From Altererythrobacter lutimaris (GTDB lineage Bacteria; Pseudomonadota; Alphaproteobacteria; Sphingomonadales; Sphingomonadaceae), in NCBI RefSeq assembly GCF_013371495.1, contig NZ_JABWTA010000001.1, positions 124,001 to 188,000 of the forward strand: a stretch of 64,000 nucleotides of DNA, read 5' to 3'. Made by a program: the position numbers and the translations under genes. Positions 1-64,000 of the stretch are shown here, piece by piece. The notes beneath the pieces are model-generated. The model was not told the origin of the DNA, ran no database searches, and saw only the letters and a program-made list of their open reading frames with translations. Every line of letters begins with the position of its first letter. Position 1 is the first letter of the stretch.

Positions 1-748
1 CAGGCGGAAGCCCCGGCAGTCGTATCAGGTGAGGAATCCCGTCAGCGCTCTCGACAGCTTCAAGGGCATGAGAAGCCAAGTTGGTCCCAGTCTCATCATT
101 GTCCGGAAGAATATATACCGTGCGACCGGCGACGAACTTTCCAAACTCGTCTTTCCAATCTTTGTGCGACGTTGCGAGCAAACCGAAGGAAGCCAGCTTG
201 TCGGCCTTGGCTTCGCCTTCAGCCATGTAGAGAGGCTCTGATTGCGGAGCAGAGATCAGGTCAAGAATCCGATAAGGCACAGGATCGCCGCCCCTGCCGG
301 ATCGCCACACTCCATTTTGATCCAGATGATCGTAGAAGAATTCCTTGTCGCGATGGCGCCCCGGCTCGATCCTATGCTTGCGATAAGCCAGCGCCCCATC
401 AGCCTCGAAATACTCGAATGTCGCTACGATCTTTTGATTGCCGGTCAGCCCGACCCCGTGCTCCGATGCAGGCTTAGTCGGCTCGCGTTGAGGCGGGATC
501 CACGGGATCGCGCTGTTATCATTGGAGCGAGGTGGGAGAATGCCGGCATCCCGAAGCAGATCCTTGATCTCAAGAGGATCGCCGCCATTGCTGCAATGAA
601 CTAGGACACCATCGGGAGCGCCGGGCTCAATACTTGCCCAGCTTCCTCGATCTTTCTTGCTGTGACCTGGCGTCGGAAAGCAAGCACGAGAACCGCGGAC
701 CTCTCCGCCCATTACGCGAGCTATCTCCTGAAGATTTGGCGCGGTCAT
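1..748 (-). CDS. Toprim-domain DNA primase-like protein of an integrative element (3' end outside window)
   Basis: This reading frame has an ATG at 748 and stays open to the left edge, giving 249 visible residues. The Toprim signature is seen as a Glu motif (MAEGEAKAD, about residues 175-183) followed by ILPDNDETG (about 213-221), whose Asp pair binds metal. The N-terminal part has a weak CHC2-like stretch (VHCSNGG near residue 50) as in phage and satellite primases. Proteins of this kind start replication of P4-like satellites and integrative elements and often carry a C-terminal helicase domain; that part would be off the window. The start overlaps the stop of the upstream 68-aa gene by ATGA, so the two are translationally coupled. 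Function is inferred from motifs only. Confidence 0.75.
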   Translation of the reverse strand, partial: MTAPNLQEIARVMGGEVRGSRACFPTPGHSKKDRGSWASIEPGAPDGVLVHCSNGGDPLEIKDLLRDAGILPPRSNDNSAIPWIPPQREPTKPASEHGVGLTGNQKIVATFEYFEADGALAYRKHRIEPGRHRDKEFFYDHLDQNGVWRSGRGGDPVPYRILDLISAPQSEPLYMAEGEAKADKLASFGLLATSHKDWKDEFGKFVAGRTVYILPDNDETGTNLASHALEAVESADGIPHLIRLPGLPP

Positions 749-951
749 AACTCTACCACCATCACGCCCAAGTCGAGCGAGCCTAGAAAGTCGTTTCTTG
801 CCTTGCGGTAGGCTGGCAAGATCGACCGTGCTTTTCGTCCTTTGGGCTGGTGCGGCGACCAGAACGCATCGAACCGATCCCCATCAAGTGAGAATTCCAC
901 GCTGAAGCGACGATCGAGCGCATAGGTCTTGCGGTATGCGAGCGAATTCAT
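745..951 (-). CDS. small hypothetical protein of the integrative element (68 aa)
   Basis: A 68-residue basic protein beginning MNSLAYRKTY. I chose the ATG at 951 because it overlaps the stop of the gene upstream by ATGA; a longer frame from 1002 lacks that coupling. Its own stop overlaps the start of the primase at 748 in the same way. No recognised domain. Sitting between an AlpA-type gene and a primase, it is probably an accessory replication or regulatory protein of the element, but nothing in the sequence proves a role. Confidence 0.6.
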   Translation of the reverse strand: MNSLAYRKTYALDRRFSVEFSLDGDRFDAFWSPHQPKGRKARSILPAYRKARNDFLGSLDLGVMVVEL

Positions 952-1160
952 GCCACTTCCCCAAACAAGACCTTGCAGCCCCAACGCTTGCCAAGGCGGC
1001 ACGCGTATTTCTCAGCGCTTTCCCGCTGGCGAAAATTTGAGCCCCACCGCTGACGACGAACCTTGCCGCCAACATGGAACGCAAGCTCGACAACCCAAAA
1101 GCGCGGACATTCGCGTACTGTGAAGAAGCGATCAGTCGGAAATTGCAGAACGTTGTTCAT
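948..1160 (-). CDS. small hypothetical protein of the integrative element (70 aa)
   Basis: A 70-residue protein beginning MNNVLQFPTDRFF, rich in Arg and aromatic residues. The start at 1160 is preceded by a strong ribosome binding site (GGGAGG about 8 bases upstream), better than the alternative start at 1196. The stop overlaps the next gene by ATGA, so 70-aa, 68-aa and primase genes form one coupled unit. No family recognised; the basic charge would suit nucleic-acid binding, which is a guess. Confidence 0.6.
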   Translation of the reverse strand: MNNVLQFPTDRFFTVRECPRFWVVELAFHVGGKVRRQRWGSNFRQRESAEKYACRLGKRWGCKVLFGEVA

Positions 1161-1272
1161 GGCCACTTCCCTCCCGCACGACGTTGATCGCGGCACACGG
1201 CAGTCAAGCTTGCGCTGAGAATCAGGTTGCGGTAGGAGAAAGACTGATCAAATGCGTACCAGCGAAGATCAG

Positions 1273-1298
1273 ACGCGCCCCTCCAAGGGCGCGTTTTT
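1273..1298 (+). terminator. GC-rich hairpin with T-run, plus-strand polarity
   Basis: ACGCGCCC (1273-1280) pairs with GGGCGCGT (1287-1294) around a six-base loop, followed by TTTTT. The T-run lies on the plus strand, although all genes around it are on the minus strand. It could end a plus-strand RNA of the element or insulate it from outside transcription. Confidence 0.5.
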
Positions 1299-1301
1299 CG
1301 C

Positions 1302-1550
1302 TTAGGAGGGCCGGTCATCTAACCCCTCCCACAGCTTCAGCACAGGCTCTGGCACTTCTAGCTTTCGCCCTGCCGTGTCTTCAGCAATTTCTATGCATCG
1401 AATTGAGCGTTCATGGATTTCACGCGCTAGGTTGTTGGCATCATCTACGTTGAGCCGAAAACCCATGTGCCGCCTCGCCCATTCCGTCTCGGCCATCACT
1501 TCGAATCCGAAGTTGCCGATCGGCCGCACCCAAGTTCGGTGCGGCTTCAT
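1302..1550 (-). CDS. hypothetical protein of the integrative element (82 aa)
   Basis: An 82-residue protein beginning MKPHRTWVRPIG. The start at 1550 overlaps the stop of the AlpA-like gene by ATGA, which is why I prefer it to the upstream ATG at 1574. The C-terminal half has a run consistent with an amphipathic helix (DDANNLAREIHERSIRCIE). No domain recognised. The coupling to the AlpA-type gene suggests a regulatory or packaging accessory role in the element, without direct evidence. Confidence 0.6.
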   Translation of the reverse strand: MKPHRTWVRPIGNFGFEVMAETEWARRHMGFRLNVDDANNLAREIHERSIRCIEIAEDTAGRKLEVPEPVLKLWEGLDDRPS

Positions 1551-1726
1551 GCCGCGATCCGATCCTGAAGCCATGCTTCAACTTCCGCGGCATTGTAGGC
1601 GAGGCGCCTAGAAGTAATTCTGATAGGCTCTGGGAATTTCTTCGCTGCTACCAATCTGTCGATAGTCGACCGGCTGAGACTGGTGAGTTCGCAGACACCT
1701 TTGGGGCTGAGTAATTGGGTTTGCAT
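1547..1726 (-). CDS. AlpA/MerR-type helix-turn-helix excisionase-regulator
   Basis: A 59-residue protein beginning MQTQLLSPKGVCELTSLSRS. It has the compact winged helix-turn-helix of the AlpA family: LSPKGVCELTSLSRSTIDRL for the HTH (residues 6-25), then KKFPEPIRI and a C-terminal W-containing helix (EVEAWLQDRIAA). AlpA proteins act as excisionases or activate the integrase of P4-like elements. A GGAGACGG ribosome binding site lies just upstream of the ATG. The 82-aa gene follows with ATGA overlap. Confidence 0.8.
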   Translation of the reverse strand: MQTQLLSPKGVCELTSLSRSTIDRLVAAKKFPEPIRITSRRLAYNAAEVEAWLQDRIAA

Positions 1727-1791
1727 TTGCCGTCTCCGTTTTGTGGACGGCTATGGAACTTAAGCATATCAATGGGTCAGTCGACTAGGTT

Positions 1792-1833
1792 CTAGGGGAG
1801 ATTGTCGGAGAATTTTCGAACCAATCTCCCTAG
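1792..1833 (-). terminator. near-perfect 12-bp inverted repeat at the end of the integrase unit
   Basis: CTAGGGGAGATTG (1792-1804) faces CAATCTCCCTAG (1822-1833): 12 paired bases with one bulge and a 17-base loop. It overlaps the stop codon of the 166-aa gene. There is no clear T-run, so it may be a Rho-aided terminator, a transcript-end stabiliser or a protein site between the integrase unit and the AlpA promoter. Confidence 0.4.
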
Positions 1834-2330
1834 TACTGCTTTACGAGTTCCTGTGCTTGCTCGAGTGTGAAGTCAGGATCTTCAACATGGTTGATGATAA
1901 TCTGGACTAACGCGATGGAGGCAGACTTCAATTCATGGCCGAGCGCCTCTTCGACCAGGCTCCGGGTTGCTTCCACCATGTACCGTCGCCACCATTTCTG
2001 AGCCGTACCTTTTGGGGCTCTTATTTCCGAGTTCTCCAAAAGTGCGTTCAGTGCATCGAGATCAGAGAGAGCTTTTGAGATGGCGAAGGGGCCCAATATG
2101 GCGCCAACCGCAGGAGATGGCCGTTTCAATTGCCGCATCAACTGCTCAACGTCAGATTGAAGTTTAGTGAGAGAGGCTCGTGTCGCGGTGATGTCGCGCC
2201 ATTCCGGGACTTCTTCCTTCAAGTCTTCCTTGTAAACCTCGGCGATCCTTTCAACACGCCAAAGTGGTATAGCGGGCCACCGTCTTTCTATCTCTGCTTT
2301 TGAGGAATCGCTCAGGCCTAATTCAGCCAT
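1830..2330 (-). CDS. hypothetical protein coupled to the integrase (166 aa)
   Basis: A 166-residue soluble, mostly helical protein. Its start lies inside the last codons of the integrase gene (8-base overlap), so it is read from the same message. No conserved motif was recognised; residues 50-70 (TATRASLTKLQSDVEQLMRQ) could form a coiled coil, and there is no signal peptide or membrane segment. A cargo, regulator or recombination accessory role are all possible; context alone ties it to the mobile element. Confidence 0.6.
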   Translation of the reverse strand: MAELGLSDSSKAEIERRWPAIPLWRVERIAEVYKEDLKEEVPEWRDITATRASLTKLQSDVEQLMRQLKRPSPAVGAILGPFAISKALSDLDALNALLENSEIRAPKGTAQKWWRRYMVEATRSLVEEALGHELKSASIALVQIIINHVEDPDFTLEQAQELVKQY

Positions 2331-3483
2331 TTAGTCGCACCACGTTCTCACAACGCTCACCATTAACTACACGATCAATCTCGGCAGCCCACGTCTCAAG
2401 CGCATGGCGTTTCTCAGCCGCGTGGTCGTATAGATCGTACACGCGTCGCGTGACGCCCTTCTCAGCGTGATTGAGGACGCGCTCAATCAGGAAAGGCGCA
2501 ACACCTAAGCGGCCCATCTCTGTTGCCGCTGTGCGCCTTAAATCGTGAAAGCGCCAATCAGCAATTGGCTCGCCGATAGCAGCGATAAACTTATCTAGAA
2601 GGCTCTTGCTACGAGCAAAGGCACTAACCGGGGTTTCGCCGTTCGTGGTGAACACAAATTCACCCATGCGCGGCTGGGCCTCAAGAATTCCAATTGCCAA
2701 TCCTGAGAGCGGGACAAGCTGCTTCCGGTCGGCCTTCGTTTCGTCCGCTGCGATGGTCCATGTCGCCTCAATAAGGTCAATGTCGTCCCAGCGCATTCTT
2801 GCCACCTCAGTGCGTCTCTGAGCGGTCAGCGTAAGCGTTTTGAGCCAAGGCCCCATGGGATAGCCCAGCGCATCCGAAGCTCGCCAGATGGCCGCTATTT
2901 CCTCAATCTTAAGAACGCGGTCGCGCGCCTTCTCGACCTTTGCTTTCCTAACGTGGTCGGCTGGAGAGTTGTCTATGAAGTCCTCGCTCGCTGCCCAGCC
3001 GAATATGACCTTGACGAGCGCCAATATCCGATTGGGCAAGACTTTGCCTTCTAGCCCGCCAATCAGCTCGCGAACATCGCGGCGCGTGATTGCAGTGATC
3101 TTGCGCTCTTTCCAGTTCGGATAGACGTGCGCTTCAAGTTGGCGTTCTTGCAAGCGCCATGCCTTGTTCTTGTCCTTAGCGACGCGCTCGATCCAGAGCG
3201 CCGCTACTTCGCCAAAGGTTCGATCAATGCCATCGGTGCTGCCATCGCGTTCTAGAGCCTCAAGCACGTTCTCAGCAGCGACCCTAGCGCCTGCGAGTTT
3301 TGTGGCAGGATAAGTCCCAATCTTTCGGTTGATGACTTTGGACCCCACGCGCTTGCGCAGGGTCCAAGTCTTCTTGCCACTAGTGCCGACGCGAAGCCGC
3401 AAGCCTGTCACCTTGTGGTCTGGGTATTCGTCCTGCCCAGACTTAGGAGGCTTGATGGACGCGATCTTCGTTTCGGTTAGCAC
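2323..3483 (-). CDS. int: site-specific tyrosine recombinase, P4-type integrase
   Basis: A 386-residue tyrosine recombinase. The N-terminal arm-binding domain (residues 1-85) has the DUF4102 pattern of P4-like integrases. A SAM-like core-binding domain follows (about 90-175), then the catalytic domain with Arg223 (QRRTEV), His313-x-x-Arg316 (HDLRRT), His339 (LNHAEKG) and the nucleophile Tyr349 (RRVYDLYD). All catalytic residues are present, so it is probably active. It is the gene next to the element's right boundary, which carries the 3' end of tRNA-Arg, as expected for an enzyme that integrates into a tRNA gene. Start ATG at 3483 overlaps the preceding 151-aa gene by 7 bases. Confidence 0.95.
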   Translation of the reverse strand: MLTETKIASIKPPKSGQDEYPDHKVTGLRLRVGTSGKKTWTLRKRVGSKVINRKIGTYPATKLAGARVAAENVLEALERDGSTDGIDRTFGEVAALWIERVAKDKNKAWRLQERQLEAHVYPNWKERKITAITRRDVRELIGGLEGKVLPNRILALVKVIFGWAASEDFIDNSPADHVRKAKVEKARDRVLKIEEIAAIWRASDALGYPMGPWLKTLTLTAQRRTEVARMRWDDIDLIEATWTIAADETKADRKQLVPLSGLAIGILEAQPRMGEFVFTTNGETPVSAFARSKSLLDKFIAAIGEPIADWRFHDLRRTAATEMGRLGVAPFLIERVLNHAEKGVTRRVYDLYDHAAEKRHALETWAAEIDRVVNGERCENVVRLNG

Positions 3484-3932
3484 GATGAGACTCTCGCGCT
3501 TCCCTTGACGCGGCTCAGCTTGAGACTGGGTGGGAATAGATGGTCATCGGCAAGGCAGCCAGCCCGCATTCTTTGAAAAGCACCGAAAGTCCCATCTGGC
3601 TTCAGCCACATCTTCCCAATAGTTGATCGCTTCATACCTGCCTCCGCACGAGTTCGAGCAGGTAACGCGGCAATATGTTCGCAGAGAGCGACGTATGTCG
3701 TCCAACGCGTGTTATTCTCTTCGACACGTTGCCGGACATATTCAGGTGCGTCCCACCAAGCGCAATCGTCAAATTCGGAGAGAAGATCAAACTTTATTTG
3801 TTCGCGTTCAAGCGCGTGCTCTGCCTTTAAAACATTGGCATAAGCGCAGCAGTGCTTGATGCTATCCTTCCATGCTGGCCCTTTGCGGTTCGCTTTCTTG
3901 CTTCGAAATTCGTCTAGGCTGACAACAGTCAT
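3477..3932 (-). CDS. hypothetical protein upstream of the integrase (151 aa)
   Basis: A 151-residue protein with no recognised family. The N-terminus (MTVVSLDEFRSKKANRKGP) is basic. The body has several Trp and Cys residues (CAWWDAPEYV near residue 57). It is the first gene of the integrase transcript, overlapping int by 7 bases, and lies directly behind a region with repeated TTAGGTAAC boxes. It could be a small regulator of integration or an accessory factor; this is inferred from position only. Confidence 0.6.
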   Translation of the reverse strand: MTVVSLDEFRSKKANRKGPAWKDSIKHCCAYANVLKAEHALEREQIKFDLLSEFDDCAWWDAPEYVRQRVEENNTRWTTYVALCEHIAALPARTRAEAGMKRSTIGKMWLKPDGTFGAFQRMRAGCLADDHLFPPSLKLSRVKGSARVSSC

Positions 3933-3937
3933 GCTCT

Positions 3938-3973
3938 GTTACCTTTTCGAGATTAGGTAACGCTTTAGGTAAC
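3938..3973 (-). promoter_or_regulatory. repeated TTAGGTAAC boxes before the integrase transcript
   Basis: TTAGGTAAC occurs at 3953-3961 and 3965-3973, starts 12 bases apart, and the inverse GTTACC occurs at 3938-3943, right before the ATG at 3932. On the minus strand these read as GTTACCTAA repeats in the leader of the integrase unit. Repeats here could bind the recombinase, AlpA or a repressor. Confidence 0.4.
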
Positions 3974-4006
3974 TCAGACTGAGCTTCAATGCAACGCATG
4001 TGAAGC

Positions 4007-4051
4007 ATGAGGCCTAGCTTTCTGTGGATTTGAGGCCTTATGACGCCTCAT
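4007..4051. repeat. inverted repeat ATGAGGC / GCCTCAT beside the attachment site
   Basis: ATGAGGC (4007-4013) is mirrored by GCCTCAT (4045-4051), with another GAGGCC at 4032-4037. It lies on the element side of the tRNA-Arg fragment, where arm-type integrase sites are expected. Confidence 0.35.
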
Positions 4052-4065
4052 GGTAATCGCCAGCC

Positions 4066-4114
4066 TAGACTTCTAATCTTGAGGCAGCAGGTTCGAGTCC
4101 TGCCGGGCGCGCCA
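4066..4114 (+). other. attachment site: 3' part of tRNA-Arg(TCT)
   Basis: The sequence from the anticodon loop (GACTTCTAATC, 4068-4078) to CCA at 4112-4114 matches the 3' part of a tRNA: T-arm GCAGG-TTCGAGT-CCTGC and acceptor strand CGGGCGC plus G-CCA. The matching 5' acceptor strand GCGCCCG and a D-arm are absent upstream. This is what an integration into the 3' end of tRNA-Arg(TCT) leaves at the far end of the element; the intact tRNA should lie left of the window. Confidence 0.75.
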
Positions 4115-4122
4115 GCCAAAAG

Positions 4123-4152
4123 GCATCCCTTTGGGGATGCGTGGTGGCTTTT
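4123..4152 (+). terminator. hairpin terminator after the tRNA-Arg fragment
   Basis: GCATCCC (4123-4129) pairs with GGGATGC (4134-4140), followed after a few bases by TTTT at 4149-4152. Its place just after the CCA suggests it is the original terminator of the tRNA-Arg gene. Confidence 0.45.
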
Positions 4153-4231
4153 GAGACTGGCGGGCTCGAACTGAGTTCGGAATCGAAGCGCCGCAGGCGC
4201 GGAGATGAACGAGGAGTGCAGCGACGAGGAC

Positions 4232-4250
4232 AGTCCTGCCGGGCGCGCCA
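4232..4250 (+). repeat. second copy of the tRNA-Arg 3' end (19 bp)
   Basis: AGTCCTGCCGGGCGCGCCA at 4096-4114 is repeated exactly at 4232-4250, 136 bases downstream. The second copy abuts the stop codon of the NUDIX gene. It may mark an older integration scar or a secondary attachment site. Confidence 0.7.
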
Positions 4251-5033
4251 TTACCCCCGCATGACGCTTTCCAGCAATTCGCTTGTTATCGGATAGCCTG
4301 CATCTTCCATGATCGTGAGCATGGGTTGGCCCGAGCTGTCATCCACTTTCGGCACTATCGTCCGCACGGGAATGCTTTCGGCTTGGGCCTTGGCTTCTTC
4401 GAAGTTTGCGAAGAGCGCGAGCCGTTCCAGATTACGGCGCGTTGGGAAGATCAGTTTGATCTCGCCTCTGTCAGCCGCGTCCAGGGCGCCCTGAGCGGTT
4501 GTCCAGAACAGATGCGTGTTCTCAGACTGATCGGCTGCAATATCAACCGCACCTGTGCCTAGGTCTGCCAAATAGAAGCGCGTGTCGTAGACGCGGCTAA
4601 GCTGTTCGTTCTTGGGATACCACCGCGCAAACGGTGTAATCTGATCGAGGTCCAGCTCCCACCCGAAGTGTTCAAGCACAGGCGCGAGTTGGCCGGTCTC
4701 CTGCAGAAACAGGCGTGAAGCGCGCGCTTTCTCGGCATCGATTTCGCCTTTGAGACCGACAACGAGGCCGGTTTCTTCCAGCGTCTCGCGAACAACAGCC
4801 ACCTGATGCGCGGCCTCTTCCGGTTCCAGATCACCGCCCAGCATTGCGCCGAGCTCGAAGTCTGCTGGATCGACACGTCCGCCGGGGAACACCGCCATGC
4901 CTCCCGCAAACACCATTTCGCGGCTTCTGATAGTCATCAGGATTTCCGGCGGCTCTCCCGCTTCTCCATTGCGGAAAATGATGATGGTCGCGGCAGGAAT
5001 ACCCAGCGGGGTATTGTTGGATGAAGAACTCAT
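4251..5033 (-). CDS. NUDIX hydrolase
   Basis: A 260-residue NUDIX-family hydrolase. The Nudix helix is seen at about residues 67-90: a Gly, then EEAAHQVAVVRETLEETGL, which matches the GX5EX7REUXEEXGU metal-binding box. FPGGRVDP just before it also fits. The family cleaves nucleoside diphosphates linked to another group, such as NADH, CoA or oxidised nucleotides; the substrate here cannot be told. I chose the start MSSSSNNTPLG at 5033, because the 27 residues before it are Arg-rich and unlike the family. The stop codon touches the second tRNA-Arg fragment. Confidence 0.85.
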   Translation of the reverse strand: MSSSSNNTPLGIPAATIIIFRNGEAGEPPEILMTIRSREMVFAGGMAVFPGGRVDPADFELGAMLGGDLEPEEAAHQVAVVRETLEETGLVVGLKGEIDAEKARASRLFLQETGQLAPVLEHFGWELDLDQITPFARWYPKNEQLSRVYDTRFYLADLGTGAVDIAADQSENTHLFWTTAQGALDAADRGEIKLIFPTRRNLERLALFANFEEAKAQAESIPVRTIVPKVDDSSGQPMLTIMEDAGYPITSELLESVMRG

Positions 5034-5385
5034 GGAAACCTTAGTGGCGCGTCGCCTACGCCTTGCCAACCCGCCAATCACAGGTTGCCGTCGGGATTCT
5101 TTACAAACCGCCAAGGCTCTGAACAGTCATTAACCATCTAAGCGGCTGCAAATCCGCCAATCTTCTGAATTGGCACGCCCTGTGCATGTTATTGGGCATA
5201 CCCGTTGGTCTTCGATATCGAGGCGGGATCACAGGTCTCCCGATCCCGCCTCGCCCGACACAACCGAAATCCCAAAAACAAAGATCTCAATATCTAGCCG
5301 CCCGCAGAGGCGGCTTTCCTTTTTGTGCATCTGGTGACTGGAAGTGCAATCCGGACGCGTCAGTCAGCGCCCGCAGTTAGATCGC
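5034..5385. other. 352-bp intergenic region with structured elements
   Basis: No convincing protein gene. It holds a 10-bp inverted repeat (AGGCGGGATC ... GATCCCGCCT, about 5220-5250) and a plus-strand terminator at about 5297-5317. The neighbouring genes are on the minus strand, so the terminator would have to end a plus-strand RNA; see the ncRNA candidate. Confidence 0.5.
5180..5320 (+). ncRNA. candidate small RNA ending in a plus-strand terminator
   Basis: A hairpin with a 10-bp stem (about 5220-5250), an A-rich single-stranded stretch, then AGCCGCC-CGCAGA-GGCGGCT (about 5297-5316) with a T-rich tail (TTCCTTTTT). No open frame uses this terminator on the plus strand. The layout resembles a small RNA. 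The 5' end is a guess, as no clean promoter was found. Confidence 0.3.
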
Positions 5386-5718
5386 TCAGCTTTCCGCTTT
5401 AGCGACGCCCTGTTCGTCAAGCAGCTCTTGCAGTTCACCAGCTTCGAACATTTCCTTCATGATGTCGCTGCCGCCGAGAAACTCGCCCTTCACGTAGAGC
5501 TGAGGGATTGTCGGCCAGTCCGAGTACGCCTTGATGCCTTGGCGAACTTCCATGTCCTGTAACACGTCGACGCTCTCATAGGCGACGCCGCAATGATCGA
5601 GCACCTGCACTGCGAGATTTGAGAAACCGCACTGCGGAAACAGCGGCGTGCCCTTCATAAACAGGACGACGTCATTGTCTGAAACGAGGCTTCGAATGCG
5701 ATCATTGATATCGGACAT
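5386..5718 (-). CDS. grxD: monothiol glutaredoxin, Grx4 family
   Basis: A 110-residue monothiol glutaredoxin with the active-site CGFS motif at Cys30 (FPQCGFSNLA). Typical family features follow: WPTIPQLYVKGEFLGGSDI, which binds glutathione. With glutathione such proteins hold a [2Fe-2S] cluster and pass it on, often together with BolA. The BolA gene is the next gene upstream (33 bases away), and the pairing of grxD and bolA is common in alphaproteobacteria. Length is normal and the start at 5718 is clear. Confidence 0.95.
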   Translation of the reverse strand: MSDINDRIRSLVSDNDVVLFMKGTPLFPQCGFSNLAVQVLDHCGVAYESVDVLQDMEVRQGIKAYSDWPTIPQLYVKGEFLGGSDIMKEMFEAGELQELLDEQGVAKAES

Positions 5719-5751
5719 GGTGTTTCGGATCCCGGCTAAATCTAATGCGGT

Positions 5752-5985
5752 CTACTTGGGAACGGCAGTGCTGAGTTGCAAGGCATGGAGCACCCCGCCC
5801 ATGCGCCCGCCAAGCGCTTCGTAGACCATCTTGTGCTGCTGTACGCGGTTCTTGCCGGCAAATTGCGGTGCAGTTACCTTGGCAGACCAGTGATCGTTGT
5901 CGCCCGCAAGGTCAGTCATCTCGACCTCAGCGCCGGGCAGAGCTTCCTTGATCGCTTGCGTAATTTCATCTGCGCTCATCGGCAT
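5752..5985 (-). CDS. bolA: BolA family protein
   Basis: A 77-residue BolA-family protein. The end GGRMGGVLHALQLSTAVPK and the His in QQHKMVYEALG are family hallmarks; the conserved C-terminal His is a cluster ligand in Grx-BolA pairs. The start MPMSADE at 5985 has AGGAG ten bases upstream; a TTG at 5994 sits too close to that site. It probably acts with the glutaredoxin next door in iron-sulfur cluster handling or iron sensing. Confidence 0.92.
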   Translation of the reverse strand: MPMSADEITQAIKEALPGAEVEMTDLAGDNDHWSAKVTAPQFAGKNRVQQHKMVYEALGGRMGGVLHALQLSTAVPK

Positions 5986-6007
5986 CGCGAGCAAACTCCT
6001 GCCTGGA

Positions 6008-6331
6008 TCAGCTTTCGCTCATATACTGACGCCGCGCTTCAACCGCGCATTCGTCGAGCTTTGCACGGATGTCAGCCTCGGACACGTCGGCATCGGCTGC
6101 TGTCAGATCGCCAAGCAGTTTGCGGATGACGTCTTCATCGCCGGCTTCTTCAAAGTCCGCTTGCACAACCGCCTTCTTGTAAGCGTCTGTCTCTTCCTCG
6201 GTGAGGTTCATCAAGCCCGCAGCCCATTCGCCAAGCAAGCGATTGCGGCGCGCCGCCACTTTGAAGGCGGTTTCTTCATCCATTGCGAATTTGGCTTCTT
6301 CAGCGCGTTCGCGGTCCTTGAAATCGGTCAT
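6008..6331 (-). CDS. DUF1476 protein, F1-ATPase inhibitor zeta subunit family
   Basis: A 107-residue protein of the DUF1476 family, known in alphaproteobacteria as the zeta subunit that inhibits the F1 motor of ATP synthase. The N-terminal segment MTDFKDRERAEEAKFA is the conserved inhibitory region; DEETAFKVAARRNRLLGEWA follows. Start at 6331 was chosen because it begins the conserved region. It precedes bolA by 22 bases and may share its message. Role is from family knowledge. Confidence 0.88.
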   Translation of the reverse strand: MTDFKDRERAEEAKFAMDEETAFKVAARRNRLLGEWAAGLMNLTEEETDAYKKAVVQADFEEAGDEDVIRKLLGDLTAADADVSEADIRAKLDECAVEARRQYMSES

Positions 6332-6416
6332 AGCGTGTGTCCCCTCAGGAGTGTCTCTCAAACAGTAAAGTAGGGTGCGTGTGCCCTTGCGACAAGCACG
6401 ATTGGCAGGTTTGAAC

Positions 6417-7415
6417 TCAATCCATCGTTACGACGAGCTTGCCGACAGCCTGACGGCTCTCAAGCTTCGCAATCGCATCACCGCCTCGCTCCAAAGGGAA
6501 AGTCTCCGACACAAGCGGATCGATCTTGCCGTCCTGCATAAGCTGAAACAGCTCTTTGACCTGTGCCACGAATTTCTGCGGCTCGCGCGCTGTGAACGCG
6601 CCCCAAAACACGCCGCAAATGTCGCAGCTCTTGAGCAGAGTGAGATTGAGCGGCATCTTTGCAATGCCTGCCGGGAAGCCAACAACCAAGAAGCGGCCTT
6701 CCCAGGCGATCGAGCGGAGCGCAGGCTCGGAATACTGCCCTCCGACAATGTCGTAGACGATGTCCGCGCCATTCGGCCCGCATGCGGCTTTGAACGCATT
6801 GGCGAGCTCTTTCGAGGCCGCCTTGTCCATCTCGCCCTTGGGATAGATTACGACATCATCAGCGCCCGCTTTCCTCGCGACTTCTCCCTTTTCTTCAGAA
6901 GATACCGCTGCGACAACACGCGCACCGAACGCCTTGGCAAGTTCGACTGCAGACAGGCCAACACCACCCGCAGCACCCAGGACCAGCACAACATCGCCTT
7001 CCTTGATGTGTCCGCGGTCTTTCAAGCCATGGATCGTGGTGCCGTATGTCATCAGTAGCGAGGCGGCTTTCTCGAATGGCACGCCGTCAGGTACAGGGAA
7101 CATGCGTCCAGCAGGAACCACGACTTTTTCCGCAAGCCCGCCATGACCGATGCCCGCCATTACGCGGTCGCCAACCGAATAACCTTCAACGCCTTCGCCT
7201 ATAGCTTCGACAACACCGGCGAGTTCGCCGCCGGGCGCGAAAGGTCGCTCAGGCTTGAACTGATAGAGATCGCGAATGATCAGCGTGTCCGGGAAATTGA
7301 TCGCACACGCCTTCACGTCGACCAGCACTTCGCCTTTGCCGGGGCTGGGTACGTCAACGTCATCCAGCGTGAGCGTTTCAGGGCCGCCTATGCCATGCGT
7401 GCGAAGGGCTTTCAT
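6417..7415 (-). CDS. NADPH:quinone oxidoreductase, MDR superfamily
   Basis: A 332-residue medium-chain dehydrogenase/reductase of the quinone oxidoreductase type. The N-terminal GroES-like half contains PGGELAGVVEAIGEGV; the Rossmann nucleotide site is VLGAAGGVGLSAVELAKAFG; no structural-zinc cysteines are visible. ADIVYDIVGGQYSEPAL is typical of these enzymes. It would reduce quinones or enone-like compounds with NADPH in the cytosol. The start at 7415 has a GGGAGAAAGAG site upstream. It follows leuD by 42 bases and may be cotranscribed. Confidence 0.88.
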   Translation of the reverse strand: MKALRTHGIGGPETLTLDDVDVPSPGKGEVLVDVKACAINFPDTLIIRDLYQFKPERPFAPGGELAGVVEAIGEGVEGYSVGDRVMAGIGHGGLAEKVVVPAGRMFPVPDGVPFEKAASLLMTYGTTIHGLKDRGHIKEGDVVLVLGAAGGVGLSAVELAKAFGARVVAAVSSEEKGEVARKAGADDVVIYPKGEMDKAASKELANAFKAACGPNGADIVYDIVGGQYSEPALRSIAWEGRFLVVGFPAGIAKMPLNLTLLKSCDICGVFWGAFTAREPQKFVAQVKELFQLMQDGKIDPLVSETFPLERGGDAIAKLESRQAVGKLVVTMD

Positions 7416-7457
7416 TGGTCTCTTTCTCCCGGGTATTCTTGTGTCTTGCGCGGGCAA

Positions 7458-8063
7458 TCAGGCCGCAATATTCGTCCCATGTGCGATCCATGGCATGGCG
7501 CCAGCACGCTTGCTCTCGAACTGGCCAATCGTGGCATCGCTTTGCAGCGTGATGCCCACTTCATCCAGACCATTCATCAAGCAATGCTTACGGAAGGGAT
7601 CGACTTCGAATTCGAAACGATCTTGATACAGCGTTGTCACTGTCTGGCTGTCCAGATCGACAGTGATTTCCTGCTCTTCTGAGGCGACTTCCATCAGACG
7701 GTCGATCTGCTCTTGCGGAATAGCGACAGTCAGGATGCCGTTCTTGAAGGCGTTGCCTGAGAAGATGTCGGAGAAGCTTGGCGCGATAACGGCCTTGATA
7801 CCCATGTCTTTGATCGCCCACGCGGCATGTTCGCGGCTGGAGCCGCAGCCGAAATTATCGCCTGCAATCAGGATCGGGCTTCCCGAATAGCGCGGATCGT
7901 CAAACACATTGCCGTCTTGCGCGCGAACGCTTTCAAACGCGCCTTTGCCGAGCCCCTCGCGGGTAATGGTCTTCAGCCATTCCGCAGAGATGATCACATC
8001 GGTGTCGACATTCTTCGCGCCGAACGGATAGGCTTTGCCTGCGATAGTGGACACGGCATCCAT
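7458..8063 (-). CDS. leuD: 3-isopropylmalate dehydratase small subunit
   Basis: A 201-residue LeuD. It shows [14 protein letters not shown] at the start and the small-subunit signature [18 protein letters not shown], followed by [17 protein letters not shown]. With LeuC it isomerises 2- to 3-isopropylmalate in leucine synthesis. The ATG at 8063 shares its A with the TGA of the 52-aa gene upstream. LeuC lies further upstream on the same strand, with two other genes between, so the usual leuC-leuD order is interrupted. Confidence 0.97.
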
Positions 8064-8221
8064 CAGTCAGTCTCCGGTTGTTCGCCGGAAGGAATCTTGC
8101 CCGGCTGGGTCGGCGTATTCTTAGCGTCTTTCTTGCGCTTGCCCGCGTAGAGCAAGGCCGCAGCGATGGCCGCAGAGCCGATGGCTCCGGCAGCGATGGC
8201 AGCTTTTGATTTCTTCGTCAT
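8063..8221 (-). CDS. small single-span membrane protein (52 aa)
   Basis: A 52-residue protein beginning [16 protein letters not shown] hydrophobic Ala/Gly-rich segment of about 18 residues ([19 protein letters not shown]) is flanked by Lys on both sides, and the tail is polar and Pro-rich. The stop TGA overlaps the leuD start by one base, so the gene is translationally coupled to leuD. No family recognised. Its existence rests on the coupling and the clean membrane segment. Confidence 0.55.
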
Positions 8222-8269
8222 GACTGTCTCATGGGGTTGGGGGTGGGGGATGACAAGCGCTTTCGCGCT

Positions 8270-9352
8270 CTATGTCGGGGCCGGTGCGGCAGAAGGCGTC
8301 GCCGGTTCATCGTCAGCGACGGTCCCGCACTTCATGCAAAAACGGAAGAACGCCATTTTGCGCGTATCGCAGCTTGAGCAATGATCGAAGAGCGTCATGC
8401 CGCAGTGAACACAGAAATTGGTCTCTGTGCCTTCCATTTTGGCGATCGGGCGGTCGCACCCAGGGCATACGCTTGATGACATCTTCTTGAACGCTTCATC
8501 ATGCGAGACGAGCTTGCGGCGCTCTTCTTCAGCCTTTTGTTCGACCTCTTGCCGGTTCGCGAGATATTGCCGCATGTTCTTGATGAGAAAATGCCCGGCG
8601 GCAAATGTCAGTATGATCCCCACGCCATAGCGGATGTACCCGCCATAGCTCGGCAGATATGGGACGAGCTCGACAAAGAACACGAATACCGCTGCGAGCA
8701 CAAACCCGCGAGAGATCGGCCAGTATTCACCTTTGCGGCGTTTGACGATCAGATAGGCGGCGAAGGCCAGCATTGGCAGAGTGATCAGTAATCGCAGGCC
8801 GAAAATTCGCAATTCCTGCCAGAATTGCGCTTGCTCGTATGCTGGAATGCCAGTCAGCTCGGCATCGGAAATTCGGTCATAGAGGGCGTTCGAGCGCTGA
8901 TCGAGCTGTGTCCGCTCAGTCTCCAGCTCACTGATTGAACTCTGCACTGAGCGCTCGTTTTGCTGTAGCTGCTCTAGCTCGCGCGTCCTGCGGATGACTT
9001 CAGGGTCCTGCGTCGGATCGGTCGTCGCTGTCCGCGTTTGTATCCAGGCTTCGAAGGTTTCCTTAGCTGACTGTGCTTCTGAAGCAGCCTGATTGCGCTG
9101 GATGCGCAGCAAATCGAGCCGGTCATTCAACGCATCGCTTTGTTGTTGAACATCGCGCAATTCACCGCGCAGCTCTGTGACCTCGGCGCTCTCTACGTAG
9201 TCGCTGCGCTCGATCCGGTCTTCGACTTGCGGTAGATCGCCAATCACCAGATTTCCGAAGCCGATAAGGAAACCTGCAAAGATGATCGAGACGAGCCAAA
9301 GCACGCCCTTGTAAAGCCGCTCAGGGACTCTGATCCCTTTCATGACATCCAT
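8270..9352 (-). CDS. membrane protein with coiled coil and C-terminal double zinc ribbon
   Basis: A 360-residue protein. A membrane segment at about 14-36, a long Gln/Glu/Arg-rich coiled coil (about 45-165), then three more membrane segments (about 183-205, 213-233, 240-260). The cytosolic tail has four Cys pairs, CPGC, CVHC, CSSC and CMKC, which form two zinc ribbons. The end is Ala/Pro-rich. The start at 9352 has GGTGGAATT upstream. I do not recognise a named family; the layout suggests a membrane scaffold or sensor. It sits between leuC and leuD and is probably transcribed with them. Confidence 0.7.
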   Translation of the reverse strand: MDVMKGIRVPERLYKGVLWLVSIIFAGFLIGFGNLVIGDLPQVEDRIERSDYVESAEVTELRGELRDVQQQSDALNDRLDLLRIQRNQAASEAQSAKETFEAWIQTRTATTDPTQDPEVIRRTRELEQLQQNERSVQSSISELETERTQLDQRSNALYDRISDAELTGIPAYEQAQFWQELRIFGLRLLITLPMLAFAAYLIVKRRKGEYWPISRGFVLAAVFVFFVELVPYLPSYGGYIRYGVGIILTFAAGHFLIKNMRQYLANRQEVEQKAEEERRKLVSHDEAFKKMSSSVCPGCDRPIAKMEGTETNFCVHCGMTLFDHCSSCDTRKMAFFRFCMKCGTVADDEPATPSAAPAPT

Positions 9353-9425
9353 AATTCCACCCTCTCCATCTGCTCACGCTTGTGCCTTACTTCGCACAGG
9401 CGTGGCAAGGCTCTGCGACGAAGGA

Positions 9426-10856
9426 TCAGGAGAATTCCCGTACGTCAGCGAGCTTCCCTGCAACAGCAGCAGCTGCGGCCATGGCGGGCGAGACGAGATG
9501 GGTTCGTGCTCCGGGGCCTTGACGACCGACGAAATTGCGGTTGCTGGTTGATGCGCAGCGCTCTCCGGGCGGGACTTTGTCAGGGTTCATACCGAGACAC
9601 GCGGAGCAGCCCGGTTCGCGCCATTCGAAGCCGGCTTCAGTAAAGACTTTGTCCAAGCCTTCTTCCTCGGCCTGCATTTTCACAAGACCTGAACCCGGCA
9701 CGACAATTGCCCATTTGACGTTTTCAGCTTTCTTGCGGCCTTCGAGAACCTTGGCCGCTGCACGGAGGTCTTCGATCCGACTGTTAGTGCAGCTGCCGAT
9801 GAAGACGTTCTCGACTGCCACATCCTGCATCCGCTGCCCAGGAGTGAGACCCATATATTCAAGGCTTTTCGCAGCGGCTGCCTGCTTGGAAGCATCGGTG
9901 AAGCTTGCAGGGTCTGGCACGACACCACCGATCGCCACGACGTCTTCTGGGCTGGTGCCCCATGTCACACTAGGCTCTACATCAGCTGCGTTGATTACAA
10001 CGCTCTTAGCGAAGGTCGCACCGTCATCGGTTCTGAGCGTGCGCCAATAGGCGACCGCATCGTCCCATTCCGCGCCTTTGGGCGACATCGGACGCCCCTT
10101 GAGGTAGTTGAACACCGTATCATCAGGCGCGATCAAACCAGCGCGCGCACCCGCTTCGATGCTCATATTGCAGACCGTCAACCGCTCTTCGACGCTCATC
10201 GCTTCGAAGACTGCGCCGCGATATTCGATCACGTGGCCCGTACCGCCTGCGGTTCCGACGACGCCGATGATGTGAAGGATCAGGTCCTTCGCGCTCACGC
10301 CGGTCAGCAGCATACCTTCAACTCGTACTTCCATCGGCTTCGAGCGCTTCAAAAGCAGTGTCTGCGTTGCCAGCACATGCTCGACTTCGCTGGTGCCGAG
10401 GCCAAAGGCGAGTGCGCCCAGGCCGCCATGGCTCGCCGTGTGAGAATCGCCGCAAACGATTGTCGTACCGGGCAGCGAGAAGCCCTGCTCTGGACCAACA
10501 ACGTGGACGATGCCTTGCGCTGCGGCCGTCGCATCGATGTATTTGACGCCAAATTCCGGCGCGTTCCTTTCCAGCGCGGCGAGCTGCTGTGCACTCATCG
10601 GGTCAGCAATGGGGATTTTGTTGCCATCCGCATCGAGCCGCGGTGTTGTCGGTAGATTGTGGTCAGGCACCGCCAGCGTCAGTTCCGGGCGACGGACCTT
10701 GCGGCCTGTCTGGCGCAGAGATTCAAATGCCTGAGCGCTCGTCACTTCATGCACAAGATGGCGGTCGATGTAGAGAATACTCGTGCCATCATCGCGCAGC
10801 TCGACTTCGTGCGCGTCCCAGATCTTGTCATACAGCGTACGGGGGGCAGTGCTCAT
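9426..10856 (-). CDS. leuC: 3-isopropylmalate dehydratase large subunit
   Basis: A 476-residue LeuC of normal length. The [4Fe-4S] ligands are visible in IGSCTNSR and in [10 protein letters not shown] near the C-terminus; [28 protein letters not shown] and the final [19 protein letters not shown] are classic aconitase-superfamily motifs. It forms the enzyme with LeuD for the second step of leucine synthesis. It is the first gene of a minus-strand run that continues through the zinc-ribbon protein and the 52-aa protein to leuD. The 121-bp gap to the divergent thioesterase holds its promoter. Confidence 0.97.
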
Positions 10857-10978
10857 CTTGGTATTCCTATCCGTTTGCGGAGCCGATTAGCGGCGATTGC
10901 GCAACACTTGCAAGATATGGCGTGACTACCTGACGATCAGTCATGGATTTTTCATCTTGATATGCTTAACTGACAATC

Positions 10979-11380
10979 ATGTCAGCAGTGCCATTCACCT
11001 TTCCGATCCGAGTCCTGCCAGAAGATATCGACTTCATGGGGCATGTGAACAACGCGCGATACTTGAATTGGGTTCAGGACGCGGTGCTCGCGCATTGGAA
11101 CAAGCTTGCCCCGGCAGAGGAAGTCGCAAGCAAGGCGTGGGTCGCTCTGAAGCACGAGATCACCTATCGTAAGCCTGCTTTCCTTGAAGACGATGTCATC
11201 GCGCAAACTGTGCTCGACCATTTCAAAGGCGCACGGGCCTTCTACACGACTGTGATTCGGCGCGGTGAAGACGTGCTTGCGGAAGTCAAATCAAGCTGGT
11301 GCTGCATTGACGCGGAAACATTGCGGCCCGCGCGCATTGGCGAACATATGAGAGACTTCTTCTTTCCTGACAGCGAATAG
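10979..11380 (+). CDS. acyl-CoA thioesterase, 4HBT hotdog fold
   Basis: A 133-residue hotdog-fold thioesterase. FPIRVLPEDIDFMGHVNNARYLNWVQDA has the 4-hydroxybenzoyl-CoA thioesterase pattern with the catalytic Asp in the D-x-x-G-H-V-N-N motif (about residues 16-24). It would hydrolyse an acyl-CoA in the cytosol; the chain specificity is unknown. It is divergent from leuC and only 18 bases before crtZ, so the two are likely one operon. Confidence 0.88.
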   Translation: MSAVPFTFPIRVLPEDIDFMGHVNNARYLNWVQDAVLAHWNKLAPAEEVASKAWVALKHEITYRKPAFLEDDVIAQTVLDHFKGARAFYTTVIRRGEDVLAEVKSSWCCIDAETLRPARIGEHMRDFFFPDSE

Positions 11381-11398
11381 CCTATAGACGCCCCCGTC

Positions 11399-11917
11399 AT
11401 GAGTATTCTTGTGCCTCTTCTGATTATCATTGTGACTGTGCTCGCGATGGAGATGGTCGCCTGGTCGAGCCATAAGTATATTATGCATGGTTGGGGCTGG
11501 GCATGGCACCGCGACCATCACGAGCCGCACGACAATCTGCTTGAGAAGAACGACCTTTATGGCGTTGTTGGCGCGGTCATGAGCATTTCCTGCTTCATGT
11601 GGGGTAGCCCTGTGGTGGTGGGCGAATGGGCGTGGATCCCGGCGACTTACATTGGCATCGGCATCCTCATCTATGGCATCATCTACACGCTGATCCATGA
11701 CGGGCTGGTGCATCAGCGCTATTTCCGCTGGGTCCCGAAGAAGGGCTATGCCAAGCGGCTGGTCCAATCGCACAAGCTGCACCATGCGACGATCGGCAAG
11801 GAAGGCGGCGTGAGCTTCGGCTTTCTGTTCGCGCGCGATCCAGCCAAGCTCAAAGCGGAGCTGAAGAAGCAGCGCGAGGCAGGGATAGCTGTGGTTCGCG
11901 AGAGCGTGGGCGCTTAG
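11399..11917 (+). CDS. crtZ: beta-carotene hydroxylase
   Basis: A 172-residue non-heme di-iron hydroxylase of the fatty acid hydroxylase superfamily. The His clusters are visible: His25 and His30 (SSHKYIMHG), then HRDHHEPH at 37-44, and further His in the second half (LIHDGLVHQRYF, SHKLHHATIG). Three or four membrane segments carry them. It adds 3-hydroxyl groups to the rings of beta-carotene to give zeaxanthin, consistent with a yellow or orange sphingomonad. No other carotenoid gene is nearby in the window. Confidence 0.95.
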   Translation: MSILVPLLIIIVTVLAMEMVAWSSHKYIMHGWGWAWHRDHHEPHDNLLEKNDLYGVVGAVMSISCFMWGSPVVVGEWAWIPATYIGIGILIYGIIYTLIHDGLVHQRYFRWVPKKGYAKRLVQSHKLHHATIGKEGGVSFGFLFARDPAKLKAELKKQREAGIAVVRESVGA

Positions 11918-12220
11918 CCAAACCTCCATCTTCACTGGCTCGGTATAGGCATGTTGGATACGCATGTTACACAGTCCTGGGAGCAAGAACTCCGGGCAAT
12001 CAGCGTAAGATAATTTCCTGCAATTTCGCGCCGCACATGAGCACGATTTGCGAGTTTTACGGAAAGATCGACGAAGTCAAAGAGCGCTGGCGGGTTTAGC
12101 CCGATGCGCGAATTTAGGAAATGTGAGCTTGTTGTATCCAGTATTGGCGCCGATACCTTCAATTGCGGACGTTCAACGTGGATATGTTAGTAGCTGCGGC
12201 ACCGCGCTTCGGGAGGTCAA
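11918..12220. other. 303-bp intergenic region, no confident gene
   Basis: Frames on both strands are short and lack ribosome binding sites or any recognisable domain. A minus-strand frame at 11932-12162 (76 codons) has no such support and reads into the terminus of crtZ's neighbourhood. The right end (GGGAGG at about 12212) is the ribosome binding site of the next gene. Confidence 0.5.
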
Positions 12221-12703
12221 ATGAAACACGTATGTCTTCTTGGTGGTACATTGCTGCTTGTAACTTGCGCGGAAGAACAGCCTTCTGATCCTGCCACAAT
12301 CAAGTCCGAAGTTGATGCAGCGTTGTCCGCCTATGCCGATGCAATCAATAACGGCGATCTAGAATCGGTTGCCGCGCTCTATGACGATGATCCCGATTTT
12401 CACTGGATTGATCAGGGGGCATTGCAATACAACTCCGCAGATGATGCCAAAAAGTCGCTGAGCGCCCTTGCTTCACAAGGTACACTGCCAACAATCATCA
12501 TGCAAAAGCCGCTAATCGCTGATCTTGGTGAGCGAGCCGCTATCGCATCCGTGCAGTACCGTTTCGATATGCGCGATCCAGAAGGCAACGAACTCTTCGG
12601 CTGGGAAGGCTGGATGACGCTTGGATTTGTCCGGCGAGAGGAAGGTTGGAAGATTGCCTCTGGTCAGGCGGGACCGTCTGAAAGCGCGATCGGCGAGAAT
12701 TAG
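12221..12703 (+). CDS. NTF2-like (SnoaL/DUF4440) exported protein
   Basis: A 160-residue protein. The hydrophobic N-terminus with Cys16 (LLLVTCAEE) looks like a signal peptide and possibly a lipobox, though Thr before the Cys is unusual. The rest has the NTF2-like fold pattern: a helix with AYADAINNGDLESVAALYDD, then W-containing strands ending in GWKIASGQ. Members bind or convert small molecules, or have no known role. A strong GGGAGG site precedes the ATG. No functional context: neighbours are unrelated. Confidence 0.75.
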   Translation: MKHVCLLGGTLLLVTCAEEQPSDPATIKSEVDAALSAYADAINNGDLESVAALYDDDPDFHWIDQGALQYNSADDAKKSLSALASQGTLPTIIMQKPLIADLGERAAIASVQYRFDMRDPEGNELFGWEGWMTLGFVRREEGWKIASGQAGPSESAIGEN

Positions 12704-12709
12704 TCTCGT

Positions 12710-13057
12710 TTATTCATTCCGCGTCCAGATCCACGGGCCGACCAGCACCAGGATCGCAATGGAGATCCATGCCCATGGAAAGCCGAGCGTCAGGTAAGTG
12801 AACGCAACGCCTGCACTCATCCCGCCGATTGCCATATATTTGGCGCAGCGCGGGATCGCGCGCCGCTCATACCAGTCGCGCACTTGTGGCCCCCAATGCG
12901 GGTGGTCGAGGATTCTCTGCTCCCATGTGCGATTGCTCCGCGCAAAGCAGAATACCGCCACCAGCAGGAAAGGCACTGTCGGAACGATGGGCAGGAACGC
13001 GCCTGCCGCCGCCAGTCCTGTCGCGATGATGCCCCCCGCCAGATAGAGCGGGCGCAT
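12710..13057 (-). CDS. YbaN/DUF454 family inner membrane protein
   Basis: A 115-residue protein of the DUF454 family. It begins MRPLYLAGGIIATG; the conserved stretch FLPIVPTVPFLLVAVFCFARS is seen at about 20-40, followed by a Trp-rich cytosolic loop (HPHWGPQVRDWYERRAIP) and two more membrane segments. Function of the family is unknown. I chose ATG 13057, one base after the SufE stop (TGAGATG), as coupling supports it; the frame is open further upstream but inside sufE. Confidence 0.82.
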   Translation of the reverse strand: MRPLYLAGGIIATGLAAAGAFLPIVPTVPFLLVAVFCFARSNRTWEQRILDHPHWGPQVRDWYERRAIPRCAKYMAIGGMSAGVAFTYLTLGFPWAWISIAILVLVGPWIWTRNE

Positions 13058-13058
13058 C

Positions 13059-13493
13059 TCAGCCGGAGCTCGCTTGCGCTGCAGCCGGGTCACTTGCGAT
13101 GCGTGCGGCATGCTCTTTGACGAGCGCAATCATATTCGGGACGCCTTGCGTGCGGTTCGATGAGAGCTGGTTCTTCAAGTCAAACGGTGCGAGCGCTTCA
13201 GTGATGTCCATGCTGGCAACTTCGCTGGCCGGCTTGTCCTGCACCGCTGCGATAACGAGGGCCACGATACCTTTGGTGATGGCCGCATTGCTGTCTGCAA
13301 GGAAGTGCAGCTGGCTTGTGTCACCGGTTGGATAGACCCACACACTGGCAGAGCACCCGCGCACCAGCGTTGCGTCGGTTTTCAAGGGGTCAGGCATATC
13401 GTCGAGCTCGCGGCCCAGCTCGATCAGCAGGCGATAACGCTCATCGCCTTCAAGGAATTCATATTCTTCAGCTATGTCGGAAAGGGATCGCAT
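13059..13493 (-). CDS. sufE: SufE family cysteine desulfuration protein
   Basis: A 144-residue SufE. The active-site Cys47 lies in VRGCSASVW, the family signature. SufE takes sulfur from the SufS cysteine desulfurase for iron-sulfur cluster assembly. Length is normal. The other suf genes are not in the window. It starts 25 bases after the end of the psp array on the same strand and could receive read-through from it; DUF454 follows directly. Confidence 0.94.
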   Translation of the reverse strand: MRSLSDIAEEYEFLEGDERYRLLIELGRELDDMPDPLKTDATLVRGCSASVWVYPTGDTSQLHFLADSNAAITKGIVALVIAAVQDKPASEVASMDITEALAPFDLKNQLSSNRTQGVPNMIALVKEHAARIASDPAAAQASSG

Positions 13494-13517
13494 GTCAGCG
13501 CATCTAAGCGCTTTCGC

Positions 13518-13751
13518 TCACAAATCCACCCCGCTCGCGATGGCTTCGAGCTTTTTGATGCGTTCTTTGAGGTCTGCAATCTCGATCCGCGCAGCACTGG
13601 CGCCAACTCCGCCTTCAATCTCTGCGGGCGTGTTGTCGAGTTCGCGCTGCTTCAAGCCAAGCCACCCTTGCCAGGCGCGCAGCATGGCGAAAGCGGTGAC
13701 ACACAATCCGACCAGACAGGTCGCAGCGATCATGACGGCGGGGTCCAACAT
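13518..13751 (-). CDS. small membrane/coiled-coil protein at the end of the psp array (77 aa)
   Basis: A 77-residue protein: N-terminal membrane segment (about 5-25, VMIAATCLVGLCVTAFAMLR), then a short coiled coil ending ADLKERIKKLEAIASGVDL. The layout is that of PspB (membrane segment, basic linker, coil), but the VERIVTD core seen in its neighbours is reduced to KLEAIAS. It is the last and most diverged member of the run, 37 bases after the 91-aa gene. Confidence 0.7.
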   Translation of the reverse strand: MLDPAVMIAATCLVGLCVTAFAMLRAWQGWLGLKQRELDNTPAEIEGGVGASAARIEIADLKERIKKLEAIASGVDL

Positions 13752-13788
13752 ATCCCTGGTGCTCCTTCTTACCTCAAACTTGCAGGGT

Positions 13789-14064
13789 TTAGGCCTGCTT
13801 GTTTTCTTCCTTCAGACTTTCAATTTCTGCAGCAATGCGCCGGGCTTCGACGGCTTCGCTTGAATTCGTATCAGTGGCGATCCGCTCGAGAACTTGAATG
13901 CGCTCGCGCAGTTCCGTGACTTCGCTTTCCAACTCCTGTTCGCGCTGGCTGGGCAGTTCCTGTGCACGGCGATCGATTTCCTTCTGTGCACGCTTGCGGC
14001 GGCCCAGCACGCCGGAGACCGCCATGATGAGGACAATCAAAACGACAGCCGTTGCCCAACTCAC
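13789..14064 (-). CDS. PspB-like small membrane protein (91 aa)
   Basis: A 91-residue protein with a membrane segment (about 4-20), a basic linker (GRRKRAQKEIDRR) and a coil containing LRERIQVLERIATD. That core matches the PspB coil and the neighbouring paralogues (ERIVTD). After it the coil runs on through AEIESLKEENKQA. The start overlaps the preceding gene's stop by ATGA. Probably part of the Psp stress system; individual role unknown. Confidence 0.75.
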   Translation of the reverse strand: MSWATAVVLIVLIMAVSGVLGRRKRAQKEIDRRAQELPSQREQELESEVTELRERIQVLERIATDTNSSEAVEARRIAAEIESLKEENKQA

Positions 14065-14357
14065 GAAGTTTTCTCCCGGCCAGTTGTCAGCTGTTCGATG
14101 TCCTGCATGTCACGCAGCGCTTCGATCTGGCCTGCAAGGTTGACGTCCTTGTCCGTGACAATCCGTTCCAGCACGCGGACACGCTCTTCCAACGCGTCCT
14201 GACGGTCGGAAGAAACAGAACCTCGCTTGCTCGCTCGGTTCTCTTCCATCCACTTCTTGTGGTCGAGCGCCTTGCTGACGATCCGGTTCGCTGTGAAGCC
14301 GAGGATCACAAGAACGGTCGTTACAAAAGTGAAGATCAGGACGAGTTCACTATCCAT
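14061..14357 (-). CDS. PspB-like small membrane protein (98 aa)
   Basis: A 98-residue protein: membrane segment at about 5-26, linker ending in DHKKWMEENRASKR, and the coil LEERVRVLERIVTDKDVNLA followed by QIEALRDMQD. The same block ERVRVLERIVTDK occurs in the 15022 and 15351 genes. It overlaps its upstream neighbour by one base and its downstream one by four. Confidence 0.78.
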   Translation of the reverse strand: MDSELVLIFTFVTTVLVILGFTANRIVSKALDHKKWMEENRASKRGSVSSDRQDALEERVRVLERIVTDKDVNLAGQIEALRDMQDIEQLTTGREKTS

Positions 14358-14671
14358 CAGTTGACGCCTTTCTCATCACGCAGACGATCGATTTCGCTGG
14401 TCAGTTGGTATCCGCTGTCCGTCACGATCCGTTCGACATTGGAAAGGCGGTCCTTCATTGAGCCAAGCTCTGCGCGCAGTTCAGCGTTTTCTTGCGTCAG
14501 CAGCGTGACCCGCTGCTTCGCTTCGGCGTCATCGCGCGGGTAGACTGCCTTGCCCCAGCTGTTTTCCAGCGGGTAGCCATTATTGACGCGCATCCAGGTA
14601 TTGAAAACCCAGGCTCCGGCAAACGCGATGCCGACGACGGACAGCAATTCAACTGTGATGAGCTCATTCAT
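14357..14671 (-). CDS. PspB-like small membrane protein (104 aa)
   Basis: A 104-residue protein: membrane segment at about 8-26, then NTWMRVNNGYPLENSWGK, which resembles NNWIRAKHGYELEDEWGG of the next paralogue, so these two are closest relatives. The coil has MKDRLSNVERIVTDSGYQL and SEIDRLRDE. Gap to the 115-aa gene is three bases. Confidence 0.78.
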   Translation of the reverse strand: MNELITVELLSVVGIAFAGAWVFNTWMRVNNGYPLENSWGKAVYPRDDAEAKQRVTLLTQENAELRAELGSMKDRLSNVERIVTDSGYQLTSEIDRLRDEKGVN

Positions 14672-14674
14672 GGC

Positions 14675-15022
14675 TTAAGCGTGGTCCTTGCGTTCGATGT
14701 TGAGGGGTACGCCTGCGTTTGCAGAACGTGTTGGCTTGTCACGTAGCGCTTCGATTTCTTCCGACAGTGAATAACCGCGATCCGTTACAATGCGTTCAAG
14801 CACTGCCATGCGGTCCTGGACATGCTCAAGCTGATCCTTGAGTTCGCTGTTTTCGGCGCGCAGCGTCTCCACTTCAGCGCTGTCGCCGCGTTTCGACTTG
14901 CCGCCCCACTCATCTTCCAGCTCGTAGCCATGTTTGGCGCGGATCCAATTATTGATGAGCCAGCCGCCATAGCTGACCGCAATGATGGCGAGGATAAAGC
15001 TGGGGCCTTGCATCCAATCCAT
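14675..15022 (-). CDS. PspB-like small membrane protein (115 aa)
   Basis: A 115-residue protein with a membrane segment (about 8-26), a polar linker with NNWIRAKHGYELEDEW, a heptad-rich stretch (VETLRAENSELKDQLEHVQD) and the shared core MAVLERIVTDRGYSLSEEIE followed by ALRD. The C-terminus GVPLNIERKDHA resembles the tails of the 15022 (GTPLIIENKERA) and 15351 (GVPLEMERKERA) genes. One-base overlap with its upstream neighbour. Confidence 0.78.
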   Translation of the reverse strand: MDWMQGPSFILAIIAVSYGGWLINNWIRAKHGYELEDEWGGKSKRGDSAEVETLRAENSELKDQLEHVQDRMAVLERIVTDRGYSLSEEIEALRDKPTRSANAGVPLNIERKDHA

Positions 15023-15351
15023 TATGCGCGCTCCTTATTTTCAATAATGAGGGGAGTGCCACTGCCGGTTTCGCGATCTGGTGCGGGTAATTCTCGTGCT
15101 GGAATATCTCTCAGTGCTTCAATCTGTTCGGACACGTCATAGCCTTTGTCGGTCACGATCCTCTCGAGGACGCGGACGCGCTCTTCCAGTGCCATCTTTT
15201 CCATTGCGATCGTTGCAGTCTTGTTCGCGCCGCGTTCTTCAGCAAGGGCCAATCGCAAGTGATTGAATTTGTCCCTTGTGATCAAATAGCCAGCGGCGAG
15301 TGCGCCTGTGATTGGCACTGCAAATAGGAGGAATTCCAGCAGGTCGCCCAT
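15022..15351 (-). CDS. PspB-like small membrane protein (109 aa)
   Basis: A 109-residue protein: membrane segment at about 6-25, helix, then ALEERVRVLERIVTDKGYDV and SEQIEALRD, and the tail GTPLIIENKERA. Core almost identical to the 15351 product, which points to recent duplication. One-base overlaps on both sides make translation of the array tightly coupled. Confidence 0.78.
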   Translation of the reverse strand: MGDLLEFLLFAVPITGALAAGYLITRDKFNHLRLALAEERGANKTATIAMEKMALEERVRVLERIVTDKGYDVSEQIEALRDIPARELPAPDRETGSGTPLIIENKERA

Positions 15352-15668
15352 TATGCGCGCTCCTTCCGCTCCATTTCGAGCGGGACGCCGCTGCCCATTT
15401 GCTCGTCCACGCGGCGTTCGTCGCGCAACGCTTCGATTTGCGTGGCCACGTCATAGCCTTTGTCGGTCACGATCCGTTCAAGCACGCGGACCCGGTCTTC
15501 GAGCGCCTGTACCTTGGTCGCATATTGCGCAGCTTTTTCTGCAGTGTGTTCAGCGGTCGCATCGACTTGCAAGCGTGCGACTTTCTCTTTGTGTTTCAGA
15601 AAGATCGCGACAATCGGAATTGTGCATCCAAATACAATTCCGAGAATGGGGATCATAATCGGATCCAT
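15351..15668 (-). CDS. PspB-like small membrane protein (105 aa)
   Basis: A 105-residue protein: membrane segment at about 5-24 (PILGIVFGCTIPIVAIFLKH), then a helix and ALEDRVRVLERIVTDKGYDV plus ATQIEALRDERR, ending GVPLEMERKERA. It is the first of the extra PspB-like genes after PspC, 28 bases downstream of it. Confidence 0.78.
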   Translation of the reverse strand: MDPIMIPILGIVFGCTIPIVAIFLKHKEKVARLQVDATAEHTAEKAAQYATKVQALEDRVRVLERIVTDKGYDVATQIEALRDERRVDEQMGSGVPLEMERKERA

Positions 15669-15696
15669 TGTGAAGTCCCTCCAAATTCAGTTCTGA

Positions 15697-16074
15697 TCAG
15701 CGGAGTCGCTCGATCTCGGCGGACAGGCGCGGATTACTGCTCACATAGTGATGCTCGACATTGGCAAGCCGGCGATCAACATCACGGAAGCGTGCACGAA
15801 TTTCGCGGGCCGAGCGCTGCGGGCTCTGGCGAACACGCTGCCAGTACTGCTGCTCTTCGGCATCCTTGTAGAGATGCGGCGGCTTCTTATTGAGGATGAT
15901 CCCGGCAATGAAGTAGGCGGGGATCGACCAGCCGCCGGTCGCGAAGATCGAGAAGAACGCACCCAGACGCACCCAGAATGTGCTGACGCCGGTGTAGTCT
16001 GCGATACCGGAGCAAACTCCCATAAGCTTCGCATTGGCCTTGTCGCGATAAAGCGTAGTGCGGGGGGAATTCAT
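15697..16074 (-). CDS. pspC: PspC domain protein
   Basis: A 125-residue PspC. The PspC domain is seen at about residues 5-60: LYRDKANAKLMGVCSGIADY, then FWVRLGAFFSIFATGG and a membrane segment. The C-terminal third is a helix with FRDVDRRLANVEHHYVSSNP and SAEIERLR, which follows the same pattern as the coil of the small paralogues downstream. PspC is the membrane sensor that with PspB draws PspA away from PspF. ATGA-type overlap (4 bases) with pspB. Confidence 0.9.
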   Translation of the reverse strand: MNSPRTTLYRDKANAKLMGVCSGIADYTGVSTFWVRLGAFFSIFATGGWSIPAYFIAGIILNKKPPHLYKDAEEQQYWQRVRQSPQRSAREIRARFRDVDRRLANVEHHYVSSNPRLSAEIERLR

Positions 16075-16373
16075 CGGTTCGCTCCTTTCTTGTCGGCGAG
16101 CAAACGATCAAGCTCGCGCAATTGCTGGTTATCGGTTTCCTGGTCAGCCTGAAGCCGCTTCATTTCGAAGTCGGGATTGTCGGCAGCCACGAGGCGTTCG
16201 ACGGTATCCATGCGATCATCCAGGCGACGGGCAAGCTGATAAAGCTCGTCCAGCAGCACTTCGTCGTCGGTGGTGATTGTCGCGGCAGTTTTCCACTTGG
16301 TCATGTAGTGCATGACCAGCCAGGGAAGCCCGATAAATAGAAGAGCGACAACTAGGACTGGTTCGAGTTCCAT
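16071..16373 (-). CDS. pspB: PspB-like envelope stress membrane protein
   Basis: A 100-residue PspB. N-terminal membrane segment (about 4-22, LEPVLVVALLFIGLPWLVMH), then the coil LARRLDDRMDTVERLVAADNP, matching RMRERIQALE-type cores of classical PspB. The C-terminus extends past the usual PspB length with a helix (KRLQADQETDNQQLRELDRL). It follows pspA by three bases and overlaps pspC by four. It acts at the inner membrane as positive regulator of the response. Confidence 0.85.
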   Translation of the reverse strand: MELEPVLVVALLFIGLPWLVMHYMTKWKTAATITTDDEVLLDELYQLARRLDDRMDTVERLVAADNPDFEMKRLQADQETDNQQLRELDRLLADKKGANR

Positions 16374-16376
16374 GAC

Positions 16377-17066
16377 TTAACCTTTCTTCTCGGCGCCATC
16401 TTTGCCCAGCGCCTTTTTCATCTGTTCCAATTCATCATCGATCGCGTCTGCGCCTTCCAGCGCTGCAATCTCATCTGACAAGCTTGGCTTGCCGGACTGA
16501 TCTGCAATCGAAAGGGCTTCTGCGCGGCCTTCAGCGTAATCGACCCGGCGTTCCATCTGGTCGAAGCGAGCAAGCGCTTCGTCCGTGCGTTCCGTGCTCA
16601 TCAGCGTGCGAAGTTTGACGCGGTTTTCCGCGCTTTCGAGGCGAGCTGCGATCTGCGTCTGGCGGCTGCGTGCTTCGCGTAGGCGATGCTGCAGCTTCTG
16701 AATGTCGTCTTCATAAGCGCGCAAGGCATCGTCCAGCACAGCGATTTCCTGCTTGAGCTGGTCAGCCATGTCTGCGGCTTTCTTGCGCTCGACCAGTGCG
16801 GCCCGCGCGAGATCCTCGCGATCCTTGGAGAGCGCAAGCTGTGCTTTCTCGCCCCAGTCAGCCTGAAGCCGGTCCAGCTTGACTGTGTGGCGGTGCATTT
16901 CCTTCTGGTCAGCGATCGTGCGAGCGGCCGATGCGCGAACTTCCACCAGCGTCTCTTCCATCTCGAGGATGATCATGCGGATCATCTTTGACGGGTCATC
17001 CGCCTTGTCGAGCATGTCATTGAAGTTGGCAGCGATAATATCGCGGGTACGGCTGAAAATGCCCAT
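16377..17066 (-). CDS. pspA: phage shock protein A
   Basis: A 229-residue PspA from the start MGIFSRTRDIIAANFNDML, the universal N-terminus of the family with its amphipathic membrane-binding helix. The rest is the long PspA/IM30 hairpin coil (KMIRMIILEMEETLVEVRAS ... LMSTERTDEALARFDQMERR). PspA binds PspF and, when the membrane is stressed, assembles on the inner membrane. GGAG eight bases before this ATG supports the start. The frame is open for another 99 codons upstream to an ATG at 17363 that is coupled to a small gene, so a longer form may be made. Confidence 0.93.
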   Translation of the reverse strand: MGIFSRTRDIIAANFNDMLDKADDPSKMIRMIILEMEETLVEVRASAARTIADQKEMHRHTVKLDRLQADWGEKAQLALSKDREDLARAALVERKKAADMADQLKQEIAVLDDALRAYEDDIQKLQHRLREARSRQTQIAARLESAENRVKLRTLMSTERTDEALARFDQMERRVDYAEGRAEALSIADQSGKPSLSDEIAALEGADAIDDELEQMKKALGKDGAEKKG

Positions 17067-17363
17067 GAAGGCTACTCCATCAAGTAAACTGTTGCTGCTT
17101 GCGCTGTCGCGCAGGCGTTCGCGCGGAGTTTGCGTCGGAGTGGGGCTGCGACGCAAGCGTTCAATTTCCGCATCCAGGCGCGAGATACGTTGGCGGTCGG
17201 AACCGCTGTCTGAAGAGGTTTGGGCCGGAGCATCGATGTCGAGACTGGATTCAACATCGAGAGGATTGCTCTTATGGGGGACTGAGCGCTCCGGCCCGTT
17301 AGAGGATCCTTCGGGGGACCTCTTGGGGGACTTCGTAGTAGATTTCGGGTTTTCCTTGCTCAT
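17067..17363 (-). other. in-frame open extension upstream of pspA
   Basis: Ninety-nine codons without a stop, in frame with pspA, starting at an ATG that overlaps the stop of the 55-aa gene (ATGA). The translation is polar, Ser/Pro-rich and likely disordered, with one short coil (RQRISRLDAEIERLRRSP) that resembles the EIERLR ends of PspC. Either pspA has a long form with this tail, or this is a region held open by chance before an internal start. Confidence 0.5.
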
Positions 17364-17527
17364 GCCAGTTCCACAGCGATCACAGGATCGGCTGTTTCAT
17401 CCGCAGCCATGGCAAGTGTCGGAGCAAACTGCATCTGCGTTGCCAGTGCCACAAACAGCACCATCGCGCTGACGCTCGCCAGAGAGGCGTGTCCGAGCTT
17501 GGTCTGGAAGAAGCTTTGGTCGTACAT
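17360..17527 (-). CDS. small membrane or exported peptide leading the psp operon (55 aa)
   Basis: A 55-residue protein beginning MYDQSFFQTKLG. It has one hydrophobic segment (about 14-40, with SVSAMVLFVALATQ) and ends in an acidic tail after AMAADE, which resembles a signal-peptidase site. It is the first gene after the sigma-54 promoter, and its stop overlaps the ATG at 17363. It may be a small stress peptide like PspD or a leader. No family recognised. Confidence 0.55.
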   Translation of the reverse strand: MYDQSFFQTKLGHASLASVSAMVLFVALATQMQFAPTLAMAADETADPVIAVELA

Positions 17528-17562
17528 TGCTGTGTTACTCCGTTGGTGTTTGTTTACATATT

Positions 17563-17578
17563 AGCAAGGGGTGTGCCA
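17563..17578 (-). promoter_or_regulatory. sigma-54 promoter of the psp operon
   Basis: On the minus strand TGGCACACCCCTTGCT (17578 to 17563) matches the RpoN consensus TGGCAC-N5-TTGCW exactly. It stands 36 bases before the small leader gene and faces away from pspF, as in the classical psp control region. AT-rich sequence at 17580-17620 is the likely PspF/IHF region. Confidence 0.85.
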
Positions 17579-17680
17579 AACCGGAATAACATTTATAAAA
17601 CAACAACTTGGCGGAAATACGCATTTCAAGGATTGGTTTGTATTGCCAAGCATTGGGAATTTTCACTATAGGTTGGGGTG

Positions 17681-18739
17681 ATGGAGCGCGAAAACCAGTT
17701 TATTGGCCAATCCGGAGCCTTTCTCGATGCGGTGGAGCGCGCTTCCAGAGCGGCCCCGATGTCGCGTCCGGTCCTTGTCATTGGCGAGCGTGGGACAGGC
17801 AAGGAACTCATCGCAGAGCGACTTCACCGTCTGTCCACCCGCTGGGACGAGCCGCTGGTGACAATGAACTGTGCGGCGCTTCCCGAGACATTGATCGAGT
17901 CCGAATTATTCGGTCACGAAGCAGGGGCTTTTACTGGCGCTACCAAATCACGCGCGGGAAGGTTTGAAGAAGCCGACAAAGGCACGTTATTTCTCGACGA
18001 ACTGGGCACTTTGTCGATGGGTGCGCAAGAGCGCCTGCTGCGCGCGGTTGAATATGGCGAAGTGACGCGCATCGGCTCTTCGCGTCCTATCCGGGTGGAT
18101 GTGCGCATCGTTGCTGCGACCAACGACGATTTGCCAGCGCTGGCCGCAAGCGGCGAGTTTCGCGCAGACTTGCTTGATCGGCTTAGCTTTGAAGTCATTA
18201 CTTTGCCCCCGCTAAGGGTACGCGAAGGTGATATTTACGTGCTGGCTGAATATTTTGGACGCCGCATGGCAGCCGAGCTCGATTGGCACGACTGGCCAGG
18301 CTTTGCGCCGCTTATTGCCAAGCAATTCGAGGATTATGCTTGGCCCGGCAATGTTCGTGAGCTGCGCAACGTTGTCGAGCGGGCGGTCTATCGCTGGGAT
18401 GATCCCAATACCCCAATTGCGCATGTGCAGTTTGACCCGTTTGACAGTCCGTGGAAGCCGTTCATGCCGGAACATCGCAAGGCGCTGCATACAGGTTCCA
18501 CTGGAGAGGCGGCTACGGCAGCCAGCGCGGCTCACACCGCGCAAGCAGCACCTGCAGTCGATCTTGACCATGTCGATGATTTGCGGGGCGCAGTCGAAGC
18601 ACATGAGCGCATGATTGTAGAGCACACGCTCGGCAAGCACCGCTGGAACCAGCGTCAGACCGCGAAAGCGCTGGGTCTGACTTATGACCAGCTACGCCAC
18701 TGCATCAAAAAGCATGGATTGATGCAGGAAGAAGGCTGA
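17681..18739 (+). CDS. pspF: sigma-54-dependent activator PspF
   Basis: A 352-residue enhancer-binding protein without a receiver domain, as in PspF. Walker A GERGTGKE (35-42), the sigma-54 loop GAFTGA (82-87), Walker B TLFLDE (102-107), the sensor region and PGNVRELRNVVERA are present. A C-terminal Fis-type HTH (RWNQRQTAKALGLTYDQLRH) binds DNA upstream of the psp promoter. It is held back by PspA. Start ATG 17681 (a GTG lies just before). Residues 265-300 form an Ala-rich linker longer than usual. Confidence 0.95.
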   Translation: MERENQFIGQSGAFLDAVERASRAAPMSRPVLVIGERGTGKELIAERLHRLSTRWDEPLVTMNCAALPETLIESELFGHEAGAFTGATKSRAGRFEEADKGTLFLDELGTLSMGAQERLLRAVEYGEVTRIGSSRPIRVDVRIVAATNDDLPALAASGEFRADLLDRLSFEVITLPPLRVREGDIYVLAEYFGRRMAAELDWHDWPGFAPLIAKQFEDYAWPGNVRELRNVVERAVYRWDDPNTPIAHVQFDPFDSPWKPFMPEHRKALHTGSTGEAATAASAAHTAQAAPAVDLDHVDDLRGAVEAHERMIVEHTLGKHRWNQRQTAKALGLTYDQLRHCIKKHGLMQEEG

Positions 18740-18817
18740 GAGTTGCTTCAGTTCTGACGTTACCCCCGTGATAAACCCCTAGGGTAAGCGAGCGACCGCG
18801 TTAGTCATACCCGTGCC

Positions 18818-19282
18818 ATGCCCGGTCTTGTTATGACTGGGCTATCCAATCGTTCAGCTCGAGCGCCCTTGTTTGGCCTCTCGAGCGGGCCTGCCATGGG
18901 GCCTCGGAACCAGCCAGCGAGCGAACCAGTGACGCTGGGGCGACGCGGAGCTGCGCGCGCGCGTTTGGCTTTGCCGGGACGAATGGTCACCTTCGACGGT
19001 ACGACATCATGTATGATCCTCGACGTCTCGCAGACAGGCGCGCAGATTGGCTGTGACGAGCCGCCACGTGTCGGCGCGATGGCTGTGATCGAATTCCCGC
19101 CAATTGAGTTCTTCGGCAATGTTGCATGGGCGCTGGATACCCGTTTCGGGATGCATTTCGATGAACCGCTGGACCAAGAGATGGTTATCGAGCTGCGCCG
19201 TCAGGCTGACTCATATGATCGCTCTGAACGCCGCCACTTGCTGAAGATGGCAGAGGAATTCGTTACAGGCCGTGCCAAATAG
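18818..19282 (+). CDS. PilZ domain protein
   Basis: A 154-residue protein with a PilZ domain: RRGAARARLALPGR (about 42-55) carries the Arg motif and DVSQTGAQIG (about 69-78) the D/NxSxxG motif that together bind cyclic di-GMP. The N-terminal 35 residues are low-complexity. The domain stands alone, so it likely acts as an adaptor for motility or envelope functions. The exact start is unsure, since ATGs at 18836 and 18896 are also possible. Confidence 0.8.
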   Translation: MPGLVMTGLSNRSARAPLFGLSSGPAMGPRNQPASEPVTLGRRGAARARLALPGRMVTFDGTTSCMILDVSQTGAQIGCDEPPRVGAMAVIEFPPIEFFGNVAWALDTRFGMHFDEPLDQEMVIELRRQADSYDRSERRHLLKMAEEFVTGRAK

Positions 19283-19346
19283 ATTATCCGCGCTTTAATC
19301 ACTCTCGAGCTACAGCAATCTGCAGGGGCAGGGTAGAGTACGTGAT

Positions 19347-19787
19347 ATGGGCAAGAAGCTGCTTGGCTGCGGATGTTTAGGGCTGCTGCTGATCGGCGGG
19401 GCGCTAGCCTATTTCGTGACGCAAACCGAAAGCGGCCAATGGCTTGGTGCGCTTATTCTCCTATATGGCGGCATCATCGTTGGCGGTGCAGTGATGCACG
19501 ATACTGTTCCGGGTGTGATTACGGAAGTGAAGCGGATCGAAAACCCCACAGCTATTCAAGCGGGCAGTATCCGCTTCCGCTATGAAGATGCGTCCGGCAC
19601 CACGCGGACAGGCTTTCGGCGTGTGATGTATTCCACCTCCAAGTTCGAAGCTCTGGACGTAGGAGACGAGATTGCCGTTTGGGTGTGCAAAAGCGATCCT
19701 GCAATTGTGAAGCTGGTCGGCTATGGCACGCACGAGCCGGATCAATGCCCTTCATCCAATACAGAAGAAGAGCTTAGCGCAAACTAG
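19347..19787 (+). CDS. DUF3592-like membrane protein
   Basis: A 146-residue protein with two hydrophobic segments near the N-terminus (about 5-24 and 30-50), the first containing CGCLGLLL. The rest is a beta-rich domain (GVITEVKRIENP ... VGDEIAVWVCKSDP) that resembles DUF3592 domains. Function is unknown. Neighbours are unrelated; it may be its own transcription unit. Confidence 0.65.
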   Translation: MGKKLLGCGCLGLLLIGGALAYFVTQTESGQWLGALILLYGGIIVGGAVMHDTVPGVITEVKRIENPTAIQAGSIRFRYEDASGTTRTGFRRVMYSTSKFEALDVGDEIAVWVCKSDPAIVKLVGYGTHEPDQCPSSNTEEELSAN

Positions 19788-19930
19788 CCCTTGCGTAACG
19801 GCGGGGACGCGCCTATCTGCAAGCCATCCCGACATTGTCGTGACAAAGAAAGGATGCTGGCGCCGCAAGGGGCCGGCCCCGAACCGCTTTGCAAGATGAC
19901 GCGGTTAGAACCGGAGATAGTGCGAGACAG

Positions 19931-20503
19931 ATGGCAGATATTGCGCGACTGATAGAGATCATCGAGCCAGAGGCGAAGGCCTTGGGCTTTGATCTCGTGC
20001 GCGTAAAGATGATGCCCTCTGAAGCTGGCGATGGCGGCATGGCTCTGCAGATCATGGCGGAGGATCCGGCAACGGGCCAGCTGGTGATCGAGCAATGCGC
20101 AGCGCTCTCGCGAGCAGTGTCCGCTGCAATGGATAAAGCCGAGGAAGGTGGCGAAGAGCTGATCGAAGGCGCTTACCATCTGGAAGTAAGCTCGCCCGGT
20201 ATCGACCGCCCGCTTACCCGCGCGAAGGACTTTGCCGATTGGGCAGGCCACGAAGCGAAGGTCGCTATGGTCAAAGGCTTTGACGGTCCTCGCACCATTC
20301 GCGGCGAGCTGATTGGGATAGATGGCGAAACCGTTACAATCGCCGACAATAAAGCGGGAGAGGTTGCTTTCCCGCTTGAAGCCATTCACAGCGCGAAGCT
20401 CGTCCTGACCGACGCGCTGATCGCTGCAACACAGCCGCTCGACACCACTGGTGCCGAAGACATAGTAGAAGACCCGGAAACGGACGAAGAAGAGAAGGCT
20501 TGA
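19931..20503 (+). CDS. rimP: ribosome maturation factor RimP
   Basis: A 190-residue RimP. ADIARLIEIIEPEAKALGFD, QIMAEDPATGQLVIEQCAAL, and YHLEVSSPGIDRPLTRAKDF are the family signatures. RimP helps assemble the 30S subunit. It begins the standard rimP-nusA-ylxR-infB-rbfA operon. The start MADIARL at 19931 is preferred because the family begins there. Confidence 0.95.
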   Translation: MADIARLIEIIEPEAKALGFDLVRVKMMPSEAGDGGMALQIMAEDPATGQLVIEQCAALSRAVSAAMDKAEEGGEELIEGAYHLEVSSPGIDRPLTRAKDFADWAGHEAKVAMVKGFDGPRTIRGELIGIDGETVTIADNKAGEVAFPLEAIHSAKLVLTDALIAATQPLDTTGAEDIVEDPETDEEEKA

Positions 20504-20510
20504 ACAACTG

Positions 20511-22157
20511 ATGGCCAGTGCAATTTCCGCCAACAAGGCAGAGCTGCTTGCGATCGCGAACGCGGTTGCTTCGGAAAAGATGATCGATAAGGCGATCGTC
20601 ATCGAAGCGATGGAAGAGGCGATCCAGAAGAGCGCGCGCAACCGTTATGGCGCAGAGAATGACATTCGCGCAAAGCTCGACCCGCAAACGGGCGACCTGC
20701 GCTTGTGGCGTGTCGTGGAAGTGGTTGAAGAAGTCGAAGACTATTTCAAGCAAGTCGATCTGAAAGCGGCACAAAAGCTGGAAGCTGATGCCAAGATCGG
20801 TGACTTCATCGTTGACCCGCTGCCGCCGGTTGATCTTGGCCGTATCGATGCGCAGAGCGCCAAGCAGGTCATCTTCCAGAAGGTCCGCGACGCTGAGCGT
20901 GAGCGTCAGTTCGAAGAGTTCAAGGATCGCGCCGGCGAAGTGATCACTGGCGTCATCAAGTCGGTCGAATTCGGTCATGTGATCGTCAATCTCGGCCGCG
21001 CAGAAGGCGTCATCCGCCGCGACCAGCAGATCCCGCGTGAAGCGGCTCGCGTTGGCGAGCGTGTTCGCGCGCTCATCACTAAGGTCGAGCGTAACAATCG
21101 CGGCCCACAGATTTTCCTAAGCCGTGGCCATCCTGACTTCATGCGCAAGCTATTCGCGCAGGAAGTGCCGGAGATTTACGACGGCATTATCGAGATCAAG
21201 GCCGCTGCCCGCGATCCGGGAAGCCGCGCGAAGATCGGCGTCATCAGCCATGACAGCAGCATCGACCCGGTCGGCGCCTGCGTCGGTATGAAGGGCTCTC
21301 GCGTGCAGGCCGTGGTGCAGGAATTGCAAGGCGAGAAGATCGACATCATTCCGTGGTCGGAAGAGACCGCAACATTCGTCGTGAACGCATTGCAGCCCGC
21401 CACTGTCGCGCGCGTTGTGCTCGACGAGGAAGAAAATCGCATCGAAGTCGTCGTCCCTGACGATCAGCTTTCGCTTGCGATTGGTCGCCGCGGCCAGAAC
21501 GTGCGTCTCGCCAGCCAGCTCACCGGTCACCAGATCGACATCATGACCGAGGAAGAGGCGAGCGAGAAGCGTTCGAAGGAATTCGCAGCGCGCTCGAAGA
21601 TGTTCGAAGAGGAACTTGACGTCGACGAAACGCTCTCGCAACTGCTGGTTGCTGAAGGCTTCGCAGAACTTGAAGAAGTCGCCTATGTCGAGCTTGAAGA
21701 GCTCGCATCTATCGAAGGCTTCGATGAAGAACTCGGCGAAGAGCTGCAGAACCGCGCTAAGGAAGCGCTTGACCGTCAGGAAGAAGCGCACCGCACGGCT
21801 CGCCGGGAACTGGGTGTAGAGGACGATCTCGCCGAGCTCCCGCATCTGACTGAAGCCATGCTGGTCACGCTGGGACAGGGCGGCATCAAGACGCTGGATG
21901 ATCTGGCGGACCTTGCGACCGACGAGCTCATCCAGAAGAAGCGGGCCGCACCGCGCCGCCGTAACAATGCGGACGGTCCACCGATGCGTCGTCCTTCGCA
22001 GCGTCAGGAAGATGTTGGTGGTGTCTTGGGCGAATATGGCCTGACCGAAGAGCAAGGCAACGAGATCATCATGGCCGCTCGTGCGCACTGGTTCGACGAC
22101 GAAGATTCGTCCGAGCCCGACACTCAGGAGGCCGCCGATGCGGACTCCACCCAATGA
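20511..22157 (+). CDS. nusA: transcription termination/antitermination factor NusA
   Basis: A 548-residue NusA. Domain order: N-terminal RNAP-binding domain (1-130), S1 domain (about 135-200, GEVITGVIKSVEFGHVIVNL), two KH domains (about 205-345, with VGACVGMKGSRVQAVVQEL and LAIGRRGQNVRLASQLTG), then C-terminal acidic helix-hairpin-helix repeats (EELASIEGFDEELGEELQ). It binds RNA polymerase and controls pausing and termination. Starts 7 bases after rimP and overlaps the next gene by 20 bases. Confidence 0.97.
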   Translation: MASAISANKAELLAIANAVASEKMIDKAIVIEAMEEAIQKSARNRYGAENDIRAKLDPQTGDLRLWRVVEVVEEVEDYFKQVDLKAAQKLEADAKIGDFIVDPLPPVDLGRIDAQSAKQVIFQKVRDAERERQFEEFKDRAGEVITGVIKSVEFGHVIVNLGRAEGVIRRDQQIPREAARVGERVRALITKVERNNRGPQIFLSRGHPDFMRKLFAQEVPEIYDGIIEIKAAARDPGSRAKIGVISHDSSIDPVGACVGMKGSRVQAVVQELQGEKIDIIPWSEETATFVVNALQPATVARVVLDEEENRIEVVVPDDQLSLAIGRRGQNVRLASQLTGHQIDIMTEEEASEKRSKEFAARSKMFEEELDVDETLSQLLVAEGFAELEEVAYVELEELASIEGFDEELGEELQNRAKEALDRQEEAHRTARRELGVEDDLAELPHLTEAMLVTLGQGGIKTLDDLADLATDELIQKKRAAPRRRNNADGPPMRRPSQRQEDVGGVLGEYGLTEEQGNEIIMAARAHWFDDEDSSEPDTQEAADADSTQ

Positions 22158-22875
22158 GCGCGTAAGCTCCGACATCGTTGACGCGTCGCGGCCCAGCAAG
22201 TCTGAGCCAGAACGCCGCTGCATCCTTTCCGGGGAGACGCATCCGCGGGCGAGCTTGCTGCGGCTCGCGATATCGCCTGATGGCCTTGTGCTTCCTGATC
22301 CAAACGCCAAGGCCCCCGGTCGCGGCTCTTGGCTCGGCGTGGATCGACGGGCCCTTGAAGACGCGCTTGCGAAGGGCCAACTTAAGGGCGCTTTGGCGCG
22401 CGCATTCAAAGGTGCCGCGCTGAGCATCCCTGATGATCTGACAGAGCGGATCCAAGCGGCTTTGCAGCGCAATCTCACGGACCGACTGGGTCTGGAGATG
22501 CGCAGCGGACAGGTCGTCTTGGGCTCTCAGCGGATCGCTGAACAAGCACGGCAAGGACGTGTTGCGCTGCTGATGCATGCCTCTGACAGCAGCGAGGACG
22601 GGCGCAAGAAGCTCGACCAGGCTTGGCGCGTCGGGTGTGATAAGGAGGGCACGGGCGCGCGCGGAATTGTCTTACCACTGGACCGGGCGGCTTTGTCTGT
22701 GGCATTGGGCCGCGAGAATGTCGTCCATCTCGGGATCGGAGAGGCGGCAGCCGCGCTGCGGGTCCAACAGGCATTAGCGCGCCTGCTTAACTATTTGGGT
22801 TCGGAAGAACCGATTGAAATCGATGGCGTTTCGCAAGACAGCGGGATTGCCGGGCGACATGAATTGAATGCGTGA
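22138..22875 (+). CDS. YlxR-family RNA-binding protein with L7Ae-like domain
   Basis: A 245-residue protein. The N-terminal DUF448/YlxR domain (about 20-100) shows PERRCILSGETHPRASLLRL and GRGSWLGVDRRALEDALAKG. The second half resembles a ribosomal L7Ae/Gadd45 domain. Such fusions stand between nusA and infB in alphaproteobacteria and bind RNA or RNase P. The start at 22138 is chosen as it falls at the end of nusA with a GGAGG site (about 22128). Confidence 0.85.
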   Translation: MRTPPNERVSSDIVDASRPSKSEPERRCILSGETHPRASLLRLAISPDGLVLPDPNAKAPGRGSWLGVDRRALEDALAKGQLKGALARAFKGAALSIPDDLTERIQAALQRNLTDRLGLEMRSGQVVLGSQRIAEQARQGRVALLMHASDSSEDGRKKLDQAWRVGCDKEGTGARGIVLPLDRAALSVALGRENVVHLGIGEAAAALRVQQALARLLNYLGSEEPIEIDGVSQDSGIAGRHELNA

Positions 22876-22891
22876 AGGAATAGCGAGCTAG

Positions 22892-25405
<2,514 letters not shown>

Positions 25406-25425
25406 TCTGGTTTTGATGTGCGCTG

Positions 25426-25866
25426 ATGGAATGGCAGGACCAGATCGCATCGAGTACCGATGGCTCGCCGCACTCGGAGTTATTAGGCTCTGAGTTTGTG
25501 GGTTTCGATGCACAGACAGCAACGGCGACCATGCGTTTCAAGGTCCATCGCCAAATGACGACCTGGCGAGGCGGCGTGCAGGGCGGTCTGGTTGCAGGCT
25601 ATCTCGATGATGTGATGGGTTATGCCTATGTCGCTGCGACGGATGGTGAGCAGGCCCCGCTAAACCTCGAGATCTCGATGCAGTTGCTGGGATTACTGCC
25701 GGAAGGCGCGACCATTATCGGCAAAGGACGCGTGGTACGCGGTGGACGGCGTGTGATCTTCCTTGAGGGGGAGCTTCTGACCGAGGAAGGGCAGGTCCTT
25801 GCGCGTTCAACATCGACGGCGATCCCAACCATGCGGCCAGTGCCGCCACCGGAGCCAATGGAATAA
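25426..25866 (+). CDS. PaaI-family thioesterase
   Basis: A 146-residue hotdog thioesterase of the PaaI/DUF4442 type. [29 protein letters not shown] contains the catalytic pattern with Gly-Gly and Asp; [17 protein letters not shown] follows. It would hydrolyse an aryl- or acyl-CoA. It sits between infB and rbfA, an unusual insertion in the translation operon, with its stop overlapping the rbfA start (TAATG). Confidence 0.85.
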
Positions 25867-26282
25867 TGGCCCGCAGGCAAGACTTTACCGCTGAGCAACA
25901 ATCGGTTCGCGTCCTCAAGGTTGGGGAGCGTGTACGGCACATCCTCAGCGAGCTTCTCGCGCGACAGGAAGTGCATGATGACATCGTCAGTGCTGCCAAT
26001 ATCGCGGTAACGGAAGTGCGCATGTCGCCTGACCTGCGCAACGCGACCGCTTATGTGAAGCCACTGCTGGGTGCTGACGAGGATGCTGTCGTCAAAGCCT
26101 TGCGCCAGAACACGGCCTATCTCCAGCGCGAAGTCGCCAAGCGGCTGGGGCTGAAATTCGCACCGAAGCTGAAGTTCTGCTCCGACGAAAGCTTCGATGA
26201 AGCAGACCGGATCGAGAAACTGCTGCGTGATCCCAAGGTGGCGAGGGACTTAAGCGACGATCTCGAAGCGGGCGATGAGTAA
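25866..26282 (+). CDS. rbfA: ribosome-binding factor A
   Basis: A 138-residue Rbf[41 protein letters not shown] and [20 protein letters not shown] match the family. It binds the 16S 5' helix region late in 30S maturation, especially in the cold. It overlaps the thioesterase upstream by one base and the acetyltransferase downstream by eight. Confidence 0.95.
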
Positions 26283-26766
26283 CGATCGCGAGTGGCAGCT
26301 GCGCCCATTCAAGAGCGGCGATGTCGGGCTGATCGGCGCGCGCCAAGCTATCCTTTACGCTGAGGATTGGGGCTGGGGGCAGCCACTCGAAGCGATCATC
26401 TACGACATTTGCGGCACATTCTTGCGCGACTTCAAAGAGGGGCGTGAGCAATGCTGGGTCGCGGATCGCGACGGGCAAATGCTCGGCGGGGTCATGCTGG
26501 TTGAAGAGGATGCGGACACTGCGCGGTTGCGATTGCTCTACGTCGAACCGGAGGCGCGCGGCCTCGGGGTCGGATCAGGCCTTGTGAAGCAATGCACCGC
26601 ATTTGCGCGCGAGGCAGGCTACAGCCGAATTGTGCTTTGGACGCATGGTGTGCTCCACAGCGCCCGGCGGATCTACGAAGCTGAAGGCTATCGTATCACG
26701 TCGACCGAGCTGCAATCCGACTTTGGCAAGGAAGAACTGAGCGAGCACTGGCTGCTCGAACTCTGA
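26275..26766 (+). CDS. GNAT family N-acetyltransferase
   Basis: A 163-residue GNAT-fold protein. The acetyl-CoA site is in [22 protein letters not shown] (about 88-110), with a C-terminal [14 protein letters not shown]. The substrate is unknown. The start lies inside the end of rbfA, so it ends the rimP-nusA-infB operon. It converges on the YceI gene with a three-base gap. Confidence 0.85.
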
Positions 26767-26769
26767 GTT

Positions 26770-27345
26770 TCACCCTTGCGGCACCAGCCGCGCACGCAGC
26801 TCGATATTCACCCACTTGCCGACAATCAGCGAGTAACTTGTCATCCCGAATGCGCGGCGATTGATGCGCGTTGTGCCAGAGAGCGTTACAGCTTCACCTG
26901 GCACAAGATCGGCGGGAGCCGTGTCAAAGATCACTTCAAGCGTGACCGGCTGCGTCACACCGCGCGCAGTCAATTCGCCATCCACTGTTCCACTCTTCGG
27001 GCTCGTAAGCTTCATTTCGCGGCCGACGAAGCGCACTTGCGGGTACTTCTCGACCCAGAAGAACTTTTCGCCTTTGAGCCGGCTCAAGGTCAGATCATCG
27101 GGCGCTGTCAGCGCGCGCGCATCGATTGTGACATCGAGATCGATGGTCTCAGGTCTGGCCTTGTCGAGCCGGACTGTGCCGGAGACTTCGGGAAAACCTG
27201 CTGTCCGCCTGCCAATGCCGAGGAAGCCGACTTTTGCGTTCAATGCGCTCGCATTGTTGTCGACTGCATAAACCTGCCCAGCAGGGCTCGCGCCAACCAA
27301 TAGAGCGGCAAACAAAGCCAGCAAGAGCGCGCGCAGCGGTGTCAT
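26770..27345 (-). CDS. YceI family periplasmic protein
   Basis: A 191-residue YceI-family lipocalin-like protein. A signal peptide (MTPLRALLLALFAALLVGAS, cut near residue 27) leads to the beta-barrel domain with TIDLDVTIDARALTAPD and SGTTRINRRAFGM. Family members bind long isoprenoid-type lipids in the periplasm. Start chosen at 27345 because it opens the signal peptide. It follows the AbgT gene by 46 bases. Confidence 0.85.
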   Translation of the reverse strand: MTPLRALLLALFAALLVGASPAGQVYAVDNNASALNAKVGFLGIGRRTAGFPEVSGTVRLDKARPETIDLDVTIDARALTAPDDLTLSRLKGEKFFWVEKYPQVRFVGREMKLTSPKSGTVDGELTARGVTQPVTLEVIFDTAPADLVPGEAVTLSGTTRINRRAFGMTSYSLIVGKWVNIELRARLVPQG

Positions 27346-27391
27346 TACAATAGATAATACGTTGCGAGCGCTCAAAAGGTTTCTCCCGAGC

Positions 27392-29023
27392 CTATCCAGC
27401 CGGACTTGGCAGGGCGTAAGTGACCGGCGCATCCGGCCCCAGCGGAATTCCGAGATAGATCCACGCGACGATCAGGATCACGCCGGAAATCAGCAGCCAG
27501 ATCGAATAGGGGATCATCATTGCGGTGAGACTTCCGATCCCGAAATCCTTTTGCCAGCGCTGCGCGAAGACGAGGATCAGCGGGAAATAGACCATTAGCG
27601 GCGTAATGATATTGGTCGCGCTGTCGCCCACACGATAGGCGGCGGTTGCGCCTTCCGGGCTGATCCCAAGCAGCATCAGCATGGGAACAAGGATAGGCGC
27701 GAGCAGAGCCCATTTCGCGCTCGCAGAGCCGACAAACAGGTTCAAGAGGCCAGCAAAGATCACCATCAAGCCAAGCACAATGGGGAGCGGCAATCCAGTC
27801 GACTGGATGCCGGCCGCACCGTGTACGGCTGTGATGAGACCAAGATTGGACCAGCCGAACATCGCCACGAAATGCGCCGCAGCGAATGCGAGAACCAAGT
27901 AATAGCCCATGTCTTTCATGGACTCAGCCATCATGTTGACCAGGTCGCGGTGGTCTTTGATTGCGCCCGTTGCGCGGCCATAGGCCCAGCCGGTGAGCAG
28001 GAAGAGTAGGAAGAAAGCTGCGACAAGCGACTGGTAAAGCGGGCCAAGTTCAGTGTGGATCGAGCAGTCTGCAATGCGTGAGCCGTCTTCAGCAAGGCAG
28101 ACCGCTTCGTTGACGAGCGGGGTGCCCGGCGCGAACACCATCGCGACCCATATTGCAATTACGAACAAGGCTGCAAGCCCGGCTGCGCGCAAACCCTTGG
28201 AAGCGAGATCGCCATCATGAGCTGTCGGATCAGGGCTAAGATCGCTTGCATCTGCGCCAGCCGATGCGCCGCCGGTCCAAGCGCCAAGTCGTGGCTCGAT
28301 GATCTTGTCAGTGACGTACCAGATGATTGGCAGATAAAGCAGCGTCATCGCAGAGATGAAGTACCAGTTACCTGCGATATTCGCGGTCCAGGAGGGATCG
28401 AGCGCGCTCGCGGCAACTGCTTCTTCCGTGATGCCGAACAGCAGCGCATCGAGCTGTCCGGGCGAGATGTTGGCCGAGAACCCACCCGACACGCCTGCAA
28501 AGGCTGCGGCAATACCTGCCAAAGGATGCCGTCCGGCAGCAGCAAACAGGATGCCGGCAAGCGGGATCAACACAACATAGCCAGCGTCCGCCGCGTGGTT
28601 GCCGAGCATGGCGACGAGCGCGACAACTGGCGTAAGCAGCGATGTCGGTGCGCCTTTGACAGCTTTCGCCATACCAGCTGCGAAGAAGCCAGAACGCTCG
28701 GCAACGCCGGCACCCAGCATCACGACGAGCACATATCCCAGCGGATGGAAGTGCGTGAAGGTCTCCGGCATGTCGACCCAGAGCCGTTGTATATTGTCTG
28801 CGGCCAGCAGGCTGACCGCGCTGATCTTAAGCGCTCCGCCGGTTGCCTCGTCAATCTGTGTCGGGTGGAATGCGGATACGCCTAGCATCGCGCAAATGAC
28901 GGATATGACGACCAGCGCGATGATCAAATAGAAGAAAATGAAAACCGGATCGGGCAGCTTGTTGCCTGTCCGCTCCACCCATCCCAGAATGCCGCCTTGC
29001 TTGGCTGCTGCTGCGTCCGCCAT
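27392..29023 (-). CDS. AbgT family transporter
   Basis: A 543-residue membrane protein of the AbgT family (p-aminobenzoyl-glutamate transport; some members export sulfonamides). It has about a dozen hydrophobic segments; PDPVFIFFYLIIALVVISV at the start, GNHAADAGYVVLIPLAG and VGDSATNIITPLMVYFPLIL are family-type motifs. The start is at 29023 or 29029 (ATGACAATG). It stands alone apart from the YceI gene downstream. Confidence 0.9.
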   Translation of the reverse strand: MADAAAAKQGGILGWVERTGNKLPDPVFIFFYLIIALVVISVICAMLGVSAFHPTQIDEATGGALKISAVSLLAADNIQRLWVDMPETFTHFHPLGYVLVVMLGAGVAERSGFFAAGMAKAVKGAPTSLLTPVVALVAMLGNHAADAGYVVLIPLAGILFAAAGRHPLAGIAAAFAGVSGGFSANISPGQLDALLFGITEEAVAASALDPSWTANIAGNWYFISAMTLLYLPIIWYVTDKIIEPRLGAWTGGASAGADASDLSPDPTAHDGDLASKGLRAAGLAALFVIAIWVAMVFAPGTPLVNEAVCLAEDGSRIADCSIHTELGPLYQSLVAAFFLLFLLTGWAYGRATGAIKDHRDLVNMMAESMKDMGYYLVLAFAAAHFVAMFGWSNLGLITAVHGAAGIQSTGLPLPIVLGLMVIFAGLLNLFVGSASAKWALLAPILVPMLMLLGISPEGATAAYRVGDSATNIITPLMVYFPLILVFAQRWQKDFGIGSLTAMMIPYSIWLLISGVILIVAWIYLGIPLGPDAPVTYALPSPAG

Positions 29024-29176
29024 TGTCATACCCTGTACTGATGATTTCCCTCTGCGTGCATCGCTAGCATCACGCGGAGCGCCTGTCTGCCCTCTGAATG
29101 TCCATCCTGTGCATCAATTGGTCCGATCATTGGTGCCTTGCTTGTCGAAGCGCGATTCCAGTGCAAAGCATCGTCC

Positions 29177-29752
29177 ATGGCCAAGCTCTATTTCTACTTC
29201 GCCAGCATGAATGCGGGCAAATCGACGACACTGCTGCAAGCGGATTTCAATTATCGCGAGCGGGGCATGACGACCATGCTGTGGACCGCGCAGCTGGATG
29301 ATCGCAGCGATGACAAGGCGATTGAGAGCCGCATTGGCCTCGGCGCAGATGCGCATCGGTTTGCGCCGGAAACAGATATGTGGGCTGAAATCATGGCGGC
29401 GCACAAAGTCGAGCCGCTCGATTGCGTACTGGTCGATGAAGCCCAATTCCTCTCCAAGGATCAAGTCTGGCAGCTTGCTCGGCTCGCTGATCAAGCGGGC
29501 ATTCCGGTGCTTTGCTATGGTCTCCGCACTGACTTCCAGGGCGAGCTTTTTCCCGGTTCAGCGGCGCTGCTTGGCATTGCTGATGCTTTGGTGGAGCTCA
29601 AGGCCGTGTGTCATTGCGGCAAGAAAGCGAGCATGAATTTACGCGTCGATGAAAGCGGCAAGGCCGTGAAGCAAGGCGCGCAAACCGAAATCGGCGGCAA
29701 TGACCGCTATGTTGCGCTCTGCCGCAAGCATTTTTCCGAGGCGCTTCAATGA
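29177..29752 (+). CDS. tdk: thymidine kinase
   Basis: A 191-residue type II thymidine kinase. Walker A FASMNAGKSTTLL (8-20), Walker B-like VLVDEAQFL, and a zinc site VCHCGKKASMN with the later Cys (LCRKHF) are present. It phosphorylates thymidine and deoxyuridine in the salvage route. Start MAKLYFYFAS at 29177, the family N-terminus. Stop overlaps the next gene by ATGA. Confidence 0.96.
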   Translation: MAKLYFYFASMNAGKSTTLLQADFNYRERGMTTMLWTAQLDDRSDDKAIESRIGLGADAHRFAPETDMWAEIMAAHKVEPLDCVLVDEAQFLSKDQVWQLARLADQAGIPVLCYGLRTDFQGELFPGSAALLGIADALVELKAVCHCGKKASMNLRVDESGKAVKQGAQTEIGGNDRYVALCRKHFSEALQ

Positions 29753-30285
29753 ACAATCTGTCAGCGACTCTGGAGCACGGTCCGGTCCGGCTCGAACCCT
29801 TTGAAGACAAGCATCTGGAGCCGCTGAGGGCTGCGTGCAAGGCGGACCCGGAAATCTGGGACATCTATCCGGTTAATCTGGGCGGAGATGGCTTCGATGG
29901 CGCAATCGGCATGTTCCGAGCCTCCCCTGACTGGACGAATTTCGCCGTCCTCGAGGCGGCGAGTGGCGATCTGGTTGGCATGACCAATTACATCCGCCCG
30001 ACCAAGTTCGGCGTGGTCGAAATCGGTGGGACTTACATCGCGCCGCATGTGCGCGGCGGCATATTCAATCGAACTATGAAAAAGCTCATGATCGAACATG
30101 CGTTCGCGTCCGGGTTTCACAAGATCGAGTTTCGGGTTGATACGCGTAACAAGCGCTCGCAAGCGGCCGTGCTGAAACTCGGTGCGCAGCATGAGGGGAC
30201 AACACGGCAGGATATGGTCACTTGGACCGGCTATCGCCGCGACACGGCGATCTTCGGACTGCTGAAGGACGAGTGGGCAGGCTGA
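29749..30285 (+). CDS. RimJ/RimL-type GNAT acetyltransferase
   Basis: A 178-residue GNAT protein of the RimJ/RimL type: LEHGPVRLEPFEDKHLEPLR at the start, GGTYIAPHVRGGIFNRTMKK for the CoA loop, and FRVDTRNKRSQAAVLKLGAQ near the end. It probably acetylates an amino group on a protein or small molecule. Coupled by ATGA to tdk. Confidence 0.87.
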   Translation: MNNLSATLEHGPVRLEPFEDKHLEPLRAACKADPEIWDIYPVNLGGDGFDGAIGMFRASPDWTNFAVLEAASGDLVGMTNYIRPTKFGVVEIGGTYIAPHVRGGIFNRTMKKLMIEHAFASGFHKIEFRVDTRNKRSQAAVLKLGAQHEGTTRQDMVTWTGYRRDTAIFGLLKDEWAG

Positions 30286-30326
30286 CTGCGCTGGCTTAAT
30301 GCGCTGACGCACCCTATCTAACGGGT

Positions 30327-31043
30327 ATGTCCGATACCGTTCTTCTCATTCTGGTGCTGGTACCAGCGCTCATCATCGCCATCGTGTTTCACGAGGTCGC
30401 GCATGGCTGGGCGGCATTGTCGCTGGGTGATCCAACCGCCAAGGAGCGCAATCGGCTGAGCCTCAATCCGATCCGCCATGTCGATCCGGTGGGCACGTTG
30501 CTGGTGCCGGGCTTTCTGGCTGTCGTCGGAGGGCCAATTTTCGGCTGGGCCAAGCCTGTCCCGGTTAACGCGCATCGACTGGACAATCCACGCTACGGGA
30601 TGATGGCTGTGGCGGCGGCTGGGCCTGGCTCGAATTTCATCCTTGCGGGCATTGGCGCTGTGCTTCTCGGCATAGTGGCACCGCAGGTCTGGGGCTTTGC
30701 GCCGGGTGCAGAGACATTCACGATCATTGATGGAACAGGTGAGACCAGTCTCGTTCTGACAGGTCTGTTCTATTTCATTCTGATCAATGTCTTTCTCGGC
30801 ATCTTCAATCTTTTGCCGATCCCGCCATTTGACGGCTCGCATATTATCGAGGGTTTGCTGCCGCGCCGCTATGTCCATCTCTATGCGAAGCTGCGCCCGC
30901 TGGGCATGGTGCTGTTCTTCGGACTTGTCGCCTTGGTCTGGTTCGCACCTCAGCTCGGCGTGCTGGAGAAAACGATCTGGCCGCCGGTCCAATGGGCTCT
31001 AAACGAGTATCTCAGCCTCGCTGAGGCGATTGCCGGTGGTTGA
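30327..31043 (+). CDS. site-2 protease family (M50) membrane metalloprotease
   Basis: A 238-residue membrane protein. The zinc motif HEVAHG (22-27) is in the first transmembrane helix and NLLPIPPFDGSH carries the third ligand Asp, as in S2P proteases of the short YwhC/FtsH-linked type. No PDZ domain. It cuts within the membrane; the target is unknown. Overlaps truB by 14 bases. Confidence 0.9.
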   Translation: MSDTVLLILVLVPALIIAIVFHEVAHGWAALSLGDPTAKERNRLSLNPIRHVDPVGTLLVPGFLAVVGGPIFGWAKPVPVNAHRLDNPRYGMMAVAAAGPGSNFILAGIGAVLLGIVAPQVWGFAPGAETFTIIDGTGETSLVLTGLFYFILINVFLGIFNLLPIPPFDGSHIIEGLLPRRYVHLYAKLRPLGMVLFFGLVALVWFAPQLGVLEKTIWPPVQWALNEYLSLAEAIAGG

Positions 31044-32031
31044 TGCACCTGCCAGCGGCTGGCTGATCCTCGACAAGCCGCGCGGGCTTGGCTCGACGCA
31101 GGCGGTGGCTGCCGTGAAGCGAAATTTGCGTGAGGCAGGTTTGCCCAAGACGAAAGTCGGCCATGGCGGCACGCTCGATCCGCTCGCGGAAGGCGTACTT
31201 CCGATTGCGCTGGGCGAAGCGACCAAGCTTTGCGGGCGGATGTTGGATAGCGACAAGACCTACGAATTCACGATTGCATTCGGCGAAGAGACTGACACGC
31301 TCGACACAGAAGGCGAAGTCATCGCGCGCTCGGATCACCGCCCTCCCATGGCGGCAGTCGCCGCGGTGCTTGAGCATTTCACTGGCGCAATCGAGCAAGT
31401 CCCGCCGGCCTATTCGGCAGTCAAGATTGACGGCAAGCGAGCATACGACAGGGCGAGGGCAGGGGAAGATGTCGAGCCCAAGGTACGGGAAGTGACGATA
31501 CACTCCCTGAGCTTTGCGTCTGACTATGAACCGCAAACCGAGCTTACATCGTCCTTTGCCACAACCTCGGGGAGGCCAGACCCGTTTGACCCGGCATCGC
31601 CCCTGATGCTGGCCGACAGCGTCACCCTTCGCGCTCACGTATCCAAAGGCACCTATATCCGCTCTCTGGCGCGCGATATTGCCCGCGCTCTTGGAAGTGT
31701 GGGGCATGTTACCTATCTAAGACGTGTAAAGGCTGGCCCATTCCTTGAAGAACAGGCGATTTCGCTGGACAAACTCAACGAAATTGGTAGAGGCGCGCCA
31801 CTTAGAGACCTCCTCCTGCCGCTCGAGGCAGGGCTGGACGACATCCCGGCCCTCAATCTCGACCAGACAAGCGCGCAGGCGGTCCGTCAGGGCCGGGTCC
31901 TGTCTGAACTGCCCCAAAGCAATGGGCTTTACTGCGCGATGCTGGACAATGTTCCGGTAGCGCTGGTGGAACTCAACGCTGGCACGGCGAAGGTCGTGAG
32001 GGGTTTCAACCTACCCGATGTCGCAGAGTAA
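31030..32031 (+). CDS. truB: tRNA pseudouridine(55) synthase
   Basis: A 333-residue TruB. GHGGTLDPLAEGVLPIALGE (about 46-65) contains the catalytic Asp, followed by KTYEFTIAFGEETDTLDTEG. It makes pseudouridine 55 in the T-loop of tRNAs. The start is a TTG at 31030, or a GTG at 31036, as no ATG exists before the conserved part; overlap with the protease gene. Between HSLSF and SVTLRAHVSKGTYIRSLARD there is an extra polar stretch of about 30 residues (PQTELTSSFATTSGRPDPFD etc., about 171-198) not usual for the family. Confidence 0.95.
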   Translation: MPVVDAPASGWLILDKPRGLGSTQAVAAVKRNLREAGLPKTKVGHGGTLDPLAEGVLPIALGEATKLCGRMLDSDKTYEFTIAFGEETDTLDTEGEVIARSDHRPPMAAVAAVLEHFTGAIEQVPPAYSAVKIDGKRAYDRARAGEDVEPKVREVTIHSLSFASDYEPQTELTSSFATTSGRPDPFDPASPLMLADSVTLRAHVSKGTYIRSLARDIARALGSVGHVTYLRRVKAGPFLEEQAISLDKLNEIGRGAPLRDLLLPLEAGLDDIPALNLDQTSAQAVRQGRVLSELPQSNGLYCAMLDNVPVALVELNAGTAKVVRGFNLPDVAE

Positions 32032-32044
32032 GAGAGAATAAAAC

Positions 32045-32314
32045 ATGTCAGTTACGGCTGAAAAGAAACAAGAGATTATCAAGGACAATGCCCAGGCTAA
32101 AGGCGACACGGGCAGTCCGGAAGTGCAAGTCGCGATCCTCACAGAGCGTATCCGCAACCTGACAGAACACTTCAAAGGTCATCATAAAGATAACCATTCG
32201 CGCCGCGGCCTTCTTATGATGGTCAACAAGCGTCGCAATTTGCTCGCATACCTCAAAAAGAAGGATGTTGAGCGGTATAACGCCCTGATCCAGAAGCTGG
32301 GTCTGCGTAAATAA
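32045..32314 (+). CDS. rpsO: 30S ribosomal protein S15
   Basis: An 89-residue S15, normal length. [20 protein letters not shown] and [20 protein letters not shown] are family signatures. It binds 16S rRNA early in assembly and can repress its own translation. Sits between truB and pnp as in most proteobacteria. Confidence 0.98.
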
Positions 32315-32324
32315 GAGTTTTGCG

Positions 32325-32352
32325 AAGGGCGGCTCAAAGGGCCGCCCTTTGT
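32325..32352 (+). terminator. terminator or attenuator after rpsO
   Basis: AAGGGCGGC (32325-32333) pairs with GCCGCCCTT (32341-32349), followed by TTT. A strong nine-pair stem right after the S15 stop that would separate rpsO from pnp. Confidence 0.65.
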
Positions 32353-32489
32353 CTATCCGGCGTCTGTGCAATTCGGCACGGGACCGGCCAACAGGGGCGC
32401 GAAAAGCCTCGCACCGGACCGGGACGGATTACCCGGCACTGTAGGCCCCGCATCGCAATAAGGCTGTGCGGGTCATTTTAGGAAAATAC
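32353..32489 (+). promoter_or_regulatory. structured pnp leader
   Basis: The leader contains several short inverted repeats, the clearest being CCCGCA ... TGCGGG (about 32446-32474) just before the pnp start. In other proteobacteria such hairpins are cut by RNase III and let PNPase control its own synthesis; here this is inferred. Confidence 0.35.
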
Positions 32490-34790
32490 ATGTTCGACAA
32501 GAAAACCGTATCGATTGAATGGGGCGGAAAAACCCTCACTCTCGAAACTGGTCAGATCGCCCGTCAAGCAGACGGCGCCGTTCTGGCCACTTATGGCGAA
32601 ACCGTAGTGCTCTGCGCTGTGACCGCCGCAAAATCTGTGAAGGAAGGCCAGGACTTTTTCCCGCTGACCGTTCACTACCAGGAAAAGTTCTCCGCAGCCG
32701 GACGCATTCCGGGCGGCTTCTTCAAACGCGAAGGTCGCGCAACGGAGAAGGAAACGCTGACCTCACGGCTGATCGACCGGCCTTGCCGTCCGCTCTTTCC
32801 GGAAGGTTTCTACAACGAAATCAACGTGATCTGCCAGGTTCTCTCCTATGATGGCGAGACCGAGCCAGACATCGTAGCCATGATTGCAGCCTCTGCTGCG
32901 CTGACCATTTCCGGCGTTCCATTCATGGGTCCGATCGGTGCTGCGCGCGTCGGTTACCGCAATGGCGAATACGAACTCAACCCGTCACTGCAAACCTGTC
33001 TTGACGAAGAGGGCCGTTTGGACCTTGTCGTTGCCGCGACGCAAGACGCTGTGATGATGGTCGAATCCGAAGCGAAAGAACTGACCGAGGAAGAAATGCT
33101 CGGCGCAGTGATGTTCGCTCACGAGGAAAGCCGCAAGGTTATCGGTGCGATCATCGATCTCGCGGAGCAGGCTGCGAAAGCGCCTTGGGATCTCGATCCG
33201 GTCGAAGACAAGAGCGAGAAGATGGCGAAGCTTCGCGATGCCATCGGTGCTGACCTCGAAGCAGCTTACAAGCTGACCAACAAGTCCGAGCGTCAGGATG
33301 CTGTCAACGCAGCGCGCGAAAAGGCGCGTGAAGTGTTCGCGGACTTGGCTGAAAGCGATCCGGCGGAATATCTTGGCACGCTGAAGCTCGTGAAGAAGCT
33401 GGAAAGCGACATCGTTCGCGGCTCCATTATCAAGGATGGCACCCGCATTGATGGCCGTAAGCTCGACGAAGTCCGTCCGATCGAAGCGATGGTTGGCCTT
33501 CTGCCACGGACACACGGTTCTGCGCTGTTCACGCGCGGTGAGACGCAGGCGATCTGCACCACCACGCTGGGCACGAAAGACGCTGAGCAGATGATCGACG
33601 GGTTGGAAGGCCTCTCTTACAACCACTTCATGCTGCACTATAACTTCCCGCCCTATTCGGTTGGTGAAGTGGGCCGCTTTGGTTTCACGGGGCGCCGCGA
33701 AACCGGTCACGGCAAGCTCGCATGGCGTGCGCTGCACCCTGTGCTGCCTGACCATGAAGACTTCCCGTACACCATCCGCGTGCTGTCAGACATCACTGAG
33801 TCCAACGGCTCGAGCTCTATGGCGACCGTTTGCGGTGGCTGTCTCTCGATGATGGATGCAGGCGTTCCGATCGAGCGTCCGGTATCCGGCATCGCGATGG
33901 GTCTGATCCTTGAAGGTGACGACTTTGCGGTTCTGTCGGACATTCTGGGTGACGAGGATCATCTGGGTGACATGGACTTCAAGGTGGCCGGTTCTGAAGC
34001 TGGTATCACCACCATGCAGATGGACATCAAGGTTGCCGGCATCACGCAGGAAATCATGGCCAAGGCGCTTGAGCAGGCGAAGGCCGGCCGTACGCACATC
34101 CTTGGTGAAATGGCGAAGGCTCTGGGTTCTGCCCGTACCGGCGTTTCCAAGCACGCACCGCGCATCGAGACCATGCAAATCGACAAGTCGAAGATCCGTG
34201 ACGTTATCGGAACGGGCGGCAAGGTTATCCGTGAAATCGTTGCTGAAACCGGTGCCAAGGTCGACATCGATGACGAAGGCGTGATCAAGATCAGCTCTTC
34301 CAATGCCGATGAAATCGAAGCCGCGAGAAAGTGGATCGAAGGCATCGTCGAAGAGGCTGAAGTCGGCAAGATCTACAATGGCAAGGTCGTCAACATCGTC
34401 GATTTCGGTGCGTTTGTGAACTTCATGGGCGGCAAGGACGGTCTCGTCCACGTCAGCGAAATGAAGAACGAGCGGGTTGAGAAGCCATCCGACGTTGTTT
34501 CCGAAGGCCAGGAAGTAAAGGTCAAAGTGCTCGAGATCGACCAGCGCGGCAAGGTACGCCTGTCGATGCGCGTCGTTGATCAGGAAACCGGTGAAGAGCT
34601 GGAAGACACACGTCCGCCAAAGGCACCACGTGGTGACAAGCGCGACAGCGGTGATCGTCGTGGCCCACGCGGCAATCGCGCGCGCGGCGGAGACCGCGGT
34701 GGTCGTCGTGATCGCGATGATCGTGGCGGCGAAAAGAAGGGCGGAGGCGATGACGGCGCGGCTCACGTGCCGGACTTCCTGAAGGACTAG
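32490..34790 (+). CDS. pnp: polyribonucleotide nucleotidyltransferase
   Basis: A 766-residue PNPase. Two RNase PH domains (about 1-220 and 305-535, with [16 protein letters not shown] and [20 protein letters not shown]) are followed by a KH domain ([20 protein letters not shown]) and an S1 domain ([20 protein letters not shown]). The tail is rich in Arg, Gly and Asp (about 700-755). It degrades RNA from the 3' end with phosphate. Start [13 protein letters not shown] at 32490, the family N-terminus. Confidence 0.98.
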
Positions 34791-34813
34791 TCTTCCTTCA
34801 AGACGATTCGAGA

Positions 34814-34850
34814 AACCCGCCGGGAGCGATTCTGGCGGGTTTTCTTTTCT
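34814..34850 (+). terminator. terminator after pnp
   Basis: AACCCGCC (34814-34821) pairs with GGCGGGTT (34834-34841), followed by TTCTTTTC. A standard intrinsic terminator. Confidence 0.8.
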
Positions 34851-34897
34851 GGAGCGCGCGGGTGGCGACGGTCGCGTGGGAGCGCTAAGAGACAAAA

Positions 34898-35578
34898 ATG
34901 CTCAAACGCGTTCTTCTCGACACCGCTCAAATCCCTGATGGGGAGGAGCTGACGCTCTACAGCCACGGCCGCGATTTCATGATCGTGCTCGGCTATAACG
35001 AGCTGATGAGCACGCGCATGCGCTTTTCCGAAGAGCAGCTTGCGGATCTTACATTCGACCGCTTGCCTGGTGACAGTCCCCGCATTCTGATCGGTGGATA
35101 TGGCATGGGATTTACACTTCGCGCAGCGCTTGCGCGGATGGGCGAGAGCGGCGAAGCGGTCGTCGCGGAGATATCCGATAAGATCATCGAGTGGGCTAAA
35201 GGTCCGATGGCCGAGCTGACCGGTGATTGCCTGAAGGACCCGCGGCTCGACTTGAAGATCTGCGATGTTGCAGCGCTGATCGACGATGCCAATGACGGGA
35301 CGTGCGAGAAATTCGATGCGATCCTGCTCGACGTTGACAACGGGCCGGATGGGCTGGTGCGCGATGCCAACAACCGCATCTATTCGAAGACAGGCCTCGC
35401 CAAGGCACGCGATGCGCTGAAGCCTGGAGGAATCCTCGCCGTATGGTCCGCCGCGCCTGATTATGCTTTCAGAAAGCGCATGCAGGATGTGCGGCTGAAG
35501 GTCGAGGAGCTCTCGGTCCGCTCGCGGCCCAACAATAAAGGCGCACACCACACGATCTGGTTCGCGCGCAAGGCCTGA
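34898..35578 (+). CDS. spermidine synthase-like methyltransferase-fold protein
   Basis: A 226-residue Rossmann-fold protein. ILIGGYGMGFTLRAALARMG resembles the SAM-binding motif I, VVAEISDKIIEWAKGPMAEL motif II, and FDAILLDVDNGPDGLV the catalytic-side motif, as in polyamine aminopropyltransferases. The N-terminal tetramerisation domain of true SpeE is short, so it may act on another substrate. Starts 48 bases after the pnp terminator. Confidence 0.72.
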   Translation: MLKRVLLDTAQIPDGEELTLYSHGRDFMIVLGYNELMSTRMRFSEEQLADLTFDRLPGDSPRILIGGYGMGFTLRAALARMGESGEAVVAEISDKIIEWAKGPMAELTGDCLKDPRLDLKICDVAALIDDANDGTCEKFDAILLDVDNGPDGLVRDANNRIYSKTGLAKARDALKPGGILAVWSAAPDYAFRKRMQDVRLKVEELSVRSRPNNKGAHHTIWFARKA

Positions 35579-35581
35579 CCC

Positions 35582-36526
35582 TCAAAAATCGTAGATCAGA
35601 GTAACACGGCTTAGCGTGTCTGTGCCGACCGCGCCTTCAGGCGGGTTGCTGTCATATTCTATCGCGTAAGAGAAACGTGCGGTGACTTTGTCGCTTACCT
35701 TTGCGTTGAGGCCTGTGACGAGGTTTACGCTGGTATTGCTTCCATCAGTGATGAGCGTGGCTGAGCCTCCTGCCTCCGCGACAGCGTTGGTGTCGTGAGT
35801 GAGTTTGAGGCGATCGGTTAGATCCCAATCGAAATCCACACCAGCGAGGCCGGCAATGCGGCTTTCGCTGCCGCCATCGACAAATTGTGTGATCCGATAA
35901 GCAGGACCGACTTTGGCTGAAAGCTGCATGTTATCCTGATCGATGATCTGGTATCCGAGACCGCCCGAAACCGCATAACGCGCTGAAAAGCCTTGAAAGC
36001 GGTCGCGTTCGTATTGCGCGAGGCCATAGATGAACAATCTGTCTGAAATCTTGTAGTTGGGCTCGTACGCTGCGAAGAATTGCTCGCGCGTTGTTTCGCC
36101 ATCGGCGCGTCTAAAGTCAGCGCGTCCGCGCAGCTTGTGTCGCCAGTCCAGCCCATCGCGGGTCAGAGCAAGAGCTGCTGTGAGACCCGTTTCCGAGCTG
36201 TTTCCCGTTGCCCGAAAACCGCCCAGCTCGCCTTTGCCAGACCAATTGTCGAAAAGTCCCGCGGTAAGGATTTTTTCTCGTGCTTCCTCGGCCTTTGCGG
36301 CTGCGAGGACTTTCTGATCCTCGTCAAACTTGGCTTTGATCGCATCGATCTCCGCCGCGTCTTCGGGATGCACAGTGCGCGCGAGCTCAAGGACAGTATT
36401 GACTTTCTCCGCATCTCCCGTGGCAATCGCAGCATCAATCATGGCGCGGGTCGATTCAGGCAGCTTAGCGAGAGCTGGAGATGCGCTTAAGCCAAAAAGT
36501 GCGGCTGCCAGTGAAATGCGAAACAT
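35582..36526 (-). CDS. DUF481 outer-membrane protein
   Basis: A 314-residue exported protein: signal peptide (MFRISLAAALFGLSASPALA), a short helical segment (about 22-95), then a beta-rich DUF481 domain (WSGKGELGGFRATGNSSETG ... ending SRVTLIYDF). The Phe at the end is typical of outer membrane barrels. Function of the family is unknown; it is thought to be a salt-stress-related barrel. Start 36526 opens the signal peptide. It converges on the aminopropyltransferase-like gene with three bases between the stops. Confidence 0.85.
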   Translation of the reverse strand: MFRISLAAALFGLSASPALAKLPESTRAMIDAAIATGDAEKVNTVLELARTVHPEDAAEIDAIKAKFDEDQKVLAAAKAEEAREKILTAGLFDNWSGKGELGGFRATGNSSETGLTAALALTRDGLDWRHKLRGRADFRRADGETTREQFFAAYEPNYKISDRLFIYGLAQYERDRFQGFSARYAVSGGLGYQIIDQDNMQLSAKVGPAYRITQFVDGGSESRIAGLAGVDFDWDLTDRLKLTHDTNAVAEAGGSATLITDGSNTSVNLVTGLNAKVSDKVTARFSYAIEYDSNPPEGAVGTDTLSRVTLIYDF

Positions 36527-36604
36527 AGTAATACCTTCGCCGGAAATCCGGCTAATCAAACTCAGAATTGCAATGTCAGGCGTTCGTGAAGAGAGCGCGC
36601 GAGA

Positions 36605-37129
36605 TCAGGTCATGATCCTTACAGGTCCCATGAAGTCCATTTTGCTCAATGGAACACCCTTCATGCGGAGGATGTCGTAGAACGTCGTCGCATGGAAATA
36701 GAGGTTCGGCTGGTTGAAGCTGAGCAGCATATTCTGGCCGGTCAGAGTCATCAGCCTCTTTCCGCCCATGACGAAACCGATGGGCTTGTCAGCAACCGCT
36801 TCCAATTGATCTGGCGTCACCTTGGCTAGCTTGTCCTGAGCATCCGCGACCATCGCCTTCATGCCTTCAAAGCCTTCTGGAAGCGTTGTGAAATCGGGCG
36901 TGAATTCGCCAAGCTCCAAACGCTCTATTGCATAAGCGGAATGCATCCAGCAGCTGCGCACGTGCCATGGCAGGTTCCACATGTCCTCGGCGAGTTTGGC
37001 TTCGTAGAGCTCGCTTGGATCGATTCCCTGCTCCTTCGCAAAGGACTCGCCTTTGCCGATTACCGTGTTGAGACCAGCGAGCGTTTGCTGTGCACCTAAA
37101 ACGAAAGCATCATAGAGGGACAAGGACAT
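36605..37129 (-). CDS. DUF1993 family protein
   Basis: A 174-residue soluble protein of the DUF1993 family, an all-helical DinB-like fold. SLYDAFVLGAQQTLAGLNTV at the start and LPWHVRSCWMHSAYAIE and FNQPNLYFHATTFYDILRMK (metal-site-like His) are typical. Function unknown. Start 37129 has CAGGAG upstream. Confidence 0.82.
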   Translation of the reverse strand: MSLSLYDAFVLGAQQTLAGLNTVIGKGESFAKEQGIDPSELYEAKLAEDMWNLPWHVRSCWMHSAYAIERLELGEFTPDFTTLPEGFEGMKAMVADAQDKLAKVTPDQLEAVADKPIGFVMGGKRLMTLTGQNMLLSFNQPNLYFHATTFYDILRMKGVPLSKMDFMGPVRIMT

Positions 37130-37150
37130 TGGGGGTTCTCCTGAAATGAG

Positions 37151-37186
37151 AAAGGCCCGGCGCTCCCTTGGGATGACCGGGCCTTT
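37151..37186 (-). terminator. bidirectional hairpin between gcrA and the DUF1993 gene
   Basis: AAAGGCCCGG (37151-37160) pairs with CCGGGCCTTT (37177-37186) across a 16-base loop. It lies after the gcrA stop and before the next gene's ribosome binding site. Confidence 0.75.
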
Positions 37187-37199
37187 GTGAAGCTTTGGT

Positions 37200-37883
37200 T
37201 TAGCGTACTCGCGGGCCGCCAAATGGCAGCGGGGGAGGGGGACGGCGTGCACCGCGCGGCAGCTGTGCCTGATAGGCTCGCCCGCAATGCTCGACACAAT
37301 AGGGGAAACCTGGGTTCACAGCTTCACCGCAGAAGTGAAAGTCCGCTTCGCCCGGGTGACCCATCGGCCAGCGGCAGACCTTGTCTGAAAGATCGAGCAG
37401 GCTCGTCTTGTCGGCAATCTCAGGGCTTGGCTTCGCTGGAACCAGACGGCGTGGCGGTGCAGGCGGAATAGGCGCTTGCTGATCGCCCGGACCCTGACGC
37501 AAAAACCCTCCTGGACCTACAGAAACGATCTTCGGCAAATCAGGCGTCGGATTGGGGATCGGCTGCGAGGGTACAGCGGACCCCGATGCCTTGGGCCCGG
37601 CCGCTGCCGCAGTTTTCACCGGTGGCGATTTGGCTGCCGGCTTTGCCGATGGCTTGGTTGCCGCCTTCTTGGCTGCTGGTTTGGCAGCGGGTTTCTTTGC
37701 CGCAGCCTTCTTCTTGTCATTTGCTTTCACCGGAGAAGGGCGCGCCTTCAGGCCAAGCCGGTGCGCCTTGCCGATCACGGCATTGCGGCTTACTCCGCCG
37801 AGTTCCTCAGCAATCTGGCTAGCGGTGGATCCGCCTTCCCACATCTTTTTGAGCGTTGCGATCCGCTCGTCAGTCCAAGCCAT
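37200..37883 (-). CDS. gcrA: GcrA cell cycle regulator
   Basis: A 227-residue GcrA. The N-terminal helix-turn-helix MAWTDERIATLKKMWEGGST and SQIAEELGGVSRNAVIGKAHRLGL is the GcrA signature (residues 1-45). A Lys/Ala/Pro-rich linker (about 50-160) is followed by a C-terminal sigma70-binding region with CRWPMGHPGEADFHFCGEAV and a second Cys pair (YCVEHCGRAY). GcrA works with sigma 70 at CcrM-methylated promoters. Start 37883 sits at the HTH; longer frames run into the divergent gene's promoter. Confidence 0.95.
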   Translation of the reverse strand: MAWTDERIATLKKMWEGGSTASQIAEELGGVSRNAVIGKAHRLGLKARPSPVKANDKKKAAAKKPAAKPAAKKAATKPSAKPAAKSPPVKTAAAAGPKASGSAVPSQPIPNPTPDLPKIVSVGPGGFLRQGPGDQQAPIPPAPPRRLVPAKPSPEIADKTSLLDLSDKVCRWPMGHPGEADFHFCGEAVNPGFPYCVEHCGRAYQAQLPRGARRPPPPLPFGGPRVR

Positions 37884-37967
37884 AAAACTTCCAATTCCTC
37901 TGTGGCAGTTTTGCCCGATACTTCCGAGCGCTTGCCAGTCTTGCGCTATCGCACTACTCGCCGCGTC

Positions 37968-38870
37968 ATGGCCGATCAAGCACCTACGACAAGCGCAGCG
38001 AATGCGCCTCAAAACAATGATAATCCGGGTGAAGCCGCAGCGCGATCAGTCGCTGCATTTCCGCCGCGCGGTGAGCCAATCATTACTGGCATCAACCGCA
38101 TCGGATTGTGGAGCCTTTATATTAAGGAGGTTCGCCGGTTTCTCAAGGTGCACACGCAGACAATTTGGGGTCCTGCCGTCACTACCTTGCTGTTCCTTGT
38201 GATATTTTCCGTAGCGTTGGGGCGGGGCGGGCGAGAAGTGCTCGGCGCACCTTTCGTCAATTTCGTCGCCCCCGGCCTGATTGTGATGGGGATGATGCAG
38301 AACGCGTTCGCGAACTCATCCTTCTCGCTACTCGCAGGCAAGATACAGGGGACGATTATCGACATGCTGATGCCGCCGCTGTCGGAAGGCGAGTTGATGA
38401 CGGGGATCATCGGAGCGGCCGTCACCCGCGCAATAATGTTGGGAGCGGCTGTCGCGTTTGTCATTCTCCTCTGGCCGGGCGTTTCGCTCGCTGTGACGCA
38501 TTGGTGGGCAGTGATCTGGTTTGGACTGATGGGCTCTGTGCTGCTCGCTGTAATCGGCCTTGCGACATCTATCTGGGCCGAGAAGTTCGACCACAACGCG
38601 GCGATTTCGCAGTTCATCGTTGCGCCATTGTCGCTGCTTTCCGGTACATTTTACGTGATCGACAATCTCGCGCCACTGTTCCAGGCGATCAGTCGCGCGA
38701 ACCCATTCTTCTATGTGATATCAGGTTTCCGCTACGGGTTCCTAGGCAAGAGCGATATCGGCTCGGACGCGGATGTGCTGGTCGCAGCAGGTGGCTTGCT
38801 CCTGCTCAATATCGTGTTGATCGGAGCAACTTACCTGGTGCTGAAATCGGGTTGGAAGCTGAAAGATTAA
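37968..38870 (+). CDS. ABC-2 type transporter permease
   Basis: A 300-residue permease. A hydrophilic N-terminus (about 1-40) is followed by GLWSLYIKEVRRFLKVHTQT and six hydrophobic segments; PLSLLSGTFYVIDNLAPLFQ matches the ABC-2 permease family, whose members export polysaccharide or drugs. No ATPase gene is next to it, so the partner is elsewhere. Start ATG 37968 is chosen as it is the first start after the divergent gcrA, with no room for the longer frame. Confidence 0.85.
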   Translation: MADQAPTTSAANAPQNNDNPGEAAARSVAAFPPRGEPIITGINRIGLWSLYIKEVRRFLKVHTQTIWGPAVTTLLFLVIFSVALGRGGREVLGAPFVNFVAPGLIVMGMMQNAFANSSFSLLAGKIQGTIIDMLMPPLSEGELMTGIIGAAVTRAIMLGAAVAFVILLWPGVSLAVTHWWAVIWFGLMGSVLLAVIGLATSIWAEKFDHNAAISQFIVAPLSLLSGTFYVIDNLAPLFQAISRANPFFYVISGFRYGFLGKSDIGSDADVLVAAGGLLLLNIVLIGATYLVLKSGWKLKD

Positions 38871-38879
38871 GCCCTGAAG

Positions 38880-39464
38880 TCAGGCTCTAGCCGCGAGGTC
38901 CTCGATCAGGTCCTGCGCGCGCAGGACGTCTGCCACGTTTTCTATGACGAAGTGGTCTGTGCTAAGGTCGCCATCGTTATCACGGCTCATCCCGGTCACT
39001 ATCCCTAGGGTTCCCGAACCATCGCGGCGCTCTGTCCGCTTTACAGCGCCAATTCGACGCGCCGGGACTGATTCAGCATTTATCGTCCGTCCGAGTTTCA
39101 GTTTGATCAGACGCTCATTGGTGATGGCATAGAGTACTTTGCCTTTGTTCCACAAAGGCAGGAATGGCGAGCCAAGCATGCCAAGTCCGACTACGATGAA
39201 AGGCACCCCGAACAGAGGGAATGCCCAGCTGAGTATTCCAAATCCGTCATCCATCGAGGCTGCACCTGCCGCAGCCATGGCGGTCCAAAACAGCGAGAAA
39301 GCGGTCCAAGGTATCGCGAACAGGTAGATGCCAAATGACATATAGGAGACGCGCGCAATCTGACGCTGCTCCCACAACACCCGCTCACCAGACTTGAGTT
39401 CGCGGTCAAGCGCGAGTGAAAGCCGATCAGGCTGCAATGTCTGAGGAGGCGTCATCCGGTCCAT
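38880..39464 (-). CDS. PH-domain-like membrane protein
   Basis: A 194-residue protein: N-terminal polar segment, two to three hydrophobic segments (about 40-100), then a bPH-like beta-domain (NKGKVLYAITNERLIKLKLG, ESVPARRIGAVKRTERRDGS). The YAITNERL motif is typical of bacterial PH domains. No known role. Start either 39464 or 39455. It converges with the permease gene. Confidence 0.75.
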   Translation of the reverse strand: MDRMTPPQTLQPDRLSLALDRELKSGERVLWEQRQIARVSYMSFGIYLFAIPWTAFSLFWTAMAAAGAASMDDGFGILSWAFPLFGVPFIVVGLGMLGSPFLPLWNKGKVLYAITNERLIKLKLGRTINAESVPARRIGAVKRTERRDGSGTLGIVTGMSRDNDGDLSTDHFVIENVADVLRAQDLIEDLAARA

Positions 39465-39514
39465 GGGGCTCTCACTAACAAAAAAGTGTTGCCAAGGACC
39501 AAACGGACTGCCGC

Positions 39515-39895
39515 TTAGTGCGTAAGTGCGCGCCGCATCTGGTATCGCCCGCCGTCAAAGCTTTCAAAAAGCTGGTGAATCTGCGGGTGGTCAACCGGAC
39601 CATTGTCAGCATCGCCGAGCAGGTTTTGCTGGCTCACATAGGCCACATAGCTGCTGTCATCGTTCTCAGCGAGCAGGTGGTAGAATGGCTGGTCGCGCTC
39701 CGGACGCAGATCCTCTGGGATCGACTGATACCATTCCTCGCTATTGGCAAAGACGGGATCGATATCGAATACAACGCCGCGAAAGTCGTACAGTTTGTGG
39801 CGCACGACCGCTCCGATACCGAAGCGCGTTCGCGTCTGCCGAGGAGCATCAATCGTGCGCCCGGCTTGCGAAGAGAAGAATGTGGCTCGGTCCAT
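39515..39895 (-). CDS. hspQ: heat shock protein HspQ
   Basis: A 126-residue HspQ. FGIGAVVRHKLYDFRGVVFD and DPVFANSEEWYQSIPEDLRP followed by QPFYHLLAENDDSSYVAYVS are the family signatures. HspQ binds hemimethylated DNA and adjusts Lon protease specificity. Start MDRATFFSSQ at 39895; the frame is open further upstream but not conserved. The C-terminus extends about 15 residues past the short form. Confidence 0.92.
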   Translation of the reverse strand: MDRATFFSSQAGRTIDAPRQTRTRFGIGAVVRHKLYDFRGVVFDIDPVFANSEEWYQSIPEDLRPERDQPFYHLLAENDDSSYVAYVSQQNLLGDADNGPVDHPQIHQLFESFDGGRYQMRRALTH

Positions 39896-40088
39896 GATGG
39901 AGAAGATATGGTGCGATGCTGCATCGAAACAAGATGCGGGGCAGCTCCCATCCCCCAATTTCTGGCATAAAGGCCAGCAAAGAGGCTTGGCATTAAGGTG
40001 CACGTCGGCTAATCGGCCCGCTTCTTGATAGCGATGCGACCTCAGACCGGCGCTTACAGAGCGAGCCGGTAGCGCGATCAGGAAGTAC

Positions 40089-40178
40089 GGAGAGATGCCG
40101 GAGTGGTCGAACGGGGCGGTCTCGAAAACCGTTGTGCTCGCAAGAGTACCCAGGGTTCGAATCCCTGTCTCTCCGCCA
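40089..40178 (+). tRNA. tRNA-Ser(CGA)
   Basis: A 90-nt class II tRNA from GGAGAGA to the encoded CCA. The acceptor stem GGAGAGA pairs with TCTCTCC, the anticodon loop CTCGAAA gives CGA (reads TCG), a long variable arm (about TTGTGCTCGCAAGAGTACCC) follows, and the T-arm is CAGGG-TTCGAAT-CCCTG. Confidence 0.95.
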
Positions 40179-40426
40179 TCCACCCCCGGCACTCGTCTCT
40201 GTTTTCAGGAGCGTTCTGCAAATGGCCCTGTCAGACTAACTTGTGACTTAACGTGCTGCCGCCTTGAGTGGCAAACCTTGGTGATCTGAAGAGCCATGCG
40301 GGTAGGGCAAGCTACACCAAGTGGAGACGAGTTCTTGTTTGACTGACAGCACCCGAGTGTGTGTCAGCCTTTCATCACCTGATCAGCGGCGGTTGGCAAA
40401 ACGGCTTAAGGCCTTAGCATCATTCC

Positions 40427-40440
40427 AATTGGTAGTACAG
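40427..40440 (+). promoter_or_regulatory. FadR/GntR-type operator box upstream of the TBDR
   Basis: AATTGGTAGTACAG contains TGGTAGTACAG, one base off the FadR-subfamily consensus TNGTNNNACNA. Similar boxes stand before the regulator gene and the lyase operon. Confidence 0.5.
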
Positions 40441-40468
40441 AAATATTCATAATGGCTAGGCAATACGG

Positions 40469-40496
40469 TTGACAATGTTGGTCTAGGGATTATCAC
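40469..40496 (+). promoter_or_regulatory. predicted sigma70 promoter of the alginate TBDR
   Basis: TTGACA (40469-40474), a 16-base spacer, and TATCAC (40491-40496). The transcript would start near 40503. The same TTGACAAT sequence starts the lyase operon promoter. Confidence 0.55.
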
Positions 40497-40527
40497 AGCC
40501 CTCGGAGAAACCCTGAGGGAGGGACAG

Positions 40528-43500
40528 ATGTCTAAGTCAGGTGAAGGCCGCAGTGCGGTCAATAATAGTTCACGCAACATCGCGAAATTGATGGCGAGCA
40601 CGGCGTTGGCGGTGTTTGCAGTTCCAAGTGTTGCATTTGCGCAAGATGAAGAGGCGGCTGCAAGCGATGAAGGCGATGCAATTGTTGTCACTGGTATTCG
40701 TCAAACAATCCAGAACTCGATTGAAGAGAAGCGCAACGCGACTGAAGTGTTCGATGCTCTTGCTGCTGAGGAAATCGGCGATATTCCGGCATTGTCGATT
40801 GGCGAGGCGCTTGAAACCCTCACAGGTGCAGGTTCTCACCGCGAGCAGGGCGGGGCTACTGAAATCTCCGTCCGTGGTCTTGGGCCTTTCCTGGGTTCAA
40901 CTGTTATCAATGGCCGGGTAGCTACAAACGGTAGTGGTGACCGTTCGGTCAACTTCAGCCAATTCCCTTCCGAATTGTTCAACAAGATCGGTATCTACAA
41001 GACTCAGGCTGCCAGTTATATTGAAGGCGGCGTGGCCGGGCAGATTGTTCTGGAAACTTTACGCCCGCTCGATTTTGGCAAGCAACGCATCCAGGGCGAA
41101 ATCAAGGCCGAGATCAATCCATACAATCTGGATATCGATGCCGATCAGCGGTTCAACAAGTTCGGCTATCGCGGTTCGCTGAGCTTTGTTGACCAGTTCA
41201 AGCTGGGCGACGGGGAGCTGGGTATTTCGCTTGGCTACGAGCGGCGAGACTCCAACAATCCGGAGCAGGAAGTTCAAGTCTCGAACACAATTCGTGCTTG
41301 CTCATTCAACCCAGCCCTTGCTGCGGAGAACGACGGTATCGCCGATGAGGATAACTGCGATACCGATTCTAGCGGTATCAACGCTCTCGGTGCCATTTTG
41401 GCTGGCGAGGAGCCGTTCGCCATTGCGCGCAATAGCTACGGATTCCGCACCAACATTACGGACGACAATCGTGACGCCTTCTTTGGGGCAATCCAGTATC
41501 AACCGTCGCCTGACGTCGATATCAATGCCGATTTTCAGTATTCGAAACGCAAATTCCGGGAACAGCGCAGCGACCTGTTGTTCACTGAGGGGCGCAGGAT
41601 CACTCCTGAAGGTGATCCCAACAATATTGGTGCGCTCCTTGGTCTTCCGTCAATTCTTGTGACCACTGAAACAGGCGCGCTGCGCTTGTTTACCAACGAG
41701 TCCCGCGTCGAGGCGGTGAGCGAATATCTGGAACGTGACGAAGAGTATTATGGCGGCGGATTGTCGCTAGATGCGCAAGTTTCAGACCGGGTAAAGCTTT
41801 CGCTCGACGCTTCCTATTCGCGCACGCAACGGATTGAGGAGGCGGTGCAGGTTCGGTTTAGGACAGAGGATGGTGAATCGATCTTTGGTAATGAGGACGG
41901 AGATGGAAACCCTTTCTTCCCAGATGTCATTCAAGACGATGGTGATGATAATGATGACCGCGTCGAAGCACTCTACCAGATATTCCAGAACGGGTCGGAA
42001 GGCCTCAACATCATCGTCCAAAACTTCGACGTGACCGACCACAATCTGTTTGCAAATGACCCTCGGGTTCGCGCCGACCTTGAACAGAAGCGATTCAATG
42101 AGATTTGGGCCATGCGCGGCGATGTCGAGTATGAAACTGATGGTTTCTTCTCAAGCTTAATGGCCGGGGCGCGCTATCAGCAATTGACCTATCGCGACGT
42201 ACCCGGTGCGAGCGGACCAAACCGGATCCAGGTTAACTTCAATGACACTGACGGGACAGGAGCGCTCGCGGTTGCCAACCAGGAGTGCCGCACGAATTTC
42301 CCAACGACCGGCTTCCTTACGTCAATCAGTGGAGGCAATCCGCTGTTCACCAATATCGATGAGAACGGCAACATCATCGGGACGACCAATACCTTTGCAA
42401 CTTTCGATGCGCGATGCATTGTCCGGGTACTTGATCGTGAGGATCCGTCGGATGAGATCAATTTCGATGAAGACGGCAACGTGATCTTCCCGACCGGAGA
42501 TATTGATTCCATCCAGAACACAGATGTCGAGGAGCGCAGCTGGGCGGCATATCTTCAGGGGAACTTCGATACGCAATTTGGCGAGCTGCCGATCCGCGGT
42601 AATGTAGGCCTGCGCATCGTTGGTACGACGGTGGACTCAACCGGCTTCCGGGGTGAGTTGACCGCTATCATCGATCCGGACGACGGAACTATCTCGATTA
42701 GCGAAGACGACGATACCCTTCTACCGGTCTCAGGCGGCAATTCGTACACCGAATTTCTTCCAAGCCTGAATGTAGTTGCGGAGTTCTCACCCGACTTGTT
42801 GGGGCGTTTCGCATTCTATCGCTCGCTTTCCCGCCCCGATCCCTCCGATCTGAGCTTTGGACGTTTCTTCAATGGCGTAACAGATGACTCTGAGGGCGCA
42901 ACCTCGATCGCGGAACTCGTCGGTACAGCCGGAGCGACCGGAAACCCCTTCACCGATCCCCTGCTCTCGTGGAATGTCGATGCTGGGCTTGAATGGTATC
43001 CGAATCCCGACACGATCTTGGCTTTCAATGCTTACTACAAAAGCTTTGACGGCGGTTTTCAGACCGTCGGTCAGTTCGAAACTTTTACAGTCGATGGTCA
43101 GGATTTGAATGTCCTGGTTACAACGACAAATGTTTCGGAGGAGTCCAGCACAATATATGGGCTCGAAATTACTGCGGCTCACCGGCTCAGCTACTTGCCC
43201 GCGCCGTTTGACGGACTCGGCTTCAAAGTGAGCTACAATTACGCAGATTCTGATTTCGAATTCGAGGATGATACACTGGGCGAAATTCTCGGTGTAAATG
43301 ATGACGGCTCCACATTCGTGGACCAGCCCGGCATCATCCCGCCGACCAACTTGTTTGGTTTTTCCAAGCATGTACTTTCGGCGCAAGCCTATTACGAAAT
43401 CGGGCCATTCGATTTTCAAGGTGTCTACAAATACCGCAGCAGTTACTTCCAGCAGTTCATCGGTTCGCCTGGGCGGATCCGGAATGTCGATGACGTGGAA

Positions 43501-43671
43501 GTCTTTGAGGCGCGTGTGTCGTTCAAATTGAATGACAATGTCCGTTTCTCGCTTGAAGGTATCAACCTCTTCAATGAGCCGCGTACGGATTTCCGCGGTG
43601 CGCCTGACGATTTAGGCCAGGTGCTCGTGTATGGGCCTCGTTACTTTGCAGGTGTTCGTTTCCGGTTCTAA
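40528..43671 (+). CDS. TonB-dependent receptor, likely for alginate or its oligomers
   Basis: A 1047-residue TBDR. Signal peptide (residues 1-38, cut after VAFA), TonB box AIVVTG (51-56), then the plug domain (EISVRGLGPFLGSTVINGRV, SELFNKIGIYKTQAASYIEG) and a long C-terminal beta-barrel that ends in GVRFRF with the terminal Phe. It imports a bulky substrate across the outer membrane with TonB energy; the neighbours suggest alginate oligosaccharides. The start ATG has GGAGGGACAG just upstream. A strong hairpin follows the stop. Confidence 0.93.
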   Translation: MSKSGEGRSAVNNSSRNIAKLMASTALAVFAVPSVAFAQDEEAAASDEGDAIVVTGIRQTIQNSIEEKRNATEVFDALAAEEIGDIPALSIGEALETLTGAGSHREQGGATEISVRGLGPFLGSTVINGRVATNGSGDRSVNFSQFPSELFNKIGIYKTQAASYIEGGVAGQIVLETLRPLDFGKQRIQGEIKAEINPYNLDIDADQRFNKFGYRGSLSFVDQFKLGDGELGISLGYERRDSNNPEQEVQVSNTIRACSFNPALAAENDGIADEDNCDTDSSGINALGAILAGEEPFAIARNSYGFRTNITDDNRDAFFGAIQYQPSPDVDINADFQYSKRKFREQRSDLLFTEGRRITPEGDPNNIGALLGLPSILVTTETGALRLFTNESRVEAVSEYLERDEEYYGGGLSLDAQVSDRVKLSLDASYSRTQRIEEAVQVRFRTEDGESIFGNEDGDGNPFFPDVIQDDGDDNDDRVEALYQIFQNGSEGLNIIVQNFDVTDHNLFANDPRVRADLEQKRFNEIWAMRGDVEYETDGFFSSLMAGARYQQLTYRDVPGASGPNRIQVNFNDTDGTGALAVANQECRTNFPTTGFLTSISGGNPLFTNIDENGNIIGTTNTFATFDARCIVRVLDREDPSDEINFDEDGNVIFPTGDIDSIQNTDVEERSWAAYLQGNFDTQFGELPIRGNVGLRIVGTTVDSTGFRGELTAIIDPDDGTISISEDDDTLLPVSGGNSYTEFLPSLNVVAEFSPDLLGRFAFYRSLSRPDPSDLSFGRFFNGVTDDSEGATSIAELVGTAGATGNPFTDPLLSWNVDAGLEWYPNPDTILAFNAYYKSFDGGFQTVGQFETFTVDGQDLNVLVTTTNVSEESSTIYGLEITAAHRLSYLPAPFDGLGFKVSYNYADSDFEFEDDTLGEILGVNDDGSTFVDQPGIIPPTNLFGFSKHVLSAQAYYEIGPFDFQGVYKYRSSYFQQFIGSPGRIRNVDDVEVFEARVSFKLNDNVRFSLEGINLFNEPRTDFRGAPDDLGQVLVYGPRYFAGVRFRF

Positions 43672-43677
43672 GGCTTG

Positions 43678-43711
43678 GCCGACGCCGCCACACTCCCTTG
43701 GTGGCGTCGGC
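43678..43711 (+). terminator. hairpin after the TBDR
   Basis: GCCGACGCCGCCAC (43678-43691) pairs with GTGGCGTCGGC (43701-43711) with a small bulge. No T-run follows, so it could be a Rho-aided terminator or a stabiliser. Confidence 0.5.
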
Positions 43712-43753
43712 TAAATCCTCGCTGCTGGAAATACCAAGACAAATCGGCTAGGA

Positions 43754-43767
43754 AAATTGGTATAGAC
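43754..43767 (+). promoter_or_regulatory. FadR/GntR-type box before the regulator gene
   Basis: AAATTGGTATAGAC shares AATTGGTA with the TBDR box but its right half does not fit TNGTNNNACNA well. It stands 45 bases before the regulator's ATG, so autoregulation is plausible. Confidence 0.4.
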
Positions 43768-43802
43768 TCTAACTCAATGCATTAATGGGGTACCGAGCGC
43801 GT

Positions 43803-44543
43803 ATGACCTCGAAAAGACTCTTCCAATCTGTAGCGGAACAAATCGCCGAGCTCATTGATCAAGGCGCTTATGCGCCCGGCACAAGGTTGCCTGGCGAACG
43901 CGAATTGGCGGAGAAGCTTGGGGTCAGCCGCGTCACAATCAGAGAGGCAGAGATCGCACTTCAGGCAGTTGGCCGGCTGGAGATCAAGACGGGCTCCGGT
44001 GTCTACGTTAGTGAGAAGGTGCCGACCATCGGCGGGAATCTACCGCAAGCGAGTGCGTTCGAAGTCACAGAAGCGCGTCTTTTGGTCGAGTCCGAGGCAG
44101 CCGCATTAGCTGCCCATAATATTTCGGAAGAGGCCATTGAGCGGTTATCTGGCCTTGTCGAGCAGATGGCCTCTGATGATGAAGAGGTCGCAAACGCTGC
44201 TGATGAGCAATTCCATCTGACAATTGCTGAAGCTTCCAACAATGCCGCAATGGTGCACACGATCAAATCTCTTTGGCAAATGCGCGAGGAGATCCCGGAC
44301 GTGAAGGCGACTTACGAGGCGGTTTGTGTGCACGATTCGAAGTCGCGCACGGAAGAACACCGGGCTGTATTCGATGCACTGAAGGCGCGAGATCCAGCGG
44401 GAGCTCGCGCTGCTATGCGCGAGCATTTCCATCGGTTGATAGACGCAATGCTTGAAGCCACTGAGCGCAAAGCGCTTGAGGAGTTGCAGCAGAAGGCGTC
44501 GGAAAGCCGCCAGCGTTTCAGTGCGGCAGCTAATATCGGCTAG
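43803..44543 (+). CDS. FadR-subfamily GntR transcription regulator
   Basis: A 246-residue regulator. The N-terminal winged HTH is clear (YAPGTRLPGERELAEKLGVS and RVTIREAEIALQAVGRLEIK, residues 20-65). The C-terminal FCD domain is all-helical with LLVESEAAALAAHNISEEAI, ADEQFHLTIAEASNN and EEHRAVFDALKARDPAGARA; the His residues fit the metal-binding FCD pocket. Members of this group sense hexuronates or their catabolites. The gene stands between TBDR and lyase operon, which it probably controls. Start ATG 43803; an ATG at 43785 is also possible. Confidence 0.9.
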   Translation: MTSKRLFQSVAEQIAELIDQGAYAPGTRLPGERELAEKLGVSRVTIREAEIALQAVGRLEIKTGSGVYVSEKVPTIGGNLPQASAFEVTEARLLVESEAAALAAHNISEEAIERLSGLVEQMASDDEEVANAADEQFHLTIAEASNNAAMVHTIKSLWQMREEIPDVKATYEAVCVHDSKSRTEEHRAVFDALKARDPAGARAAMREHFHRLIDAMLEATERKALEELQQKASESRQRFSAAANIG

Positions 44544-44544
44544 C

Positions 44545-44560
44545 CAAACTGGTATTACAA
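44545..44560 (+). promoter_or_regulatory. FadR/GntR-type box before the alginate lyase operon
   Basis: CAAACTGGTATTACAA contains TGGTATTACAA, a perfect match to the FadR-subfamily consensus TNGTNNNACNA. It lies 40 bases before the TTGACA element. Confidence 0.55.
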
Positions 44561-44589
44561 AAAAAGTTGAAACTATAAGTCCAGATTGA

Positions 44590-44617
44590 TTGACAATCTG
44601 GCGGCTTGTCGTATTGT
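44590..44617 (+). promoter_or_regulatory. predicted sigma70 promoter of the alginate lyase operon
   Basis: TTGACA (44590-44595), a 16-base spacer, and TATTGT (44612-44617), with the same TTGACAAT as in the TBDR promoter. Confidence 0.5.
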
Positions 44618-44650
44618 CTCACCCGATAAGTGGATGAGAGGGACACGGGG

Positions 44651-46927
44651 ATGCTTACGAGGTTTTTCCTTGTAGCTATGATCGCATGGCTTGCAGCCGT
44701 GCCGGCGGCGGCCGAGCATTTCTTTGTGCGCAATCAGAACGAATACGCTCACGCACTAAAGCAAATTGAAGCGGGCGACGTGATCATCCTGGCGAATGGC
44801 GAGTGGCGGGATTTTGAGCTCGTAATCACCGGCAAGGGCCGCAAGGGCAGGCCCATCACTGTCATATCGGAAGAGGCGGGGAAGGTAATCCTGACCGGCC
44901 AATCGAGCCTTCGTATCGGCGGCGAATACATTCTGGTCACAGGGTTAGTCTTCAAGGACGGCTACAGTCCCCGCGGCGAAGTCATTTCATTCAGGCGGAA
45001 TAAGCAAGATCTGGCCCGCAACAGCCGCGTGACCGAAGTCGTGATTGACGGCTTCAGCAAGCCGGATCGTTATGAGTCTGACTATTGGGTCGGAATGTAC
45101 GGCAAGAACAACCGGTTCGATCACAACCATCTTGTCGGAAAAACCAACAAGGGTGTGACCCTTGCAGTCCGCCTCGATAGTCCGGAGAGTCAGAAAAACG
45201 GCCATCGGATAGACCACAATTACTTCGGGCCACGTCCAGTCCTCGGGTCGAATGGGGGCGAGACACTTCGCATTGGAACCAGCAAGTATTCGATGCATCG
45301 CTCAGATACATTGGTCGAGAACAATGTGTTTGATCGCACCGATGGCGAAGTGGAAATCATTTCCTCGAAGTCTGGCGGAAATGTCTTTCGAGGCAATCTG
45401 TTCTTGCGCTCGCGTGGAACGCTCACTTTGCGTCACGGCGACGATAACCTTGTTGAGCGCAACGTGTTCCTCGGCGACGGAAAGGACTATACCGGCGGCA
45501 TTCGCGTAATCAATCGCAACCAGACAGTGCGCGAAAACTATATGGAGGGGTTGCGCGGAACCGGTTTTTCGAGCGCTCTCACCGTAATGAATGGTGTGCC
45601 CAATTCACCGGTCAACCGCTATGTTCAGGTCGAGAACGCGCTGATTGAACGTAATACGGTTATCGATAGCAGGCGCATCACGCTCGGCGCAGGTGCTGAT
45701 GAAGAGCGGTCTGCTGTTCCGATTGCAAGCGTGATGAAGGGCAATCTGTTTGGCGGGCTCGATGGCGGAACCTTTATCGAGGTCGATGCGGATATCTCCG
45801 GCATAGCGCTGTCTGGCAATGCAATCATCGCAGGTAACGCTCATAGCGCTCTTCAGTTGATGGAACGCGCTTCCACCGACATGGTCCGGGCCGACAATGG
45901 CCTTCTTTATCCCAGCGATCCTCGGCTAGCGGAAACAGGCGCTCCAAAGGACTTGCAGCCAATTCCGCTCAGCAAGGTTGGTGTCTCCTGGTATGCCAAG
46001 CCGGATGATCGATCACCGTTCGGTAGCAGTGGATCCGTGCTGCAGGTTCCTGCCGCGGAAGGCGCGCTCGCACAAGCGGTGTCGAACGCAAAAGACGGCG
46101 ACGTGTTGCTCCTCGCTCCTGGCAAGCACATCGCTGATCGTACGCTTACTCTGGATAAAACTCTCACAATCAAATCTGCCTTGAGTGCCGGCGAAGCGGA
46201 GGAGTTGGCAGTGATCATGTTCACGCGGCCATCACTGTTCGAGCTAAGCGAAGGGGGAAATCTACAGCTTGCGAACTTGCAAATTGACGGGGCACTGGCT
46301 CCGGATTCGGTTGGCAATTCGATGATCCGAACAACGAGTTATCCGATCCAGTCGAACATGCTGGTAGAGATGGATGGCGTGTCTGTACGAAATCTCGAGG
46401 TCAACAAATCGTTTAACGTCCTCACACTTGGCAAAAGCGCGCTCGCGCAGCGCGTCTCCATCCGCAACAGCGATTTTGCCAATATCAGTGGAACCGTTGT
46501 GTCCGCTGCGGCGGAGACGGAAGACTTCGGTCAATACAATGTCGAATATCTCGATATCATTGATAGCAGCTTTGCAGATATCGGTGGGCCAATAGCGGAT
46601 GTGTATCGCGGCGGCCGCGACGAGAGCACTTTCGGTCCGCTCGTGACCGTTTCAGGCAATGCCCTGGCAAATGTCGGACATGCCGCGACGAACGGGTCGG
46701 GCGGATCTATCCATCTGCATGGGGTTCAGACGACGCAGATCACACGCAACGCCGTCACCAATTCAGCGCCGGTGAGAATTGTCCACACAGTCGGAACGCC
46801 GAAGTCAGCTCTGACCGACAACGCATTTGTCAAAACGGCTGCACCGCTTTTCGAAGAGTTGAACTTCGAAGGCGATCCACGGGTCAAAACGCGCGGCAAT
46901 ATGCTCGATGGAGAGCCGCTTCCATGA
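44651..46927 (+). CDS. PL6 family alginate lyase, two-domain beta-helix
   Basis: A 758-residue exported lyase of polysaccharide lyase family 6. Signal peptide 1-21 (MLTRFFLVAMIAWLAAVPAA). The N-terminal beta-helix has NGGETLRIGTS (201-211, metal site) and the likely catalytic Lys240 (EVEIISSKSGG) and Arg261 (GTLTLRHGDDN). A second beta-helix fills the C-terminal half, as in the exolytic dimeric PL6 enzyme AlyGC, and the length is similar. It cuts alginate by beta-elimination. Start 44651 (GTG at 44630 is an alternative). The next gene overlaps by four bases. Confidence 0.9.
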   Translation: MLTRFFLVAMIAWLAAVPAAAEHFFVRNQNEYAHALKQIEAGDVIILANGEWRDFELVITGKGRKGRPITVISEEAGKVILTGQSSLRIGGEYILVTGLVFKDGYSPRGEVISFRRNKQDLARNSRVTEVVIDGFSKPDRYESDYWVGMYGKNNRFDHNHLVGKTNKGVTLAVRLDSPESQKNGHRIDHNYFGPRPVLGSNGGETLRIGTSKYSMHRSDTLVENNVFDRTDGEVEIISSKSGGNVFRGNLFLRSRGTLTLRHGDDNLVERNVFLGDGKDYTGGIRVINRNQTVRENYMEGLRGTGFSSALTVMNGVPNSPVNRYVQVENALIERNTVIDSRRITLGAGADEERSAVPIASVMKGNLFGGLDGGTFIEVDADISGIALSGNAIIAGNAHSALQLMERASTDMVRADNGLLYPSDPRLAETGAPKDLQPIPLSKVGVSWYAKPDDRSPFGSSGSVLQVPAAEGALAQAVSNAKDGDVLLLAPGKHIADRTLTLDKTLTIKSALSAGEAEELAVIMFTRPSLFELSEGGNLQLANLQIDGALAPDSVGNSMIRTTSYPIQSNMLVEMDGVSVRNLEVNKSFNVLTLGKSALAQRVSIRNSDFANISGTVVSAAAETEDFGQYNVEYLDIIDSSFADIGGPIADVYRGGRDESTFGPLVTVSGNALANVGHAATNGSGGSIHLHGVQTTQITRNAVTNSAPVRIVHTVGTPKSALTDNAFVKTAAPLFEELNFEGDPRVKTRGNMLDGEPLP

Positions 46928-49101
46928 GGAGTTTGCTCGCCTCGATTGCCATTCTGGCAGGGATGGGCGCGCCCGCTGCCGTGCCTGTGGCTTTTGCTCA
47001 CGATGCGCCAGTGAACGCAAAATCAGCATTGCCACCGCTGTATCAAACTGAAGTCGATCGCGCTCAGTCCTTCGTGTCGCAAATGATGGGGCAAGGTGTC
47101 GTCGTTCCCGTGCCGAAAGATCCCGGCGGCGGTTACACGCACGAGCAGCACAAGCGTAATTACCGCGCACTCTATCTTGGCGGTCAACTGTATCAGATCA
47201 CAGGCGACGAGGCATATCGGACCTATGTCAAAGACATGCTCCTTGAATATGCTGCGCTTTATCCAACGCTGGGTGACCATCCCGCCAAAGCGAACCAGAA
47301 TGTCGGGCGACTTTTCTGGCAAGTGCTCAATGATGCGATGTGGCTGGTTCATGCGGTTCAGGGCTATGCTAACATTCGTGACAGTCTGACGGATGAGGAA
47401 CGGGCGAAGATCGACAATGATCTGTTTCGCAAAGCGGCACACTTTTTGTCCGTAGATTCCCAAAGGACATTTGACCGCATTCATAACCATGCGACCTGGG
47501 CGACGGCGGGCGTCGGGATGACCGGTTATTTGCTCGGCGATGAAGACTTGGTCGAGCGGTCGCTGTTAGGCTCTGACAAGAGCGGACGGACCGGCTTCTT
47601 GCGGCAGACCGAGCTGCTGTTTTCGCCTGATGGGTATTACACCGAAGGCCCTTATTATCAGCGCTTCGCAATGCTTCCTTTTGTTGTGTTCGCGAATGCC
47701 ATCGAGCAAAACGAGCCTGAAAGACGGATATTCGAATACCGCGACGGGATATTGGTCAAAGCGCTCACCACTACCATCCAACTGACCTATGGCGGGTATT
47801 TCTTTCCGTTTAACGATGCCATCCGCGACAAGAGCTTGAACACTGCCGAGCTCTATGAAGGCGTGGCGATCGGGTATGGGCAGACGGGCGATCCGGGCCT
47901 CCTTTCAATTGCCGAGTGGCAAGGGCGCACAGTCCTGAACTCAAACGGATTGATGCTCTCTCGCGACTTGGCGGCCGGGAAAGCCGAGCCATTCGGTTTC
48001 CAGTCGATGCTGCTTCGCGATGGACCGGAGGGCCATCAGGGCGCAGTTGCGATCCTTCGTCATGGAACTGGCGGGCGTCACACAGCTCTGGTCGCGAAGA
48101 ACAGTTCGCAAGGAATGGGGCACGGCCATTTCGATAAGCTGAGCTGGCAGCTCTATGACAACGGACACGAGATAGTTCGCGATTATGGAGCAGCGCGTTT
48201 CCTCAATATCGAGGCGAAAGAGGGCGGACGCTATCTGCCTGAGAACGAAAGCTGGGCTAAGCAATCCATCGCGCACAACACGCTTGTGGTTGATGAAACC
48301 AGCCACTTTGGCGGCGATCAGAAGGTTGCTGACAAATTTGCGCCGTCGCAATTGTACTTTTCTGCGGAGTCTGATCTGCAAGTCAGCAGCGCGGCGATCG
48401 ATACAGCTTACCCCGAAAACAGTGTCAGCATGCTGCGGACGCTCGCATTGGTATCCGTCGAAGGTCTTTCCGCGCCAGTAGTGATTGATATTGTTCGCGG
48501 CGCTGGCGAGGGGCAGCACCAGTTTGATCTGCCGCTCCATTATTCCGGCCATCTGATGGAAACCGGGTTCGAGCTGGACAGTAATGTCACCGCGCGGCCG
48601 GTGCTGGGCGGAGACGACGGTTATCAACACATCTGGGTCGATGGCGTCGCCACTCCCGATGCTCAAAGCGGTTTTATGACCTGGCTGCTCGATGGCCGGT
48701 TCTACACTTACAGGTTTGTCCCACAGGCGGGAATGGAAGTCATCCTCGGCGAAAGCGGAGCAAATGATCCCAGCTTCAACCTTAGACGCGAGCCGATCGT
48801 GATCCAGAGGCTCGCCGCCGCTGAGAACGCTACGTTTGTCAGCCTGCTGGAATCGCATGGCCTTTATGACGGCGCGACAGAACAGACCGTTGGCAGCCGA
48901 AGCCAGATTTCGTCGCTCAAGCACTACCATCAATCGGGCAACGATATCGTCGTCGTCGAAACTGTTAGCGGCGAGAAGACCGCTCTTGCGGTCTCCTACG
49001 ATAACGACCCTGACAAATCTCATGACGTGACAGTGGAAGGCCAAGTCTATTCCTGGACTGGCTTTGCCGCACGCCTCGAAATCCCCGGGGAGGGAAAATG
49101 A
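46924..49101 (+). CDS. PL17 family oligoalginate lyase (heparinase II/III-like)
   Basis: A 725-residue exported lyase of polysaccharide lyase family 17. Signal peptide 1-25. The alpha-toroid domain (about 40-340) carries Asn188-His189 (IHNHATW) and a Tyr region (GYYTEGPYYQRFA, 238-249). The beta-sandwich heparinase II/III domain has GHGHFDKLSWQLY with His400 and His402, and SIAHNTLVVDE. PL17 enzymes release unsaturated monomers (DEH) from oligoalginate, finishing what PL6 begins. Overlap with the PL6 gene (ATGA, 46924-46927) couples the two. Confidence 0.92.
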   Translation: MRSLLASIAILAGMGAPAAVPVAFAHDAPVNAKSALPPLYQTEVDRAQSFVSQMMGQGVVVPVPKDPGGGYTHEQHKRNYRALYLGGQLYQITGDEAYRTYVKDMLLEYAALYPTLGDHPAKANQNVGRLFWQVLNDAMWLVHAVQGYANIRDSLTDEERAKIDNDLFRKAAHFLSVDSQRTFDRIHNHATWATAGVGMTGYLLGDEDLVERSLLGSDKSGRTGFLRQTELLFSPDGYYTEGPYYQRFAMLPFVVFANAIEQNEPERRIFEYRDGILVKALTTTIQLTYGGYFFPFNDAIRDKSLNTAELYEGVAIGYGQTGDPGLLSIAEWQGRTVLNSNGLMLSRDLAAGKAEPFGFQSMLLRDGPEGHQGAVAILRHGTGGRHTALVAKNSSQGMGHGHFDKLSWQLYDNGHEIVRDYGAARFLNIEAKEGGRYLPENESWAKQSIAHNTLVVDETSHFGGDQKVADKFAPSQLYFSAESDLQVSSAAIDTAYPENSVSMLRTLALVSVEGLSAPVVIDIVRGAGEGQHQFDLPLHYSGHLMETGFELDSNVTARPVLGGDDGYQHIWVDGVATPDAQSGFMTWLLDGRFYTYRFVPQAGMEVILGESGANDPSFNLRREPIVIQRLAAAENATFVSLLESHGLYDGATEQTVGSRSQISSLKHYHQSGNDIVVVETVSGEKTALAVSYDNDPDKSHDVTVEGQVYSWTGFAARLEIPGEGK

Positions 49102-49102
49102 T

Positions 49103-49465
49103 ATGGCCAGCAAAGTGCTAAGCAGCAGCGATGCTTTCATTTCCGCATCTGAATTGCCCAGGGAAGAACTTGGCGGCGGCATTTCTCGCCAGATCCTTGG
49201 CTACGGACCGGATCTCATGATCGTGCGAGTCTGGTTTGAAGAAGGGGCAGTAGGCGAGATTCATTCTCACCATCACAGCCAGTCGACCTTTGTCGAGAGC
49301 GGCAAATTCGAAGTGTTCGTTGACGGATCGAAGCGTGCCCTTGGCGCGGGCGATAGCTTCTATATTGCTCCGCATCTGGATCATGGAGCTGTCTGTCTGG
49401 AGCCTGGTGTTCTGATCGACACTTTCAGCCCAGCGCGAGAAGACTTTCTGGATGAGGGGGACTGA
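49103..49465 (+). CDS. kdgF: cupin protein, KdgF-like
   Basis: A 120-residue single-domain cupin. EIHSHHHSQSTFVESGKFEV holds the metal ligands of cupin motif 1 and HLDHGAVCLEPG motif 2. KdgF opens the ring of unsaturated monouronates to the linear form (DEH) used by the reductase. Its place right after the PL17 lyase and before the transporter fits that. The frame begins one base after the PL17 stop (TGATATG). Confidence 0.82.
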   Translation: MASKVLSSSDAFISASELPREELGGGISRQILGYGPDLMIVRVWFEEGAVGEIHSHHHSQSTFVESGKFEVFVDGSKRALGAGDSFYIAPHLDHGAVCLEPGVLIDTFSPAREDFLDEGD

Positions 49466-49467
49466 TC

Positions 49468-50742
49468 ATGTTGAAAGGCAAATTGCGCTATTGGATTGTT
49501 ATCCTCGTCGCGATTGCGACAGTCATCAACTATATTGACCGCGGTGCTTTGGGTTTTCTCTGGCCGGAGATTTCCAAAGAGCTGGAGATGACCGAGTATG
49601 ATTATGCGATCATCCTCAACGTTTTCACTTTCGCATATGCCTTCGGACAATCGATATTCGGCAAGATTTTCGATTGGATCGGGACACGAATGGGCTTCAT
49701 CCTCTCGATCGTCGTATGGTCAGCGGCGACCATCTTGCATGCGTTTGCGCGCGGTCTTCTGACTTTCTCCATTTTTAGAGCGCTTCTGGGAGTTGCTGAA
49801 GCGGGCAACTGGCCCGGCGCGACAAAGGCCAATGCTGAGTGGTTTCCAATCGACGAGCGTGCCCTTGCTCAAGGTATCTTCAATTCCGGTGCCGCGATCG
49901 GGGGTATCGTTTCGGCTCCGATCATCGGTCTGCTGTTCGTCTGGCTGGGAAGCTGGCAGGCTACCTTTATCGGCATCGGCGCGCTCGGCTTCTTGTGGCT
50001 AATACCGTGGCTGATCGTCTACAAAAGCGGGCCGGATGCCCACCCTTGGATTTCCGCTGAGGAACGCGAATATATTCTAACAGGGCAGCGCAATGTTGAA
50101 ACCAATGAGGTCGCAGACTACGCGCCGGACACGAAGGAAATTCTCAGCCGGAAGGAAAGCTGGGGCGTGATTATGGCCTCCTTTTTCCTCGATCCGATCT
50201 GGTGGCTCTTCGTCGGCTGGCTTCCAATCTACCTTTCAAAGACATACGGCTTCGGGGTCGAGGAAATCGCGATCTATGCGTGGATCCCTTATGTCGGAGC
50301 CATGTTCGGTGCCTGGTTCGGTGGGCTTCTTGCCGGCAATCGGATCAAGGCCGGCTGGTCAGTCAACAGAACCCGCAAGACAGTCATAGCCTTGGGTGGC
50401 CTCATCATGCTTGTCTCGCTTCTTGCGACAACGCAGGCTGCTACACCTCTGTTTGCGGTGTTGCTGATGGCTGCGATCCTGTTCGGTTTCCAAACAGCGG
50501 TCGGCAATATCCAGACGCTGCCGAGCGACTTTTACAGCGGGAAATCGGTCGGAACCTTAGCAGGATTTGCAGGAACCGCTGCCAAGCTTGCAGTCGTAGG
50601 CCTCAATTTCCTGATTCCTGTGATCACTGTCACGAGTTACGCACCAGCATTTATCGTTGGCGCTGGTCTTGCGATTGCGACGGTTCTTTCGGTGCTCATT
50701 CTGTGCCCCGACATCAAACCGCTCAAACCAAAATCAATCTGA
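49468..50742 (+). CDS. MFS transporter, hexuronate/ACS-type
   Basis: A 424-residue major facilitator with about twelve hydrophobic segments. The first helix INYIDRGALGFLWPEISKEL and GVAEAGNWPGATKANAEWFP are the anion:cation symporter (ExuT/GudP) signatures. It likely carries DEH or oligouronates across the inner membrane. It follows the kdgF stop by two bases. Confidence 0.88.
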   Translation: MLKGKLRYWIVILVAIATVINYIDRGALGFLWPEISKELEMTEYDYAIILNVFTFAYAFGQSIFGKIFDWIGTRMGFILSIVVWSAATILHAFARGLLTFSIFRALLGVAEAGNWPGATKANAEWFPIDERALAQGIFNSGAAIGGIVSAPIIGLLFVWLGSWQATFIGIGALGFLWLIPWLIVYKSGPDAHPWISAEEREYILTGQRNVETNEVADYAPDTKEILSRKESWGVIMASFFLDPIWWLFVGWLPIYLSKTYGFGVEEIAIYAWIPYVGAMFGAWFGGLLAGNRIKAGWSVNRTRKTVIALGGLIMLVSLLATTQAATPLFAVLLMAAILFGFQTAVGNIQTLPSDFYSGKSVGTLAGFAGTAAKLAVVGLNFLIPVITVTSYAPAFIVGAGLAIATVLSVLILCPDIKPLKPKSI

Positions 50743-50775
50743 CTTCAATCCATTCAAGCAACGGGATCATTCACA

Positions 50776-51528
50776 ATGAAATTCGAAGGCAAGACGGCAA
50801 TCGTCACTGGGGGCAGCCGCGATATTGGGCGAGCTATCTCCGTCAAACTCGGCAGCGAAGGTGCTAATGTCGTCGTAAATTTCAACAGCAATGAAACCGA
50901 TGCCGACGCAACGGCAGAAGCTGTCGAAGCTGCGGGCGGCAAGGCAATCAAGGTCAAGGCCGATGTTACCAAGGCAACGGATGTTGATGCATTGATCAAT
51001 GCCAGCCGCGATGCGTTTGGAGATCGCATCGATATCCTCGTGAACAATGCAGGCGGGCTGGTTGCACGCAAGACATTGGAAGAGATGGATGAGGCTTTCT
51101 TCAATCACGTGATGCAGCTGAACCTGACTTCGACCTTCCTCGCTTGCAAATCAGCAGTTCCATTCATGAGCGATGGGGGCTCTATCGTGAACCTTGCCAG
51201 TCTCGCCGGACGCGATGGCGGGGGTGGGGGCGCAATTGCCTATGCGACCTCCAAAGGCGCGGTGATGACTTTCACGCGCGGGCTTGCGAAGGAGCTTGGC
51301 CCCAAAGGCATCCGTGTGAACGCCATCTGCCCCGGCATGATCGCTACAACCTTCCATGACACTTTCACTCCCGATGCAGCGCGTGAAAACGTCGCCAATT
51401 CGACTCCATTGCGCAGGCAGGGACAGGCGAATGAAGCGGCCGATCTCGTCGCATATCTCGCATCGGACGACGCATCATTTGTGACCGGTGCCAATATCGA
51501 CATCAATGGCGGTCTGGGCTTCTCCTGA
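50776..51528 (+). CDS. SDR family oxidoreductase, DEH reductase-like
   Basis: A 250-residue short-chain dehydrogenase. Cofactor site TGGSRDIG (11-18) with D in place of the usual G, then NNAGG, and the catalytic YATSK after a Ser. In alginate users, SDRs of this kind reduce DEH to KDG with NADPH or NADH, as A1-R does in Sphingomonas sp. A1. Position between transporter and kinase supports that role. Confidence 0.85.
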   Translation: MKFEGKTAIVTGGSRDIGRAISVKLGSEGANVVVNFNSNETDADATAEAVEAAGGKAIKVKADVTKATDVDALINASRDAFGDRIDILVNNAGGLVARKTLEEMDEAFFNHVMQLNLTSTFLACKSAVPFMSDGGSIVNLASLAGRDGGGGGAIAYATSKGAVMTFTRGLAKELGPKGIRVNAICPGMIATTFHDTFTPDAARENVANSTPLRRQGQANEAADLVAYLASDDASFVTGANIDINGGLGFS

Positions 51529-51552
51529 TCGCCTTGAATGTGAGAAGGAGTG

Positions 51553-52443
51553 ATGACCACTGCAATTGTCGGCGAAGCCATGCTAGAGTTTCACAGCCAT
51601 GGCGGGCAAGGCCTTCGCTATGGCGGAGACACGCTTAACACAGCGATCCACTTGGCGCGTGCCGGTCATGAAGTCGCTTACATAACCGCTGTTGGAACGG
51701 ATCCTATCAGTGACGCCTTGGTCGAAGCGTGGGCCAGTGAAGGAATCGATACGCGGTTTGTGCTGCGCCATCCTAATCGTCATCCCGGTATCTATGCGAT
51801 CCATCTTGATGAGCATGGAGAGCGTAGCTTCTTGTATTGGCGTGACCGGAGCGCTGCGAAAGACATGTACGGTCTGCCGGGCATTGACGCGGCAATGGAC
51901 TTCGCGAGCTCCGCAGACTTGTTTTACTTCAGCCTCATAACGCTTGCGGTCGTCGGGAATACGGGGCGGCAGCGGCTTCTATCGGCAGCCAACGAACGCA
52001 AAGACCGTAGGCGGTCCGTTGCATATGACAGCAATTTCAGACCCTCCCTCTGGGTAGACCTTGTTCAAGCACGCGAAGCGTCGCTCGCAGCGATGAAGGC
52101 ATGCACAATTGGTCTGCCGACCAATTCGGACGAATGCGAGTTGTGGGGCGAACAAGTGTCTGAAGCCGAAATCGCGGAGCGATGGATTCAGGCGGGCTGC
52201 AGTGCCGCGGTCGTCAAAGCGGCAGAGAAGGGCTGTGTGATAGCCGGCGCTGATGTGCCCAAGCCGCGCGCGATGGCCGGCAGTCCGGTTCAAGTTGTCG
52301 ACTCAAGCGGCGCCGGCGATGCGTTTAACGGCGGCTTTTTGGCAGGCTGGCTGTCGAGCAAATCGATCGAGGACTGCGTCGAAGCGGGGCAAAGCCTCGC
52401 ACGCGAAACGCTCACCCATCAAGGCGCCATCAGTTTCGACTAA
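51553..52443 (+). CDS. kdgK: PfkB family sugar kinase, probable 2-keto-3-deoxygluconate kinase
   Basis: A 296-residue PfkB kinase. GEAMLEFHSHGGQGLRYGGD and TLNTAIHLARAGHEVAYITA are the N-terminal signature, DSSGAGDAFNGGFLAGWL holds the catalytic Asp (GAGD). The start AGGAGTG-ATG at 51553 is used. KDG kinase makes KDPG, which an aldolase, not found here, splits to pyruvate and glyceraldehyde-3-phosphate. Confidence 0.88.
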   Translation: MTTAIVGEAMLEFHSHGGQGLRYGGDTLNTAIHLARAGHEVAYITAVGTDPISDALVEAWASEGIDTRFVLRHPNRHPGIYAIHLDEHGERSFLYWRDRSAAKDMYGLPGIDAAMDFASSADLFYFSLITLAVVGNTGRQRLLSAANERKDRRRSVAYDSNFRPSLWVDLVQAREASLAAMKACTIGLPTNSDECELWGEQVSEAEIAERWIQAGCSAAVVKAAEKGCVIAGADVPKPRAMAGSPVQVVDSSGAGDAFNGGFLAGWLSSKSIEDCVEAGQSLARETLTHQGAISFD

Positions 52444-52642
52444 GCAACCGTTGGCGATGCGGCACTGTCAAAAGCATGGCTGCAGATCAGTTGGCTTGCT
52501 AGCCGGTGCGGAACAGCAAAGCTAATCACCCGTTCCGATACTTCCATTTACCGCCAGAAGTGATCCAGATGGTTGTGAAGATTAACGGCGAGAACGGGTC
52601 ATACAGCGACTTCGTAAGATGAAGGGCTTGCCGGAATTCACA

Positions 52643-53165
52643 TCAGTTCACACCAGCGTTCAAAACCACTTCAAATACGACCGACATCCCAACAATAGAA
52701 ATAAATACAAAGCCAACCACCCAGCCGCCTATTTCCAGCGATGTTACACGTTCGGTCTGCAGCACGGACTGTGCCATCTGGTCTCGTGCAGCATGACCCC
52801 GCCTAATATCCCCGCTTCCCGAAGACCTTCTGGGTGCTCTCCCAAGCTCACGAACGCCTCGATTGCGGCCTCGTCGCGGCCAAGGTCCTTCAATAGATGG
52901 CCCAGATGAAGACCGATCTCATAGGGCTCAGAAGACCGATCTCATTGGGCTCATCGGCCAACTCCAAAGCTGTCGCATAGGAATCGACCGCTTCTTCCTT
53001 CTCGCCGCTTTCCTTCAAGGCGTGGCCCAGCAATTCAAGTGTTCGCCAGTCTTCCGGCCACGCTTGAACGACGGAGCGGAAGGCAGAGATGGCGGTCGGC
53101 CATTGCTTGTTGGCCATCGCCTTTTGGCCGGCCTCCAGCTCGTCGTAAGGGTCGGTAGAAGACAT
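52643..53165 (-). pseudogene. broken TPR-repeat membrane protein
   Basis: The 5' part reads MSSTDPYDELEAGQKAMANK with TPR-like helices, but ends at 52890 because a 23-bp unit (52908-52930 and 52931-52953, one mismatch) is duplicated. Removing one copy restores EPYEIGLHLGHLLKDLG and a further TPR (DEAAIEAFVSLGEHPEGLRE), in the second frame. A further one-base shift near 52795 leads to MAQSVLQTERVTSLEIGGWV and a membrane segment with a stop at 52643. So a TPR protein with C-terminal anchor has been lost. Confidence 0.6.
52908..52953. repeat. 23-bp tandem duplication
   Basis: Two adjoining 23-base units that differ in one base (52923 and 52946). 23 is not a multiple of three, so it shifts the frame of the TPR gene. 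Confidence 0.9.
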
Positions 53166-53168
53166 CTT

Positions 53169-53288
53169 TCAATCCTGCTCGATCATCTGATCGGTAATCT
53201 CCAAGCGATCAAGGATTTCGATAAGAACGTCTAGTGTCGATCTCGGCAAGGTCAGAATGATGCGGTCAATCGCGAAAAACTCGCCAGA
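53169..53288 (-). pseudogene. remnant of an unrecognised gene's C-terminus
   Basis: Directly before the TPR start, a minus-strand frame without start codon reads ...AIDRIILTLPRSTLDVLIE and ILDRLEITDQMIEQD with a stop four bases before the TPR ATG. It has the look of a real protein end, with an ideal operon spacing, but the upstream part is missing. Confidence 0.35.
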
Positions 53289-53319
53289 TCAAGGCGTTAA
53301 TCGGCCAAATCGCCCGCAT

Positions 53320-53838
53320 CTATTCGTAAATTGGCTGAAGATAGGTCGAGATGATCCTGAGATAACCCAAGATGAAGTCCAGACGGAACCCACAAGAATA
53401 GCGCGCGCAGCAGACACCTGCTGGTTTCCCGCAACAGATGAAGGAGGCAATCTGCTTCAGAGGATTCTTCTCCAGTGCATGGACCGGCACAGTCGCGCCC
53501 TCTGCCGGATAGCCGACCACCAGCAAGAGATAGGGCTTCTCGCTTTTCGGGCGTCCGCACAGATCATGAAGAAAGGTCATCGGCTTCGGCGTGCGCGTGA
53601 GCATGCACAGTCCGGCATGATGCAGCGCGCTGATGAGAATGCCCATCTCGATTCCGAGTGATCCAGGCACGTAGTAATTCTGCTGCGCCTCGTCTTCCTG
53701 GATGCCCCCTTTGCGTTGGCCAAGGATCGCGATGATCCAAGGTGCATGTTCAAGATACGGCTTGTGTTCGTCTGTCCCGAGAGCATCGAGCGCGTCCAAC
53801 CAGGCCTGACCTGCTCTGCCACCATAGAATTCGCGCTC
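53320..53838 (-). pseudogene. nitroreductase family remnant, truncated at both ends
   Basis: The reading frame EREFYGGRAGQAWLDALDAL followed by GTDEHKPYLEHAPWIIAI and NYYVPGSLGIEMGILISALH, then RTPKPMTFLHDLCGRP and LVVGYPAEGATVPVHAL is the C-terminal two thirds of an FMN-dependent nitroreductase. The first third is gone: a stop at 53839 lies right before this, and the adjoining sequence belongs to the TBDR promoter region. After KQIASF the end is also abnormal. Not expected to be active. Confidence 0.7.
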
Positions 53839-53975
53839 TCACAAGGCTGAGTCACCCGCATGACACTTGTGTGACGAATCTCAGTCAAGATTCTTCGTTC
53901 CGCCACAGAACTGACACTCACGCGTCACTCCTGACTTTTAGGGGCACTTCAAAATCAAATGAGGAACCCCGATTC

Positions 53976-56798
53976 ATGAAAACCAGATTTCTCGCCGGTG
54001 CAGCCGTCGCAGCGTTTACTCTCCCAGCCACTGCTGTTGCCGGCGATGTGACCGGCGTCGTCGTGGATGCTAGCGACACCATCGCGTTGCAGGCTGCCGA
54101 GCTCACTATCGAAGAGCTTGGGCGCAAGGCAACCGCCGGATCAGATGGGCGTTATCGCTTCAATGAAGTGCCGGGCGGCACATACACAATCGTCGCGACC
54201 TATATCGGGGCTGAGCCAGTGCGGCAGACCATCACTGTGCCAGAGACCGGCACCGTCGAACTCAACTTTGTGCTTGGCGACACGGGCGGTGACATTCTCG
54301 TCATCGGTCAAAGCGCGAACCAAGCGAGCGCGCTTTCTCGCAAGCGTGCCAGCGACATTGTTGCTGACGTCCTGACTCGTGATGCGATCGGTCAATTTCC
54401 GGACCAGAACGTCGCGGAATCGCTGCGCCGCCTGCCGGGTGTCAACATCCTCAATGACCAGGGCGAAGGACGCTTCGTATCCGTGCGCGGGCTTGATCCA
54501 GAACTGGTGGCGACCTCGCTCAACGGCGTGCGCTTGCCAGCTCCTGAAAGCGATACGCGCTCTGTAGCGCTCGATGTGGTTTCCAGCGACATTATCGAAT
54601 CCATCACAGTCAAGAAGTCGCTCACGCCGGACATGGACGGCGATACAATTGGTGCATCGGTAGAGATCGAAACAACCAGTGCGTTCAACCGCACGAAGGA
54701 CCTGCTAACGATCAAGGCTGAAGGCAGCTACAATGATTATGCAGGCGAGCTGACGCCGAAGATCAGCCTGGATTTCTCTAACCGCCTGAGCGACAGTTTT
54801 GGCGTTTCCGGCGGTGTCTCCTTCTACAATCGTAAGTTTGAGACCGACAACATCGAAGCCGATGGCTATGTCGATGCAGGCGGTGCGGTCTTCCCTATCG
54901 AAGTGCAGTATCGCGACTATGATGTAGAACGTGAGCGGATCAGCGCGACGCTCGGGTTTGATATCCGCGCAAGCGACAGCACAGAGCTTTATGTCAAAGG
55001 CATCTGGAGCCAGTTCGACGATCAGGAATTTCGCCGCCGGCTGCGTTTCGACCTTGATGATTTCGAGGATTTCGGTCCGACCAGCGTGAACGGAACTTCC
55101 GCGATTTTCGACGATACGACTGTTAATATCGACGGCGATGACGTGCGCCAGCGCATTGGTGTCCGCCGCGACATCAAGGACCGCTTTGAACGCCAGCGTA
55201 TCCGCTCCATCACAGCGGGCGGCGAAAGCGACTTGGGCGACTGGTTTGCAGAATATGCGGTCAGCTGGGCCAAATCGACTGAGACCGAGGACGGCAATGT
55301 CGACCCGACAGAATTTCGCGAGCGTTTCTCTGACGATGGCTTGACCATCGGTTTCGATTATTCCGATCCCCGCTTGCCGCTTTACAGCGTGATCAATGAT
55401 GGCGTGGATTTCTTTAATCCCGCGACTTACCCGCTGAACGACATCGAATTCACAGTCCTGTCCGATTCCGAGGACGAGGAATATGCAGCGCAGTTCGACC
55501 TGGGCCGCCGGTTCCAGATGGATAGCGGCGAGTTCACCGTTCAGGCCGGTTTCAAAGGCCGTTGGCGCGAAAAAGGCTTCAGCTTTGATGTTGAGTTCTA
55601 TGAATTCAACGAGGACTTTGGCGAATATCTCCTGTCCGATGTGCTCGGCGAGGATGCGACTTACCGCATCACCGACTTGAACCCGCTGCCCGGTTTCACA
55701 CAGGCGACCGACTTCTTCTTCGCCAATCGTGATCAGTTCGAGCTGCAGGAATTGGACAGTGCGTTCGATTCCTCGATCTCCGACTATGCCGTCAAAGAAG
55801 ACATCATGGCAGGCTATCTGCTGGGCCGCTGGGAAACCAATGACCTGCGGGTCATCGGCGGCGTACGTTATGAGCACACCTCGAACACGCTCAATGGCAA
55901 TCTCGTGACGCTCAACGAAGACACTGAGACGGTAACTGTGGCGCCTGTCAATTTCGAGCGCGATTATGACATCTGGCTCCCGAGCCTCAACATTCGTTAC
56001 GAAGCGCAGCCGGACCTGATCCTGCGTCTGGCAGGCTATCGTAGCCTTGTCCGTCCTAGATTGAGTGCTGTTGCACCGCGCTTTGCTGTTGAAGAGAACG
56101 ATGAAGGCGAGCGCGAAGGCGAGTTCGGCAACCCGGCACTGCAACCTTTCAAGGCCTGGAACTTCGATGCTTCCGCTGAATGGTACATGTCGTCGAACGG
56201 TGCGTTGACCGCAGCCTTCTTCTACAAGGATATCAAGGACTACATCATCAACGAGGTCCGCGAAGACAGCAGCTTCAACGGAATTCCTTTTGACGAAGCC
56301 GTAGTCCCCATCAATGGAGACAGCGCAACAGTCCTGGGCTTTGAGCTAGGTTTATCGCAATCGCTGAAGGGTGCGCTGGATGGCTTCATCATCCAGGCGA
56401 ACTACACCTTTACCGATGCAGACGGCACTGTCTTCCAGGATGGCGATCCGACCAATCCGCGCAGCATCCCGCTGCCGGCAACCTCAAAGCACACCGGCAA
56501 CATCTCGCTGGGCTATGACAAGGGTCCGTTCGATATCCGCCTGTCTGGGACTTATCGCGACAGCTATCTCGACGAGCTGGAAAGCGAAGCGGCTCTTGAT
56601 CGCTATGTCGACGATCATTTCCAGCTGGACCTCAGCGCGAAGTACCGCCTCACTGACAATATCCAGTTCTTCTATGAATGGGTGAATATCAACAATGCCA
56701 AATACTTCGCGTTCAATCGCTTCGGCAATCAGGTGAACAACCTCCAGTACGAAGAATACAGCTGGACCATGAAAGGCGGCGTGAGGATCAACTTCTGA
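53976..56798 (+). CDS. TonB-dependent receptor with N-terminal CnaB-like domain, phytase-linked
   Basis: A 940-residue TBDR. Signal peptide 1-23 (MKTRFLAGAAVAAFTLPATA), a carboxypeptidase-regulatory-like domain (about 25-105, TGVVVDASDTIALQAAELTI, YRFNEVPGGTYTIVATYIG), then plug (IGQFPDQNVAESLRRLPGVN, FVSVRGLDPELVATSLNGV) and barrel ending MKGGVRINF. The gene overlaps the phytase by one base, which points to uptake of phytate or its breakdown products. Its upstream region contains the truncated nitroreductase. Confidence 0.93.
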   Translation: MKTRFLAGAAVAAFTLPATAVAGDVTGVVVDASDTIALQAAELTIEELGRKATAGSDGRYRFNEVPGGTYTIVATYIGAEPVRQTITVPETGTVELNFVLGDTGGDILVIGQSANQASALSRKRASDIVADVLTRDAIGQFPDQNVAESLRRLPGVNILNDQGEGRFVSVRGLDPELVATSLNGVRLPAPESDTRSVALDVVSSDIIESITVKKSLTPDMDGDTIGASVEIETTSAFNRTKDLLTIKAEGSYNDYAGELTPKISLDFSNRLSDSFGVSGGVSFYNRKFETDNIEADGYVDAGGAVFPIEVQYRDYDVERERISATLGFDIRASDSTELYVKGIWSQFDDQEFRRRLRFDLDDFEDFGPTSVNGTSAIFDDTTVNIDGDDVRQRIGVRRDIKDRFERQRIRSITAGGESDLGDWFAEYAVSWAKSTETEDGNVDPTEFRERFSDDGLTIGFDYSDPRLPLYSVINDGVDFFNPATYPLNDIEFTVLSDSEDEEYAAQFDLGRRFQMDSGEFTVQAGFKGRWREKGFSFDVEFYEFNEDFGEYLLSDVLGEDATYRITDLNPLPGFTQATDFFFANRDQFELQELDSAFDSSISDYAVKEDIMAGYLLGRWETNDLRVIGGVRYEHTSNTLNGNLVTLNEDTETVTVAPVNFERDYDIWLPSLNIRYEAQPDLILRLAGYRSLVRPRLSAVAPRFAVEENDEGEREGEFGNPALQPFKAWNFDASAEWYMSSNGALTAAFFYKDIKDYIINEVREDSSFNGIPFDEAVVPINGDSATVLGFELGLSQSLKGALDGFIIQANYTFTDADGTVFQDGDPTNPRSIPLPATSKHTGNISLGYDKGPFDIRLSGTYRDSYLDELESEAALDRYVDDHFQLDLSAKYRLTDNIQFFYEWVNINNAKYFAFNRFGNQVNNLQYEEYSWTMKGGVRINF

Positions 56799-57832
56799 TG
56801 AGGGCAATTCGTGGAGCCCTTGCTCTCATCGCTATGGGGACCGTGGCCGCATGTGCCACGGTTCCTGTCATGGGCGACCCCGCGGTGGACGTCGCGGCTC
56901 TGGCTGAGACGGTGCCTGTTGGGACGACTAATGAAGATGCGGCGGACGATCCGGCCATCTGGCGCAATGCAGCCAATCCGGCGGCGAGCCTGATTGTCGG
57001 TACGGACAAGAAGGCTGGCCTTCACGTCTATGCACTTGATGGTAGCCAGAAGAGCTTTCTGGGTGCAGGGCTCCTTAACAATGTCGATCTTGTCGAGCTT
57101 GCTGACGGCACGATCCTTGTGGCGGCTAGTGACAGAACCGATCCCCAAACCGCGCATGTGATGCTGGCAGAGCTGGATGGCTCTAGCGGTGTTCTCACGG
57201 AAATCGGGCGTTATCCGGTGGGTCCGGATGAAGGCTATGGCCTGTGCATGGCGCAGCCTGATGCCGACGGCAGGGTCCGCGTGTTTAGCCCGGTGAAGGA
57301 CGGCAGCGTCGTTCTGACCGAACTCCGCCGAGGCGAAACCGGTTGGCAAGCGCAGTCGCGGCAATTGCATAAGCTTGCAACGCAACCAGAAGGCTGTGTT
57401 CACGATGCCCGCACGGACATGCTTTATGTCGGCGAAGAGAATACCGGCATCTGGGCGTTCGATTTGAGCGCGAGCTCAGAGCCCGAACTGGTTGCCGCGA
57501 TTGATAACGCGCAATTGGTGGCTGACGTTGAAGGCCTCGCGCTCGCGCCGGAAGGCGAAGACGGCGGATATCTCGTCGCGTCCAGCCAAGGCGACAACGC
57601 CTATGCGGTTTTCCGCTTGCCGGACCTCCAGCCTGTCGGCCGTTTCCGGATCGCCGCAGGCACATTCGGCGCGACAGAGGAAACCGATGGCATCGCGCTC
57701 GACAATCGCAGTTTCGGTGCTACCTATCCCGACGGGCTATTCGTGGCGCAAGACGGGATCAACGGAGCAGCAGCGCAGAACTTCAAATATGCGTCCTGGG
57801 CGGAGGTGAAAACGGCTTTGCAACTGCCTTAG
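56798..57832 (+). CDS. beta-propeller phytase (3-phytase), lipoprotein
   Basis: A 344-residue phytase of the beta-propeller class. Lipoprotein signal with lipobox near Cys19 (TVAACATVPV). Family motifs: EDAADDPAIWRN, TDKKAGLHVYALDGS, PEGCVHDARTDMLYVGEENT, DVEGLALAPEGEDGGYLVAS and EETDGIALDN; these Asp and Glu bind the calcium ions. It removes phosphate from inositol hexakisphosphate. Coupled to the TBDR before it (TGATG), as in several aquatic alphaproteobacteria. Confidence 0.9.
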   Translation: MRAIRGALALIAMGTVAACATVPVMGDPAVDVAALAETVPVGTTNEDAADDPAIWRNAANPAASLIVGTDKKAGLHVYALDGSQKSFLGAGLLNNVDLVELADGTILVAASDRTDPQTAHVMLAELDGSSGVLTEIGRYPVGPDEGYGLCMAQPDADGRVRVFSPVKDGSVVLTELRRGETGWQAQSRQLHKLATQPEGCVHDARTDMLYVGEENTGIWAFDLSASSEPELVAAIDNAQLVADVEGLALAPEGEDGGYLVASSQGDNAYAVFRLPDLQPVGRFRIAAGTFGATEETDGIALDNRSFGATYPDGLFVAQDGINGAAAQNFKYASWAEVKTALQLP

Positions 57833-57882
57833 CTTGCACGCTAAATAATCAGGCAATTTGCATTACGCGCTGCGGCTTCTAT

Positions 57883-57915
57883 GCTCAGCGGTGAACCTTC
57901 CACTCATCGCTGAGC
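57883..57915 (+). terminator. hairpin after the phytase
   Basis: GCTCAGCG (57883-57890) pairs with CGCTGAGC (57908-57915), eight pairs and a 17-base loop. No T-run, so weak as a terminator; it could be an operator for the BCCT gene. Confidence 0.35.
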
Positions 57916-57980
57916 CTTTCGCTGCGTACTTCATTGCGCGGCTGGAGACTTAGCCGACAAAAACAAAGCCAGAAGAGCTG

Positions 57981-59666
57981 ATGCAAACACAGATCGATCC
58001 GCCGATCGAACCACCTATCGTTGATCTTCCAATTGAGACGCATGATAAAGGCTTCTACGATGGGTTCAGCAGAGCAGTCACCATCCCGGGGAAAGTGATC
58101 GTATCGCTGCTCATCATGTGGGCGATCTTCTTTCCGGTTCGTGCCAGTGAAACCCTGCAGGCAGCCAACACCAGTATTATTTCGAGCTTTAGTGGCTGGT
58201 ATGTCTATCTGGTTGCATTCCTGATGCTGGTCGCGCTTGTGCTAGCCGTGATCCCGCAATCCGGGCGGTTGCGGATTGGCGCGCCCGGCGAAGAACCTGA
58301 GTTTTCGAAATTCTCCTGGTTCGCCATGCTGTTTGGTGCGGGTATCGGGATAGGGATGCTCACCTATTCGACGGGTGAGCCGCTCGCGCATTTTTCCAAC
58401 AATCCGGACATTATCCGCGGCACGCTGGAAGCGCGCTCAGCCGAGGCGGTGCGACCGGCTTACATTTACACTTTCCTGCATTGGGGTTTTGCCGCTTGGG
58501 CGACTTACGCGCTCGTGGGCCTTGCGATTGGATATGTATCTTACCGTCGCAATCTGCCGCTGACGATCCGCTCAAGCCTTGTGCCGCTATTCGGGCAGCG
58601 CATGTCAGGTCTTAGCGGCCATGTGGTCGATATTGTAGCCGTTGTGGCAACGATCCTGGGCGTGTCAGTCACGATGGGGCTGGGGGTCGAACAGTTTGTC
58701 GCTGGACTTCACCGCGTTGGCATGGGCGACTGGCTGATCGCAGAGACTGGTACAGCAAGTACAGCTGCTATAATCGTCGCCCTGGTGGTGTTGGTCGGTG
58801 CGTCAACCATCAGTGCGCTTTCCGGTGTAGGGCGAGGCATCAAGTGGCTCTCCAACCTCAATATGGGGCTGTCATTTTTCCTACTCGCGCTTTTCCTTTT
58901 GGTTGGTTCCGGTTGGCTTGGGATGCAATTGCTCGCGACTGGCATCTATGATTATCTGCGCACTTTGCCAGCTAATACGCTGTCGCTGTTTTCAAGCGAT
59001 GGCAGCGTGACGGGCGATGCGCTTGTCCAATGGCAGCTCGATTGGTCAATTTTTTACTGGGCGTGGTGGATAGCCTTCGCGCCATTCGTCGGCATGTTCA
59101 TCGCGCGCGTATCGCGGGGGCGCACCGTGCGCGAATATGTGTTCGGCGTGATCCTCGTGCCTTCACTGATGTGCTTTATCTGGATGGCGATTGTCGGCGG
59201 GACCGCAATTGACCTCGAGCTGACGGGTGTGGCGCAAGGCACGATCGTCAATGCGGGAATTTCCGATCAGCTATACGCGACGCTCGCCGTTTTGCTCGAT
59301 CCCGGCCTGGCGTTTGCGGTGTCCATCGTGGTCGTCGTTCTGCTGATGACCTATCTCGTGACATCTGCGGATAGCGCGATCCTGATTGTGAACACGATCA
59401 ACGGGGCTGGCGATGACGAAGGTCAGCGCCGCTATCACATCCTGTTCTGGGGTGCAGCGCTCGCATTCGTGGTCGGGAGCATGCTGGTACTCGGTGGCAT
59501 CGACGCCATTCGCATCACGATGATTATCGGCGCACTGCCATTCTCGTTTGTGCTTGCTCTCATGGCGATTTCGATCGTCAAGGCGATAATCTTTGACTTG
59601 ATCCGCAAGCATCACGGTGTTCCCACCACTGCCGAGGCCTGCGAAGAGTGGGAAGCTGCCAAGTAG
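57981..59666 (+). CDS. BCCT family betaine/choline/carnitine transporter
   Basis: A 561-residue transporter with twelve hydrophobic segments. The BCCT signature is present: GAGIGIGMLTYSTGEPLAHF for the sodium/substrate region and DWSIFYWAWWIAFAPFVGMF followed by SRGRTVREYV. It takes up glycine betaine, choline or a similar quaternary ammonium compound for osmotic balance. N-terminal cytosolic tail is acidic and Pro-rich (PPIEPPIVDLPIE). Start ATG 57981 follows AGAAGAG. Confidence 0.93.
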   Translation: MQTQIDPPIEPPIVDLPIETHDKGFYDGFSRAVTIPGKVIVSLLIMWAIFFPVRASETLQAANTSIISSFSGWYVYLVAFLMLVALVLAVIPQSGRLRIGAPGEEPEFSKFSWFAMLFGAGIGIGMLTYSTGEPLAHFSNNPDIIRGTLEARSAEAVRPAYIYTFLHWGFAAWATYALVGLAIGYVSYRRNLPLTIRSSLVPLFGQRMSGLSGHVVDIVAVVATILGVSVTMGLGVEQFVAGLHRVGMGDWLIAETGTASTAAIIVALVVLVGASTISALSGVGRGIKWLSNLNMGLSFFLLALFLLVGSGWLGMQLLATGIYDYLRTLPANTLSLFSSDGSVTGDALVQWQLDWSIFYWAWWIAFAPFVGMFIARVSRGRTVREYVFGVILVPSLMCFIWMAIVGGTAIDLELTGVAQGTIVNAGISDQLYATLAVLLDPGLAFAVSIVVVVLLMTYLVTSADSAILIVNTINGAGDDEGQRRYHILFWGAALAFVVGSMLVLGGIDAIRITMIIGALPFSFVLALMAISIVKAIIFDLIRKHHGVPTTAEACEEWEAAK

Positions 59667-59683
59667 AGCCAAGTGCTTAGAAT

Positions 59684-59705
59684 TGCCCCGACTTCGGGCA
59701 TTTTT
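59684..59705 (+). terminator. terminator after the BCCT gene
   Basis: TGCCC (59684-59688) pairs with GGGCA (59696-59700), followed by TTTTT. Short but standard. Confidence 0.6.
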
Positions 59706-60046
59706 CGAATAGAAGCGACATTATTTGAGTATACATGAGTTTACTTCAAAATATATTTGCTATGTATAAGTGCTAAACAAGACAAAAATTTGAAGACTAA
59801 CGTTGATTTTTTGAATATTTCAGATTTACTATATTTTGATTATTCATGTTGTTTTCGCGCAACACGCGCTTCCTTTTTCAAAATATATCAGGTCGCGCTG
59901 TGGTGACCTTTAACTTGCATTGTTAAGGCGCGCCTCAACAGGCATGATTTCATCTCACTTTCTCCCATTCTGATCGCGAATACTCAGTTTGCGCGTTTTC
60001 GCGCGGCATTTGCGCGTGTGTGGGTGAAGTAAACAGGGAAGCAATA
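59706..60046. other. AT-rich region upstream of the third TBDR
   Basis: No gene. Stretches at 59710-59850 are very AT-rich for this genome, and AAAATATAT occurs at about 59746-59754 and 59880-59888. It likely carries the promoter and binding sites for a nucleoid protein or a regulator of the TBDR. Confidence 0.5.
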
Positions 60047-62692
60047 ATGAAGAAACTTACCAGCAGCGTATCGCTCGGCGCGATCGCAATCGGAATGGCG
60101 AACCCGGTGTTCGCACAGGAGGCAGCGCAGGAAGGCGCTCAAGAACGCACTGGCGGTGTCCCGACGATTGTAGTGACCGCGCAAAAGCGTAGCGAAGACT
60201 TGCAGGACGTCCCGGTCAGCGTTTCCGCAATTGGCGAAGAAGCGCTGAGCGAGCTCAACATCGATACGTTTGAAGACTATCTCGACCAGCTGCCGACGGT
60301 CACGGCCGGTGGTTCTGGTCCGGGCCAGAGCACGATCTACATTCGCGGTCTCGCTTCCACTACGCCAAACCTGACGACAGCTGGCGTTGCAGGCCTCGCG
60401 CCCAACGTTGCCATGTATCTTGACGAGCAACCGCTCGCGCAGCCCGGCCGTAACCTTGATGTTTACGCCGCTGACATGTCGCGGATCGAAGTGCTCTCCG
60501 GCCCGCAAGGCACGCTTTTCGGGGCGAGCTCGCAGGCGGGTGTGGTTCGCTTGATCACTAACAAGCCTTCGCTGTCCGGCTTTGATGCAAGCGCTGCTGC
60601 CGGTGTCTCTTTCACTAAAGGCGGCGAGACGAGCTATAAGGCAGAAGCCATGCTCAACGTGCCGGTGAGCGATACTTTCGCGCTGCGCGGTGTCGTCTAT
60701 CTCGATGATCAAGGCGGCTATATCGACAATGTCCAAGGCACGCGTGATCTCAGCGAAAGCGCCCGCTTCCGTCCGGCTGGAACTGTCCGCTCAAACGGTG
60801 TTCCCGTAAACGCGCTTCGCGGCGGGTTCCAGGCTGGCGCAAACCTCGATAATGTCACTTTCCTTGAAGCGAACAATGAAGGCATCGTCGAAGACGATTT
60901 CAACGACACGCAATATGCTGGTTTTCGTGCGACTGCCCTTTGGGAAGTCACACCTGACTGGACAGTGACAGTCGCTCACGCGCGCCAGAGCATTGAAAGT
61001 GACGGCGTTTTCTTTGCGGATCCAGAACTTGACCTCGACAACCTCGAAATCCAGCGCTTTGAAGAAGACCGTCTGGAAGACGATTTCTCCAACACCAGCT
61101 GGACTGTCGAAGGCCGCATCGCGATGCTCGATGTGGTCTACACGGGCGCATACACCGACCGCGAGACCGAGCAGCGTGTCGACTACACGGACTACCTCTT
61201 CGTCGGCCAGTACCTGCCATACTATATCTGTGATGGCTCAGTGACCTATCCAGGCATGGCTGACCCAAGCGGCGTGTGTCAGGCACCGAATCTTTATGTG
61301 AATTCAGTCAGTGAAACGACTGTCTTCACACAGGAATTGCGGTTCAGTACTCCGGCTGAAAACCGCTGGCGGGTCACGGCTGGTGGCTTCTATTCAGATC
61401 TTGAGCTGAAAGAACGCAACGACTTTGCTTACCCGGGTAATGTGATTGCACAGCCTTTCGGACCATTTGCGCCGAACTTCCCGCAGGAAGGATTCACGAC
61501 TGTTGATGGACCGTTCCCGGCAGAGACGATCTTCCGCAATGACATTCGTCGCACAGACAAACAGTTCGGCATTTTCGGGGAAGCAAGTTTTGACATCGTG
61601 CCGGACCTTCTGACCGTCACGTTAGGCGCGCGTTACTACGACATCGAAGTTGACTTCGAAGGCAGCGCCAATGGTTCGTTCTGTAACTCAGGCGCCGCTG
61701 AAGATGCGAATGCTTTCGGTACGGATATCAACGATCTGTACGATGGCGATGGCGAGTTTACCTTTATCGGATCGTGCAATGCGGCTTTACGCCAGACGTT
61801 CACGTTGGATGACACTTTGGCGGATATCGAAGCGGCTGGCTTGAGTGCAACGCAAGCTCAGCAAGTCTTCAACGCTGTGCGTGCGCCTGCCACAGCAAAT
61901 GCCGACGGTTTCATTTACAAGGGCACAGTCACGCTCACGCCAAGCGAAGACTTGCTGTTCTACGCAACCTATTCGGAAGGCTTCCGCCCAGGCTTGCTGA
62001 ACCGTCCGGGCGGCGCGACCAATGGCGCAGGCTTCACTGTGCCTTTCGAGCTCGATACCGATGAAGTGAAGAACTACGAGATCGGTTGGAAAACCGAGCT
62101 TGCCGATGGCCAGCTGCGGATCAACGGGAGCGCATTCTACGTTGATATCAGCCGCTTGCAAACGACGATCTTTGATCCGAGCATTACCAACCTGTTCTTC
62201 TCGGCCAATGCGGCGGATGCAGAAATTCTCGGTATCGAATCCGATTTCACTTTCGCGCCGTATTCGCTTCCGGGCCTTACAGTCGCTGGTGCATTCTCTA
62301 TCCTCGATACGGAGATCACCGATGTTCTGATCCCGACGAGCGACGTGATCGAAGGCGAAGATCTCGCATTCGCGCCGTCATTCCAGGGCAATATGCGCGT
62401 ACGGTATGAGTGGGATGTCAGCGATGACCTGACCGCTTTCATTATGCCGCAGGTGACCTATTCGGCGTCCAAGCTGACGGACATTATCGAGATCAATAAG
62501 TTCCGCTTGGACAGCTACACTGTGGTTGATCTGGCGGCGGGCGTCTCGAAAGACCAGTGGTCGTTCGAAGTGTTTGGCGAGAACCTGTTCGACACGCGCG
62601 CGGAAATCTCAGGCAATTTCATCAATGACCGCGAGCGGATTACGACCAACCGCCCGCTCACTGTCGGACTGCGCGTCTCTTTCGACTACTAA
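60047..62692 (+). CDS. TonB-dependent receptor of unknown substrate
   Basis: An 881-residue TBDR. Signal peptide 1-24 (MKKLTSSVSLGAIAIGMANP), TonB box TIVVTAQKR (about 41-49), plug with VAMYLDEQPLAQPGRNLDVY and the DMSRIEVLSGPQGTLFGASS motif, then a barrel ending LTVGLRVSFDY. The TIVVTAQKRSEDLQDVPVSV start is typical of sphingomonad receptors of the Fec/FoxA-like group. Next to the BCCT carrier and the TPR protein; substrate unknown. Confidence 0.92.
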   Translation: MKKLTSSVSLGAIAIGMANPVFAQEAAQEGAQERTGGVPTIVVTAQKRSEDLQDVPVSVSAIGEEALSELNIDTFEDYLDQLPTVTAGGSGPGQSTIYIRGLASTTPNLTTAGVAGLAPNVAMYLDEQPLAQPGRNLDVYAADMSRIEVLSGPQGTLFGASSQAGVVRLITNKPSLSGFDASAAAGVSFTKGGETSYKAEAMLNVPVSDTFALRGVVYLDDQGGYIDNVQGTRDLSESARFRPAGTVRSNGVPVNALRGGFQAGANLDNVTFLEANNEGIVEDDFNDTQYAGFRATALWEVTPDWTVTVAHARQSIESDGVFFADPELDLDNLEIQRFEEDRLEDDFSNTSWTVEGRIAMLDVVYTGAYTDRETEQRVDYTDYLFVGQYLPYYICDGSVTYPGMADPSGVCQAPNLYVNSVSETTVFTQELRFSTPAENRWRVTAGGFYSDLELKERNDFAYPGNVIAQPFGPFAPNFPQEGFTTVDGPFPAETIFRNDIRRTDKQFGIFGEASFDIVPDLLTVTLGARYYDIEVDFEGSANGSFCNSGAAEDANAFGTDINDLYDGDGEFTFIGSCNAALRQTFTLDDTLADIEAAGLSATQAQQVFNAVRAPATANADGFIYKGTVTLTPSEDLLFYATYSEGFRPGLLNRPGGATNGAGFTVPFELDTDEVKNYEIGWKTELADGQLRINGSAFYVDISRLQTTIFDPSITNLFFSANAADAEILGIESDFTFAPYSLPGLTVAGAFSILDTEITDVLIPTSDVIEGEDLAFAPSFQGNMRVRYEWDVSDDLTAFIMPQVTYSASKLTDIIEINKFRLDSYTVVDLAAGVSKDQWSFEVFGENLFDTRAEISGNFINDRERITTNRPLTVGLRVSFDY

Positions 62693-62771
62693 GTCGGCAG
62701 CACAGGATACCAAGCGGTGGAGGCGAGCCTTGACGGTTCACCTCCACCGTTTTGCTTTGTAGAGAGAAGCG

Positions 62772-64000
62772 ATGGCCTCCCGCGAAGAGCAATTGAAAGC
62801 AGCACAGTCTGCGCTGCAGTCCGGCAATTTTGCGGCCGGGCTTGCGCAGGCAGAGACTGTGCTCGCGGATGATCCGCGCGATGGTGAAGCGCTTTATATG
62901 GCAGCGGTTGCTTCGCGATATCTCAAAAGCTTCGATGCCGCCTCAAGCCATCTCGCGGCGCTTCATGCTGTGACGCCTGAATATGGCAGAGCGTGGCAAG
63001 AGGAAGGGCACCTCGCGCTTGCACAAGGCGATCCTGCTCGCGCCCTTGATGCGTTTACGCGGGCGACGCGGTTCAATCCGGCGCTCGCGGCAAGTTGGCG
63101 CGAGCAGGCACGACTTGCTGAACAAGCAGGGCACGCCAGTGAAGCGGCAGCGGCCAAAGCTCAATTTGAGCGGGTGAGCGCGCTCCCGAGAGAATTGCTC
63201 GCGGTCACCAATCACTTGCACGAAGGCCGCTTGCTGAGAGCGGAAGAGATTTGCCGGCACTTCCTGCGCGCCAATCCCAAGAATGTCGAAGGCATGCGAT
63301 TGCTCGCGCGCATCGGGGTTGAGCTGGGCATACTCGATGATGCAGAATTTCTTCTGGAAAGCGCTGTCACTTTCGAGCCAGACAACATCCAGTTGCGGCT
63401 TGACTATATTGATGTGCTGCGACGCAGGCAGAGATTTGATGAAGCGCGCGGTCAGGCAGAAGAGCTGCACCAGCGCGACCCTGAAAACCCGCTTTTCCAG
63501 TCGCGTCTTGCGATCGAAAGCATGCAGACCAGCGATTTTGACCGCGCGTTTGAGCTGTTCGATGCGGTCCTCGCGAAGCTCCCGCATGATCCTGCGACAC
63601 ATACCAGCAAGGGACACGCGCTGAAGACCGTCGGGCGCAGCGATGATGCGATTGCGAGCTACCGATCAGCTATCAATGCCAAGCCCGATCACGGGGATGC
63701 CCATTATGCGCTCGCGAACCTTAAGACGTACCAGTTTGACGATGCTGAGATCGACGCGATGCGCGCGCAGATCGAACGGCCGGATCTGGCATTCATGGAC
63801 CGGGTCCATCTCTCTTTCGCGCTCGGCAAGGCGCTTGAAGACCGCAAGGACTATGAAGCGAGCTTCGGTTTCTACGAGCAAGGCAATGCTCTCAAACGTG
63901 CGCAAACGCGCTACAGCGCTGAGGCGATGACGCGTGAGCTTGCTGCTCAGAAAGAGGCCTGCACGTCCGAGCTTTTCGCAAAACATGAAGGCGCAGGCCA
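62772..64000 (+). CDS. TPR-repeat protein, probably TPR-sulfotransferase (3' end outside window)
   Basis: The frame starts at ATG 62772 and is open to the right edge, 409 residues visible. It shows many TPR helices (NFAAGLAQAETVLADDPRDG, NPKNVEGMRLLARIGVELGI, GRSDDAIASYRSAINAKPDH). Near the edge the stretch RVHLSFALGKALEDRKDYEA and FGFYEQGNALKR is typical of TPR-sulfotransferases of sphingomonads, whose C-terminal sulfotransferase domain would lie beyond the window. Such genes often stand next to TBDRs. Confidence 0.8.
   Translation, partial: MASREEQLKAAQSALQSGNFAAGLAQAETVLADDPRDGEALYMAAVASRYLKSFDAASSHLAALHAVTPEYGRAWQEEGHLALAQGDPARALDAFTRATRFNPALAASWREQARLAEQAGHASEAAAAKAQFERVSALPRELLAVTNHLHEGRLLRAEEICRHFLRANPKNVEGMRLLARIGVELGILDDAEFLLESAVTFEPDNIQLRLDYIDVLRRRQRFDEARGQAEELHQRDPENPLFQSRLAIESMQTSDFDRAFELFDAVLAKLPHDPATHTSKGHALKTVGRSDDAIASYRSAINAKPDHGDAHYALANLKTYQFDDAEIDAMRAQIERPDLAFMDRVHLSFALGKALEDRKDYEASFGFYEQGNALKRAQTRYSAEAMTRELAAQKEACTSELFAKHEGAG

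Follow-up and report, generated by a model that had tools for sequence, protein, structure and literature searches.

In the classical Psp system, PspB and PspC are each present once. Classical PspB (PF06667/TIGR02976), encoded in pspABC, has one predicted N-out transmembrane (TM) helix and a short coil with an [LV]ERI core, and its gene lies beside pspA and pspC with a sigma54 site and pspF. These traits are shared by the proteins and locus analyzed here, as is profile homology over the TM helix and coil, whereas the locus differs in carrying an array of paralogs (3–9 per operon) whose tail has an extra conserved end, which in most groups reads xxEIExLRD. The C-terminal tail of PspC (about positions 77–121 of TIGR02978) is also similar to the array proteins, with a coil and a NPRLSAEIERLR-like end (profile E 1.5e-5).

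A protein of relevance here is AOL22920.1, which we take to be from an Erythrobacter. It is the example given in one line of the accessible text of Ravi et al. 2024 (PMC11237479) on "PspB duplicates" in a psp operon, which is probably the same phenomenon as the array; in that text, the line gives no number, order, range, origin or mechanism. The preliminary description had called the system possibly undescribed, which holds only in part: duplicates as such are named there, and on the ordered array, its range or its origin the literature search found nothing in print. In Zymomonas mobilis, ZMO1062–ZMO1065 are psp genes induced by ethanol and in xylose media, with pspA, pspB and pspC in matching order; the available parts of these accounts make no mention of array genes beyond ZMO1065 in the downstream direction (PMC3495753, PMC8645129).

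The window, namely the whole 64,000-nt stretch of Altererythrobacter lutimaris DNA that was analyzed, contains the following features:

13059–13493, minus strand: sufE, the usual right border of the array (PF02657, E 1.2e-32)
13518–13751, minus strand: a7, 77 aa, group D, C-terminal end LKERIKKLEAIASGVDL
13789–14064, minus strand: a6, 91 aa, GTG start, group C
14061–14357, minus strand: a5, 98 aa, group H (2 loci)
14357–14671, minus strand: a4, 104 aa, second type of group A, coil LLTQENAELRAELGSMKDRL
14675–15022, minus strand: a3, 115 aa, group A, juxtamembrane motif NNWIRAKHGYELEDEWGGK
15022–15351, minus strand: a2, 109 aa, group B, fast-evolving, best identity to a1 (47%)
15351–15668, minus strand: a1, 105 aa, group B, AEKAAQYA linker, tail LEDRVRVLERIVTDKGYDVATQIEALRD
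15697–16074, minus strand: pspC (NCBIfam 1.2e-36), with a C-terminal tail, DRRLANVEHHYVSSNPRLSAEIERLR, common to the array
16071–16373, minus strand: canonical pspB (NCBIfam 1.2e-23)
16377–17363, minus strand: pspA ORF (NCBIfam 2e-81)
17360–17527, minus strand: conserved leader micro-ORF, 55 aa, with one hydrophobic segment (MYDQSFFQTKLGHASLASVSAMV...)
17563–17578, minus strand: sigma54 -24/-12 site TGGCAC-N5-TTGCT, the sole exact match in the window
17678–18739, plus strand: pspF, the divergent activator (TIGR02974, E 1.5e-144)

The identity of the psp operon was corroborated by the NCBIfam matches of pspA, pspB and pspC, and the divergent pspF and the -24/-12 site before pspA are those of a psp operon. 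The window pspB carries a C-terminal extension that is absent from the seven sister-family PspB proteins aligned. Between pspC and sufE lie seven minus-strand genes (13518–15668) with products of 77–115 aa, and ORF and TM prediction bore out the earlier view of them as small proteins with one N-terminal membrane segment and a C-terminal coil. Of the five near-identical VERIVTD cores then claimed, all five are present as [LV]ERIVTD, but the literal VERIVTD occurs in a4 only and the rest read LERIVTD; the two members considered diverged are indeed so (LERIATD in a6, LEAIASG in a7). The junctions from a1 to a7 measure -1, -1, +3, -1, -4 and +37 nt, and that from pspC to a1 measures +28 nt, so that stops and starts overlap or nearly touch at five of the seven junctions but not at the last two named.

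The operon reaches upstream to the 55-aa ORF and the sigma54 site, and the array forms one dense gene row behind this site, beside pspF. Among 81 loci (the window and the best 80 of 131 relatives retrieved with a2, the second array gene, as query), pspC and sufE flanked the array in 72, and a sigma54 site that agreed at 11 or more of 13 positions was found in 67 of 71. The sigma54 site and the divergent pspF suggest that the array is controlled by PspF. Between 12700 and 17700, neither sigma70 promoters (2 versus 1.9 expected) nor terminators (8 versus 5.7 expected) were clearly above chance.

Relationship of the array proteins to PspB and PspC

When aligned by hhalign, the array profile matched a broad PspB set over columns 12–86 to 1–65 (89.8%, E 1.8e-6), which supports common descent over the TM helix and coil, and it also matched PspC (79.4%, E 1.5e-5, columns 19–99 to 49–133), where the match to the tail is a short helical segment with a confident part of 37 columns. 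Against a narrow, same-family PspB set, the value was just 5.5% (E 0.0069). In a control limited to columns that were occupied in half or more of the sequences, none of 150 permuted profiles reached the real score in any of the four comparisons (array or single-copy set with PspB or PspC). In a 60-permutation control with gappy columns, the real PspB score was equalled or exceeded once for the array and twice for the single-copy set, and the PspC score by 0 of 60 for both.

PspC (50/89 array members) and PspB (21/89) were the two most-hit families in NCBIfam (18,950 families, E 0.01), and PspB led in Pfam (10/89); the 89 proteins of this alignment (A1) were drawn from 416 and include a single group D row. 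Alignment A4 contains, by mistake, one group C protein (L081:5832-6083). In its own genome, the array profile matched, next after the seven genes, the second half of pspC (2.3e-4). Single-sequence family matches in the window were weak, the best being that of a4 to TIGR02978 (PspC; 5.5e-5); a5 matched TIGR02978 at 7.5e-4 and a6 matched TIGR02976 (PspB) at 1.7e-4, with none of note for a2 and a7. The TIGR02978 matches, though weak singly, reached model position 120–121 of 121 in a1–a5 and 112 in a6; the leucine zipper and C-terminal tail of PspC thus have their equivalent in the array proteins, and the shared core follows the PspC C-terminal tail as well as PspB. On sequence evidence, the array, PspB and the second half of PspC form one superfamily.

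The array members are not plain copies of PspB. The curated PspB cut-offs were missed by all seven window proteins (best Pfam score 14.4 of 25.6 bits in a1; best TIGR02976 score 21.8 of 51.7 in a6), and the HYxTxWK signature, a pattern picked here from the PspB alignment, was found in 73/73 PspB and 0/416 array proteins. The term "PspB-like" is therefore right as to kinship seen in profiles, but the array is a sister branch rather than a set of PspB copies. In the order-level sample, genomes matching TIGR02976 at E 1e-7 almost all had a single match, and two genomes had two. Unlike PspC, none of the seven matched the PspC domain PF04024 even at E 1, and their tail is carried on a single TM helix of its own.

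A strong TM helix was predicted in 387 of 416 array proteins, and 408 had more K/R on its C side, which corresponds, by prediction, to the PspB-type topology of one N-terminal TM helix and a C-terminal cytoplasmic helix; the helical tail is accordingly predicted to be cytoplasmic. The AF2 model of a1 is one long helix (residues 5–92, pLDDT 81.6), and the PspC prediction was of low confidence (67.0). A search for PDB relatives gave no meaningful match, only coils and potassium-channel helices, none of them better than E 0.0023.

Order, age and distribution of the array genes

An iterative profile built from the first five genes detected 416 array-type ORFs, with some in every one of the 81 loci. 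Because these loci were the best 80 of 131 by the second-gene query, the set leans to Erythrobacteraceae and Novosphingobium. The presence of such ORFs in all 81 loci, together with the purifying selection described below, confirmed that the array ORFs are real genes and excluded chance. Start codons were chosen nearest to the previous stop, so junctions across loci are biased tight.

Across loci, the same sequence groups recurred in the first, last-but-one and last places. A group B gene came first in 80/81 loci (window and best 80 of 131), group C was mostly last but one, and group D was last in 77/77 loci having it and formed one clade of 69 rows with a support of 99. The middle members were variable, and 29/109 group B genes lay away from first place. 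The tree required 19 changes of the position label versus 358 of the locus label, and a3 was 80% identical to a2 of locus L005. In 79/79 ortholog pairs tested, dN/dS was below 0.45 (median 0.12); these pairs, all >50% identical, came from 15 hand-picked locus pairs, with some loci used twice. By their sequences the array paralogs are an old set, and recent tandem duplication was ruled out, as the position groups are old and common across genera; a2, the fast-evolving group B gene 47% identical to a1, may be an exception.

Identity between groups was 34% in the tail and 19% in the N part, versus 58–87% and 31–50% within groups A–E, figures that omit six proteins with no recognized core and all other groups.

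Array matches were found in 212/213 genomes of the window's family in the order-level sample, with at least three in 198 and just one or two in 14 (tallies of at least three and of one or two were hand-transcribed from the profile search), and PspB was present in 209/213. Outside the family, 59/83 genomes had one or two matches. The array is near-universal in one Sphingomonadales family, mostly with three to eight diverged PspB-like proteins detected in the one operon. Judging from the names of the related loci, this family is Sphingomonadaceae broadly defined to include Erythrobacteraceae. In sister families, a single related gene is the usual state. The expected conservation among Sphingomonadales relatives was thus observed, with the layout kept across genera. 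Not every member is needed everywhere, since the middle members vary and in 14/212 genomes only one or two genes were detected.

Of 30 sister-family psp loci, 29 had no array-like gene within about 0.8–1.1 kb after pspC, and in 10 of the 30 pspC was followed by sufE. The array would have arisen in the family's ancestor, between pspC and sufE, from a single PspB-like gene, and the founder-type gene would persist alone in sister families and other proteobacteria.

Proposed role of the array proteins

In E. coli, the PspC zipper is required for contact with PspA, direct PspB–PspA contact was not detected in the experiments covered by the available text, and the PspC tail is drawn there as periplasmic, with dual topology possible (PMC3068692); in the accessible part of a Yersinia study, PspA is bound by the C-terminal domain of PspC when the system is on (PMC5596341). 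Given the E. coli observations, a PspB-like protein need not dock PspA.

On balance, we favor a role of the array proteins as membrane adaptors, each with a membrane part of its own and all with a similar PspC-like tail, which would feed into PspA/PspBC. The private membrane or juxtamembrane part of each paralog would engage a distinct lipid state or partner, or a distinct place in a PspBC hetero-oligomer, and the shared tail would correspond to that part of PspC, leucine zipper and C-terminal segment, which has been linked to contact with PspA. The output of the tail would be common, by PspA docking with PspF release or by holding off PspBC, and if PspF drives the array, prolonged stress would provide more docking sites. 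The conservation of the row in related species, with the same kinds at both ends, suggests the expansion of a well-known stress switch into several specialized adaptors, and the anatomy fits the earlier proposal that the members could each link a signal or partner of their own to PspA control. The array may serve as a natural set of variants with a changing membrane-facing part and a conserved tail, in which gene swaps could separate sensing from output.

A possible, though somewhat doubtful, alternative is an effector scaffold of multivalent anchors holding PspA at the damaged membrane, where number would count and signal specificity would not. The resemblance of the shared tail to the PspA-contacting part of PspC, the variable copy number (3–9 in 72 bracketed loci) and the fact that all members are encoded alongside PspA, in most loci after a single sigma54 site, agree with it. 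Pure dose, however, predicts interchangeable paralogs, yet the N parts are more alike within than between groups and the array ends are held by fixed groups.

It seems unlikely that the proteins act by restraint, holding PspC or PspBC off as PspB does and transmitting no signal. According to the available text on E. coli, PspC is toxic alone and PspB counteracts this (PMC3068692). Three of the four family genomes of the order-level sample with no PspB match keep array matches (2, 4 and 4). Two Novosphingobium loci (L051, L059) that lack a pspB match at the locus, with only ~100 nt separating pspA from pspC, still contain pspC and three array genes, so PspB may be replaced there by the array. 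Such replacement is not the usual case, because 209/213 family genomes also keep canonical PspB.

A role outside Psp, with the array being kin of a stand-alone PspB-like family merely carried by the psp promoter, is improbable to a still greater degree. The stand-alone relatives had no psp genes within 1.5 kb on either side. Control by PspF, as known for E. coli pspG, was rejected for them, as 0/25 upstream regions had a sigma54 site at 11 of 13 positions or better; the ancestral gene may therefore have had no Psp role. Against this reading, in the loci examined the array is part of the psp operon, PspB and PspC are the families nearest to it, and three sister-family genomes (L093, L099, L101) carry a single such gene behind pspABC. 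Functionless tandem duplicates or spurious ORFs, as might be suspected from small, overlapping ORFs with low single-sequence similarity to known families, can practically be dismissed, being contradicted by the dN/dS values, the layout kept across genera and the near-universal occurrence in the family.

Leader micro-ORF, extended PspA and the shared peptide

Canonical PspA starts at ATG 17064–17066 (MGIFSR) and is preceded in frame by a 99-aa extension (17067–17363) containing RLDAEIERLRRSPTPT. The micro-ORF had no match in Pfam and NCBIfam at the thresholds used, and its family was found in 61/75 loci with a pspA match. The work also draws attention to a PspB-like family of stand-alone genes, a conserved leader micro-ORF and an extended PspA missed by the scanned family models.

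A peptide ending in xxEIExLR was present in 72/78 PspC and, in a looser form, in 323/416 array members, and RLDxEVERLR in 59/65 PspA N-terminal extensions versus 1/2332 background ORFs; both patterns were written after seeing the sequences. Tentatively, and with more doubt than for the scaffold, the psp switch of this family might be a device with multiple inputs that relies on a single, recurring docking peptide, with the array as combinatorial membrane sensors all competing for one site. A conserved internal ribosome-binding sequence would then yield a second, short PspA form, so that a competitor for the site receiving PspC and the array proteins might be built into the long form.

In Z. 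mobilis, ZMO1062 (annotated as "hypothetical" or pspD in the available accounts) probably corresponds to the leader micro-ORF or lies within the PspA extension region, judging only from gene order.

The array between pspC and sufE

The array is a real and conserved structure, ordered at its ends, within a known kind of system. The preliminary description had read seven small PspB-like genes behind pspC, and the region is laid out as follows:

17678-18739, divergent from the minus-strand psp genes: pspF
17563-17578, minus strand: sigma54 -24/-12 site, the sole exact TGGCAC-N5-TTGCW match within the window
17360-17527, minus strand: micro-ORF of 55 aa containing a single hydrophobic segment, past the sigma54 site and ahead of pspA
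16377-17363, minus strand: pspA, downstream of the micro-ORF
17067-17363, minus strand: in-frame N-terminal extension of PspA, 99 aa, with RLDAEIERLRRSPTPT; also in relatives, at 47 aa or more
Between pspA and the array, minus strand: pspB, then pspC
15668 down to 13518, minus strand: the seven array genes, after pspC and followed by sufE

The first five array genes served as the seed of an iterative profile search of ORFs in the window, which lies in a genome of 2.95 Mb, and in the best 80 of 131 related loci. The 416 array ORFs collected represented every one of the 81 loci, which bore out the seven-gene array. The last two window genes, described as more diverged than the first five, proved to be so and were still recovered as the same family (3.5e-19 and 2.8e-14). 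In 72/81 loci, pspC lay on one side of the array and sufE on the other. In five of the nine unbracketed loci the available sequence ended within about 260 nt; no sufE match was found in about 4 kb past the array in L004, L019 and L080, and no pspC match in the 0.96 kb ahead of it in L077. The bracketed loci carried three (5 loci), four (16), five (23), six (21), seven (5), eight (1) or nine (1) copies. Directly downstream of sufE, a DUF454 membrane protein is encoded (12710-13042, minus strand), with a relative in 51/81 loci.

The array genes were grouped from sequence alone, and position in the locus was compared afterwards. The first place was held by a group B gene in 80/81 loci (29/109 group B genes lay elsewhere), the last by group D in all 77 loci having that group, and the last but one by group C in 68/77; the middle places were more variable than the ends. 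The most frequent layouts among the 81 were B-A-A-E-C-D (13), B-A-C-D (11), B-A-E-C-D (9) and B-A-A-B-C-D (8). In a tree built with FastTree from 372 array genes of the 72 bracketed loci plus 19 single-copy relatives (391 rows in all), 19 changes were needed for the position label versus 358 for the locus label, and group D (69 rows) formed a single clade with support of 99; the fine branching was left unused because many forks stayed open and the columns were few relative to the rows. For ortholog pairs of more than 50% identity from 15 hand-picked pairs of related loci, dN/dS was below 0.45 in 79/79 (median 0.12).

Anatomy of the array proteins and their relation to PspB and PspC

By hydropathy, a TM segment was strong in 387, weak in 28 and absent in one of the 416 proteins, with a median start at residue 5. 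K/R residues were more numerous after this segment than before it in 408/416, and an N-out, C-in topology is therefore predicted. The AlphaFold2 model of the first array protein was a single helix (5-92; mean pLDDT 81.6, pTM 0.36). When group A-E proteins were compared across loci, identity of the 35-aa tail was 58-87% within groups and 34% between them, and that of the TM segment plus linker was 31-50% and 19%; the membrane part is thus private to each group and the tail common to all.

Against NCBIfam, low-scoring matches were obtained to TIGR02976 for the first (0.0024) and sixth (1.7e-4) window genes and to TIGR02978 for the fourth (5.5e-5) and fifth (7.5e-4), and the second and seventh gave no noteworthy match in the same single-sequence family scan. 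When 89 array members were run against 18,950 NCBIfam models, PspC (50/89) and PspB (21/89) drew the most matches at E 0.01, and PspB ranked first in the Pfam scan (10/89). Profile-profile comparison aligned array columns 12-86 with columns 1-65 of a broad PspB set (89.8%, E 1.8e-6) and array columns 19-99 with columns 49-133 of PspC, its second membrane region and tail (79.4%, E 1.5e-5); the confidently realigned part was shorter, at 23 and 37 columns, respectively. The real score was reached by 0/150 permuted profiles against PspB and 0/150 against PspC. A narrow same-family PspB set gave only 5.5% (E 0.0069). Outliers against PspB had appeared in a previous permutation that retained gappy columns (1/60 for the array, 2/60 for the single-copy set).

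The array is homologous to PspB and to the PspC tail. That its proteins are PspB proper was ruled out by the HYxTxWK motif, present in 73/73 PspB and 0/416 array proteins. Because of the profile homology to both and the absence of this motif, they are, as judged by sequence, PspB-like members of a PspB/PspC-tail superfamily, not PspB. The PspB relation expected in profile searches thus held with the broad set, but not as membership in PspB itself.

Promoter, leader and proposed role

A sigma54 site (at least 11 of 13 positions) was found ahead of pspA in 67/71 loci, mostly 313-540 nt upstream of the canonical PspA start, with a micro-ORF family and the in-frame PspA extension in between. The micro-ORF family (about 50 aa) was present in 61 of 75 loci having a pspA match and had no Pfam or NCBIfam match; by gene order alone, it probably corresponds to ZMO1062, which Zymomonas papers label pspD or hypothetical. 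The PspA ORF was only 224-259 aa in 28/30 loci of sister families, the other families of the order. With patterns composed after the sequences were seen, an SRLDxEVERLR-like motif was found in 59/65 PspA extensions versus 1/2332 background ORFs, and the same kind of end, PRLxxEIExLR, was present in 72/78 PspC tails. In the window, GGAG lies 8 nt ahead of the canonical PspA start; an SD-like match (at least 4 bases) preceded MGIFSR in 67/67 loci with that start versus 98/518 internal Met codons, which makes two PspA forms likely. A promoter scan of the array gave no internal sigma70 promoter above chance.

According to passages of an E. coli study (PMC3068692), PspA contact and psp induction both depend on residues 77-98 of PspC, its leucine zipper, and PspB and PspC bind each other by way of membrane regions. 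The study also reports that PspB counteracts PspC toxicity, and notes that the PspC tail had been regarded as periplasmic but may adopt two topologies. As to array function, we infer a role in joining PspBC and in docking because the array tail is related to this zipper/tail segment of PspC and the whole protein to PspB. The array proteins would join the PspBC complex and may offer docking sites to PspA or PspBC, and their private membrane parts could be the variable input; such contact, specificity for signals and the array's induction are likewise proposed.

The array is a new variant in a known kind of system. The protein AOL22920.1 is presumably from Erythrobacter. It is the example accession in Ravi et al. 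(PMC11237479), where "PspB duplicates" are mentioned; beyond that paper, the open-licence matches listed contained nothing more on the array. The main text of a 2022 survey (PMC9239133) has no word beginning with Sphingo, and passages on Zymomonas pspABC report ethanol- and xylose-related induction (PMC3495753, PMC8645129).

Range and origin

As anticipated, the array was conserved across relatives. At 1e-4, the array profile matched 271/296 genomes of the order: 212/213 in the window's family (Sphingomonadaceae in the wide sense; three or more matches in 198/213, median 4) and 59/83 in the other families (one match in 47, two in 12, none in 24), counts that are probably low for group D because the profile detects it weakly (2.1e-5 in its own genome). 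PspB was matched, nearly always singly, in 280/296 genomes of the order and 209/213 of the family; among the four family genomes lacking a PspB match, three had array matches (2, 4 and 4) and one had neither. In the Novosphingobium psp loci L051 and L059, no pspB match was found, pspC and three array genes are kept, and about 100 nt separates pspA from pspC.

In the class sample, 5/289 genomes matched at 1e-5, including one from outside the window's family. The main match in 16 sister-family genomes was a protein of about 71-90 aa (e.g., MGVFEMVVLIVLI...LEERVRVLERIVTDK...LSQEIDKL), mostly without a psp gene within 1.5 kb and behind pspABC in three loci; four further weak matches were PspB itself. 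At a 1e-5 threshold, a profile of this single-copy protein found matches in 40/349 phylum genomes (15 in the window's family, 2 in the rest of the order, 4 in the rest of the class and 19 in the rest of the phylum). In L112, L116 and L124, from the phylum outside the class, a stand-alone PspB-like gene adjoins a 64-66 aa gene starting MKLIM, a pair seen in three genomes.

No array-like gene was found in the 0.8-1.1 kb after pspC in 29/30 sister-family psp loci, and pspC was followed by sufE in 10/30. The simplest history would be that the family's ancestor gained an array-like gene between pspC and sufE and amplified it there. Behind pspC, one of the 29, L142 (genome G058), carries a second, 74-aa PspB-like gene that scores below the TIGR02976 cut-off. 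In L113 and L115, from another family of the class, no psp gene was found within 1.5 kb flanks of tandem PspB-like genes of 76-79 and 64 aa (about 1240-1734), a tandem that may mark a separate beginning of array formation.
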